NCBI GenBank assembly: GCA_002722245.1
Contig: PBLA01000007.1
Span: 119,723 to 165,391 of the forward strand
Origin: Flavobacteriales bacterium
Lineage (GTDB): Bacteria; Bacteroidota; Bacteroidia; Flavobacteriales_C; GCA-002722245
Direction of reading: 5' to 3'
DNA: 45,669 bases
Below the pieces are notes generated by a model that did no database searches, was not told the origin of the DNA, and saw only the letters and a list, made by a program, of their open reading frames with translations. Each line of letters opens with the position of its first letter. Within the stretch, counting starts at the first letter, position 1. Positions 1-45,669 of this stretch are shown here, in pieces. The translations under genes were made by a program, and so were the position numbers.

Positions 1-311
1 TGACGGAAAAGCAAAAGTACCGCAGAAATTAATGTACCGGCATGACCGATACCAACCCACCATACAAAGTTGGTGATATCCCAAGCCCATCCAACGGTCT
101 TATTCAATCCCCAAACTCCTATCCCTACACCTATCGTGTACAAGATGTTACCAATACCCCATAGCGCAACTAATCCCGCTAATCCAAATACGAAGTACCA
201 CATTGCGTTTGCCTTTCCTTCGATAGGAGCACAAACGTCCTCAGTAATATCGTTATACGATTTTTCACCAAGGATTAAGGGTTCTCTAATTTCAGCTTCT
301 ACAACATGCAT
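1..311 (-). CDS. actC: ActC, NrfD-type membrane subunit of alternative complex III (partial)
   Basis: Reading leftwards from an ATG at 311 the frame stays open to the window edge, giving about 103 residues of the N-terminus; the rest is outside. The product starts MHVVEAEIREPLILGEKSY and reaches a hydrophobic segment beginning WYFVFGLAGLVALWGIGN, then a second with WWVGIGHAGT, as in the NrfD/PsrC quinol-interacting membrane family. The gene begins 27 bases after the actB stop, which matches the actB-actC order of alternative complex III. ActC is known to supply a quinol site of the complex in the inner membrane. An alternative ATG at 307 is out of frame with this reading. Confidence 0.9.
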   Translation of the reverse strand, partial: MHVVEAEIREPLILGEKSYNDITEDVCAPIEGKANAMWYFVFGLAGLVALWGIGNILYTIGVGIGVWGLNKTVGWAWDITNFVWWVGIGHAGTLISAVLLLFR

Positions 312-338
312 TGTTTTAACTTTTAAATTTAAATTTTA

Positions 339-3300
339 CTATACGTTTCTTACCAATGTTTGGTAGTATACATTTGGTTGAGCACCAACTTCTTCCATCA
401 ACAAATATGAACGCTCATGATCTTTCATTGCATGCACACGATGTTTAGGATCATTTAAGTCACCAAACGTAATACATTCAGAAGGACAAATTGACGAACA
501 GGCCGCATCTATATCAGATTCCTCTACAGGTCTTCCGGCCTTTTTAGCTTCTAATTTACCAGCCTGAATAGATTGTACACACATACTACATTTTTCCATA
601 ACCCCTCTTGATCTTACAACAACATCAGGGTTGAGCACCATTCTTCCAAGATCATCCTGTGCATAATTAACTTTTGCAAAATCTGGGAATGCAGGAATGT
701 CTAAATCATCATATTGGAACCAGTTAAAACGTCGAACTTTGTAAGGACAGTTATTTGCACAATACCGTGTACCTACACATCGATTATAAGTCATTTGATT
801 CCATCCTTCATCGGAATGGGTAGTGGCCGCAACCGGACAAACCGTTTCACATGGAGCATGATTACAATGCTGACACATTACTGGCATATATGAAACTCTT
901 ACATTATCATCACCATCAGCCACTTCAGCGTCTAAATATTCTTGAATACTATTTAAATCTCCAAGCTCATCAACCAATTCCGATTGACCATCTTTTTCTA
1001 TATGAGAAGAATAATAACGATCAATTCTCATCCAATGCATTTCACGACTTCTTCTAACTTCATCCTTTCCAACTAAAGGCACGTTATTTTCAATGTGACA
1101 AGCAGTAATACAAGCACCACATCCTGTACACAAATTTAAATCTACAGAAATACCCCATCTATGTCCAAGATCGATTGCATGCTCTTCCCATAAATCAAGA
1201 TCCTTAGTAGATTTCTTCTCCCCATATGCATCCGCTATAAGAATAGATTCATTATAACCGCCTCTATCTTTAGCTTTCCCTTTTTGGTCTTTGTACGTTT
1301 TAATATCTGTTTCATTCACCAATTTTCTACCCATCATCGTATGATGCGTTTGGGTAGTAGCCATTGGATAAGATACACCTTCGTTTAATGTTATAGACAC
1401 TCCAGATGATATCGTGTTATCAACCCAAAGACCTTGCTTTAGAAATGGATATACATTTTTACCTATTGTATTATTAGAATTGTCTTCAGCATCAAATAAG
1501 TCACCTAACCACTCTTCTCTGGTAAAATTTTCTGTTCCTTTTCTACCATAACCTAATGCAATAGCTAAAGTTCCTTTGGCCTGTCCAGGTTGAGATACAA
1601 CAGGTAGGGTAACCGTTTGTTGTCCCACTGAAACAGTAGCCACTTTTGCAGGTGATTCCTGACCAATATATAATTGACTTCTTCTATTATTTTTTGTGTC
1701 TTCTACACCCAGTAAAGCCATAACATCAGATGGATTCATTGTAATGTAGTTATCGTAGGTCATCATAGAAATTGGATCAGGCATCTCATGCAACCAAGGA
1801 TTGAATGCATTTTCACCGTTTCCAGGACCTGTTTTCACATAAAGTTCTAATTCAAATTCACCTGACGCATCTACAGTAGATTGTTTCACTGCATTTGCAA
1901 TGGTAGAGGGGGATATACCAGCAACAACCGAATTCGATACAGACTCACCCAATCCATTTTCTAAGGATGTAGAATCATTTGAGGTTACTTCCGTATTTTG
2001 AACTTTCAACTGTCCTCCAAGATAAAACCCATCATGAACAGCATTGATGTATGCAGATTCAGAACCTAAAAGATATATCCCAACTGATTTCACGTAGCTA
2101 TCAAAATCCTGATTAATTCCAGACCACTTTAATAAAGACTCTTGCCATTGTCTGGTATTAAATAAAGGATTAATGGCAGGTTGAACAAAACCATATTGCC
2201 CTTTAGCTGGATTTAACACATCCCATGATTCAAGGTAATGTGAATTAGGAGCAAAAAAGTGCGCGTAGTCTGCAGTTTCATCAAAACGATCACCAGTATA
2301 AACAACTGTATCCACATTTTTCAATGCTTCATTAATACCTACAGAAGCTGGAGCGACATAAGAAGGATTTAATCCCGCAATAACAACAGCACCTACTTTT
2401 CCTTTTTTCATCTCCGCGGTTAACCGTGAAAACTGAACGTCATCTCCTTTACGTGTGTAAACTTCTTGATTAATATTAATAGTTGATCCGTAGTTGTTAA
2501 GTTTTTCATTGATGGCGTTAATCAACACTTGAAGTCCGCCATTATTTGAACCTGCAACAACAATAGATTCTCCTTTGTTTGCTAGTAGTTCCGCAGCAGC
2601 TTTATCCAATTTAGACGCTAAAGCATCGGAAACATTCCCTTTTGTATTTCCTCCAATTTTATTGTAAAGGTATTTGATCGCCTCAACAACTACAGATGGT
2701 TTCATGGATGCTCTCACATCAGCCGAGGCTCCCGTAACAGAAAGGGTAGTTTCAAACTGATAATGCTTTACCATCCAATCCTTATCCGGATTTCTATTAT
2801 CTGTAAATCCTTTAGTATACTGCAATGCATTCAACCAATTCCCTAGAAAATCAGCACCAAAACTCACTACTGTTTTAGCTTTACTGAATTCATAATGAGG
2901 TAATATTCGTTTGCCAAATACTTTTTCATTAGCATCTAATATACCCGATGCAGAAATTGCATCATAACTCACATGCTCAAATGTTCCACCTTTTGCACCA
3001 ATAAAAGCACTGAAACTGTTAATCGCGTTTTGAGCAACAGGAGAAATAACTGTACCCGTAAGTAAAGCCACTTTTTTTCCGCTTGATGCAGCATTAGAAA
3101 GTGCTTTAACAACACCTTTATCCACTTGATCCCAAGATAAATTTTTAGCCCAAGCATTTCCTATTTTCTGAGCAGGTCCTTTAGCTCTTTTTGAATCATA
3201 TAAACCTAGAACAGAAGAATTTATTCTTGCGTTAATTCCTCCACCAGAAAAAGGAGAATCCAAATTTCCTTGAACAAATATTGGTCTTCCTTCTCTTGTT

Positions 3301-3629
3301 TTAATTCTTATCGAAGCCAAATCATACCCGTCAAAATAAGTTGACATATAATAGTTTGCAACACCAGGTGTTAAATCTTCGGGTTTATTAAGATACGGAA
3401 TTGATTTTGTAACAGGGGCCTCACATGCTGCCAATGTAGCTGCAGTTACTGAAAAACCAAGAACTTTCAAAAAATCTCGTCTGCTCGTAGAAGAATCATT
3501 CTCTGCTGCATCCTCTAAAAATTCGTCAACAGGCACATACTCCGTAAACTCCTTTTGAGTAGACTCTACAAACTCAGGAGTTTGTTCTAACTCCTCAATT
3601 CCTTTCCAATATTTCATATTATCAGCCAT
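339..3629 (-). CDS. actB: ActB, molybdopterin-like/iron-sulfur subunit of alternative complex III
   Basis: 1096 residues. The N-terminus (MADNMKYWKGIEELEQTPEF) is followed by a twin-arginine signal, SRRDFLKVLGFS, with R50-R51. A lipobox-like LAAC (C69) follows, so the protein is probably Tat-exported and may be lipid-anchored. The middle part resembles the catalytic subunit of molybdopterin oxidoreductases, which in this complex is known to lack the cofactor. The C-terminal quarter is ferredoxin-like: CTGCGACITAC from C834, then CQHCNHAPCETVC, CVGTRYCANNCPYK, CSMC and CSSICPSECI, enough cysteines for four clusters (three 4Fe-4S and one 3Fe-4S in the family). It sits 40 bases after actA and 27 before actC, so it is one operon. 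It relays electrons from quinol toward the haem subunits. Confidence 0.95.
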   Translation of the reverse strand: MADNMKYWKGIEELEQTPEFVESTQKEFTEYVPVDEFLEDAAENDSSTSRRDFLKVLGFSVTAATLAACEAPVTKSIPYLNKPEDLTPGVANYYMSTYFDGYDLASIRIKTREGRPIFVQGNLDSPFSGGGINARINSSVLGLYDSKRAKGPAQKIGNAWAKNLSWDQVDKGVVKALSNAASSGKKVALLTGTVISPVAQNAINSFSAFIGAKGGTFEHVSYDAISASGILDANEKVFGKRILPHYEFSKAKTVVSFGADFLGNWLNALQYTKGFTDNRNPDKDWMVKHYQFETTLSVTGASADVRASMKPSVVVEAIKYLYNKIGGNTKGNVSDALASKLDKAAAELLANKGESIVVAGSNNGGLQVLINAINEKLNNYGSTININQEVYTRKGDDVQFSRLTAEMKKGKVGAVVIAGLNPSYVAPASVGINEALKNVDTVVYTGDRFDETADYAHFFAPNSHYLESWDVLNPAKGQYGFVQPAINPLFNTRQWQESLLKWSGINQDFDSYVKSVGIYLLGSESAYINAVHDGFYLGGQLKVQNTEVTSNDSTSLENGLGESVSNSVVAGISPSTIANAVKQSTVDASGEFELELYVKTGPGNGENAFNPWLHEMPDPISMMTYDNYITMNPSDVMALLGVEDTKNNRRSQLYIGQESPAKVATVSVGQQTVTLPVVSQPGQAKGTLAIALGYGRKGTENFTREEWLGDLFDAEDNSNNTIGKNVYPFLKQGLWVDNTISSGVSITLNEGVSYPMATTQTHHTMMGRKLVNETDIKTYKDQKGKAKDRGGYNESILIADAYGEKKSTKDLDLWEEHAIDLGHRWGISVDLNLCTGCGACITACHIENNVPLVGKDEVRRSREMHWMRIDRYYSSHIEKDGQSELVDELGDLNSIQEYLDAEVADGDDNVRVSYMPVMCQHCNHAPCETVCPVAATTHSDEGWNQMTYNRCVGTRYCANNCPYKVRRFNWFQYDDLDIPAFPDFAKVNYAQDDLGRMVLNPDVVVRSRGVMEKCSMCVQSIQAGKLEAKKAGRPVEESDIDAACSSICPSECITFGDLNDPKHRVHAMKDHERSYLLMEEVGAQPNVYYQTLVRNV

Positions 3630-3669
3630 AGCTTAGAAATTGCTATTATTTGTTAATTATCTTACTTTA

Positions 3670-5067
3670 TTAATAGTGGCATTTTGCACACTCAAGCCCA
3701 CCAATTTTTTCAACTGTAAAGTCAAAATCTTCATCTCTCTTGTAAGCTTCTTTAAATTCATCATGCATTTTCTCGTAATAACCATTTGGTTTCTTCGAGA
3801 GTTTTAACTCTTGATTAATTTCCGTCTCTCTGTGACAGTTGATACACCACCCCATTGTTAGAGGGGCATAATGTTCGGCCGTTTGCATTTCTTGCACTGG
3901 ACCATGACACTGTTGACACTCTAATCCTCCAACAACTACGTGCTGTGAGTGATTGAAATACACAAAATCTTGAAGATTGTGCACTTTTACCCATTCAATT
4001 GGATCACCTTTTGCCACTTGCTGATCGTGATACACAATATCACCCTCTTCATTACGAATTGTATCTCCGTTTTCTGCTAGGTTATAATAACCTTTGCCAT
4101 GTGTAAATTTAACTGCGTTATATATTTTTTGAATTTTCTGAGCGGATTCTGGACAATCTGCTTTTTCATTCACATATTTATGACAGTTCATACAAACATT
4201 TGCAGACGGAATAAGCGCATGCTTTGACTCTAGAACTCCGGAGTGACAGTATTTACAATCAATTCCATTTTGAGCAACGTGAATATCATGCCTGAAATAG
4301 ATTGGTTGATCAGGGTGATAGTTTTCAATGTTCTCTGTTTTTTCAAAACCATTACCACCAAAAACACCAACACTCATTAACGAATCCCATCCTAAACTTG
4401 AAATCCCTCCAAGAACAAATAAAACAATTAATCCAAACTTAATTTTATTGTGTACGGCAAACTCGCCAATAGCAGTCCAAAAAGGAACTGGATCCTTCAC
4501 CTCTTCTCCTTTTTTAACCGCAACCGCATTTTTCAATGAGCGGTTCACTCCAGTGAAAATCAAAATGATCAGTAAGGAAAGTCCAATAACACCAAACAAC
4601 ACGATTAAATAGGAATCCTCTTCTTTCTTTTGTTCAGGAATACATGGTAATAATCCACCTCCTCCTTCAGCGGGAGCTGGCAATTCCCATTTTGTAATGT
4701 ACTCAATTACATTTTCAAGTTGCTGATCTGACATCCACTCAAACGCAGTCATTGCGGCTCCTCCCCATTTCTTGTATATTCCGTTGGCGTACACATCACC
4801 AGAGGATCTTAAAGTGTTGTTGTTTTTTATCCATTTGTTTAACCATTCATTGGCTGGTCCTGGAACACGCTCTCCTACACCATAAAGTGCTGGACCTGTT
4901 GCATCTTTTGTTAAATTACTACTGTGACAAGAGCTACAATTGGCATCAAACAAAGCTTTTCCGGCTTCGAAATTTCCTTCGGCCAATACTGTATTGGTTA
5001 GTAACAAGAAAAATACTGGAAGTATTACTTTTGAGATTTTTCGCATGGCGTTTGTTAACTGTTTCAT
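3670..5067 (-). CDS. actA: ActA-type multihaem cytochrome c with N-terminal monohaem domain
   Basis: I start it at the ATG at 5067; a TTG directly before it is not needed. The product has about 465 residues: a signal peptide, a monohaem cytochrome c domain (CSSCH near residue 44, a likely Met ligand in GGAAMTAF near 106), two membrane helices (about 153-175 and 210-226), then five CxxCH motifs: CKYCH, CMNCH, CQQCH, CINCH and CAKCH, the last at the extreme C-terminus. The topology puts both haem domains in the periplasm. The pentahaem part is ActA of alternative complex III, which passes electrons from the quinol module to cytochrome c or oxidase. The extra N-terminal haem makes six in this chain; whether that replaces or adds to the separate monohaem subunit ActE cannot be seen here, because actE would lie left of the window. 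Confidence 0.92.
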   Translation of the reverse strand: MKQLTNAMRKISKVILPVFFLLLTNTVLAEGNFEAGKALFDANCSSCHSSNLTKDATGPALYGVGERVPGPANEWLNKWIKNNNTLRSSGDVYANGIYKKWGGAAMTAFEWMSDQQLENVIEYITKWELPAPAEGGGGLLPCIPEQKKEEDSYLIVLFGVIGLSLLIILIFTGVNRSLKNAVAVKKGEEVKDPVPFWTAIGEFAVHNKIKFGLIVLFVLGGISSLGWDSLMSVGVFGGNGFEKTENIENYHPDQPIYFRHDIHVAQNGIDCKYCHSGVLESKHALIPSANVCMNCHKYVNEKADCPESAQKIQKIYNAVKFTHGKGYYNLAENGDTIRNEEGDIVYHDQQVAKGDPIEWVKVHNLQDFVYFNHSQHVVVGGLECQQCHGPVQEMQTAEHYAPLTMGWCINCHRETEINQELKLSKKPNGYYEKMHDEFKEAYKRDEDFDFTVEKIGGLECAKCHY

Positions 5068-5092
5068 CAATCTCTAATTTTTTGATCTCACT

Positions 5093-5123
5093 AAAAGCCA
5101 CTTCGGGCTTTTCCGCAAAAATA
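5093..5123 (-). promoter_or_regulatory. Probable act operon -7 element and 5'-leader hairpin
   Basis: On the minus strand a TATTTTTG box (5123-5116) fits the Bacteroidota -7 consensus TAnnTTTG. Three bases later comes a stem-loop with 7-base arms AAAAGCC/GGCTTTT (5106-5112 with 5093-5099) and a six-base loop. The start codon of actA lies 26 bases further on. No convincing TTG -33 element is present at the usual distance, so the promoter call is tentative. The hairpin would form the very 5' end of the mRNA. Confidence 0.4.
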
Positions 5124-5241
5124 CGACAAAAGCACTGGATTAATCTTGATTTGTGATGAGACTTGGTTAAAAATCCCTAATTTAAAATGATTCTAAATAG
5201 TGTTGAGTTGCGTGTATTTATTAGTACTTGTGTTGATTTTC

Positions 5242-5314
5242 AGCCGTTTGCAAGCGCAAAGTTTTGTCATAGAACTGTCATGATAAACACTTTCAAATGT
5301 TAATAAATGTTAAT
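5242..5314. repeat. Cluster of short repeats upstream of the act operon
   Basis: This part of the 290-base gap between the SPOR gene and actA holds three separate short repeats: an inverted repeat TTTGC-aagc-GCAAA near 5247-5260, a direct repeat TGTCAT at 5265-5270 and 5276-5281 (11 bases apart, one helical turn), and a perfect tandem 10-mer AAATGTTAAT at 5295-5304 and 5305-5314. I see no gene in the gap. Such spacing is typical of transcription-factor sites, but no known factor is recognised. Confidence 0.4.
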
Positions 5315-5360
5315 GGTTTGGGCGTGCTTTAAAGAGAGTTTTAGAGCAAAATTTTACTCT

Positions 5361-5891
5361 TTATTTTTCTCTTAAATTCACCGAAAGAATGGAATCTGTT
5401 TTACTAAAAAACATTTCCTCGCAATCAATTTTATACATGGAGTTAATAAAATCAGGAACGATAAATACAAACGGAAAATCGTCTTTTATTTGATGCTTAA
5501 TTTCCTCTGCCTCAAATCGAGTTCTACAGTCTCCAGCCCTTACTTTTAAAGTAGGAGGCTGCCAAGTTTTATAGACAGGTATGCTCGGATAGGCTATTAA
5601 AAATTGATTGTAATATTTAAGGGCTTTTTCCTTACACCCTTCACCTGAACAAGAAAATAACTGAACGCGATATCCATTCACGAGTTGAGGACATTTTGTT
5701 AAGTTAATTTTCTTTTGAAGTGCTTCTGTTTTGTAGTAAAAGGAATCTATATGCTCTACCACTTGACCTGGAGCTAGAATTATTTGAGCGAGTGAATCAG
5801 GTTGTACAGAACTCGCCGAGGTATCTACTTGATTTTGAGCAGAAACAATCACACTCAAAAAAGTAAACAATATGATGAATTTATCTCGCAT
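5361..5891 (-). CDS. Exported SPOR-domain-like protein
   Basis: 176 residues with a signal peptide (MRDKFIILFTFLSVIVSAQ). The region from about residue 72 (NGYRVQLFS) to KVRAGDCRTRFEAEE and FVFIVPDFI has the beta-alpha pattern of SPOR domains, which bind denuded septal peptidoglycan glycan strands. Three cysteines (LFSCSGEGC and GDC) could pair in the periplasm. It is the last gene of the rimP-nusA-infB run, 47 bases after infB. Flavobacterial genomes commonly carry a small exported protein here between infB and the act genes. Exact role is unknown; a cell-wall or division function is inference from the domain. Confidence 0.7.
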   Translation of the reverse strand: MRDKFIILFTFLSVIVSAQNQVDTSASSVQPDSLAQIILAPGQVVEHIDSFYYKTEALQKKINLTKCPQLVNGYRVQLFSCSGEGCKEKALKYYNQFLIAYPSIPVYKTWQPPTLKVRAGDCRTRFEAEEIKHQIKDDFPFVFIVPDFINSMYKIDCEEMFFSKTDSILSVNLREK

Positions 5892-5938
5892 TTTATCTAC
5901 AAGTCAGATATCGTACCAAAGTGGCTATTAGAACTCGA

Positions 5939-8614
5939 TTATTTCAAAGTTTGTTTTACTTCTACTTCTTCATATGCTTCTAAAACATCACCAACCTGGA
6001 CGTCATTAAAATTCAATAAGCTCAATCCACATTCATATCCAAATTTCACTTCTTTCACATCATCCTTAAATCGCTTTAGAGCAGCTAATTCTCCATCCCA
6101 TGAAACAATTCCATCTCGAATGATCCTAATTTTACTTGATCTTGATATCGTTCCATCCAACACATAACATCCTGCAACTGTTCCTACTTTTGATATTTTA
6201 AAGGTTTCTCGAACTTCAACATTCGCCACTACTTTTTCTTCAATTTTAGGTTTAAGCATTCCCTCCATCGCATCTTTCAACTCCTCAATAGCTTGATAAA
6301 TAATTGAGTAAAGTCGAATATCAATTTGCTCTTGCTCAGCTAATCGTCGAGCAGATGCTGATGGTCGAACCTGGAATCCAACAATAATCGCATCAGAGGC
6401 TGTAGCTAAAAGGACATCTGAATCTGAAATTTGCCCTACAGATTTGTGAATTATATTGATTTGAATCTGTTCTGTAGAAAGCTTTAATAATGCATCAGAT
6501 AATGCCTCTATTGATCCATCAACATCTCCTTTTACAATAACATTAAGTTCTTGGAAATCTCCAATTGCAATACGTCTTCCCATTTCCTCCAAGGTAATAT
6601 GCTTGGTGGCTCTAATCCCTTGCTCTCGCTGCAACTGCATTCTTTTCGATGCAATGTCTCTCGCCTCTTTTTCTTCATTCATCGCATTAAACGTGTCCCC
6701 TGCTTGCGGTGCTCCATTTAATCCCAACAATTGAACAGGCGTAGATGGTCCAGCTATTTTAACACGCTGTCCGTGCTCATTGGTCATGGCTTTTACTCTT
6801 CCTGAATAACATCCTGCCACTAATATGCTTCCCACCTCTAATGTTCCTGATTGAACCAATAATGTAGAAATATATCCTCTTCCCTTGTCAAGTTCAGATT
6901 CTATAATTGTTCCTTTTGCTAATCGATCAGGGTTTGCTTTTAACTCCATCAATTCAGCCTCAAGCAATACTTTTTCTAAAAGGTCATCAATTCCAACCCC
7001 ATTTTTTGCTGAAATTTCCTGACATTGAAATTTCCCTCCCCAGTCTTCAACCAAAATGTTCATTTGGGAAAGTTCTTCTCTGATTTTATCAGGATTAGCT
7101 CCTGGTTTATCGATTTTGTTAATCGCGAATATCATTGGAACCTCTGCTGCTTGAGCGTGATTGATGGCCTCTTTGGTTTGAGGCATAATAGAATCATCGG
7201 CAGCAATAATGATTATAGCAATATCGGTAACCTTAGCTCCACGAGCTCTCATGGCTGTAAACGCTTCGTGACCAGGTGTATCCAAGAAAGTAATTCTTTG
7301 TCCTGTATCTACTTGAACCGAATAAGCACCGATATGTTGGGTAATTCCTCCTGCTTCACCTTCAGCAATATTTGCCTTACGAATGTTATCAAGTAATGAT
7401 GTTTTACCATGATCAACATGTCCCATAACAGTCACTATAGGTGCTCGTTCTTTTAAATCTTCAGACTTATCCTCTTCCTCAACAATTGTAGTTGTATCCT
7501 CTGCCGTGGCAAATTCTACTTCAAACCCGAATTCCTCTGCGATCATTTGAATGATTTCAGCGTCGAGTCTTTGATTGATAGAAACAAAATGCCCTAGACT
7601 CATACAAGCTGAGATAATTTCATTCACCGACACATCCATTAAACTGGCTAATTCGCTTGCCGCAACGAACTCGGTAACCCTTAATATGCTTTTTTCGATT
7701 TCAGCCTGTGCTTCTTGCTCAGCGGCTCTTCGTGCGTGTTCATCTCGCTTACTTCTTCTCTGCTTAGCACCTTTATTTTTTCCTTTTCCTCCACTTAATC
7801 GAGCAAGGGTTTCCTGAATTTGCTTTTTAACTTGCTCCTCTGTAAGTTCAACTTTGGGTTCTCTTTTCTTATTCCCTCTGTTTCCTCCTCTTCTATTTCC
7901 TCCTTGTGCATTTCCACCGTTTTGTTGAACGGGGCCTTTACGAATTCTTTTTCTTTTCTTTTTATCACCAGCGGAATCATTACTCGAGGCTACTGGTTTT
8001 TTCTTTGGTTTCTCAACAGGAAGCTCAATTTTCCCAAGTACCTTAGGACCATCAATCTTCTCAGTTTTCACTTTTATAAAGTCATCATCTTTAGATTTCT
8101 CTGCCTTTGGCTCTTCTTGCTTTTCAGCAGCTTTAGGTTTCTCTTCAACCTTCGGTTGAGAAGCAGATTTTGCCTCTTGCTTAGGCTCTTCCTTCTTGCT
8201 TTCGGTTTTAGATGGATTTTTATCGGATTTAACCTCATCCAGATTAATTTTACCTAACACTTTCAATCCACCAGATTCTTCTTTTGGCGGTTCTTTTTCC
8301 TCCACAAATGAAGCTTTTTCCTCCACAACTGGTTCTGGGACTTTTTCCTCCTCCTTAGGCGGCTCAGGTTTTTCCTCCTCAATAGAAATTGTTTCCTTTA
8401 TTGGCTTTTTAACCTCAATTTTATTGGATTTTTCCTTTACCTTTTTTTCCGTTTGGAACTCTTGAGAAAGGGCATCATACATCTCAGGAGAAATTTTCGC
8501 ATTGGGGTTACTTTCAACCTCAAAACCTTTCTCTTGTAGATAATCAACAACCGTTGTTAATCCAAGGTTAAACTCTTTTGTTACCTTACTTAATCTTTTT
8601 GGTTTACCAGCCAT
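5939..8614 (-). CDS. infB: Translation initiation factor IF-2
   Basis: 891 residues. The N-terminal IF2_N-like module ([21 protein letters not shown]) is followed by a long low-complexity Glu/Lys/Pro-rich linker to about residue 230 and a second IF2_N segment near 305-350. The GTPase core has the P-loop GHVDHGKT at 398-405, DTPGH at 445-449 and NKID at 499-502. Beta-barrel and C-terminal fMet-tRNA-binding domains follow. It brings initiator tRNA to the 30S subunit and promotes subunit joining. The start ATG matches the family N-terminus. It lies 102 bases after nusA in the usual rimP-nusA-infB order. Confidence 0.98.
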
Positions 8615-8716
8615 AAACTAAAACCTATCAAAGTTAACGTGTGTTCTTGTACTTTCCGGTGGCTCCTCCCACAGGAGTTTCAAGTTCACTTAATTTTACA
8701 AATATAATAAATACTA

Positions 8717-9955
8717 CTAGTCTTCGAACTCAGCAGCCAAAACGTCAATAACTTCCTTAATCGTTTCTTCTTCTAAATCCGTTCTTCTCGCTAAATCAGC
8801 TACTGGAATTTCTAAGACGCTTCGTGCAGTATCACAACCGATGGATTTGAGTGCATCAATAACCCAAGCTTCTAATTCGTCTGTAAATTCATCCAACTGA
8901 ACATCATCAATCTCCTCTTCTGTATCACGATAAACATCAATATCAAAACCAGTCAATTCACCTGCCAATTTAATATTGAATCCTCCTTTACCAATCGCAA
9001 GTGATACCTGATCAGGTTTTAAATAAACCTCTGCCTTACCATTATCCTTGTCAAGAGAAATGGATGTGATCTTCGCAGGGCTTAATGCTCGTGATATAAA
9101 GAGTGAATCATTTCCAGAGAAATTGATTACATCAATATTCTCATTCCCTAACTCCCTAACAATTCCATGAATTCTGGCTCCTTTCATACCAACACATGCA
9201 CCAACAGGATCAATTCTTTCATCATATGATTCCACGGCTACTTTCGCACGCTCACCAGGAACTCGGACAATTTTCTTAATGGTTATTAATCCATCAAAGA
9301 TTTCAGGAACTTCTCCTTCAAAAAGTCTTTCCAAGAATACTGGAGAGGTTCTAGAAAGTATAATTTGAGGGTTATTGTTCCTCATCTCGACTTTCAAAAC
9401 AACTGCTCTTACGTTGTCTCCTTTTTTGAAATAATCTGTTGGAATTTGTTCAGACTTTGGTAAAATCAACTCATTCTCTTCATCATCTAAAATAAGGATT
9501 TCACGTTTCCATATTTGGTATACTTCTCCAGTAACAATTGTCCCAACTTTTTCTTTGTATGTTTCAAATAAATCTTCTTTTTCTATATCGAGAACACGTG
9601 ATATCAGGTTTTGTCGAACAGAAAGAACTGCTCTTCGACCAAAATCTAAAAGCTTCACTTCTTCAGAAACTTCTTCCCCAACTTCAAAATCAGGTTCTAT
9701 TTTAATAGCATCCTCGTAAGCAATCTCTCTATTTTCATCTTCAACCTCACCTTTTTCAACAATGGTTCTATTTCTCCAAACTTCTAAATCACCTTTGTCG
9801 ATGTTTATGATAAAATCATAGTTGTCATCAGAACCATATTTCTTTTGAATCATGTTTCTAAAAACATCTTCCAAAATTTTCATCAATGTTTCTCTATCGA
9901 TGTCTTTAAATTCTTTAAACTCCTGAAACGATTCTATTAATCCAGCTGCTTCCAT
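8717..9955 (-). CDS. nusA: Transcription termination/antitermination factor NusA
   Basis: 412 residues. Domains in order: RNA-polymerase-binding N-terminal domain (about 1-125), S1 domain (about 132-200, with VGTIVTGEVYQI), two KH domains (about 205-345, including VGACVGMKGARIHGIVREL and SLAIGKGGFNIKLA), and a short acidic C-terminal helical segment ending VLAAEFED. It regulates pausing, termination and antitermination. It starts 6 bases after the rimP stop, so the two are translated from one mRNA and probably coupled. Confidence 0.98.
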   Translation of the reverse strand: MEAAGLIESFQEFKEFKDIDRETLMKILEDVFRNMIQKKYGSDDNYDFIINIDKGDLEVWRNRTIVEKGEVEDENREIAYEDAIKIEPDFEVGEEVSEEVKLLDFGRRAVLSVRQNLISRVLDIEKEDLFETYKEKVGTIVTGEVYQIWKREILILDDEENELILPKSEQIPTDYFKKGDNVRAVVLKVEMRNNNPQIILSRTSPVFLERLFEGEVPEIFDGLITIKKIVRVPGERAKVAVESYDERIDPVGACVGMKGARIHGIVRELGNENIDVINFSGNDSLFISRALSPAKITSISLDKDNGKAEVYLKPDQVSLAIGKGGFNIKLAGELTGFDIDVYRDTEEEIDDVQLDEFTDELEAWVIDALKSIGCDTARSVLEIPVADLARRTDLEEETIKEVIDVLAAEFED

Positions 9956-9961
9956 AATTAT

Positions 9962-10447
9962 TTATTTAAAGGAAATTATAACTTTTGTGTCTTTTATTTT
10001 TTTTTCTCTTTGTTCGCACTCAAAAAAGTACTCTTCCACTTTTGTAATTAATTCTTTTTTCTTTCGTCCTTCAATCCGGACCTTCTCCTGATAAGTAATT
10101 TCAATTTTTTGATCATCCACATGAGTGAGTTCTCCTTCATGCTTTCTGCCGTCTAACGTATACACTTTAACTTCCCTTCCAATATTCTTTTCGTATTGTT
10201 GAGGAACCATAAAGGGGGTGTCTAAGCCGGCAGATGAAACTTCTAAAGCAAAATCTTCTTCTTCTCTATCCAAGTTATGTTCTACACCTCTACTTACATT
10301 AACACAGTCGCTAATTGAAACTCCGTCAAATCCATCAATTAAAACGTTAATTTTATTTGAAGGACTAACCTTGATGTCTACAACAAAGAGTTTTGTGCCT
10401 TCAATTCGGGCATCTACTAACTCTTTTATTTTGTGCTCAAGAATCAT
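9962..10447 (-). CDS. rimP: Ribosome maturation factor RimP
   Basis: 161 residues. The N-terminal domain contains the family pattern LEVSSAGLDTPF (about residues 88-99), and the C-terminal part is the SH3-like barrel (GREVKVYTLDGRKHEGEL onward). RimP assists late 30S maturation. It is the first gene of the rimP-nusA-infB operon. The ATG at 10447 follows a leader with a strong hairpin (10461-10480) and a good -7 box (10498-10505). No initiator tRNA gene precedes it, unlike the E. coli arrangement. Confidence 0.95.
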   Translation of the reverse strand: MILEHKIKELVDARIEGTKLFVVDIKVSPSNKINVLIDGFDGVSISDCVNVSRGVEHNLDREEEDFALEVSSAGLDTPFMVPQQYEKNIGREVKVYTLDGRKHEGELTHVDDQKIEITYQEKVRIEGRKKKELITKVEEYFFECEQREKKIKDTKVIISFK

Positions 10448-10460
10448 ACAAGTACTAAAA

Positions 10461-10480
10461 GAGGGGACTCGCGTCCCCTC
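10461..10480 (-). promoter_or_regulatory. GC-rich leader hairpin of the rimP operon
   Basis: A perfect inverted repeat with 8-base arms GAGGGGAC/GTCCCCTC and a four-base loop stands out in AT-rich surroundings. On the minus strand it is followed by TTTTAG and then, 13 bases after the stem, the rimP ATG. Because a likely promoter lies upstream (10498-10505), the hairpin sits inside the mRNA leader. It could be an attenuator, a stability element, or a terminator for read-through from the gene at 10616-11344. Confidence 0.6.
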
Positions 10481-10497
10481 AATTCTTTAATTATTTG

Positions 10498-10527
10498 CAA
10501 AGATAGTAATTAAATTCTAAATGAAAA
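10498..10527 (-). promoter_or_regulatory. Putative promoter of rimP-nusA-infB
   Basis: On the minus strand, TATCTTTG (10505-10498) matches the Bacteroidota -7 consensus TAnnTTTG exactly. A TTTT stretch (10527-10524) lies 18 bases upstream at the -33 position. Transcription would begin near 10491, giving a leader of about 45 bases with the hairpin inside it. Confidence 0.5.
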
Positions 10528-10615
10528 GCACCCTGTAACTACACGTTTTTAAAACCCTTGATTTTTTCATGGAGCAGAGTTCAAAATATACTTTATTCGA
10601 AAAATATCTCTTTTG

Positions 10616-11344
10616 TCAGTCCGCAACAGGATCAAACACCAGATAACCGAGCATCGTGGTAATATAAGCTCCTAAACTAGAACCAATTGAAGCAAATACT
10701 TTTCGATCAATTACTGATTCTTTATACCCAATCATAAATGCTTCATTTTTGAATAACTCAGGATCATCTGACTTAAAATCCTTAGTTTTTTTGGCAGCTC
10801 CTTGGTAGTAAGCAAAAGCACCTATTGGTATAATTTCCCAAAATGGTATTGGTGGGGAAAGCGTTTGAGCATTCATAACCCGGACTGGATAAACTCGATT
10901 TGTTACTGTATCTAACACTTCTGTATACCGCTCTTTTACCCCATATTTTATTGGAAAAAGGGAATATAGTGCAACTCCTGTTCCCAAAGCAGTGCCATAC
11001 AATAAGGTTTTATAAGGTTTAAAATGCTTTTTTGCTTGCTGCCTTCCTTTAAGATAATACTCCATTTGTTCAATGGAAAAATAGTTGTCGATTACGGAGT
11101 CTTGACGATAAATATAGGTAATTGGTTGACGCTCTTTCTTCAGCGCAAAAACATGATCCAAATTTTTTCTTCTCTTTTTTCCTACATTCCCCCCTTTATT
11201 GATGTTCCGATAATACACAAAGTCGTAATCGAAGGTATCTATTTTTGCCACCTTAACACCTCCATTCAATAAAAAAAGGGTGTCGTGCTGCCCGATTAGT
11301 TGAAGAGAGAAAGTCAATAAGAAGATAAACAACCACTTAATCAT
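10616..11344 (-). CDS. Exported protein of unknown function
   Basis: 242 residues; I do not recognise the family. There is an N-terminal signal peptide (MIKWLFIFLLTFSLQLIGQ). The first third is beta-rich and charged (VAKIDTFDYDFVYYRN, then a basic KKRRKN stretch). Two weakly hydrophobic segments follow (about 117-130, LLYGTALGTGVALYSLF, and about 215-236 near the C-terminus, GSSLGAYITTMLGYLVF), so it may be membrane-associated in the periplasm or outer membrane. Gene order gives no clue: it is separated from rimP by 168 bases and divergent from recX. Confidence 0.65.
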   Translation of the reverse strand: MIKWLFIFLLTFSLQLIGQHDTLFLLNGGVKVAKIDTFDYDFVYYRNINKGGNVGKKRRKNLDHVFALKKERQPITYIYRQDSVIDNYFSIEQMEYYLKGRQQAKKHFKPYKTLLYGTALGTGVALYSLFPIKYGVKERYTEVLDTVTNRVYPVRVMNAQTLSPPIPFWEIIPIGAFAYYQGAAKKTKDFKSDDPELFKNEAFMIGYKESVIDRKVFASIGSSLGAYITTMLGYLVFDPVAD

Positions 11345-11397
11345 TCGTCGAATTTAATAATTTTCTTTGATTTGCTCTAGTTATCTATCTTTATTCT

Positions 11398-11841
11398 ATG
11401 ACACAGAAAGAGGCGCTTCAGAAAATGGCAAAATATTGCGCTTATCAGGAAAGGTGCCAAAGTGAAGTTAGGCAAAAGTTAAAATCATTTTCACTTTGTG
11501 AAGAGGAAATTGAATCCATTATATGTGAATTAATCGATCAAAACTTCCTGAATGAGGAAAGATTTGCAAAGGCATTTGTGCGAGGAAAATTCAATCAAAA
11601 AGATTGGGGTAAAAATAAAATAAAGCAGCACCTTTTTCAAAAAGAAATTAGTGCGTATTGCATTAAAAAAGGATTGGAGGAAATTAATGAAAGTGATTAT
11701 TTAAATAAGCTAGAACGCCTTGTCTATAAAAAAAAAAGAACATTAAAGTTTTCCAATCAATTCAATTTAAATCAAAAAGTAGCCCGTTACCTTATTGGAA
11801 AAGGGTTCGAAAGTGATTTAGTTTGGGATTATTTACGTTAA
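11398..11841 (+). CDS. recX: RecX-family regulatory protein
   Basis: 147 residues, all helical, with three-helix repeats typical of RecX: MTQKEALQKMAKYCAYQERCQSEVRQKL (first), then LCEEEIESIICELIDQNFLNEERFAKAFVRGK, whose NEERFAKAFVRGK segment is characteristic, then GKNKIKQHLFQKEI. RecX modulates RecA filaments. recA is not in the window. The stop codon overlaps that of the convergent lipoprotein gene within a shared TTAA (11838-11841). The ATG lies only 4 bases after a TATCTTTA box, so the mRNA may have almost no leader. Confidence 0.85.
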   Translation: MTQKEALQKMAKYCAYQERCQSEVRQKLKSFSLCEEEIESIICELIDQNFLNEERFAKAFVRGKFNQKDWGKNKIKQHLFQKEISAYCIKKGLEEINESDYLNKLERLVYKKKRTLKFSNQFNLNQKVARYLIGKGFESDLVWDYLR

Positions 11842-12518
11842 CGTTCCACAAGTTTAACCTCCTTTTTCTTAGATATATAATGAGCATACGATTTTGCGCC
11901 TACAGCATTACCATTTGCTTCTTGAATATTAAATCGCTCAAAATGTATTGTAATTTCTCCGAGGGGAAGAGGACTCAAGCTATCAGGAAAAAGATAAATT
12001 CCGCTCGCGCCTATTGTATCGGTAGAAATCACAGGAAGTTGGCTAGATAAATTACCATCCAAAACCAAAAGCATTAATTCACCCTCTTGAAGAGGATTTC
12101 CTATCCATGGAAAAAACACCACAGAATCTTTATAAATGGTATCTGTTTCAGGGATCTCTGCCTCACTAATCAACGAGACAGTATTACTAAACGACTGACC
12201 ATCAAGATCCGAATAGTAAAAATCGACTATTGAATCTTTTCCTTGTGTAATCCTTTCATACCACATAAAAGAAGGATTGTAATTCGGTGATTTACCACTT
12301 ATTAAAATAGTAGATTTATCGGATAATTTCAGGTTCTCGCCATCAACATCATTGTGTATAAATCGAGCGCGCATAAATGTCGAGTCGATATCTGATCGAT
12401 AAATCAATCGATATTCAGACCAGATTTGATTCTGATCAATTTTTTCCGAATTTTCCTTTCTGCAAGAAATCAAAAAAAATATACCTAAAAGGATAAAAAG
12501 GGTGCACGTTTTATTCAT
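11838..12518 (-). CDS. Putative lipoprotein, unknown function
   Basis: 226 residues beginning with a lipoprotein signal (MNKTCTLFILLGIFFLISC, lipobox Cys19), followed by a polar linker with many Asp and Ser. The mature part is beta-rich and ends with a basic tail (YISKKKEVKLVER). I do not recognise a domain; it should be anchored in the outer or inner membrane facing the periplasm. It is convergent with recX and divergent from gcvP, so it is probably its own transcription unit. Confidence 0.7.
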   Translation of the reverse strand: MNKTCTLFILLGIFFLISCRKENSEKIDQNQIWSEYRLIYRSDIDSTFMRARFIHNDVDGENLKLSDKSTILISGKSPNYNPSFMWYERITQGKDSIVDFYYSDLDGQSFSNTVSLISEAEIPETDTIYKDSVVFFPWIGNPLQEGELMLLVLDGNLSSQLPVISTDTIGASGIYLFPDSLSPLPLGEITIHFERFNIQEANGNAVGAKSYAHYISKKKEVKLVER

Positions 12519-12601
12519 TTCGTGAATTTACTAAAAGAATTTTTGTGATTAAACTAATCTACTCGCTAATTAGCGTTATCAACACTGGTTGAAAAAATAG
12601 G

Positions 12602-12632
12602 TTTTCTCGGGTTAATTGATTCCGTATTTTTG
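12602..12632 (+). promoter_or_regulatory. Putative gcvP promoter
   Basis: TATTTTTG at 12625-12632 fits the TAnnTTTG -7 consensus. A TTTT stretch at 12602-12605 lies 19 bases upstream. Transcription would start near 12638, about ten bases before the ATG at 12649. I see no glycine riboswitch in the 130-base gap between the divergent genes. Confidence 0.4.
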
Positions 12633-12648
12633 TAGTAAAATTCTTGTT

Positions 12649-15474
12649 ATGCTTTTTACTCAACGACATATTGGCACATCTGATAGTGATCGCGTTTCGA
12701 TGCTCGAGGAGATTGGATACTCATCTACTGATGAATTAATTGAAAAAACTATCCCAAACAAAATACGACTTAAAACGGGTCTTGAGTTTTCGAAAACAAT
12801 TACCGAAAGTAAATGGTTAGCAAACATTAAGAGAATTGCACAAAAAAACAAGGTTTTTAAAACATATATAGGCCTTGGCTATCACGATACGGAAACACCT
12901 TCTGTGATTTTAAGAAACATTTTTGAAAATCCAGGATGGTATACGGCTTACACACCGTATCAAGCGGAAATTGCTCAAGGTAGACTAGAAGCTTTATTGA
13001 ATTTCCAAACGATGGTTTGTGATTTAACAGGCTTGCCGCTGGCTAATGCTTCACTTCTAGATGAATCTACTGCAGCTGCTGAAGCTATGATTATGCTTTT
13101 TAATGCACGAAAGCGACCACAAATAAAGGCTAACGTAAAGAAGTTCTTTGTTGATAAAGGAGCCTTCCCTCAAACTCAAGCTGTATTAAAAAATAGAGCA
13201 AAACCTCTTGGCATCGAACTAGTCTTTGGCACTATACTAGAAACACCTCTGAATGAAGATTTTTTTGGAGCCTTTGTTCAATATCCAAACGCGAAAGGAG
13301 AAATTGAAGATTATGCGCTAATCGCTGATCAACTTCATACAAATAATGCACACCTTATAGTTGGTGCAGACATCATGAGCCTTGCTTTGATCAAAGAACC
13401 TGCACAATTTGGGGCAGATGTCGTAGTGGGGTCAACGCAACGATTTGGCGTGCCTGTTGGTTTTGGCGGACCACACGCTGCCTTCCTCGCAACACATGAA
13501 CACTTCAAAAGAAACATTCCAGGTCGAATTATTGGAGTAAGTAAAGACACGCATGGAAATACTGCATATAGAATGGCGCTCCAAACAAGAGAGCAACATA
13601 TTAAGCGTGAACGAGCGACTTCTAACATTTGCACAGCTCAAGCATTACTTGCGGTAATGGCAAGTATGTATGCTGTTTATCATGGCGCCAGTGGCATAAA
13701 GCGTATTGCTTCCGATATCGCAAAACGAGCAAAAGCATTAAAATCAGGACTTGAAAAACAAGGTATAGAAGTTATTAGTCAATGTTTTTTTGATACTCTA
13801 GCTGTAAAAGTTGACGATAAAGAATCTCTAAAAAAGAGAGCAGAAGAAGCTGGAGTGAATTTTTACTATGGAATGGATGATATTGTTTTAATTTCTCTGA
13901 ATGAAACCACAAAAAACACCCATGTAAAAGCAATTCTTGAAGTTTTTGGAAAAAATAATTTTGAACCTGCTCACGAAACAGGTATTTCTAACGCATTTAT
14001 CAGAATAACAAGCTATCTCCAACATCCTGTATTTAACCAATATCATTCTGAAACTGACATGATGCGGTATTTAAAGCGTTTGGAGAACAAGGATTTATCG
14101 TTGGTGCACTCTATGATTTCTCTTGGCTCGTGCACTATGAAGCTAAATGCTGCCTCAGAGATGATTCCGCTTTCATGGCGAGAATTTAATAGCATTCACC
14201 CTTTTGCCCCTGCTTCACAAACTGAGGGGTACCAAATTGTTATACATGATTTAAAAGAAGCTCTAAAAACTGCTACAGGGTTTGCTGACGTTACATTACA
14301 ACCAAACTCAGGTGCTCAAGGGGAGTATGCTGGACTTATGGTGATACGCGCATATCATGAAGACAATGGTGAACCAAATAGAAATGTATGTTTAATTCCT
14401 CAGTCTGCCCATGGTACAAATCCTGCTTCTGCAATCATGGCGGGATTCCAAGTTGTTGTTGTAAACTGCGATGAAGATGGAAATATAGATTTAAACGATT
14501 TAAAAGATAAAGCTGTTGAGCACGCAAAGGATTTAGGTGCTTTAATGGTAACCTACCCCTCTACGCATGGGGTTTTTGAAGAGGAAATTATTGAAGTGAC
14601 CGATATCATTCATGAGTATGGAGGACAAGTTTACATGGATGGGGCAAATATGAACGCACAAGTGGGGTTAACGAACCCCGCGACAATAGGTGCTGACGTT
14701 TGCCACTTAAACCTGCATAAAACGTTTGCTATTCCTCACGGTGGTGGTGGCCCAGGCCTGGGACCAATAGGGGTTGCACAGCATTTAGCACCCTTTTTAC
14801 CTAGTCACCCTGTTGTGAAAACGGGAGGGTTTAAAGGTATTGATGCGTTAGCTGCTGCTCCATTCAGTAGTGCGCTTATTTCAATAATTTCTTTGGGATA
14901 TTGCAGAATGCTTGGTGCCGAAGGAATGAAGGCCGCAACAGAATCGGCAATTTTAAATGCCAATTATCTGAAATCAAAATTAATGAATCATTACCCAATT
15001 CTGTATACAGGTAAAAATGGTACTGTAGCTCATGAGATGATACTTGATTGCAGAGGATTTAAAGAATTCGGGATCTCTGTGACAGATATTGCAAAGCGCT
15101 TAATTGATTTTGGATTCCACTCTCCAACTGTGTCTTTTCCTGTTGCAGGAACCCTTATGATTGAACCAACAGAAAGTGAATCAAGAGCAGAATTGGATCG
15201 TTTTGCAGAGGCCATGATTGCGATTGCACAAGAAATTAAGGATATCGAAAACGGCATTTACCCAAAGGATGACAATCCATTAGTAAACGCTCCTCATACC
15301 GCCCAATCTCTTCTTGGTTCCGAATGGAATCATGCATATTCTAGAGAAAAAGCGGCTTATCCAGCAAATTTTTGCAAGAACAGTAAATACTGGGTACCTG
15401 TTTCGAGAATAGACGATGCCTATGGAGATCGTAACCTTATTTGTAGCTGTCCTCCATTAGAAGAATATGCTTAG
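12649..15474 (+). CDS. gcvP: Glycine dehydrogenase (decarboxylating), P-protein
   Basis: The natural start is the ATG at 12649 (MLFTQRHIGTSDSDR), giving 941 residues; a TTG further upstream is not needed. The long single-chain form carries both halves of the P-protein. The PLP-binding lysine is K691 in LNLHKTFAIPHGGGGPG, followed by the glycine-rich phosphate-binding region. It decarboxylates glycine and transfers the aminomethyl group to the lipoyl arm of the H-protein. The other gcv genes (gcvT, gcvH) are not nearby, which is common when gcvP is encoded alone. Confidence 0.98.
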   Translation: MLFTQRHIGTSDSDRVSMLEEIGYSSTDELIEKTIPNKIRLKTGLEFSKTITESKWLANIKRIAQKNKVFKTYIGLGYHDTETPSVILRNIFENPGWYTAYTPYQAEIAQGRLEALLNFQTMVCDLTGLPLANASLLDESTAAAEAMIMLFNARKRPQIKANVKKFFVDKGAFPQTQAVLKNRAKPLGIELVFGTILETPLNEDFFGAFVQYPNAKGEIEDYALIADQLHTNNAHLIVGADIMSLALIKEPAQFGADVVVGSTQRFGVPVGFGGPHAAFLATHEHFKRNIPGRIIGVSKDTHGNTAYRMALQTREQHIKRERATSNICTAQALLAVMASMYAVYHGASGIKRIASDIAKRAKALKSGLEKQGIEVISQCFFDTLAVKVDDKESLKKRAEEAGVNFYYGMDDIVLISLNETTKNTHVKAILEVFGKNNFEPAHETGISNAFIRITSYLQHPVFNQYHSETDMMRYLKRLENKDLSLVHSMISLGSCTMKLNAASEMIPLSWREFNSIHPFAPASQTEGYQIVIHDLKEALKTATGFADVTLQPNSGAQGEYAGLMVIRAYHEDNGEPNRNVCLIPQSAHGTNPASAIMAGFQVVVVNCDEDGNIDLNDLKDKAVEHAKDLGALMVTYPSTHGVFEEEIIEVTDIIHEYGGQVYMDGANMNAQVGLTNPATIGADVCHLNLHKTFAIPHGGGGPGLGPIGVAQHLAPFLPSHPVVKTGGFKGIDALAAAPFSSALISIISLGYCRMLGAEGMKAATESAILNANYLKSKLMNHYPILYTGKNGTVAHEMILDCRGFKEFGISVTDIAKRLIDFGFHSPTVSFPVAGTLMIEPTESESRAELDRFAEAMIAIAQEIKDIENGIYPKDDNPLVNAPHTAQSLLGSEWNHAYSREKAAYPANFCKNSKYWVPVSRIDDAYGDRNLICSCPPLEEYA

Positions 15475-15515
15475 TTGTATCGTTTATGGTAGTTGACGTA
15501 ATCTTGAAAACTTTT

Positions 15516-17837
15516 TTATTTCAACACCTTAAAAGTATGGGATCCAGTCGCTGTTTTGACTGTAATTAAATAGAGGCCAAATTCGAAACCAACAGTAGGA
15601 ATAGATGTTTTTAAACGTTGATTTAACATTGACGTGACTTCTCTTCCTCGCGCATCAAAAATATGAACATCAAACTCTTGATTTAGTCCTGAAATTACTA
15701 ATTGCTCATTGAACGGGTTCGGGAATAAACGAATATCATCTAATAAAAACTCTTCTTTCCCGACTCCAAAAGAGGCACATCCCTCAATTTGACTTGTTGT
15801 ATCCACGCAATAATCTAAATTCACCAAAGAATCGTTACCCTCATTCAACTTTATTTTATATAAAGTGTCTGCTGGAAGCCCTTGGTAATCCACAGTAATA
15901 ACATATTCGCCTTCAGGTAAATTTGAGAATGTGTAATTTCCTAAAGCATCTGTTTCAGTAACAGCCACTGTGTTTGAGGGAGGAATTTTATCTAAAATCA
16001 CATCTAATCCTGGAATGGGGTCATTGCCTTCAAGCTTATTAGTTCCGCCCGTTTGACTAACGTTCCCTTGAATACTATAATTACCGCTAGACAACACATC
16101 CAACTTTCTAGGATAAATATTATTTAATGTCTTTAAGCAGAATTCTTCGAGTGTAAACGGTTCTTGATTCTCTGCATCCCAACGCAAATGTCCTGTATGA
16201 TATGAAGCAATACAATTGGGATTATCATTTTTGTCGGGTATAATTTTCACCCAGTAGTTCTCCGCATACGGCATATCTGATAAAACATATTGCCCATTGG
16301 ATTGAATATTAAATTGAGTAACCTCCTTTAAACTCATTTTATTGGTTCTTTTGGTAAATATTTTTACCATTCCACTCTTTAGTGTATCCGTTTCATCGGT
16401 TACATATCCAAAAACACTATCCATGGGATTTATCATTTCAGCGGCACCAAACCAAAAATTATTATTATCTCTTGGTGTTCCGTCTATATCTTGATCGAAG
16501 AATGGCCAAACAGGTGGTGTTCCCTGATACCTCAGTGAAGGATCGGTCCCACAAATTAAGGCTAAGTCAAAACTATCATTCTGAAACTTCACAGATCCAA
16601 AAGAGGAGTTTGGATCTGGATTATTTTCATTAAGCTTCCATTCATCAATTGATGTATAAACGTTCTCCTCAAACATACCAACATGACCATTCCCACTGAA
16701 TATCCCATTGTAATCAGATCCAAAAGACGAAAATTGAGGCCCATCTTCATCTAATTTTACCCGAATGACACCGAACTCGGAGTTGTTCACCAACAAATTA
16801 TATAAAGAATAAAAATTTCTTGAAGTATCTAAAATAAGTGTGTATACCATATCGTTATTAAATAACGTATTGTGTCCTAAAAAAATACCATTTATATGGT
16901 TTCCTTCAAATGCTGTACCATTGGGACAAGAAATCATGTTATTGTATACCTTCAGCCCAATAAAACTATCAATATTAGGAATGGGAATAGGGTTTTGAGC
17001 AACGAAATCATTAATAAATAACGCTCTAACTCCATTCGAATAAATTCGATTTCTTTGAACTTCATATTCATTTGTTATTTCCATTGTAACAGCGACTCCA
17101 TCTCCCTCATATCGTATAGTGTTTTCATTGAAAAAACCCTTTGCATTATGAACAATTTCAACTGATTGCTTTTTTTGCCCATGTAGCGTGTTCCGAATGA
17201 TCGTATTTCCCTCTTCAAGACTATCGGCGGCACTTTGTATAGAAATACCAATTACACCACCATAAATTGTATTTCCAATAAATTCATTAAACTCTTCTTT
17301 ACTTCCTGCTTCCTTATTATATATAACAATTCCATCTTCCAAATGCTCCTCCACCGGTATCGCATTCAAACTCGCCTTAAACACACAATCTTCAATTTTA
17401 TTATAACTGGCTCCTTGAGTAAGGATGAATTGGGTAGAGAAACTATCCGATTGTGTTTGAAACGTCATGCTTTTAAAGATAACCCGCTCACATCCATTCA
17501 ACTTTACTAGGTGATTTTCCGATCGCTCTGATGCATCCAATTGAACAATTACATCGTTATAATCCCCTGACTGGGCTTTAAAAACAACCGAATCATTAGT
17601 AGTTTGACCGATAATTTCATTAATTGTAAATCTCTCTTTGTAGGTTCCATTCTTAATTTGAAATTCAACAGAACCATTAACGCCATGCGAATTCAACACC
17701 TCCACTGCATCTTTGATTGTGGTATAATCTCCATTATCTCCTATAACTTTAATTCCACTTATAGCTTGAGATTTCAGTTCTCCGGAAATAAGAAAAAAAA
17801 GGAACAGAAAGCTTATAATTATCTGATTTAAATGCAT
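15516..17837 (-). CDS. Secreted beta-helix protein with type IX secretion tail
   Basis: 773 residues. A signal peptide (MHLNQIIISFLFLFFLISG) is followed by a region beginning GDNGDYTTIKDAVEVLN, the usual opening of pectate-lyase/right-handed beta-helix proteins, with many Asn-rich coils to about residue 420. About residues 590-670 form a carboxypeptidase-regulatory/SdrD-B-like beta domain (LGNYTFSNLPEGEYVITV). The end (about 695-773; FPNPFNEQLVISGL, then GLYLITVKTATGSHTFKVLK) is a type A C-terminal sorting domain of the type IX system. The substrate is unknown; polysaccharide binding or cleavage is inference from the fold, and no catalytic residues can be assigned. Confidence 0.85.
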   Translation of the reverse strand: MHLNQIIISFLFLFFLISGELKSQAISGIKVIGDNGDYTTIKDAVEVLNSHGVNGSVEFQIKNGTYKERFTINEIIGQTTNDSVVFKAQSGDYNDVIVQLDASERSENHLVKLNGCERVIFKSMTFQTQSDSFSTQFILTQGASYNKIEDCVFKASLNAIPVEEHLEDGIVIYNKEAGSKEEFNEFIGNTIYGGVIGISIQSAADSLEEGNTIIRNTLHGQKKQSVEIVHNAKGFFNENTIRYEGDGVAVTMEITNEYEVQRNRIYSNGVRALFINDFVAQNPIPIPNIDSFIGLKVYNNMISCPNGTAFEGNHINGIFLGHNTLFNNDMVYTLILDTSRNFYSLYNLLVNNSEFGVIRVKLDEDGPQFSSFGSDYNGIFSGNGHVGMFEENVYTSIDEWKLNENNPDPNSSFGSVKFQNDSFDLALICGTDPSLRYQGTPPVWPFFDQDIDGTPRDNNNFWFGAAEMINPMDSVFGYVTDETDTLKSGMVKIFTKRTNKMSLKEVTQFNIQSNGQYVLSDMPYAENYWVKIIPDKNDNPNCIASYHTGHLRWDAENQEPFTLEEFCLKTLNNIYPRKLDVLSSGNYSIQGNVSQTGGTNKLEGNDPIPGLDVILDKIPPSNTVAVTETDALGNYTFSNLPEGEYVITVDYQGLPADTLYKIKLNEGNDSLVNLDYCVDTTSQIEGCASFGVGKEEFLLDDIRLFPNPFNEQLVISGLNQEFDVHIFDARGREVTSMLNQRLKTSIPTVGFEFGLYLITVKTATGSHTFKVLK

Positions 17838-17891
17838 ATTTGGATCAAGATTCGGTTAGAAGCGAAATGTAATATATTTTATGGTGAACAC

Positions 17892-17899
17892 CAAAAGTA
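17892..17899 (-). promoter_or_regulatory. Possible -7 box of the type IX cargo gene
   Basis: On the minus strand TACTTTTG matches TAnnTTTG. It would start transcription near 17885, about 48 bases before the ATG at 17837. No clear TTG lies at the -33 distance, so this is a weak call. Confidence 0.3.
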
Positions 17900-17978
17900 A
17901 ATTTTGGTAACTGCTGCCATTTATTTACGTAAATACTCGAGATTTATTAAAAAATTTAAAAGAAGCATCACTCAGCTT

Positions 17979-20900
17979 ATGTTGATCAGAACTTTTTACA
18001 TTGCTCTTTTTACAATCATATGCTGCTCTATTTATGCGCAAAAATACCCCATAAACAACTTTAATGTTAGCAATGGACTGAATTCCAATTCCGCCTTGTG
18101 TGCATTTCAAAATGATGACCAAAAGTTGTGGATTGGGACAGCTCAAGGTATTAATATATATGATGGTATTAAATTTACAGATGCTCGAGAGCTTTTTGAT
18201 CTTCCCCAAAAAGTAGTGTATTCCATTAAAAAATTTGACAGCCTTATTTATATAGGAACAAATGGAGGTTTATGCACTTATGATGGGGATTCTTTGCGGG
18301 TTTACCCTTCTACTCGAGATGGTCTTTCTGACTTTGTTTACACTACTTTTCAAGACCAAAATGGAACAGTCTGGGTTGCTACAGAAAGAGGAATTAAAGT
18401 ATTCCAAAATAACCAATTCATAGATACTTTAACCCATACACCTTTACACCTAATAGCCATTTACAATATTCATCAGGACAAAGACGGAACCATGTGGTTT
18501 TGTTCAAAAATGAATGGATTATTTAAATACAAAAACAACCATATTGAGGTATGCAATCTTTATGAGCCCCATGAAGCTGAACTCAATTTTGTAGCAAACG
18601 TGACCAGCATAAATGATACAACCCATTGGATTTGTGCTCGAAAAGGATTGTATGAAGTAACACCTTCAGGCTCTAGACAAATCGATTCTGTTGGCGGAGT
18701 CAATATTCGAGGTGTGGGCTTTTTTGACCTTCTGAAAACGTCCAAGAATGAACTTATATTAAGTGGCAACAATGGCTTTGTGTATATCATTGAACAAGGC
18801 AAAAAAACACTCCAACTAAATGCTAAAAATGGAATGTCGGGTGGAGATGTTATTAAAATATTTCAAGACAAAGAAGGATCCATTTGGTTTATAAGTTCTC
18901 AGAAAGGTGTTTCTCAATTGGTTCAGAAAAAAATGACGCTTTTCGACCAGAATGAACTCTATTTTAATGGGATAGATGACATTGTAAAAAAAAGCGACTC
19001 TGTTTACTATTTAGTGAGTCGGGAACACGGCATTATCGAACATCATGTTTCAAAAATATCCTTTGACACCTTAAAAATCCCTGAATCAGCCTATAATCCC
19101 AATATACTTTTTTACTCGGCTATTTTCAGCGCGAAACGACAATGTATTCTTGCTGGAACGAACAATGGACTTCTTGCTTTTAAAAATAGCACATTAAACC
19201 CTTCGTTCTCTTTTGAGAAACCATATGAAACATTTAAAATTTATGATTTGGCAGAGGACATGAAGGGTGTCATTTGGTTAGCAACATCTCATGGGATTTA
19301 TTATGTCTATGAAAATGGAATTCAAAAATTGAACGATAAACAGAATATTAATTTGGACATTATTAACTGCGTTACCGTTGCGAAAGACGGACAAATTTAC
19401 TTCGGCACAAATTTAGGATTAATGGTATGGAACGGAGAAAAACTTATAAATCACACTCAAAAAACAGGTTTAAATACTGGTCAAATAAGACAAATAAAAA
19501 CCCTCAAAGATTCGTCATGTTGGATTGCGTCTGACGGAGGACTATTTAAGATTAAGAAGAACAAAATAAGTCGCTTTACAATACCTGGATATGAACAAGA
19601 GATTATTCATTCTTTTGAATTTGATCTCAACAATAATTTATGGGTAGGGCTTTCCAATGGTCTTCTCCGAATTAGTGATATCGGCGTACATCAAAAGATT
19701 CGGTTTTTTTCTAAAGAGGGTGGATTTATTGGAGGAGGGTGTAATAGTAACGCTATGATCATAACAAAAAATGACCAGCTATTTGTAGGAACAGACGAAG
19801 GGCTTTTAGTAGTAAATACCTTGGACACATTTGAACCAACATCCACATATTTTCCTGTTTTGGATATTTCAGTACTTGGCGTTGAAAATATAGGTCAGTA
19901 TATCGAACAAAAAAAGGATGGCAGAATTCAAGTTTTGTCACTGCCTAATAGCTTAAGGAATTTTAAAATCTCCTTTAAAGGCATTCATCTTTTGGCAGGT
20001 AAAGAGCTTCAATTTATGTATCAACTTGAAGGTGAAAACGAGAAAATAAAAATTGTTAAAAACGACTTTGAAATTAATTACTCTCAAGTTTCCTATGGAA
20101 ATTACAGTGTGAAAATAAAACCACTTCCGCACCCCAACATAATCAAGCCTGATGAACATACCATTTTAATAACGATACGCAAACCATTTTACCTTCAATG
20201 GTGGTTTATTTTATTGTGTTTCCTTATTTTACTGACTTGGGCCTATTCATATTTTTTAATCAATAAAAATGTGAAGCTACTCAACAAGCAAAAATCCATT
20301 ATTCTTCAGCAAAAGAAGATTGTGGAAGTGAAAAACCGTGAAATCTTAGACAGTATTATCTATGCCAAACGAATCCAAGAGGCCATACTCCCTAGTGGCA
20401 TTAAACTCAACACCCATTTTAATGAATATTTTATACTATATCAACCTCGAGATATCGTTTCAGGGGATTTTTACTGGGTAGAGGAAGTAGGAGACCATAT
20501 CGTATTTGCGGCGGCCGATTGTACTGGGCATGGAGTCCCTGGTGCTATGGTTAATTTAATGTGTAGTAACTTACTTCGTAAAGCCATTGTAGAGGAAAGA
20601 ATAATAGATCCCGGAAAAGCCTTGGATCGAGTTAATACTCTGTTACAAACCCTTCTGGAGTCCGAAAATGGATTTGTAAGCGACGGTATGGATATAGGTC
20701 TTTGCGCATTGAATAAAAAGACAAATGAATTACAGTTCTCAGGAGCCCACCATCCCCTTTATCTTATCCGAAATGGGGAGCTAAAGATTATAAAATCCAA
20801 TAAACAACCCATTGGTTATTTTGAAGACAAAACCTTTTTCACAACACATACTTATCAGGTATTAAAAGGTGACCAAATAATCCTGTTTTCCGATGGCTAT

Positions 20901-21083
20901 AAAGATCAATTTGGCGGGTTAAAAGGGAAAAAAATAGGCATTAGAAGATTCAATCGTCTTTTACTCAACCATCATTCAAAGTCTATGCAGGATCAAAAAA
21001 GTGCACTCAAGCGAGCGCTCGATGAATGGATGGAAAACGAAGAACAGGTGGACGATATTTGTATTTTATCGATTAAGGTTTAA
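17979..21083 (+). CDS. Beta-propeller sensor with PP2C (SpoIIE) phosphatase output
   Basis: I start at the ATG at 17979, where a signal peptide begins (MLIRTFYIALFTIICCSIYAQ); this gives 1034 residues. The long periplasmic part has repeated two-component-regulator propeller motifs (for example KLWIGTAQGINIY and GTVWVATERGIKVF), then a Y_Y_Y-like beta domain near 645-730. One membrane helix (about 738-758) leads to a short coiled coil (KIVEVKNREILDSIIYAKRIQEAILPSG). A SpoIIE-type PP2C phosphatase follows, with metal-binding aspartates in SGDFYWVE (about 828), AADCTGHG (about 845) and FSDGYKD (about 970). Such phosphatases act on phosphorylated anti-sigma-factor antagonists; no partner is encoded beside it. 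The external ligand is unknown; the next genes are a symporter. Confidence 0.9.
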   Translation: MLIRTFYIALFTIICCSIYAQKYPINNFNVSNGLNSNSALCAFQNDDQKLWIGTAQGINIYDGIKFTDARELFDLPQKVVYSIKKFDSLIYIGTNGGLCTYDGDSLRVYPSTRDGLSDFVYTTFQDQNGTVWVATERGIKVFQNNQFIDTLTHTPLHLIAIYNIHQDKDGTMWFCSKMNGLFKYKNNHIEVCNLYEPHEAELNFVANVTSINDTTHWICARKGLYEVTPSGSRQIDSVGGVNIRGVGFFDLLKTSKNELILSGNNGFVYIIEQGKKTLQLNAKNGMSGGDVIKIFQDKEGSIWFISSQKGVSQLVQKKMTLFDQNELYFNGIDDIVKKSDSVYYLVSREHGIIEHHVSKISFDTLKIPESAYNPNILFYSAIFSAKRQCILAGTNNGLLAFKNSTLNPSFSFEKPYETFKIYDLAEDMKGVIWLATSHGIYYVYENGIQKLNDKQNINLDIINCVTVAKDGQIYFGTNLGLMVWNGEKLINHTQKTGLNTGQIRQIKTLKDSSCWIASDGGLFKIKKNKISRFTIPGYEQEIIHSFEFDLNNNLWVGLSNGLLRISDIGVHQKIRFFSKEGGFIGGGCNSNAMIITKNDQLFVGTDEGLLVVNTLDTFEPTSTYFPVLDISVLGVENIGQYIEQKKDGRIQVLSLPNSLRNFKISFKGIHLLAGKELQFMYQLEGENEKIKIVKNDFEINYSQVSYGNYSVKIKPLPHPNIIKPDEHTILITIRKPFYLQWWFILLCFLILLTWAYSYFLINKNVKLLNKQKSIILQQKKIVEVKNREILDSIIYAKRIQEAILPSGIKLNTHFNEYFILYQPRDIVSGDFYWVEEVGDHIVFAAADCTGHGVPGAMVNLMCSNLLRKAIVEERIIDPGKALDRVNTLLQTLLESENGFVSDGMDIGLCALNKKTNELQFSGAHHPLYLIRNGELKIIKSNKQPIGYFEDKTFFTTHTYQVLKGDQIILFSDGYKDQFGGLKGKKIGIRRFNRLLLNHHSKSMQDQKSALKRALDEWMENEEQVDDICILSIKV

Positions 21084-21199
21084 CCTTATTTCTAGGAGTT
21101 CTTTACAAGAGAAACCGAAAATACTCAAAACAGTAAAAATTCTTGGTCCTTTCCGAAAAGAAAATATAATTATATTAGCGCCCATTTAAGTCAGATTAA

Positions 21200-21532
21200 A
21201 TGGATCAAAAAGACAGACTACGTTATTGGAGGAAAAACCTACGCTATTTACTTATTTTACTAGTAATATGGTTTGTTTCTTCCTTTGTTTTGGGAATACT
21301 TTTTGTAGATTATTTAGATGGCGTTCAACGAACACCTGATGGTGTGGTGGAAGATCCCGATTCATTTTTCCATGGTTTTCGTTTGGGGGGATTCAAAGTA
21401 GGATTTTGGATTGCGCAACAAGGGGCAATCTATGCTTTTCTGGCGATTATCGCTGCTTATGTTTGGCTAATGAATAAGTTAGACAAGGAATTCAATATTG
21501 AAGAAAAAGAAATTTCAACTTCTGATCACTAA
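21200..21532 (+). CDS. DUF4212 symporter small subunit
   Basis: 110 residues with two membrane helices (about 14-36 and 72-93) and short charged ends, beginning MDQKDRLRYWRKNLRYLL. The RYWRKNLR start and the segment FKVGFWIAQQGAIYAFL are typical of the DUF4212 family, which is always found next to a sodium:solute symporter of the VC_2705 type. It is 12 bases ahead of that permease here, so the two are expected to be translated together. Precise function unknown; a small subunit of the transporter is the usual proposal. Confidence 0.9.
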   Translation: MDQKDRLRYWRKNLRYLLILLVIWFVSSFVLGILFVDYLDGVQRTPDGVVEDPDSFFHGFRLGGFKVGFWIAQQGAIYAFLAIIAAYVWLMNKLDKEFNIEEKEISTSDH

Positions 21533-21544
21533 ACTCATTTAAAG

Positions 21545-23323
21545 ATGGATGTACAGATTTGGACATATATAATCGTAGGTTTTACGTTTGCCATATATAT
21601 AGGAATTGCAATTTGGTCAAGAGCTGGATCAACAAAAGAATTTTACGTTGCTGGTGGAGGTGTTTCTCCTTTGGCTAATGGATTAGCAACTGCTGCCGAT
21701 TGGATGAGTGCCGCTTCATTTTTAGGAATGGCAGGAATTATTTCTTTTAGTGGAAGGGATGGTTCTGTATACTTGATGGGCTGGACTGGAGGATATGTTC
21801 TCCTTGCACTCTTATTGGCTCCGTATTTAAGGAAGTTTGGAAAGTTTACAGTTCCTGATTTTGTTGGAGATCGATATTATTCTCAAACTGCACGAGTTAT
21901 TGCTGTAATTTGCGCCTTATTTATCTCATTCACCTATGTCGCTGGTCAAATGCGAGGAGTGGGGATTGTGTTTAGTAGGTTCTTACAAGTAGATATTACA
22001 TGGGGAGTGATTATTGGTATGGCGATAGTTTTTTTATATGCCGTTTTGGGGGGTATGAAAGGTATTACCTATACTCAAGTGGCTCAGTATTGCGTCCTAA
22101 TTTTTGCCTTCTCCGTCCCTGCAATATATATTTCAATCATGCTCACGGGTAATGCCATTCCTCAAATTGGTTTTGGGAGCGAATTGATTGATGAACCGGG
22201 TGTTTCACTTCTAGACAAATTGGACGGTTTAAGTACAGAACTGGGATTTGATCAATATACCACAGGTAAAAAAGGCACAATGGATACTTTTTTTATTACA
22301 ATGGCATTAATGGTGGGTACAGCAGGGTTACCTCATGTTATTGTACGATTCTTTACTGTTCCTAAAGTAAGTGATGCTCGAAAATCGGGATTATATGCTT
22401 TATTTTTCATTGCGATTCTCTACACCATGGCACCTGCAGTATCTGCTTTCGCTCGAACGAATTTATTAGACACAATTCCAAATACGAGTTACAATGAATC
22501 TCCCGAATGGTTTAAAAAATGGGAGACGGCAGGTTTAATTGCCTGGAAGGATAAAAACAATGATGGAATTATACAATACACGAAAGGGAACGCTTTTGAG
22601 GGAAAGCCAACCTATATTAAAAACAGGGATGGTGAATTTGAGCGAGGAGAACATGGAGAGATTATGCTTTCCAATGCACATGTAAAAGGGGAGAATGAAC
22701 TTTATATTGATAAAGACATCATGGTCCTCGCAAATCCTGAAATTGCGGGCTTACCGGATTGGGTAATTGCTCTTGTTGCTGCTGGCGGGCTAGCAGCGGC
22801 ACTTTCTACTGCTGCTGGTTTATTATTGGTTATTTCCACCTCTGTTGCTCATGATCTGATCAAAAAAAGTATTAATCCCAATATCACTGAAAAAGGAGAA
22901 TTATATGCAGCAAGATTAGCAGCAGTTGGTGCAGTATTAATTGCTGGCTATTTCGGAATTAACCCACCAGACTATGTTGCTGCCGTCGTAGCGCTTGCAT
23001 TTGGATTAGCAGCAGCTTCATTTTTTCCGATTCTTATTCTTGGAATTTTTTCAAAAAAAGTAAACAAGGAAGGCGCTATTGCTGGAATGTTAATTGGGCT
23101 TGTTTCTACATTAGCTTATATTGTCTACTTTAAATTTCTACATGTTAACTTAAACAAACCTGAGAATTGGCTGTTTGGAATTTCTCCTGAAGGATTCGGA
23201 ACTGTTGGAATGATCTTAAACTTTGTGGTGACAATTGTCATTTCTAAATTCACTCCAAAGCCACCAGTTGAAGTTCAAAAAATGGTTGAGGAAATTAGAT
23301 ATCCGGGAGAAATAAAATCTTAA
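21545..23323 (+). CDS. Sodium:solute symporter (VC_2705-type, acetate-permease-like)
   Basis: 592 residues, about 13 membrane helices, with the SSS-family signature region around SKEFYVAGGGVSPLANGLATAADWMSAASFLGMAG (about residues 28-62, quoted in part) and later GLAAALSTAAGLLLVISTS. A hydrophilic insert of about 70 residues lies near 315-385 (GKPTYIKNRDGEFERGEHG), larger than in classical ActP. The family moves carboxylates such as acetate or pyruvate with sodium; substrate not determinable here. It pairs with the DUF4212 protein just upstream. Its stop shares a TTAA with the convergent gene at 23320-24762. Confidence 0.9.
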   Translation: MDVQIWTYIIVGFTFAIYIGIAIWSRAGSTKEFYVAGGGVSPLANGLATAADWMSAASFLGMAGIISFSGRDGSVYLMGWTGGYVLLALLLAPYLRKFGKFTVPDFVGDRYYSQTARVIAVICALFISFTYVAGQMRGVGIVFSRFLQVDITWGVIIGMAIVFLYAVLGGMKGITYTQVAQYCVLIFAFSVPAIYISIMLTGNAIPQIGFGSELIDEPGVSLLDKLDGLSTELGFDQYTTGKKGTMDTFFITMALMVGTAGLPHVIVRFFTVPKVSDARKSGLYALFFIAILYTMAPAVSAFARTNLLDTIPNTSYNESPEWFKKWETAGLIAWKDKNNDGIIQYTKGNAFEGKPTYIKNRDGEFERGEHGEIMLSNAHVKGENELYIDKDIMVLANPEIAGLPDWVIALVAAGGLAAALSTAAGLLLVISTSVAHDLIKKSINPNITEKGELYAARLAAVGAVLIAGYFGINPPDYVAAVVALAFGLAAASFFPILILGIFSKKVNKEGAIAGMLIGLVSTLAYIVYFKFLHVNLNKPENWLFGISPEGFGTVGMILNFVVTIVISKFTPKPPVEVQKMVEEIRYPGEIKS

Positions 23324-24762
23324 CTTCTGATCAACTCCAGAACAACCGTATACGTGTCCCTCTTTAGCATCTTTGACTTTAACCATGCGAAAATAGTCAT
23401 TAGAAAAAGATCCTCCTGCTCTGAAGGTTTCCACTTAATTGTTACATCCACTTTAGCTGCAAACTTTTCAGAGGTAACTTCTTCGGGATATCTACAGTAA
23501 TAACGAACTAATTTGACAAACGGTAACACATGTGATTGGGGCAAGGATTTTAAGTATGCTCCATACCTTCTTATCAAACTATTCATTCGTGACTCTGCAT
23601 AATCGATGTCACCGGATTCAATTGCTATTATTACTTCTATGTATATTTTATTGAGAATCCATTCTTTATTTAAGTACTTCTCATAATAACTATCACTTCT
23701 GTAATACATTCCAATCAATGACTTTGCCGCTTTAATTTTTCCCTTTAAAAACAAATTAGACACCAACACAAGGTTAGCGTAAGCTCCTTTAAGAGCTTTT
23801 GAATAAAGGCCTTTAAGCAAATCTATTGAGGTGTCTAATTCACCTGAATAGGTTAAACGTAATCCATGAAGCGTTTTAACTTGAAAAACTCTTACTTTTT
23901 TAAATTCCGAGGGACAGTCATTTAAAACTAATTCTGCTTTATTGATGTATTGTTCACTCCTTCTAAAATCCCGTTTTCTTAAATAAATATTGGCAAGAGA
24001 TAATAGTAAATCCGCTTTATAGGTATAATGCTTAGGCAAATCTAACTTTGATCCCATCACCTTCGCCACCTTATCTTCAAAAAATAAATTAACTGAGTAA
24101 TAGTCATTGGAATAAGCACCCTCTGAATTTGCAAGCTCAGCTAATTGAAAAAGCGATTTAAAATTAAACCCTACATTCAAATCAATTTCAAATTTTTTAT
24201 ACACTGAATCAACTAAATCCTTTACATTCAAGGTTTGCTTAATTTCCTTTTTGATTTTCGCAAAAGCCATATTCAGCTTTTCCTGATTTAATTGCGCTTT
24301 TGAATTATGTATTAATTCTTTAAATAATTCATCCTGATCTGGCGCTAATTCATGATATGAAAACTGAATCTGTGTATGATATACCTCATTAAGTAATGAA
24401 TAATGATCTATTTGTTCTGCTCTATCCCTTAAGGTATTCAACAACTTGAACCCTTCTTTAAAATAGCTCATATCCATTAGTTTCCTTGCAACAACTAATT
24501 GTTTAATAATCTTCAGTTCTTCAGAAACTTCCTTTTTGATCAAATCTTCAGCAAGAAAATTTATTACGTTGTCCAATAACCGTTTTTTCAACCCTCTATA
24601 TGCATTCGATCCAATCTGCTTTTCGATATTCTTCTCTTTAGAAGATTCCATGGCATAAAAGAGCTCAATATTTTTGGTCTCTTTTACCCTATTCTTCGAT
24701 TTTAGGAATTTAACAAACCTACTTTTCTGATCTTTTTCGAGTATTTCAATAAAACTATTCAA
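23320..24762 (-). CDS. Helical repeat-like protein of unknown function, TTG start
   Basis: 480 residues, almost entirely alpha-helical and rich in Lys, Leu and Glu with regular spacing (for example YFKEGFKLLNTLRDRAEQI and DFRRSEQYINKAELVLNDC), which resembles TPR-type repeats, so a cytoplasmic scaffold is plausible. I do not recognise the family. The only in-frame start near the beginning is TTG at 24762; the next ATG is at residue 38 (position 24651). An out-of-frame ATG five bases upstream makes a two-codon ORF (ATG AAT TGA) whose stop overlaps the TTG. The stop of the gene shares TTAA with the symporter gene. Confidence 0.65.
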   Translation of the reverse strand: MNSFIEILEKDQKSRFVKFLKSKNRVKETKNIELFYAMESSKEKNIEKQIGSNAYRGLKKRLLDNVINFLAEDLIKKEVSEELKIIKQLVVARKLMDMSYFKEGFKLLNTLRDRAEQIDHYSLLNEVYHTQIQFSYHELAPDQDELFKELIHNSKAQLNQEKLNMAFAKIKKEIKQTLNVKDLVDSVYKKFEIDLNVGFNFKSLFQLAELANSEGAYSNDYYSVNLFFEDKVAKVMGSKLDLPKHYTYKADLLLSLANIYLRKRDFRRSEQYINKAELVLNDCPSEFKKVRVFQVKTLHGLRLTYSGELDTSIDLLKGLYSKALKGAYANLVLVSNLFLKGKIKAAKSLIGMYYRSDSYYEKYLNKEWILNKIYIEVIIAIESGDIDYAESRMNSLIRRYGAYLKSLPQSHVLPFVKLVRYYCRYPEEVTSEKFAAKVDVTIKWKPSEQEDLFLMTIFAWLKSKMLKRDTYTVVLELIRS

Positions 24763-24893
24763 TTCATTTTTATATTGATTGACAGAAAGTTAATATATTT
24801 TAAGACGATTTATATCATAACGTTTTAAAATTATTCAGGTTTTAATTTGACTTTTCCTTCTGCAACTTTGGTTCAAATCAAAAACAACAAAAA

Positions 24894-25337
24894 ATGGAAA
24901 ATCAAGAAATCAATTTTGAAACGTTTAAAGCAAACGACAATACTAATGCATTAAAACCAACTCCTGCTTTTATTGGTGCATCTTGGTTAACACTAGGAGT
25001 TGGTGTAGTTTCCTACTGTATTGGTCTTTGGAATGCTGTAATGGAATTAAACGAGAAAGGATATTATTTCACTATTTTACTTTTTGGACTTTTTTCTGTG
25101 ATCTCCGTTCAAAAATGTGTTCGAGATAAAGCAGAAGGAATACCTGTTACTGACATGTATTACGGAATCAGCTGGTTTACCACAATTGCTTCCTTAACCT
25201 TATTAATTATTGGTTTATGGAACGCTGAATTATTGAGAAGTGAAAAAGGATTTTATGCCATGTCATTCTTGTTATCGATGTTTAGTGCAATTGCAGTTCA
25301 AAAGAATACTAGAGACACAAAATTGCTTTTGCAATAA
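24894..25337 (+). CDS. YiaA/YiaB-family inner membrane protein
   Basis: 147 residues with four membrane helices arranged as two copies of a two-helix unit: ASWLTLGVGVVSYCIGLWNA with a second helix, and again ISWFTTIASLTLLIIGLWNA with a second helix. Each pair ends with a similar basic motif (VQKCVRD, VQKNTRD). This internal duplication is characteristic of the YiaA/YiaB domain. The function of the family is unknown. It is a single-gene unit, divergent from the gene at 23320-24762. Confidence 0.85.
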   Translation: MENQEINFETFKANDNTNALKPTPAFIGASWLTLGVGVVSYCIGLWNAVMELNEKGYYFTILLFGLFSVISVQKCVRDKAEGIPVTDMYYGISWFTTIASLTLLIIGLWNAELLRSEKGFYAMSFLLSMFSAIAVQKNTRDTKLLLQ

Positions 25338-25364
25338 ACCAACTCATGGCTATCATAGATCCAG

Positions 25365-25406
25365 AGGATGAAGTGGGGAGCAGTCTACTTCATCCTGTAT
25401 AGGATG
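25365..25406. repeat. Overlapping inverted repeats at a convergent gene junction
   Basis: A perfect 10-base inverted repeat, AGGATGAAGT (25365-25374) and ACTTCATCCT (25387-25396), is followed directly by a second hairpin, CATCCT-gtat-AGGATG (25391-25406). The middle arm can pair with either side, so the two hairpins exclude each other. The repeat covers the stop codon of the AI-2E-family gene (25385-25387) and follows the YiaA gene. No T-run follows on either strand, so it is not a classical terminator. Confidence 0.6.
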
Positions 25407-26515
25407 ACTCGTTTCAGGTAAGACTTTAAAAGAATAGTAAACGGAACAGCCAACATTACTCCAAAAAGTCCCATCAACTCTCCAAATATGGCTAAGGTTA
25501 ATAAGAGAATTGCAGGATTAAGACTATTTTCCTGATGCATAATTTTAGGTTTAAGGACAAATTCCTCTATGATCGTTCCCACTAAGAAAATAAGGACAGC
25601 AATCATAAGATATACCCAATAGCTGTATTCTCCTTCCATATTTAGAATAACACAAAAAAGTGCAACAGGAATAAGTACAACATACTGTAAGTAAGGAATA
25701 AAACATAATACTCCTGCGAGTATTCCGAGAATTAAAGCCCCTGGTATTCCAAGAAAATAAAAGGCGACCGAAAAATAAAAAGAATAAATTAAAACAATAG
25801 CTCCTCTCTGTTGGAAAAATGATTTAAAAACTACTCTTGCTTCATTAAGAATAAAGGTTATTTTCGAGTCTTTAAATTGTTCCCTTAGTACGTTTATTCT
25901 AACCTCAAAATATTCCCACGTAAAAATAATGTAGATGAAATAACCAAAAGTTGAGCAAAAAACAGCTATCCAATTGATAGCGGAATTTTCGTTTTCAATT
26001 TCTGAATTTTTCGCTTGATCAGATGAAAAAATTGATTTAAAAACCGCTTTTAATTGAGTGACATCGATTTTTTGGACCAATGAATCTTTTTGCAATAGTT
26101 GATTTAAATCGAGTTCTGATATTGAATCAACAACATGCTTTTCTCGCTTTATTACAGGCTCAACGTACGCTATATAAGTTTCTTTCACCCATTTCGCCGA
26201 CTCATCTAGTTTACTACTATTGGCTTCTGCAAAATGAGTAAACGTGGCTCCCAAACGGTAAGTATCGCGAACTATTTCATTGGCAAAAATGAATCCTATT
26301 GCTAGAACAAAAAGAGAACTCGAAATAAGGGATAGTGATACAGCCAGTATTCTATTTTTTACAACCATCTGTATCCTTCGAACAAAAGGAGCAAACATTA
26401 ATGCGCCTAAAAGAGCTAGTATAAATGGTAAGATAACCTCTACTAGACTATAAGAAATAGCTAAAAGAATGATTACAGAAATCCAAAAAATTATATCTGA
26501 CCGGTATTTATTCAA
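25385..26515 (-). CDS. AI-2E-family transporter (PerM-like), TTG start
   Basis: 376 residues with about seven to eight membrane helices and a hydrophilic region between about 75 and 185. The C-terminal half carries the family pattern (GIPGALILGILAGVLCFIPYLQY and GTIIEEFVLKPKIMHQENSLNP, quoted in parts). Members are proposed to export or import small solutes; autoinducer-2 export is one described case. Start: no ATG is in frame; TTG at 26515 is preceded out of frame by ATG ATG ATT TGA whose stop overlaps it. The first ATG within the protein is residue 40, inside the first helical region, so TTG is the better choice. Confidence 0.85.
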   Translation of the reverse strand: MNKYRSDIIFWISVIILLAISYSLVEVILPFILALLGALMFAPFVRRIQMVVKNRILAVSLSLISSSLFVLAIGFIFANEIVRDTYRLGATFTHFAEANSSKLDESAKWVKETYIAYVEPVIKREKHVVDSISELDLNQLLQKDSLVQKIDVTQLKAVFKSIFSSDQAKNSEIENENSAINWIAVFCSTFGYFIYIIFTWEYFEVRINVLREQFKDSKITFILNEARVVFKSFFQQRGAIVLIYSFYFSVAFYFLGIPGALILGILAGVLCFIPYLQYVVLIPVALFCVILNMEGEYSYWVYLMIAVLIFLVGTIIEEFVLKPKIMHQENSLNPAILLLTLAIFGELMGLFGVMLAVPFTILLKSYLKRVILYRMK

Positions 26516-26529
26516 ATCATCATAAATAA

Positions 26530-26556
26530 AAAGCGAAGCAACTTATGCTTCGCTTT
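26530..26556 (-). terminator. Intrinsic terminator after tRNA-Leu
   Basis: An 11-base-pair stem (10-base arms AAAGCGAAGC/GCTTCGCTTT plus one A-T pair) with a five-base loop. On the minus strand it starts two bases after the tRNA discriminator base and is followed by a T-rich tract (TTTTATTT). It ends the tRNA transcript before the AI-2E-family gene. Confidence 0.85.
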
Positions 26557-26557
26557 G

Positions 26558-26639
26558 TACTCGAGGTGGGAATCGAACCCACACTCCCGAAAGAACTGGA
26601 TTTTGAATCCAGCGCGTCTACCAATTCCGCCACTCGAGC
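26558..26639 (-). tRNA. tRNA-Leu (anticodon CAA)
   Basis: The minus strand reads as a class II tRNA: acceptor GCTCGAG, D arm TGGCGGAATTGGTAGACGC, anticodon stem CTGGA/TCCAG around loop TTCAAAA (anticodon CAA, decoding UUG), long variable arm, T arm with GGTTCGATTCC, acceptor CTCGAGT and discriminator A. CCA is not encoded. The first pair is G1-U72, a wobble, instead of the usual G-C. The core of the acceptor stem is the self-complementary CTCGAG on both sides. Confidence 0.97.
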
Positions 26640-26827
26640 GAATAAATCGAGTGCGAATTTAAAGAAAATTTTAAGAATGTGATCACTTCAGGAAACATAT
26701 CAAGAAATACCTTGTGATTTCATGCGTTTCACATCCTTGAAACTCACTTTGTTAAACCCCTTAGTTCATTGTTTTTCAGAATTTTAGTGCAATACTTAAT
26801 TTAATACTCTCTTATTCACTTTTCTCA

Positions 26828-26859
26828 TTGGAATAATCAAAATATATTATGTACCTTTG
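26828..26859 (+). promoter_or_regulatory. prs-rplY-pth promoter
   Basis: TTG at 26828-26830, a 21-base spacer and TACCTTTG at 26852-26859 fit the Bacteroidota housekeeping promoter. Transcription should start near 26866. A small hairpin with arms TGCCC (26862-26866) and GGGCA (26873-26877) lies at the 5' end of the predicted mRNA. Confidence 0.75.
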
Positions 26860-26900
26860 CCTGCCCTTTTTGGGGCAATAGTGTTTTGAATGTAAATAGT

Positions 26901-27842
26901 ATGTCAAACAAGTTTAAAATATTTGCTGGCTCAGCCACTAAAAATTTAGCGAACTCAATTGCTGAAAAATTAGGCACTACTACTGGAAATGTTGAAATTT
27001 TCAGGTTTAGTGATGGTGAATTTCAGCCTTCTTTTGAAGAATCTGTGCGAGGTCAAGACGTATTCATCGTGCAATCCACTATGCCGCCAACAGAAAACTT
27101 GTTTGAAGTATTACAAATGGTTGATGCCGCCAAAAGAGCGAGCGCTTCTAATATTATTGCTGTGCTTCCATACTATGGTTTTGCTCGACAAGACAGAAAA
27201 GATAAGCCAAGAGTATCAATTGGAGCTAAACTCGTTGCTAATTTACTTTCTGCTGCTGGAGTCACACGAGTAATTACCATGGATTTACATGCTGATCAAA
27301 TTCAAGGTTTTTTTGAAGTACCTGTTGATCACCTTTTTGCCAGCACAATCTTTCTACCCTATATAAAGTCTTTGAAAAATGATCAGAAGTTAGACATTGT
27401 AATGGCTGCTCCTGATACTGGAGGAACAAAAAGAGCCAATGCATACGCTAAATATTTAGACGTTGACTTAGCCATCTGTTACAAGCAACGAGAAAAAGCT
27501 AACGAGGTAGCTTCGATGACTGTCATTGGAAACGTGAAAGGAAAAGATGTGGTTATTATTGACGACATGATTGATACTGCTGGAACACTTACAAAAGCCG
27601 CTCAAATGATGAAAGAGCATGGTGCAAAAAGTGTTAGAGCTTGTTGTACTCACCCTGTTTTATCAGGGCCTGCTCACGAAAGAATTGCAAATTCTGTTTT
27701 AGCTGAATTAGTAGTTACAGACACTATCCCTTTAGCTCAAGACAATCCAAAAATAAAAGTTTTATCTGTGGCGGACCTATTCGGGACCGTTATAGAGAAT
27801 CTATTAAATCAACAATCAATAAGCAAACACTTTATTGCATAA
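26901..27842 (+). CDS. prs: Ribose-phosphate pyrophosphokinase
   Basis: I start at the ATG at 26901 (MSNKFKIFAGSATKNLANSIAE), giving 313 residues, the usual length; a TTG 15 bases upstream is not needed. Recognisable parts are FSDGEFQPSFEESVRGQDVF, the catalytic-flexible-loop region PYYGFARQDRK, and the PRPP-binding loop VVIIDDMIDTAGTL. It makes PRPP from ribose 5-phosphate and ATP for nucleotide, His and Trp synthesis. It is first in a three-gene unit with rplY (19 bases downstream) and pth. Confidence 0.98.
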   Translation: MSNKFKIFAGSATKNLANSIAEKLGTTTGNVEIFRFSDGEFQPSFEESVRGQDVFIVQSTMPPTENLFEVLQMVDAAKRASASNIIAVLPYYGFARQDRKDKPRVSIGAKLVANLLSAAGVTRVITMDLHADQIQGFFEVPVDHLFASTIFLPYIKSLKNDQKLDIVMAAPDTGGTKRANAYAKYLDVDLAICYKQREKANEVASMTVIGNVKGKDVVIIDDMIDTAGTLTKAAQMMKEHGAKSVRACCTHPVLSGPAHERIANSVLAELVVTDTIPLAQDNPKIKVLSVADLFGTVIENLLNQQSISKHFIA

Positions 27843-27861
27843 TAAGTTTAAAATTTAAGTT

Positions 27862-28464
27862 ATGAAAACTGTTCAAATAAAAGGAGAGGCAAGAGAAAAC
27901 TTAGGAAAGAAATACGCTTCAGAAGAGAGAGCGAAAGGAAATGTTCCTTGCGTATTATATGGAGGGGAAAATCCCGTTCATTTTTCTGCACCTGAATCAT
28001 CTTTTAAGCAGTTATTATTTACACCGTATGCTTACATATCAGAAATTGAGGTGGCAGGTGAGAAATATAATGCCGTTTTACAAGATACTCAGTTCGATCC
28101 AGTATCTGATGCATTAACACATGCTGATTTCTTGTTAGCCCCTGCGGACAAACCTGTTACAGTAAGTATTCCTGTTGAAACTGAAGGTCTTGCTCCTGGA
28201 GTAGTTGCCGGAGGTGCTCTACAAATAATCTTACGAAAATTGAAAGTAAAAGGTGCTGCTGATGCGATTCCAGAAACCATTACGGTAAATGTTTCTGATT
28301 TGGAATTAGGTTCATCGGTTCAAGTGAAAGATTTATCCATTGCTGATGGTTTAGAAGTATTAAACGCTCAAGGAGCTGTTGTAGTAAGAGTTCAAGTTAC
28401 TCGAACCGCAAGAATGGCGGCTAACAGTGATGAAGAAACTGCTGAAGTTGCTGCTGAGGCTTAA
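27862..28464 (+). CDS. rplY: 50S ribosomal protein L25/general stress protein Ctc
   Basis: 200 residues. The N-terminal L25 domain (about 1-90) binds 5S rRNA; the C-terminal TL5/Ctc beta domain (about 95-180) follows, with an acidic Ala/Glu tail (SDEETAEVAAEA) seen in many Bacteroidota. It lies between prs and pth, a widespread gene order (pth starts 11 bases after this stop). Confidence 0.96.
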   Translation: MKTVQIKGEARENLGKKYASEERAKGNVPCVLYGGENPVHFSAPESSFKQLLFTPYAYISEIEVAGEKYNAVLQDTQFDPVSDALTHADFLLAPADKPVTVSIPVETEGLAPGVVAGGALQIILRKLKVKGAADAIPETITVNVSDLELGSSVQVKDLSIADGLEVLNAQGAVVVRVQVTRTARMAANSDEETAEVAAEA

Positions 28465-28475
28465 TTTCGTTTTCC

Positions 28476-29039
28476 ATGAAATACTTAATCGTTGGATTAG
28501 GTAACATTGGTCCAGAATATAAGGAAACTCGCCATAATATTGGCTTTAAAGTATTGGATGCATTGATTAATGCGTCCAATACTTCTTTTAAGACGGAGCG
28601 TTTAGGAGATGTTGCCCAAATAAAACATCGAGGAAGAACGCTAATATGCCTTAAGCCATCCACCTACATGAATCTTTCAGGAAAAGCTGTTCGGTATTGG
28701 ATGCAACAAGAAAAAATACCACAAGATCGTGTATTGATTATCACCGATGAACTCTCCTTACCGTTTGGTAAAATACGATTACGAGGGAAAGGTAGTGACG
28801 GAGGACATAACGGTTTGAAAAACATACAGGAAATTCTTGGAAACACACAATATTCACGAGTCCGATTCGGTATAGCCGCCGAATATGCAAAAGGTGGCCA
28901 AATTGATTATGTATTAGGAGAGTGGACAACTGAGGAACGAGAAACGTTAAATGAACGAATTCAATTGGTAACCGAATTGATAAAATCATTTTCTGTTCAG
29001 CCTCTTCAGCGCGTCATGAGTGAATTTAACGGGAAATAA
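28476..29039 (+). CDS. pth: Peptidyl-tRNA hydrolase
   Basis: 187 residues starting MKYLIVGLGNIGPEY. Catalytic and substrate residues are all present: N10, H20 (TRHNIGF), N66 (YMNLSG), D91 (TDELSLP) and H111-N112 (GGHNGLK). It releases peptides from stalled peptidyl-tRNA. It is the last gene of prs-rplY-pth; no hairpin with a T-run follows immediately. Confidence 0.98.
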   Translation: MKYLIVGLGNIGPEYKETRHNIGFKVLDALINASNTSFKTERLGDVAQIKHRGRTLICLKPSTYMNLSGKAVRYWMQQEKIPQDRVLIITDELSLPFGKIRLRGKGSDGGHNGLKNIQEILGNTQYSRVRFGIAAEYAKGGQIDYVLGEWTTEERETLNERIQLVTELIKSFSVQPLQRVMSEFNGK

Positions 29040-29348
29040 TCCCTCATTCTTTTGTAAATAAAAAAACCGATTCTTCCAGTAAGTGAGTCAAATTGGGGAA
29101 TTTGGGAGTGAAAAAATCGGCCTTAAAAACGAGTTAAGTTAAGTATGTTGAAAGAACGTTGCTGTTATTGTGAAACAGTTGGCGATTAATTGTTAATCCC
29201 TTTAAATAACGGATTTTAGAAAGTAAATTTGATAGTTTTATGCGTTAACATCGTTTTGATCGGTGAAAAAAGGTTTTTTTTCTGTGAAATCGAGTAACCA
29301 TCAAACGTATAATCAATCCCCCTACATTGCTCTAAGTGAAGTTTATGA
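29040..29348. other. 309-base intergenic region without a gene
   Basis: Lies between the convergent ends of pth and the exported protein gene at 29349-30239. I see no coding frame. It holds a small perfect inverted repeat GATTAA-TTG-TTAATC (29184-29198), a widely spaced complementary pair CCGATT (29067-29072) and AATCGG (29115-29120), and an A7/T8 run (about 29265-29281) that could act as a weak terminator for pth. A small RNA cannot be excluded but nothing identifies one. Confidence 0.5.
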
Positions 29349-30239
29349 TTAGCGACGAACTTTATCAGAAGCGTTCACACCTTTTCCTTTCTTTTCGTCA
29401 ACCATTGGTGAGGGTGTGTATGGCAGCTTATCCATCATCTTTTTAGCTGCTTGAGGTAGGTATAACGTTCTTATGATTGTGATGTCATTTTCATTATTTG
29501 GAAAAGGAACCATTATTAAACCTTTTTCTACTATTTTCCCATCCAAATCAACCATTGAAAAATGCAACTTCAACAGTCGTTTATATGTCCCATCTACAAA
29601 GGCAACTTGATTGGACATGTCGTTTTCAATATCAAATTCCGTCACATATACAAAAAGATCAGCATTGTATTTTTCTCCTAAATATTTTAACGTTTCTGGT
29701 TTATTTACCTTAATGTTAGCAAATTTTTGGGTGGTGCTTTTACGAGATACTATTTGTCCCTCATTTGTTGTACCACGAACATAAGGAGAGGGCGTTGTTT
29801 CTTTTTTCTTGAACAAGTTTTTTGATAGATTTTTGGCCTTATCAAGCGCATTACGAGGTTGTTCTTCTTCTTCAACCTCTACTGGTGCAACTTCAAACTT
29901 ATACGATATTGCATCATAGGCTCTATATAGATCTTTGGCTGTATCGTTAAAGTGCAATAATGATACTGTATTATAACGATAAAGGAACTGATTCTGTAAC
30001 TCCAATGCTGTTTCTTCCCTAAAATACTGCACGATTTCATTGTGCGTTTTTTTACTTCTTTGCGCTAAATAGGTTTGTACCCCACACAAATACATACTCT
30101 CTTCAAAAGGAATAATCATTACTTTCTTAAACAAAGGCTTAGTCGTATCTGGTAGAACAACCTCTGGTCCACGTTGAGAATATCCACTTAAAAAGATAGA
30201 GAAAAGAAAAAACGATATGTAAATAGCGAGTTTATTCAT
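29349..30239 (-). CDS. Exported protein of unknown function
   Basis: I start at the ATG at 30239, where a signal peptide begins (MNKLAIYISFFLFSIFLSGYSQ), giving 296 residues; the open frame extends 44 codons further upstream without a plausible start signal. After the signal the segment LFKKVMIIPFEESMYL, a central charged linker (about 120-165, EEEEQPRNALDKAKNLSKNLFKKK) and a beta-rich part (YNADLFVYVTEFDIEND) resemble periplasmic lipoprotein-like envelope proteins in general pattern only. I do not recognise the family. It is divergent from the methyltransferase gene. Confidence 0.65.
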   Translation of the reverse strand: MNKLAIYISFFLFSIFLSGYSQRGPEVVLPDTTKPLFKKVMIIPFEESMYLCGVQTYLAQRSKKTHNEIVQYFREETALELQNQFLYRYNTVSLLHFNDTAKDLYRAYDAISYKFEVAPVEVEEEEQPRNALDKAKNLSKNLFKKKETTPSPYVRGTTNEGQIVSRKSTTQKFANIKVNKPETLKYLGEKYNADLFVYVTEFDIENDMSNQVAFVDGTYKRLLKLHFSMVDLDGKIVEKGLIMVPFPNNENDITIIRTLYLPQAAKKMMDKLPYTPSPMVDEKKGKGVNASDKVRR

Positions 30240-30394
30240 GAGTATGTTTACAATTATACATCGTTTAACCATCAAGATTCTGACCAAAAAAATGTTTATT
30301 TCACAAAAAGAATGTTTAAAACTGACTTTTGCACTCCTATTATGAAAGGCTTTAACTGAAAAATAAATCAATTAAGTAAATTTATCAGTTTTAC

Positions 30395-30402
30395 TACCTT
30401 TG
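30395..30402 (+). promoter_or_regulatory. -7 element directly before the methyltransferase start
   Basis: TACCTTTG matches TAnnTTTG exactly and ends only 4 bases before the ATG at 30407. The transcription start would coincide with, or lie within a base or two of, the start codon, implying a leaderless mRNA. There is no TTG at the -33 distance. Confidence 0.55.
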
Positions 30403-30406
30403 ATTG

Positions 30407-31108
30407 ATGGATGTATTTGGACGCGCCGCATCAGACTATTTACAAGGAATGCACGATGATGAAATCAGGGTAGAATCGAGCACTATGGAGGATGATATTA
30501 TCCCTGTTGCTCATCTTTTTAGAAAATTTCCAGAAATGCCAATTTGTGAACAGGTTGCTCTTGAGGCTGTACGGGGAAGAGTTCTCGATGTTGGTGGAGG
30601 TGCGGGCAGTCATTGCCTTTATTTACAAAATAAAAAAATGCATGTCACAATGCTTGACTATTCTTCGGGCTTATGTAAAGTGGCAAAATCCAGAGGTGTG
30701 AAAAATGTGGTGGAGCACGACTTTTTCACGTGGCACACAACAGAAAGGTTTGATACCATTTTATTTATGATGAACGGAATAGGAATTGGTGGAAACTTCA
30801 GTTCTTTCCAACATGTTATTGATCGTTCATTTACACTACTTAATCCAGGAGGTCAAATTTTATTTGATTCTACCGATATTTCATTTTGTTATGAACAAGA
30901 CGACGGAAGTTTAATACTGCCTATGCATATAGAATATAATGGATTTGTAGAATTTAAATTACGCTATAAACATTACGAAGACAAATGGTTTAAATGGGCC
31001 TATTATGACCCCGAAAAATTACGAGAGATTTTACCTTCTCAGTATGATTTTGATATTTTGAAAAAGGATGGTCCGGCTTACTGCGGAAAAATCACACAAA
31101 AACAATGA
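30407..31108 (+). CDS. Class I SAM-dependent methyltransferase
   Basis: 233 residues from the ATG at 30407. The SAM-binding motif I is VLDVGGGAGSHCLYL (about 62-76), followed by an acidic loop (MLDYSSGLCKVA) and motif FDTILFMMNGIGI. The N-terminus (MDVFGRAASDYLQG) and the segment IPVAHLFRKFPEMP look like a small conserved Bacteroidota family, so this start is likely right. Substrate unknown. A strong bidirectional terminator separates it from queA. Confidence 0.82.
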   Translation: MDVFGRAASDYLQGMHDDEIRVESSTMEDDIIPVAHLFRKFPEMPICEQVALEAVRGRVLDVGGGAGSHCLYLQNKKMHVTMLDYSSGLCKVAKSRGVKNVVEHDFFTWHTTERFDTILFMMNGIGIGGNFSSFQHVIDRSFTLLNPGGQILFDSTDISFCYEQDDGSLILPMHIEYNGFVEFKLRYKHYEDKWFKWAYYDPEKLREILPSQYDFDILKKDGPAYCGKITQKQ

Positions 31109-31152
31109 ATCATAAAAATGCTTCTAGCCTCTTTTTAAAAGAACCTATAAGA

Positions 31153-31184
31153 CAAAAAAAGACCGAAATTTCGGTCTTTTTTTG
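31153..31184. terminator. Bidirectional intrinsic terminator
   Basis: A perfect 32-base palindrome: core GACCGAAATTTCGGTC flanked by seven A on the left and seven T on the right, plus an outer C-G pair. It reads as a GC-core hairpin followed by a T-run on both strands, serving the methyltransferase gene (plus) and queA (minus). Confidence 0.95.
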
Positions 31185-31203
31185 TTTACTTTTTGAGAAA
31201 CGA

Positions 31204-32253
31204 TCAAATAATTAGCATCGCATCTCCATAAGAATAGAATCTATATTTTTCTTTAATAGCCTCAGCGTAAGCCTCCATAATTAAGTCATACCCTCCAAAA
31301 GCACACGTCATCATTAACAATGTACTTTCAGGCATATGGAAGTTGGTGATCATACTATCCGCAACTGAAAAATCATAAGGAGGAAAAATAAATTTATTTG
31401 TCCACCCTTGGTAAGGCTTTAATAAATTTTGAGTGGACACTGATGTTTCAATCGAACGCATTACAGTGGTTCCAACAGCACAAATCTTATTTTTAGCCAT
31501 TTTAGAGGCATTTACTATATCACAGGCAGATTGGGGAATAATAATTTCCTCCGAATCCATTTTATGTTTTGTTAAATCCTCTACCTCTACCATCCTAAAT
31601 GACCCTAAACCAACATGCAATGTTAACTCAGCGAAATTAATACCTTTGATCTCAAAACGCTTTAACAGTTCTCGTGAAAAATGTAATCCTGCTGTAGGCG
31701 CTGCTACCGCACCCTCTTCTTTAGCATAAATTGTTTGATATCGTTCAATATCTTCTGGCTCTGGTTCTCTTTCAAGGTATTTAGGGATAGGTGTTTCTCC
31801 CAATTCATAGAGTCGTTGACGAAATTCGTCATACGGTCCATCAAAAAGAAATCTCAATGTTCTTCCTCGAGAAGTCGTATTATCAATAACCTCTGCGACA
31901 AATTCCTGATTCTCTCCAAAATACAATTTATTTCCAATCCTAATTTTTCTGGCAGGATCTACCAAAACATCCCATAATCTGCTTTCGGAATCAAGCTCCC
32001 TTAACAAGAACACCTCTATTTTAGCTCCGGTTTTTTCTTTCTTCCCATACATTCTTGCAGGGAATACTTTTGAATTATTAAATACGAACGTATCACCTTC
32101 GTCAAAATAACCCAAAACATCTTTAAAAATTTTATGTTCGATTGTCCCTTTTGCTCTATCTACAACCATCAAACGAGACTCGTCACGATGCTCACTTGGA
32201 TACTTTGCTAATAAACCTTCAGGTAAATCGTATTTAAATGCTGATAATTTCAT
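31204..32253 (-). CDS. queA: tRNA preQ1(34) S-adenosylmethionine ribosyltransferase-isomerase
   Basis: 349 residues starting [19 protein letters not shown], with the family blocks [34 protein letters not shown] and TTVMRSIE. It transfers and isomerises the ribosyl group of SAM onto preQ1 in tRNA to make epoxyqueuosine. It has its own promoter (32281-32311) just behind the carotenoid operon and ends at a strong terminator. Confidence 0.98.
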
Positions 32254-32280
32254 GCAGAATTATGTTTTTTTTGAAGCCCG

Positions 32281-32311
32281 CAAAGGTATAAAAATTGACA
32301 CCAAGTACAAA
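32281..32311 (-). promoter_or_regulatory. queA promoter
   Basis: On the minus strand: TTTG (32311-32308), 19-base spacer, TACCTTTG (32288-32281). This is a textbook Bacteroidota promoter. Transcription would start near 32275, about 22 bases before the ATG. The -33 element lies 10 bases after the stop of the lycopene cyclase gene. Confidence 0.8.
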
Positions 32312-32320
32312 GGAATACAA

Positions 32321-33022
32321 TCACAAGGGCTTCATTTCTTTGTTCTTTTCATATACTGATACGACAATAAGCAACATAAGTAAATTATACATACTGTCTT
32401 CAATTGGAATGGTTGTTAATCTAAAGCCTATAATTTCCGTGGCATTATAATTCACAACTGGATATTTTGTAAAGTTTCCTGTAAGTGCCCCATTAATTAA
32501 AAGAAATGGCAACCAACTTATTAGGTAAGCAAATAAAAATCGACCCATCCAGTGTGGTCTTTTCCAAACCAAGAGCAAACTCGCTAAACCAGTTAAACTA
32601 AACGTAATACTTGTATATAAATTCGAATAATAAACACATGAATAAGAAATGAGAAGAACACCGAGCACAAGAAAAAAGGGAGGGGCAATCTTTTTAAGAT
32701 AATCGCGTTTAATATAATAATTCAACACTTCATAAATAAACACACATGCGTATGGAACAATTAAAAAAAATAACCATTCTTCAAGGGGGAGGTGAAACAC
32801 TTTTATCCCCAATATATATTGATCACTAAACCACCATACTCCTTTATAGGTAAACCAAACATCCCATGGAATAAAAATCACTGACATCACAATTATACCC
32901 TTGAAAATTGACCGCCATTGTGCATAAAGTTTTAAACGCCATTCAAAACTTTGCGACAACGGATAACTAAGGGAAAAAACCATCAAACCAAGGTACAAAT
33001 AGTTGGATTCTAGCCAATTCAT
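32321..33022 (-). CDS. crtYcd: Lycopene cyclase, fused CrtYc/CrtYd type
   Basis: 233 residues, six to seven membrane helices, made of two similar halves. The first carries PWD (52-54) and LPLEEWLFF (78-86); the second carries the matching IPIED (205-209) followed by a helix. This is the pattern of the membrane-integral lycopene cyclases known as separate CrtYc and CrtYd chains in actinobacteria and as fusions elsewhere. It closes beta-ionone rings on lycopene; whether it acts on one or both ends cannot be seen, but the neighbouring hydratase suggests gamma-carotene as an intermediate. Its ATG overlaps the cruF-like stop (ATGA, 33019-33022). Last gene of the operon. Confidence 0.85.
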   Translation of the reverse strand: MNWLESNYLYLGLMVFSLSYPLSQSFEWRLKLYAQWRSIFKGIIVMSVIFIPWDVWFTYKGVWWFSDQYILGIKVFHLPLEEWLFFLIVPYACVFIYEVLNYYIKRDYLKKIAPPFFLVLGVLLISYSCVYYSNLYTSITFSLTGLASLLLVWKRPHWMGRFLFAYLISWLPFLLINGALTGNFTKYPVVNYNATEIIGFRLTTIPIEDSMYNLLMLLIVVSVYEKNKEMKPL

Positions 33023-33651
33023 AAAAACAATTGAAGTGATGTGAAAAAATAAATTTGCGCCAGCATGACATACAAACTCGTTTTAAAGTGTACCTCCTTG
33101 AGATAAGCCTTTGCAATACCATTTACTACAAGTGATGTAGCCAACCACATGATGTAATTTTGGATGGGTATTTCTCCATGCGTCCAATTCCAGAAATCTA
33201 ACTGTATAGCTACAGGTTCAATTATGAAATCGAGAAAAACCATTAAGAGCGATGAAAGAATTACCTGAAACATACTCGAATTCACTATTTTGCCTGCAAT
33301 ACCCAAAGAGGAAAAACTCAAAATAAGCCAGTTCACACCAATTAACAGAGGCACATCAAATACTTTAAACCCAAGCGGATCTCCATAACTGTATGCACCA
33401 AATAAAACGCCTGTTTGTACACCTAAAACCTCTACAATAAAACCAAGACTAAAAGCAAAAAATACAGCCTTAATAAGTGAAACAGAATTCTTTCCGTTTC
33501 CCCACAATAATAAAAAAGCAGTAAGTAGGAGATTCATTGGCGTTAAACGAAGAACCTGGCTGCGCATTGAGGGCATAAGTATACCTATAACTCCCACCGT
33601 ATAAAATACGAATAAAGCAATTGGGATGATATAATTCTTATAGGTTTTCAA
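33019..33651 (-). CDS. cruF: CruF-type carotenoid 1',2'-hydratase
   Basis: 210 residues with about seven membrane helices. The central motif GFIVEVLGVQTGVLFGAYSY (residues about 70-89) followed by VPLLIGVNWLIL is typical of the CruF/DUF422 carotenoid proteins. Characterised members add water to the psi end of gamma-carotene or bisanhydrobacterioruberin. The start is TTG at 33651 inside a TTGA overlap with the stop of the CrtD-like gene; the first internal ATG (residue 26) would delete the first membrane helix. Assignment as 1',2'-hydratase rests on family and context. Confidence 0.82.
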   Translation of the reverse strand: MKTYKNYIIPIALFVFYTVGVIGILMPSMRSQVLRLTPMNLLLTAFLLLWGNGKNSVSLIKAVFFAFSLGFIVEVLGVQTGVLFGAYSYGDPLGFKVFDVPLLIGVNWLILSFSSLGIAGKIVNSSMFQVILSSLLMVFLDFIIEPVAIQLDFWNWTHGEIPIQNYIMWLATSLVVNGIAKAYLKEVHFKTSLYVMLAQIYFFTSLQLFL

Positions 33652-35105
33652 TCCACTAATTCACTTACAATTTTTGCGGAAGACAAAGCCAACGGAATAC
33701 CTCCACCTGGATGAACCGACCCTCCACAGAAAAAGAGGTTTGAATATTGGTTACTAAAGTTAGGGTGTCGAAAGAAAGCAGCCATTTTTTTATTTGAAGA
33801 ACTTCCATATAATGCACCCTTATATGAACTTGTTTTATTCTGAATTAATTGGGGATGTAAAATATTTTCATATTCAATGAATGACGAAATGTCCACCTTT
33901 AATATACGGTGTATTTTTGATAGAATATTACGTTTACAGGTAGTAATTAAATCATCCCATTGTTGTCCAGAATCTGCAGGAACATTGATCATGACAAACC
34001 AATTTTCACAGCCCTTAGGAGCATCTTTTTTATTGTGTTTGGATGAGATATTAATATAAACTGTAGGGTCATGATATACACTCTTTTTATTAAAAATGTA
34101 TTCAAATTCCTCTTTGTAATTTTCACTGAACAAAATATTGTGTAAAATAAGTGACTCAAATTCCTTTCTAATTCCCCAATAAAATATGAGGGCAGAACTT
34201 GATCGTTCTTGATTTAATATCTTTTGAGGAAGTTTACTATTTGGCAAGAGATTCTTATAAAATGGCACAACATCCATATTACTAACAAATACATCAGCTT
34301 TTATGTCTTTACCCATGTAGCGAGCTGATGTTACTTCGCCCGATAACGTCTCTAATTTTTCAATTTTAGCGTCAAAATGAAATTCAACTCCCGCCTTTTT
34401 GGCATAATGAAAAAGACTTTGTGTTATCGCATGCATCCCATTTTTAGGAAAATACGCGCCTTTTCCAAATTCCAAATGTGGAATGATATTGAGAATCCCC
34501 GGTGCAACATATGGATTTGATCCATTATATGTCGCATATCGATTAAAAAGCTGAACTAATTTAGGATGTTTTAAGGCTTTCGTATTTACCTTATCCATGG
34601 AAGAATTGATGTTCAAAAAAGGAAGCTTCACAAACGATCTAAACGTACTCAACGAAAAATAAGTACTTAGTTTATGCAGCGACTTTTCCAAAAAGAGCTC
34701 TGCTGTTGTCTCATAAATAAACGCACTTTTTGAAAGGTGCTTCATAACATCCTTAGCAGATACCTGAAGTTTTTCTTCCACCTCTTGCGCAAATTTATTC
34801 GCATCTCCCCAACCCTTTACAACCGTTCCATCCTCGTAAAAATATCGACAAACTTCGTCCAATTGGTCATATTCAAAGTCAACATCAACTCCATTTATCA
34901 CACTTAATACCTCCTCAACTTTTTCGGGCATGGTAAACAAAGATGGACCAGCATCAAAGCGAAACCCATTTCCTGAAATTTCAGTTAATTTTCCACCAGG
35001 ATAAGAATTGGCTTCAAAAACAGAAACGTGATACCCTTTTGATTTTAGTCTAATCGATGAAGCTAATCCTCCAATCCCTGCTCCTATAATAATGGCCTTT
35101 TTCAC
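33648..35105 (-). CDS. crtD: CrtD-type carotenoid 3,4-desaturase (CrtI family)
   Basis: 485 residues with GTG start at 35105, 6 bases after the crtZ stop. The N-terminal FAD-binding motif GAGIGGLASSIRLKSKG (8-24) is followed by PGGKLTEISGNGFRFDAGPS and a C-terminal FFCGGSVHPGGGIPLALSSAKI segment, as in CrtI-family desaturases. It is the second CrtI homologue of the operon. The GGKLTE and PSLFTMP pattern and the position beside a CruF-type hydratase suggest a 1-hydroxycarotenoid 3,4-desaturase, as shown for the CrtD of a myxol-producing flavobacterium. A role as carotene isomerase or second phytoene desaturase cannot be excluded. Confidence 0.8.
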   Translation of the reverse strand: MKKAIIIGAGIGGLASSIRLKSKGYHVSVFEANSYPGGKLTEISGNGFRFDAGPSLFTMPEKVEEVLSVINGVDVDFEYDQLDEVCRYFYEDGTVVKGWGDANKFAQEVEEKLQVSAKDVMKHLSKSAFIYETTAELFLEKSLHKLSTYFSLSTFRSFVKLPFLNINSSMDKVNTKALKHPKLVQLFNRYATYNGSNPYVAPGILNIIPHLEFGKGAYFPKNGMHAITQSLFHYAKKAGVEFHFDAKIEKLETLSGEVTSARYMGKDIKADVFVSNMDVVPFYKNLLPNSKLPQKILNQERSSSALIFYWGIRKEFESLILHNILFSENYKEEFEYIFNKKSVYHDPTVYINISSKHNKKDAPKGCENWFVMINVPADSGQQWDDLITTCKRNILSKIHRILKVDISSFIEYENILHPQLIQNKTSSYKGALYGSSSNKKMAAFFRHPNFSNQYSNLFFCGGSVHPGGGIPLALSSAKIVSELVD

Positions 35106-35111
35106 GTTAAA

Positions 35112-35555
35112 TTATTTTGACCGCTTCAGATATTTAAAAGGCACCCATAACATTCCAAAACATTCACCATCTTCTTTACCCAGGTGTTTGTGATGTATTT
35201 TATGTGCTCTTCTAATCCCTTTAAAGTACCAATGATTTGAATGCCTAAACCATTTTATTCGTTGATGAATGAATACATCATGTACCAAAAAATAACATCC
35301 ACCGTATAACGTTATTCCTATACCAATGGCAAAAGAAAAATCGCTACCAAAATAAGAGCCTAATAAGGTGCATAAAATACCTGGAGTTGCAAAAATGAGG
35401 AAGAAACTGTCATTTTTTTCAATAAACCCCGAATTTTCATGAGTATGATGATCTTTATGCAATGCCCATAGAAATCCATGCATTACGTATTTATGCGTAA
35501 ACCATGCTACCCCTTCCATCATAAAAAAAGTTGCTATGAATAGCCACCAAATCAT
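35112..35555 (-). CDS. crtZ: Beta-carotene 3-hydroxylase
   Basis: 147 residues from the ATG at 35555, which overlaps the idi stop as ATGA (35552-35555); a longer frame runs back into idi but lacks support. The four histidine motifs of the di-iron membrane hydroxylases are complete: HKYVMH (21-26), HKDHH (33-37), HDVFIH (92-97) and HKIHH (118-122). Three to four membrane helices surround them. It hydroxylates the beta ring at C3. Confidence 0.93.
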   Translation of the reverse strand: MIWWLFIATFFMMEGVAWFTHKYVMHGFLWALHKDHHTHENSGFIEKNDSFFLIFATPGILCTLLGSYFGSDFSFAIGIGITLYGGCYFLVHDVFIHQRIKWFRHSNHWYFKGIRRAHKIHHKHLGKEDGECFGMLWVPFKYLKRSK

Positions 35556-36088
35556 TTTACAGTTTGTTTTATATCGTTGATCTTTTGATTCGCTATTGGG
35601 AATAATATTTTGAACCATTCCGTGTAAGCGTCCGGTTTAATTTTCATGCTTAAAGCCAAATCATTCGAAGAAAGATAGGTGAAATCTTCTGCTTCATCTT
35701 TATTTAACACGGGTGCATCATCTGAAATCCCCATATAAACGTGGTCGAATTCATGCTCAATCAACCCTTTATCCAAGGACTTTTTATAAATAAAATCAAA
35801 TTGTTTTTCCAAATCAACCCGCATCCCCATTTCTTCAATTAATCTTCGTTCGGCAGCGTCTTTTGATGATTCCTCTGGATACGGGTGGGTACAACATGCA
35901 TTTGTCCATAATCCCCCTGAATGATATTTAGATGAAGCTCTTTTTTGCATTAACCACTCGCCCTTCGAATTAAAAATTAACACTGAGACCGCTCTATGTA
36001 AGATACCATGTTCATGCACATACATTTTTGGATAAACGCCTAATGCTTCATCTTGATTATTTACGTGGATTACGAGTGGTTCTTCCAT
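35552..36088 (-). CDS. idi: Isopentenyl-diphosphate delta-isomerase, type 1
   Basis: 178 residues. The Nudix-like core shows the catalytic cysteine region NACCTHPYPEE (about 64-74), RRLIEEMGM, and the metal/catalytic Glu of HEFDHVYMG. It interconverts IPP and DMAPP, feeding prenyl diphosphate synthesis. It begins 17 bases after crtB, and its stop overlaps the crtZ start. Being inside the carotenoid operon, it would raise precursor supply whenever pigment genes are on. A GGPP synthase gene (crtE) is not in the window. Confidence 0.95.
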   Translation of the reverse strand: MEEPLVIHVNNQDEALGVYPKMYVHEHGILHRAVSVLIFNSKGEWLMQKRASSKYHSGGLWTNACCTHPYPEESSKDAAERRLIEEMGMRVDLEKQFDFIYKKSLDKGLIEHEFDHVYMGISDDAPVLNKDEAEDFTYLSSNDLALSMKIKPDAYTEWFKILFPIANQKINDIKQTVK

Positions 36089-36105
36089 AATTTTCAGGTT
36101 ATTCC

Positions 36106-36945
36106 TTAAATCAAATTAAGTTTAATGTTGAAATAAGATTGAACCATTAACCCAAATTTATGATAATTATTTACTCGGATCCGGGTTTCCATAATTTGAT
36201 TAGAAGGTGTTTGTTGCAGCTTTTTCAACAGTTGCTTATAATACCTGAACGCTGTATAAACACCAAATTTTGAGGAAGCCGGTAATTGTTTAATCCCCTC
36301 GTAAGCAGCCGCAAAATCCTGTTGAATTTCTTCTACAATTTGACGCTTACTATCTGGACTTAAATTCAGTAAATCAACATCAGGAAAATAACTTCTCTCC
36401 AAAAGTTCAGCATCATTCTTTAAATCACGTAAAAAATTCACTTTTTGAAAAGCAGAACCTAGTTTCTTAGCTGAAGGAACTAATTTATTGTACAAGACAT
36501 CATCTCCGTTTACGAATACCTTAAGGCACATTAGGCCTACAACATCTGCGGATCCATAAATATATTCTTCATATTCCTCCTGGGTATTGTATTCTTTTTT
36601 CTCAAGATCCATTCGCATACTTTTCATAAACGCATCTACCAACTTTAAATCAATATTGTAGGTTTTAATTGTATTTTGAAAAGAATGTAAAATTGGATTT
36701 AAACTAATCCCCATCTCTAAGGATTGATAAAAGTCCCATTCAAATTTATCCAACAACAACTTTTTGTCTTTGTCATGAAAAGTGTCTACAATTTCATCGG
36801 CAAAACGCACAAAACCATAAATTGAATGAATAGCAGGTCTTATTGAAGGAGCAAGCATACTCACAGCAGAAGAGAATGAAGTGCTGTAGCCTTGAGTAAC
36901 TTTTTGGCTACATTCAAGAGCTACTTTGTTAAATAAATCCATCAT
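36106..36945 (-). CDS. crtB: Phytoene synthase
   Basis: 279 residues. The squalene/phytoene synthase motifs are visible: YSTSFSSAVSMLAP (20-33), the first Asp-rich site FADEIVDTFHDKDK (48-61) and the second QKVNFLRDLKNDAELLERSYFP (168-189, in part). It condenses two GGPP to phytoene. The ATG overlaps the crtI stop as ATGA (36942-36945); two consecutive Met codons make either start possible. Confidence 0.96.
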   Translation of the reverse strand: MMDLFNKVALECSQKVTQGYSTSFSSAVSMLAPSIRPAIHSIYGFVRFADEIVDTFHDKDKKLLLDKFEWDFYQSLEMGISLNPILHSFQNTIKTYNIDLKLVDAFMKSMRMDLEKKEYNTQEEYEEYIYGSADVVGLMCLKVFVNGDDVLYNKLVPSAKKLGSAFQKVNFLRDLKNDAELLERSYFPDVDLLNLSPDSKRQIVEEIQQDFAAAYEGIKQLPASSKFGVYTAFRYYKQLLKKLQQTPSNQIMETRIRVNNYHKFGLMVQSYFNIKLNLI

Positions 36946-38417
36946 AAAGCAGGCATTTTTATTGTGAATTTTTCAATTTGTTGGGAGGCAATCTTTCCTG
37001 AAATAATCGCGGGTGGCACTCCTGGTCCTGGAACTGTTAACTGGCCGGTAAAAAATAAATTCTTTACCTTTTTACTTTTAATACCTGGACGCAAAAATGC
37101 AGTTTGAGTTAGGGTATTTGCCATTCCATAAGCATTTCCTTTATAGGAATTATATTCTTTTTTAAAATCTTCTACGCAAAACGGTATTTTAAACATGACA
37201 TGCGCTTTAATTTTTTGTTGCGTTTGTTCTTCTAAACGATCAATTAGCATGTCAAAATAACGCTCGATCAAATCCTCATCATAGGTTAAATCCGGAGCTA
37301 AAGGTACTAGAAAAAAACCACACTCTTTTCCTTCAGGAGCTACCAAACTATCTGTTAGACTCGGAAAACTCGCATAAAACAAAGGAGCTTCGGGCCATTG
37401 AGGGTGGTCATATATTTCCGATGCGTGATTATCAAAGCTTTTGTCAAAAAATAAATTGTGATGAAATACATTTATAAGCTTTTTATCAAAACCAACATAA
37501 AAAAGCAAAGAAGATGGAGCAAAGGTTTTTTTGTCCCAATATTTTTCAGAGTATTGTCGTTCCTCTTCGTTAAGTAACTGTTCTGTATGGGCATAATCTG
37601 CACCACTTAAAACAACATCGGAAAGCTCCAATCGGTCACCCACTTGAATACCAATAGCACAACCATTTGAGGTCACTATTTTTTTCACATCTGCGTTTGT
37701 TTCATAAGTAACACCTAATTCTTTACCGAGTGAAACCATCGCATTCACAATTTGAACCATACCTCCTTTGGGATACCATGTTCCCAAAACAAAATCGGCA
37801 TAATTCATAAAATTATAAAACAAGGGAGTATCCTCTGGTTTTGCACCTAAAAATAATACTGGAAACTCTAAGATTTGAATGAGTTTTTGACTTTTAAAAT
37901 TCTTTCTAATTTTACCACTAATCGTGGTAAAAAATTGATTGATTTTTGATATCGTTTCTGGTGTAATGAGTTCCAAAGGACTATTTCCGGGCTTGTGCAC
38001 AATTTTGTCAATGGCCACGCGGTAATTGTACCCTGCATCTGCCATGAATTTTTTAAGTTTTTCCGCACTTCCCTTTTCCTCTTGTTCAAACACAGCAAGA
38101 ATTTCTTCGAACGTTCCAGGTATTTCAATCCCATTAAAATCATCAAAAAATACTTTATATGCAGGATCAAGTTTAACCAAGTCATAATAATCACTAGGTT
38201 TTTTATTAAAATCTTGAAAAAACTGCTCAAAGACATCTGGCATCCAATACCAACTTGGACCCATATCAAAAACAAATCCTTTATGGTGAAGTGTTCGAGC
38301 ACGCCCTCCTAGTTGATAATTCTTTTCGTAAACAGTTACCTTATGACCTTCCTTGGCTAGGTAGCAAGCTGCTGAGAGGGATGAAAACCCTGATCCTATG
38401 ATATTGACTTTTTTCAT
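36942..38417 (-). CDS. crtI: Phytoene desaturase
   Basis: 491 residues, beginning MKKVNIIGSGFSSLSAACYLAKEG (FAD Rossmann motif), then GGRARTLHHKGFVFDMGPSW and a C-terminal FTGQLTVPGPGVPPAIISG, the CrtI signature. It converts phytoene to lycopene. First enzyme gene of the operon, 44 bases after the carH-like gene. A 7-base inverted repeat with two-base spacer, ATTTGTT-AC-AACAAAT (38416-38431), overlaps its start codon. Confidence 0.95.
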   Translation of the reverse strand: MKKVNIIGSGFSSLSAACYLAKEGHKVTVYEKNYQLGGRARTLHHKGFVFDMGPSWYWMPDVFEQFFQDFNKKPSDYYDLVKLDPAYKVFFDDFNGIEIPGTFEEILAVFEQEEKGSAEKLKKFMADAGYNYRVAIDKIVHKPGNSPLELITPETISKINQFFTTISGKIRKNFKSQKLIQILEFPVLFLGAKPEDTPLFYNFMNYADFVLGTWYPKGGMVQIVNAMVSLGKELGVTYETNADVKKIVTSNGCAIGIQVGDRLELSDVVLSGADYAHTEQLLNEEERQYSEKYWDKKTFAPSSLLFYVGFDKKLINVFHHNLFFDKSFDNHASEIYDHPQWPEAPLFYASFPSLTDSLVAPEGKECGFFLVPLAPDLTYDEDLIERYFDMLIDRLEEQTQQKIKAHVMFKIPFCVEDFKKEYNSYKGNAYGMANTLTQTAFLRPGIKSKKVKNLFFTGQLTVPGPGVPPAIISGKIASQQIEKFTIKMPAL

Positions 38418-38461
38418 TTGTTACAACAAATAAAATAAACGTTAAACAAAAATGCAAATTT

Positions 38462-39355
38462 TTACCTCAATTTGTTTAACCCTTCTTCAGTATTATTAAA
38501 CAGTTTTATCCTTGAATTCTTATTTTCAGCTACTCGAGCAATTCGACCAAAAACAAAAAATTCGGATTTGTGCTTAAACAAAACTTGTTCCTCAATAGTT
38601 TTAAGATAATCATTTACATCTTTCTCTGCAGGATAAACAGTAAAATAAGACACAAATTTAGCGTTTGGATAACATTCCAAAACGCTCGTTAAACTATGAA
38701 TGGGTACACTCGTTCCTAAATATACTATCTGCTTTCCATCAAGCGCAAGTTCGTACGCAATATACAGCAACCCCAAATCATGTATTTCTTCATCGGGCAA
38801 AAACAATACATACACCTCAGAAAGATTCGAGTGAACTTGTTTGACGCGTTCAATATTTAGTAATAGCTTTTGATAAATTAAACTAGAGATGAAATGCTCA
38901 TGCGCAGGTGTTAAACTATTCGTTTGCCAGTGAAATCCAATATATTCAAGCAAGGGTATAAATACGTCCAAAAAAATCGATCTGAATGAAAGCTCTGAAC
39001 TCATCTTGTTAAAAATTGACTCAAATTTAAATTGGTCATACCCCAACATGGCAATTTTTAACTCGTCCAAAAAATGGTCTTTGTCTCCTTTTTTAACGGT
39101 TAGCTCATTCACCATCGATTGAATTTCATCTAAAGAAAGAGAGGCAATTTTTGAAATCTTTACGCCAGCGTTGTACAGAAAGGTAACGTTCAATAATTTT
39201 TGTAAATTTTCAATACTGTAGGAACGTATATTAGAATCCGATCGATTCGGAGACAACATTCCATAACGTTTCTCCCATATTCGTATAGTATGTGCTTTAA
39301 TACCAGAATACCGCTCTAAATCTTTTATGGAGAATACAGTAGATATTTTGTTCAA
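38462..39355 (-). CDS. carH: MerR-family regulator with B12-binding domain, CarH-like
   Basis: 297 residues. An N-terminal MerR helix-turn-helix (FSIKDLERYSGIKAHTIRIWEKRYG, 8-32, in part) is followed by a helical cap and a cobalamin-binding Rossmann domain. The cap has W143-x9-E153-H154, the W-x9-EH motif in which the Trp and His of CarH contact the upper face of adenosylcobalamin. The lower-ligand histidine matches H192 in PDEEIHDLG. In CarH, light breaks the Co-C bond, the repressor falls apart and carotenoid genes are switched on. It is the first gene of the carotenoid operon and would repress its own promoter. The identity as a light sensor is inferred from motifs; B12 binding is untested. 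Confidence 0.85.
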   Translation of the reverse strand: MNKISTVFSIKDLERYSGIKAHTIRIWEKRYGMLSPNRSDSNIRSYSIENLQKLLNVTFLYNAGVKISKIASLSLDEIQSMVNELTVKKGDKDHFLDELKIAMLGYDQFKFESIFNKMSSELSFRSIFLDVFIPLLEYIGFHWQTNSLTPAHEHFISSLIYQKLLLNIERVKQVHSNLSEVYVLFLPDEEIHDLGLLYIAYELALDGKQIVYLGTSVPIHSLTSVLECYPNAKFVSYFTVYPAEKDVNDYLKTIEEQVLFKHKSEFFVFGRIARVAENKNSRIKLFNNTEEGLNKLR

Positions 39356-39376
39356 TGTTTATCGCTTTTTATTAAA

Positions 39377-39407
39377 CAAATCTACAACGATATTTTAGAG
39401 CAGGCAA
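39377..39407 (-). promoter_or_regulatory. carH-crt operon promoter
   Basis: On the minus strand: TTG (39407-39405), 20-base spacer, TAGATTTG (39384-39377). This is a complete Bacteroidota promoter within the 52-base gap between the LytTR regulator gene and carH. Transcription should start near 39371, about 16 bases before the carH ATG. Confidence 0.75.
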
Positions 39408-39419
39408 CTATTGCTCTAA
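39395..39419. promoter_or_regulatory. Candidate operator: inverted repeat around the crt -33 element
   Basis: Perfect 8-base arms TTAGAGCA (39395-39402) and TGCTCTAA (39412-39419) with a 9-base spacer; the -33 TTG of the crt promoter is in the spacer. One arm also encodes the last residues of the LytTR regulator (Leu-Glu). As a hairpin it lacks a T-run, so an operator for the adjacent carH-like repressor fits better than a terminator, but this is inference. Confidence 0.5.
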
Positions 39420-40169
39420 CCAATTCTTAAAAACAGGAGTCTTTGCCCTTGAAACGATAACCTCACCCTCTTGTTTTGGCTCCAATTCTATTTTTAGTTT
39501 TCCATTAAAATATTGAGCAATTTTTGAAATCGCTGAAACACTGGTAATAAATTGTCGATTTAAGCGAAAAAATTGCTTTGGATCAAGTTGGGTTTCCAAC
39601 TCATCTAAAGAATGATTTATAAAATAATTACTTCCTTCTTTTGTTTTAATGATCACCGCCTTATCCTCTGTAAAGATGTAGGCAATATCATTTGCAGAAA
39701 GCGGAATAAAGGCATCAGCTTTAGAGATCAGAAAACGTTGCTTGTACAAATTCCCACTAGCATGAGGTTGCTTTAAGGACGTAAAATCTATTTCTTGTGA
39801 AGGTGATTTAGTGAAATTTCTTTTATCGAACTTTTCAAAACTCTTCATCAACGTTTCCTTACTGAAGGGTTTTAGTAAATAATCAATACTGTTCAATTCA
39901 AAAGCTTTTATCGCATATTGATCGTAAGCCGTTGCAAAAACGATTGGGCATTCAATATCTATTTGCTCAAAAATCTCAAAACTCACCCCATCCGCTAATT
40001 GTATATCAGAAATTACTAAATCTGGCTCCTGATGTTCTCCAAACCACTCTACTGCATCTTCAACTGTATCAATAACCTCTAAAATTATAGCCTCAGGCCT
40101 ACATTCTAAAATTAACTCCTTTAAACGTTTTGCCGCTGGAATCTCGTCTTCAATGATTAGAATATTCAT
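39408..40169 (-). CDS. LytTR-family response regulator
   Basis: 253 residues from the ATG at 40169, which has an AAGGAAA Shine-Dalgarno-like stretch just upstream; a GTG five codons earlier is also open. The receiver domain (1-120) has D55 as phosphoacceptor (LVISDIQLADG), with E7-D8 in the acidic pocket and a Lys in LLKPFSKE. The C-terminal LytTR DNA-binding domain spans about 150-250 (FRLNRQFITSVSAISKIAQYF). It follows the histidine kinase gene by 46 bases and precedes the carH-crt promoter directly. Confidence 0.93.
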   Translation of the reverse strand: MNILIIEDEIPAAKRLKELILECRPEAIILEVIDTVEDAVEWFGEHQEPDLVISDIQLADGVSFEIFEQIDIECPIVFATAYDQYAIKAFELNSIDYLLKPFSKETLMKSFEKFDKRNFTKSPSQEIDFTSLKQPHASGNLYKQRFLISKADAFIPLSANDIAYIFTEDKAVIIKTKEGSNYFINHSLDELETQLDPKQFFRLNRQFITSVSAISKIAQYFNGKLKIELEPKQEGEVIVSRAKTPVFKNWLEQ

Positions 40170-40215
40170 AATCGTTTCCTTCACAACAAATAAACAAAAT
40201 ATTATGCTTGTTTTT

Positions 40216-41232
40216 TTAAATATCCCCTGGATAAATTATCGGAATATGTACCTTGAACTGATTATCCGATTTTTCAATACTTATTTTTTTATTGGTAAAT
40301 TGTTCAAATTGAGTCCTTACATAGTTCAATCCTAAATTGGTGGATTCATTTTGAAAAGTATTTTTAGGATTAATATTATTCACAATCGTTATAAAATCTC
40401 GGTGGACTCCAATGGTTAATCTCAAAGGTCTTTTTTTTGTTACGGCATTATGCTTCGCCGCATTTTCAACTAAATTCTGAAGGGCAAGAGGAGGAATTAA
40501 AGAATGGTAATAGCGAGCCGGAATATTCAATTCCATTTGAAAGTTTTCGCCAAATCTCGTTTGAATTAGAAAACAATACTTTTCTACAATCTCAACCTCT
40601 TCCTTCAACTCAATGAGTTGATTTTCATTATTTTGTAATATGAAATCATAAAGATCCGATAACTTTTTTACAAACTCAACTGCCTTTTTAGGTTCATCTA
40701 AGGTTATACTGGCCACAGTGTTGAGCGAATTAAATAAAAAGTGTGGGCTCACTAAGTCTTGTAATGTTTTTTTTTCTGTTACCTTGGATAATTGCTGAAA
40801 ACTCTGTGTTTCTTTTTTCAAATATTCATTTTGTTGGTTAAGGTATAAAAGATAGTATCCAAAATTGAGTAAAAACGGTTGGCTAAATCCAAAAATCCAA
40901 CCATACATCTTTACCATTCTTAAATCATAGGAAGTCTTCATCAAAATATAGCTCAAAACATGTATTGTTCCGCCCTGAATAAGTCCCGTAAAAATCGAAT
41001 ACCTAATTTCTCTATTTAACTGAAAAATATGACTATTTTCTATTTTACCCATATTTTGCAATTCGTCTGGAAGTTGTTTTCGAAAGGTATATTGTAGAAG
41101 AATACCTCCCCCAACAAAGGCAACAATAATAAGCAAAGGAATAGACCATGAATCTATACTCAACAGTGGTAAAGCACTGAATAAAATACTCATCAAAAAC
41201 CAGATGATAATAAATTGTTTTTTTAGAATCAC
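40216..41232 (-). CDS. LytS-type sensor histidine kinase, GTG start
   Basis: 338 residues with about four membrane helices in the first 140 residues, then the His_kinase domain: H164 in LVSPHFLFNSLNTVASI and a C-terminal ATPase part with PPLALQNLVENAAKHNA (N box). No periplasmic domain of note, so the signal may be sensed within the membrane. It has GTG start at 41232, overlapping the stop of a 13-codon ORF (MLFAVKVTILVVS) as GTGA; the first internal ATG is residue 14. It partners the LytTR regulator downstream. Divergent from rpiB. Confidence 0.9.
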   Translation of the reverse strand: MILKKQFIIIWFLMSILFSALPLLSIDSWSIPLLIIVAFVGGGILLQYTFRKQLPDELQNMGKIENSHIFQLNREIRYSIFTGLIQGGTIHVLSYILMKTSYDLRMVKMYGWIFGFSQPFLLNFGYYLLYLNQQNEYLKKETQSFQQLSKVTEKKTLQDLVSPHFLFNSLNTVASITLDEPKKAVEFVKKLSDLYDFILQNNENQLIELKEEVEIVEKYCFLIQTRFGENFQMELNIPARYYHSLIPPLALQNLVENAAKHNAVTKKRPLRLTIGVHRDFITIVNNINPKNTFQNESTNLGLNYVRTQFEQFTNKKISIEKSDNQFKVHIPIIYPGDI

Positions 41233-41270
41233 GACACCACTAAAATAGTTACTTTTACAGCAAACAACAT
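41229..41270 (-). CDS. Possible 13-residue leader ORF before the histidine kinase
   Basis: Starting at an ATG at 41270, a short frame encodes MLFAVKVTILVVS and stops in a TGA that overlaps the kinase GTG start (GTGA, 41229-41232). The peptide is hydrophobic. There is no independent evidence that it is translated. Confidence 0.3.
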   Translation of the reverse strand: MLFAVKVTILVVS

Positions 41271-41278
41271 TACCTCAT

Positions 41279-41710
41279 ATGAAAATTGCCATTGGAGGAG
41301 ACCACGCAGGTTTCGACTTAAAAGTAAAAGTAATTGAGAAGCTCAAACACGAAGGTCATGACGTGAAAGATTTTGGTCCTTTTACCAATGATAGCTGTGA
41401 TTATCCAGATTATGTTCACCCACTTGCCCAAGCGGTTGAGGCTGGAGAGTATACCTTTGGCATTGTTATTTGTGGAAGTGGTAATGGAGTGAATATGGTC
41501 GCCAACAAATATCAAGGCATTAGATCTGGACTTTGTTGGGAGCCTGGTTTAGCGGAAATGACTCGTCTACATAATGATGCAAACATATTGGCAGTTCCTG
41601 CCAGATATATTCCCCAAGATGTTGGATTAGCCATTGTGGATGCATTTATTCATACTGACTTTGAAGGAGGTAGACACCAACGAAGAGTTGATAAAATAAA
41701 ATGTAAATAA
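41279..41710 (+). CDS. rpiB: Ribose-5-phosphate isomerase B
   Basis: 143 residues. The family motifs are GGDHAGFDLK (5-14), the active-site CGSGNGVNMVANK (about 64-76, with the catalytic Cys) and RLHNDANILAVPARYI. It interconverts ribulose 5-phosphate and ribose 5-phosphate in the pentose phosphate pathway. It is divergent from the histidine kinase gene with 46 bases between them. A TACTTTTA near 41250 resembles a -7 box with one mismatch. Confidence 0.95.
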   Translation: MKIAIGGDHAGFDLKVKVIEKLKHEGHDVKDFGPFTNDSCDYPDYVHPLAQAVEAGEYTFGIVICGSGNGVNMVANKYQGIRSGLCWEPGLAEMTRLHNDANILAVPARYIPQDVGLAIVDAFIHTDFEGGRHQRRVDKIKCK

Positions 41711-41740
41711 TTTTTTACATCAGAAATCCACAGAGCTATT

Positions 41741-42949
41741 TTATTTTTTTGGAGAATTATTTTTTCTTGAAAATTTCCCTTTACCGTTTTTCTTATTACG
41801 AACCCTCCATTCTGGGCCATCACCTAAAAATTTTGGCATTGGAGCCCGGTAAACCTTTTTTTCTATTAATTTCTCAATGGCATCAAATTTCTCCATATCA
41901 GCCTCATTGATCAATGTTAATGCAACCCCTTCTGCTCCTGCTCTACCCGTTCTTCCAATTCGATGAACATATTCTTCTGCATTTCCTGGCGCATCATAAT
42001 TAAATACCAAGTCAATTTCTGGAATATCCACCCCTCTGCTAATAACATCTGTAGCCACAAGAACTCTAATTTTATTTGCCCTGAACTCACGCATAATTTC
42101 TTCTCGTTTGCTCTGCTCAAAATCTGAGGAAATCGCTTCTACTCTATACTTTGAATTTCTCAACCCTCGCACGATATCACCCACCTTCTTTTTTGTAGAA
42201 GTAAAGACAATAATGCTTGTGTAATCTTTTTGATCTTCAATCAAGTGATTAATCAAAGGCGTTTTTTGATTATCGTAGGTTAAGTAAACACCTTGAAAAA
42301 CCCTCTCTGCTGGCTTGGATATCGCAATACTAATTTGCGCTGGATCCTGAAGAATTTGCTTTGCCAACGCTTCAATTTTTGGAGGCATTGTAGCACTAAA
42401 CATTAAGGTTTGACGCTTTTTAGGAATTTTCGAAATAATCCGTTTTATATCATCTAAAAACCCCATATCCAACATTCGATCGGCTTCATCTAATATTAAA
42501 TGTTGAATCTTATCGGTTTTTGCATAATCCATGTTGAGATGCGAAAGCAGTTTACCCGGTGTAGCTACGATCACCTCAACACCATCTCTTAATGCTTTTT
42601 TCTGTTGTTCCCATTCATCTGCATCGCCCCCACCATAAATGGCCAAAGAATGAATCCCCAAAAAATAAGAAAACCCCTGAATTTGCCGATCGATTTGAAG
42701 GGCAATCTCACGTGTGGGTGTGATTATTAAAGTACTCGTTCCTTTTATCTTATTTTGCAGGATATTGTGCAAAATAGGTAGTGTAAAAGCGGCCGTTTTT
42801 CCTGTACCAGTCTGAGCAACAGCTAGTACATCTTTTCCTTCTATTGCAACAGGAATTGCTTTCTCTTGAATAGGCGAGGCTGTTTCAAACCCCATATAAC
42901 TTATTGCTTCAATAATTTGAGGGGCTAGATTTAATTCTTCAAATGTCAT
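41741..42949 (-). CDS. DEAD-box RNA helicase, RhlE-like
   Basis: 402 residues from the ATG at 42949 (MTFEELNLAPQIIEAI); a TTG six codons upstream is not needed. All core motifs are present: Q motif (ASPIQEKAIP), AQTGTGKT, PTREIA, DEAD (LILDEADRML), SAT (FSATMP) and HRIGRTGRAG. The C-terminal extension is short and basic (KKNGKGKFSRKNNSPKK). It follows the metallo-beta-lactamase gene by 20 bases. Confidence 0.95.
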   Translation of the reverse strand: MTFEELNLAPQIIEAISYMGFETASPIQEKAIPVAIEGKDVLAVAQTGTGKTAAFTLPILHNILQNKIKGTSTLIITPTREIALQIDRQIQGFSYFLGIHSLAIYGGGDADEWEQQKKALRDGVEVIVATPGKLLSHLNMDYAKTDKIQHLILDEADRMLDMGFLDDIKRIISKIPKKRQTLMFSATMPPKIEALAKQILQDPAQISIAISKPAERVFQGVYLTYDNQKTPLINHLIEDQKDYTSIIVFTSTKKKVGDIVRGLRNSKYRVEAISSDFEQSKREEIMREFRANKIRVLVATDVISRGVDIPEIDLVFNYDAPGNAEEYVHRIGRTGRAGAEGVALTLINEADMEKFDAIEKLIEKKVYRAPMPKFLGDGPEWRVRNKKNGKGKFSRKNNSPKK

Positions 42950-42969
42950 TGGCTGCAAGATATCCAATT

Positions 42970-44067
42970 TTATTCAAACCACTCTTTCTTATTTGCCTCA
43001 ATAGGTACAGTAGTAAACACTTGCTCATTTAATTTGGGAAATATCACAGGTATGTTTTCACGATTAGCAATTTGCTTGAGCCACGATGCAGGTTCTTTCC
43101 AATTGTGTAATGCCAAATTGAACGTACCCCAATGTACTGGAAGAAGTTTCTTGGCTTTAACATCCTTAAATGTTTGTATCGCCTCGTTTGGAAACATATG
43201 AATGTCAGCCCACAATGAATCATATGCACCAATTTGTATTACTGCTATATCAAATGGACCTAACTTTTCTCCAATCGTTTTGAATTCCTCAAAATACCCC
43301 GTGTCACCACTATAAAACAACTTATGTGTATTTCCTGTAATGGCCCAGGATGACCAAAGAGTTTGATTTTGATGGGATAATCTCCTTCCTGAAAAATGTC
43401 GTGCAGGTGTACAATGAAAAGTAATGTGCTTGAAATCTACACTTTCCCACCAATTAAGTTCAGTAATTTTTGTTGAATCAACACCCCACTTTTCAAGATG
43501 ACTTCCAACACCTAAGGGAACAATAAATCGTTGTACTCCATGCGCAAGTAACTTTATTGTTCTGGTGTCTAAATGGTCATAGTGATCATGAGAAATCACC
43601 ACAGCGTCAATCTCTGAAAAAGTTGATGTATCATGAGGGACGGGGTGAAAACGCTTACTTCCCGCCCATTGAAACGGAGAGCATCGCATACTGAATACAG
43701 GATCTATTAAAACCTTAACGCCTTCAATATTCACAAATTGAGAGCTATGACCTAACCAAGATAACCATAATGTAGAGTCGTTTTGAACCCATTTATTCGT
43801 ATCAATCGGGATTTCAATATCTGGAGTCCTAGGAATACTATCATTTTTTGTGATATATTTTTTCGTCGTTTTTCGAAAATCAGAAAAAGTAAATGTTGTT
43901 TTTGTTGGTATCGAATTCTTGAACTGTCGTTCAGCCACGTTATAATTGTCAGCCGATTGAAATGCTTCTATGGCTTTTTTGTTTGGGTTTTTTCCAAATG
44001 AAGGTGATCGAAGCAAGAGTGATCCGCCTCCTACAAGCACTATAGATATTATACCTACTATCCACAT
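42970..44067 (-). CDS. Metallo-beta-lactamase-fold hydrolase (NAPE-PLD/UlaG-like), membrane-anchored
   Basis: 365 residues. A hydrophobic N-terminal segment (IVGIISIVLVGGGSLLL) anchors it. The metal-binding motif HDHYDHLD (about 157-164) and later single His/Asp sites (TPARHFSG, YSGDTGYFEE, LPVHWGTFNLALHNW) fit the Lactamase_B_2 branch, whose members include N-acyl-phosphatidylethanolamine phospholipase D and L-ascorbate-6-phosphate lactonase. The substrate is unknown; a phospholipid or cyclic ester is plausible. Confidence 0.88.
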   Translation of the reverse strand: MWIVGIISIVLVGGGSLLLRSPSFGKNPNKKAIEAFQSADNYNVAERQFKNSIPTKTTFTFSDFRKTTKKYITKNDSIPRTPDIEIPIDTNKWVQNDSTLWLSWLGHSSQFVNIEGVKVLIDPVFSMRCSPFQWAGSKRFHPVPHDTSTFSEIDAVVISHDHYDHLDTRTIKLLAHGVQRFIVPLGVGSHLEKWGVDSTKITELNWWESVDFKHITFHCTPARHFSGRRLSHQNQTLWSSWAITGNTHKLFYSGDTGYFEEFKTIGEKLGPFDIAVIQIGAYDSLWADIHMFPNEAIQTFKDVKAKKLLPVHWGTFNLALHNWKEPASWLKQIANRENIPVIFPKLNEQVFTTVPIEANKKEWFE

Positions 44068-44103
44068 ACCACTAATTTATTGAAAAAGTGGACTTGTTGT
44101 ATT

Positions 44104-45144
44104 CTACTCAAGTTTTTCAATAAATGAAATGATTGCTTCTGAAAATGCCTCCCACTCATTGGACATGGGAGAATGTCCAGATTGTTCAAATAGTACAATT
44201 TCTTTATCAGTAGAACTTATTGAATGATAGGTATCCCAACCGAGAGACGGAGGAACTACAAAATCGTATTTACCCCATAAAATCAAGGTTGGTACAGTGA
44301 CCTTATGCAACTCTTTTGTTAATGCAGTGCGCTCAATTTCATCCAACAAGAGCGAATTAGTCAAATTCCCACTTAAAAAAGAAACCAACGGATTAACAGG
44401 GCCAGCTAAAAAAGGAACCTTATTTCCGCCAGGCTCTGGATAAGCCATTACTCCATCATCAATTAGCCATTCCTCTGCTTGATAGGCCTTTAAATTTATT
44501 TCATATGAAATATCTGCTGTTATATTATTGGTATCAATCGCTTGGGCCCATGTTAAAACATCCTTCCAATTCGAAACATTATTCCCTTCGTTGATTTGTT
44601 CATCTGCAACCTCCTTAAACATTTGTATCGCATCTTTATTTAACTGAGGGATGTCATGGGCTCCATTTGCCTCAATCCAACCACTAATCTTTTTTTGATT
44701 ATTCTCATTGATCATATAATTAGCTGTTAACATTCCGCCCCATGAATGTCCTAACACAACCGTTTTAATAGAGTCCCCATACTTTGCTTGTAACACCTGA
44801 ATCACCGCATCTAGATCCTTACACATTTGATCCAATGTCATTGCCTCTGTGTTGTATTTACCATGACTCATACCTTGACCTCTTTGATCCCAATAAGCGA
44901 CTGCAAAACGCTGTTCCAATGGAACCGTATATTTTCCAGCTCTATAATCCAATCCACTCCCTCCCGGACCACCGTGAACCATTAGAAGAAGAACCTTACT
45001 GTTTAAATTACCATGAATATGAACAGGCATGTCACTGCCTTGGGACCTTACATAGATTGTTTCATCAAGTTTAGATACATCCTGATTATTCCTACAGGAA
45101 AAGAGTAATACAGAAAGTATTATTAAGAGATTCCATTTACTCAT
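44104..45144 (-). CDS. Alpha/beta hydrolase lipoprotein, proline-iminopeptidase-like
   Basis: 346 residues. Lipoprotein signal MSKWNLLIILSVLLFSC (Cys17). Motifs of the S33 family: HGGPGGSGLD (oxyanion region), YWDQRGQGMSHG, the nucleophile Ser in LGHSWGGML, Asp in WGKYDFVVPPS and His in EQSGHSPMSNE. It should act in the periplasm or at the outer membrane, probably on short peptides or esters. The start ATG overlaps the upstream gene's end by 8 bases (ATGAGTAA). Confidence 0.88.
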   Translation of the reverse strand: MSKWNLLIILSVLLFSCRNNQDVSKLDETIYVRSQGSDMPVHIHGNLNSKVLLLMVHGGPGGSGLDYRAGKYTVPLEQRFAVAYWDQRGQGMSHGKYNTEAMTLDQMCKDLDAVIQVLQAKYGDSIKTVVLGHSWGGMLTANYMINENNQKKISGWIEANGAHDIPQLNKDAIQMFKEVADEQINEGNNVSNWKDVLTWAQAIDTNNITADISYEINLKAYQAEEWLIDDGVMAYPEPGGNKVPFLAGPVNPLVSFLSGNLTNSLLLDEIERTALTKELHKVTVPTLILWGKYDFVVPPSLGWDTYHSISSTDKEIVLFEQSGHSPMSNEWEAFSEAIISFIEKLE

Positions 45145-45669
45145 TTTTCGATAAAGATTGTTTGTTGATCAATCGGTATTTTATTTTCGGACTGAAAGCA
45201 GGTATAAACCGAACACCCAATTCAAAAGATGCTGTAGGAATTGAAAAACTGTTGTAGCTATTTAAGAAGTTTGTATTCCATCTCACAAAAGGCGAAAGAG
45301 TTAAACCGCGCTCCAGAGTTATTTCCTTGCCCTTCGAGAAGGATACAGTTTGCACACTATACCCTCTACGAGCAGCATTCAAATTTTTTGTCTCACCCTC
45401 TTCTACCTCCCATGTATCTCCCCAGTTATTTCGACTAAAATACCCCATTCCAAATCCCATTTCACTATACCAACCTTTTCCATTGCTTTTTCTCCACAAG
45501 ATATCAATTCCTGCCTGCAACCCCGTGTGAGATCGTACATGCCAATAATTTGATAAATTAGGCGTTGCGATTAACGATTTTGTTATCGCTTTTACTTTTC
45601 CACTTCTTTTGGTTTTCGATTTTGAAAATTCATATACTTTTAAATCTGCGCTTATTTTAAAGCCAGGGT
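45137..45669 (-). CDS. Beta-rich, probably envelope protein (N-terminus cut by window edge)
   Basis: The frame is open from the right edge (first full codon at 45667) to the stop at 45137-45139, about 176 residues of the C-terminus. It is rich in aromatic residues alternating with polar ones (YWHVRSHTGLQAGIDILW, then GWYSEMGFGMGYFSRNNWG), as in outer-membrane beta strands. No ATG is found before the edge in this frame, so the true start lies outside. I do not recognise a family. It is co-directional with the hydrolase and overlaps it by 8 bases. Confidence 0.55.
   Translation of the reverse strand, partial: PGFKISADLKVYEFSKSKTKRSGKVKAITKSLIATPNLSNYWHVRSHTGLQAGIDILWRKSNGKGWYSEMGFGMGYFSRNNWGDTWEVEEGETKNLNAARRGYSVQTVSFSKGKEITLERGLTLSPFVRWNTNFLNSYNSFSIPTASFELGVRFIPAFSPKIKYRLINKQSLSKNE

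Follow-up and report, generated by a model that had tools for sequence, protein, structure and literature searches.

A CarH-type regulator ahead of a carotenoid operon and a predicted operator shared with photolyase, cryptochrome-like and pterin genes in Bacteroidia

Sunlit waters are rich in Bacteroidota, whose light sensing has been little studied. Light-induced carotenoids were reported for a Chryseobacterium, the responsible regulator not being known (PMC7064467). A stretch of 45,669 nucleotides from a Flavobacteriales bacterium (hereafter the window) contains a gene for a MerR-type protein (merR) followed by genes for carotenoid (crt) synthesis; the initial annotation had taken its product for a CarH-like, vitamin B12-dependent repressor and proposed that the pigment genes are induced by light. 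This raises the question to which class of regulator the protein belongs, which DNA site it might use, and which genes other than those for carotenoids are marked by this site.

The regulator, its predicted cobalamin site and the adjacent genes

The merR frame (38462–39355, minus strand) is real as delimited in the initial annotation, and its product contains both a MerR_1 and a B12-binding_2 domain (Table 1); read as an open frame it starts with TTG, the first in-frame ATG following only at M33. The Pfam search gave no match of this protein to PF02310; since 28 of 80 relatives do match this family, the weak score points to divergence and not to a missing fold. Similarly, the CarH equivalog of NCBIfam (NF052513) was hit with E 1e-19 and 71 bits, far under the curated cut-off of 400, which indicates a distant relative of the characterised CarH proteins; the equivalog assignment was dropped and the broader class, CarH/class I LitR, was kept. 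The top match among PDB sequences is Thermus CarH/LitR (3WHP; phmmer, E 4e-12), and a profile made from the 80 relatives finds Thermus CarH with E 9e-27 over residues 4–240 of the merR protein. In the AlphaFold model (pLDDT 92.8) the Rossmann half of the B12 domain is predicted with high confidence (AlphaFold, VIA), and cap and Rossmann domain fold as in 5C8D (VIA Z ~18, 2.5 Å over ~195 cobalamin-domain residues). When the model was ranked with Foldseek and VIA-align, Thermus CarH, a light-responsive MerR domain of Chloracidobacterium and the photocobilins scored Z ~16–19; methionine synthase (MetH, Z 15.6) lies below or level with these light-sensing domains, and AppA (Z 14.7) lies below them.

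CarH homologues are defined by the motifs Wx9EH and ExHx2G, and B12-independent CarA by loss of an intact Wx9EH (PMC8156234, PMC9304148). In the merR protein the residues named in the initial annotation, W143, E153, H154 and H192, were found where it had placed them, and on alignment with Thermus CarH they correspond to W131, E141, H142 and H177. Counted over 132 distinct Bacteroidia homologues, W143 is present in all, E153 in 131, H154 in 124 and H192 in 131, and the W-x9-E spacing is constant (132/132); the presence of these residues in the merR protein is not due to chance. Between H154 and H192 lie 37 residues, compared to 34 in Thermus (35–39 across the 132 homologues), so that the remark that this distance is a few residues longer was correct. 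Other parts of the site are less well preserved. From the remainder of the B12 motif (x41 SxV/T x22-27 GG) there is S236 at x40, followed by xxT (T239), and a single G270 instead of GG. Three of the four elements of the SignatureFinder set (GxxW, EH, GxxH, GxxxP; PMC11796333) are present, as G140xxW, EH and G214xxxP218; GxxH is replaced by ExxH, the glycine being found there in 55 of the 132 relatives. Finally, Q144 takes the place of Thermus H132, the light-state ligand. The degenerate SxV/T...GG, the lack of a PF02310 match, ExxH for GxxH and Q144 for H132 all weaken the assignment to the CarH type.

The eight homologues without H154 carry glutamine there and are the sampled Psychroflexus regulators (L002–L009), which offer a naturally occurring version of the light-sensing site, W-x9-E-Q in place of E-H, with the operator described below intact. 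Two single regulators are altered at other residues of the cobalamin site, where glutamine replaces H192 in L118 (G168) and glycine replaces E153 in L140 (G294); they are candidate B12-independent derivatives.

The closest known system in sequence and fold is CarH/LitR of Thermus thermophilus (5C8D, 5C8E, 3WHP), which shares the two-part architecture, both motifs and the role as crt regulator; it differs by an identity of about 20%, by the three residues fewer between EH and the histidine, by H132 and by GG. CarH and CarA of Myxococcus xanthus are likewise MerR-B12 repressors of a carotenoid operon, with an operator overlapping the promoter. In CarA, however, the Trp of Wx9EH is missing and B12 is not required, and membership in this group was rejected for the merR protein with its W143. 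Class II LitR (PplR/PmlR of Pseudomonas), which consists of the four-helix half without a Rossmann half, depends on a LOV protein and uses the site TGTACA-N12-TGTACA, was rejected as well, as the Rossmann half is confidently predicted here. MliR of Bizionia (PMC9478572) was dropped as a near relative because it has no effector domain.

The pigment operon claimed to lie directly downstream is present, with seven crt-type genes all on the strand of merR in the order crtI-crtB-idi-crtZ-crtD-cruF-lycopene cyclase; the crtZ-like gene had no family match in the Pfam and NCBIfam searches. Linkage of merR, crtI and crtB recurs in many genomes. Two reports describe a similar gene set in the myxol cluster of Nonlabens, the first gene of which likewise encodes a MerR regulator (PMC11855829), and, for strain GF1, zeaxanthin genes preceded by a MerR-type gene that contains a vitamin-B12 domain (PMC6974559); their accounts of these clusters note the gene as such, without operator or regulon. 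The arrangement of merR and crt genes on its own is therefore a further case of one already noted. Directly upstream of merR, on the same strand, a LytS-type histidine kinase and a LytTR response regulator are encoded (39408–41232), which are also found in the congener G001.

Regarding the cofactor, the host genome encodes a PduO-type cobalamin adenosyltransferase; a search of this genome for the CobA/BtuR family found none, and methylmalonyl-CoA mutase was not found in the host genus. A long open frame of the host genome with a strong B12-binding match is consistent with MetH. Because the adenosyltransferase is present and the mutase was not found, adenosylcobalamin (AdoCbl) needs another user in the host, which could be the CarH-type regulator.

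Table 1. Features of the merR-crt region (window coordinates)
Feature	Position	Strand	Basis or remark
MerR-B12 regulator (merR), CarH/class I LitR type, TTG start	38462..39355	-	297 aa; ORF, Pfam, NCBIfam, PDB profile, AlphaFold
Winged-helix MerR DNA-binding domain, residues 8-72	39140..39334	-	Pfam PF13411 MerR_1, E 1e-11
Four-helix cobalamin cap domain, residues 96-164	38864..39070	-	Pfam PF02607 B12-binding_2, E 4e-7
W143-x9-E153-H154 motif, caps adenosyl group in CarH	38894..38929	-	alignment of homologues
E190-I-H192-D-L-G195, ExHxxG lower-ligand motif of B12 proteins	38771..38788	-	alignment of homologues
Putative Bacteroidota -7 promoter box, TAGATTTG	39377..39384	-	consensus match; overlaps O1 left arm
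Predicted operator O1, TTTGTTTAATAAAAAGCGATAAACATTGAACAAA	39347..39380	-	0 mismatches to TTTGTTTAA-N16-TTNAACAAA
Weaker operator-like site O3, within merR 3' end	38471..38504	-	2 mismatches; coding constraint may account for match
Predicted operator O2, TTTGTTTAACGTTTATTTTATTTGTTGTAACAAA, between merR and crtI, touches crtI start codon	38417..38450	-	1 mismatch
crtI-type phytoene desaturase (CrtID)	36942..38417	-	NCBIfam NF058655, 708 bits vs cut-off 640
crtB, phytoene synthase	36106..36945	-	PF00494
idi, isopentenyl-diphosphate isomerase	35552..36088	-	NF002995
crtZ-like carotene hydroxylase (His-box protein)	35112..35618	-	His motifs, conserved place in crt operons
crtD, 1-hydroxycarotenoid 3,4-desaturase	33648..35105	-	NF042421, 684 bits vs cut-off 500
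cruF-like carotenoid hydratase	33019..33651	-	PF04240
Lycopene cyclase, CarR/CrtYcd type	32321..33022	-	PF18916 / TIGR03462

A predicted operator and the genes behind it

Reading of the flanks of merR genes revealed the recurrent pair TTTGTTTAA...TTAAACAAA, and among the gaps of 4 to 30 that were scanned, one of exactly 16 stood out sharply (70 pairs downstream, 31 upstream). The resulting 34-bp inverted repeat, TTTGTTTAA-N16-TTAAACAAA, is the predicted operator; it covers the merR start codon and the putative -7 box (O1) and recurs between merR and crtI (O2). The right arm of O1, TTGAACAAA, coincides with codons 1–3 of merR, the start codon included. The -7 box of Bacteroidota has the consensus TAnnTTTG, and in 32 cases it and the operator arm overlap with a single, constant offset (average per offset 0.8), an arrangement consistent with repression through occlusion of the promoter. 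An operator-like inverted repeat lies within 250 bp of merR at 63 of 132 loci, compared to 9 of 2575 control windows. In Thermus the operator consists of tandem 11-bp direct repeats, nAnnTnnACAn, and the known CarH operators are such direct repeats with a TnnACA core; the half-site predicted here, TTAAACA, includes this core (TAAACA), the two copies of which are, however, inverted and ~24 bp apart from centre to centre. CarH operators were described as plastic (PMC9304148), and the inverted arrangement may be one variation among them.

A set of 346 Bacteroidia genomes was scanned for the exact pattern TTGTTTAA-N16-TTAAACAA, ten weak regulator matches (E ~1e-5 or worse) being counted as absent. 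The pattern occurs 217 times, versus 5 times when read backwards, and 139 of the 235 regulator-bearing genomes contain it, as opposed to 3 of the 111 that lack the regulator (Fisher p 8e-28, kinship not corrected); when only the 21 families represented in both groups are considered, a Mantel-Haenszel odds ratio of 50 is obtained (p 5e-8). This co-occurrence suggests that the inverted repeat is bound by the merR protein. In the other 96 regulator-bearing genomes the exact site was not found, and sites may be degenerate or different there. A perfect operator ahead of PTPS-folE was also observed in G007 (C73:22620, L189), where a search for a regulator homologue found none. As forward counts with two mismatches are near those of the read-backwards control, interpretation was confined to sites with up to one mismatch in the host genome and to exact sites class-wide, and the rhodopsin, flavin-reductase and photolyase sites of congeners were taken as illustrations only.

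Outside the window, operators with at most one mismatch precede three more groups of genes in the host: a run of an SDR, a DUF2805 and an FAD-binding photolyase/cryptochrome-like gene; PTPS, folE and a small unannotated gene; and genes for a photolyase-related DPRP protein and an amine oxidase, with a family 18 glycosidase gene in divergent orientation. A rhodopsin gene of the congeners G001 and G002 is preceded by an operator with one or two mismatches; none was found ahead of the host rhodopsin gene (G000 C1:70948-71601, L265). Pfam families were counted for 124 genes beside sites, mostly exact class-wide ones (L194–L263), and include GTP cyclohydrolase I (folE; 10), PTPS (8), crtI-type amino oxidase (8), rhodopsin (5), photolyase (4), DUF2805 (4) and phytoene synthase (3). 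At about one folE per ~3000 genes the folE count is far from random, although many of the sites are orthologous to one another. Fasciclin and DUF4397 proteins, five each, were also seen among the 124 neighbours. The commonest neighbours outside the host lineage are ECF-type sigma factors (sigma-70 region 2; 13/124). LitR and LitS of Streptomyces form a repressor-sigma cascade, and the ECF neighbours suggest a cascade of this kind.

The best available argument that the operator regulon answers to light is its likeness to the gene set of Pseudomonas LitR, a regulon comprising light-inducible phrB, folE, cryB and others, the clusters of which also hold genes for SDR and FAD oxidoreductase (PMC9758184); photolyase, cryptochrome-like, folE, SDR and FAD oxidoreductase genes make the class II LitR set very similar to the one found here. 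No description of a CarH regulon or of a 34-bp operator in Bacteroidota was found in the literature searched, which covered few subscription papers, nor was a CarH precedent for the inverted 34-bp geometry; the operator and the shared regulon are thus the new part.

Proposed mechanism and its rivals

Both defining motifs, the structural match, the conserved crt linkage and the shared operator, which also marks photolyase, cryptochrome-like and folE genes, bear out the CarH-like identity proposed in the initial annotation, and the merR protein is very likely an AdoCbl-dependent, light-labile repressor of the CarH/class I LitR kind, as judged from sequence. Light control of the crt operon is strongly suggested on the same grounds, and we infer that the protein binds AdoCbl, changes its oligomeric state and responds to light. 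In the dark, AdoCbl would be sandwiched by the four-helix cap, with W143, E153 and H154, and the Rossmann domain, with H192 as lower ligand, and would hold the protein in a DNA-binding oligomer; seated on O1, with the -7 box of its own promoter, and on O2 ahead of crtI, this oligomer would block RNA polymerase. Light would break the Co–C bond and loosen the oligomer, and the crt operon and merR would be derepressed. Through the same operator elsewhere in the genome, the cryptochrome/photolyase-like, PTPS-folE and photolyase-related operons would belong to the same light regulon. For Bacteroidia as a class, a light regulon made up of a CarH-type cobalamin repressor and the 34-bp inverted-repeat operator, and encompassing carotenoids, photolyases and cryptochrome-like proteins, pterin synthesis, ECF sigma factors and, in some species, rhodopsins, is probable.

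Other explanations have to be weighed. The same light genes and operator could be served by a repressor resembling CarA or class II LitR, with light acting on it not through cobalamin as the sensor but through a further photoreceptor or an antirepressor. In Myxococcus, CarA retains the His motif and is nevertheless B12-independent (PMC8156234), class II LitR reaches its targets via the LOV protein (PMC9758184), and the merR protein has lost the GG portion of the B12 motif; yet Wx9EH, which separates CarH from CarA (PMC9304148), is intact and nearly invariant among the merR homologues, the half that class II LitR lacks is part of the model, and an adenosyltransferase is encoded without methylmalonyl-CoA mutase, so that such a repressor is unlikely. 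That the inverted repeat serves a different regulator, with the MerR protein acting elsewhere, would account for the perfect site of G007, where no MerR homologue was detected; it is quite improbable in view of the association of regulator and site within families, of the site at the merR promoter itself, and of the TnnACA core of proven CarH operators in the half-site. Finally, the genes targeted throughout the class are of the photolyase, cryptochrome-like, rhodopsin and folE type and not those for B12 uptake or B12-dependent enzymes, and we consider it very improbable that the protein senses cobalamin status, repressing genes for pigment and repair under plentiful AdoCbl, with light of little importance, even though it has the B12-domain fold and AdoCbl could serve as a signal in a host without AdoCbl mutases.

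If the protein is a light-labile cobalamin repressor as proposed, the operator predicts that the supply of vitamin B12 gates the expression of pigment, DNA-repair and, in some species, rhodopsin genes. With a recognisable operator, the question of light sensing in Bacteroidota becomes one of genome search, followed by an easy gel-shift or reporter test, and the inverted operator would represent a new DNA-binding geometry for CarH, useful for green-light optogenetics.

Host family and origin of the cluster

The host had been called a flavobacterium, which was not borne out in the family sense: in the genome collection its order comprises 10 genomes of one family (f1), distinct from the family of Psychroflexus (f52), and the host stands outside Flavobacteriaceae. 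A maximum likelihood tree of 50 regulators places the merR protein of the window and that of G001 in a supported group (99/96) together with Flavobacteriaceae-type proteins; the regulators of G003, a member of the host genus, and of G008 and G009, from the host family, lie on the opposite side. The crtI of the window is 58–65% identical to the Flavobacteriaceae-type set, as compared to 51–52% to G003, G008 and G009. As regulator and crtI group with Flavobacteriaceae-type genes and not with those of G003, G008 and G009, the host regulator was likely gained by horizontal transfer, probably together with the crt operon, and a Flavobacteriaceae-like source is suggested. This comparison concerns positions 32321–39355 of the window and the loci L138 and L154–L156.
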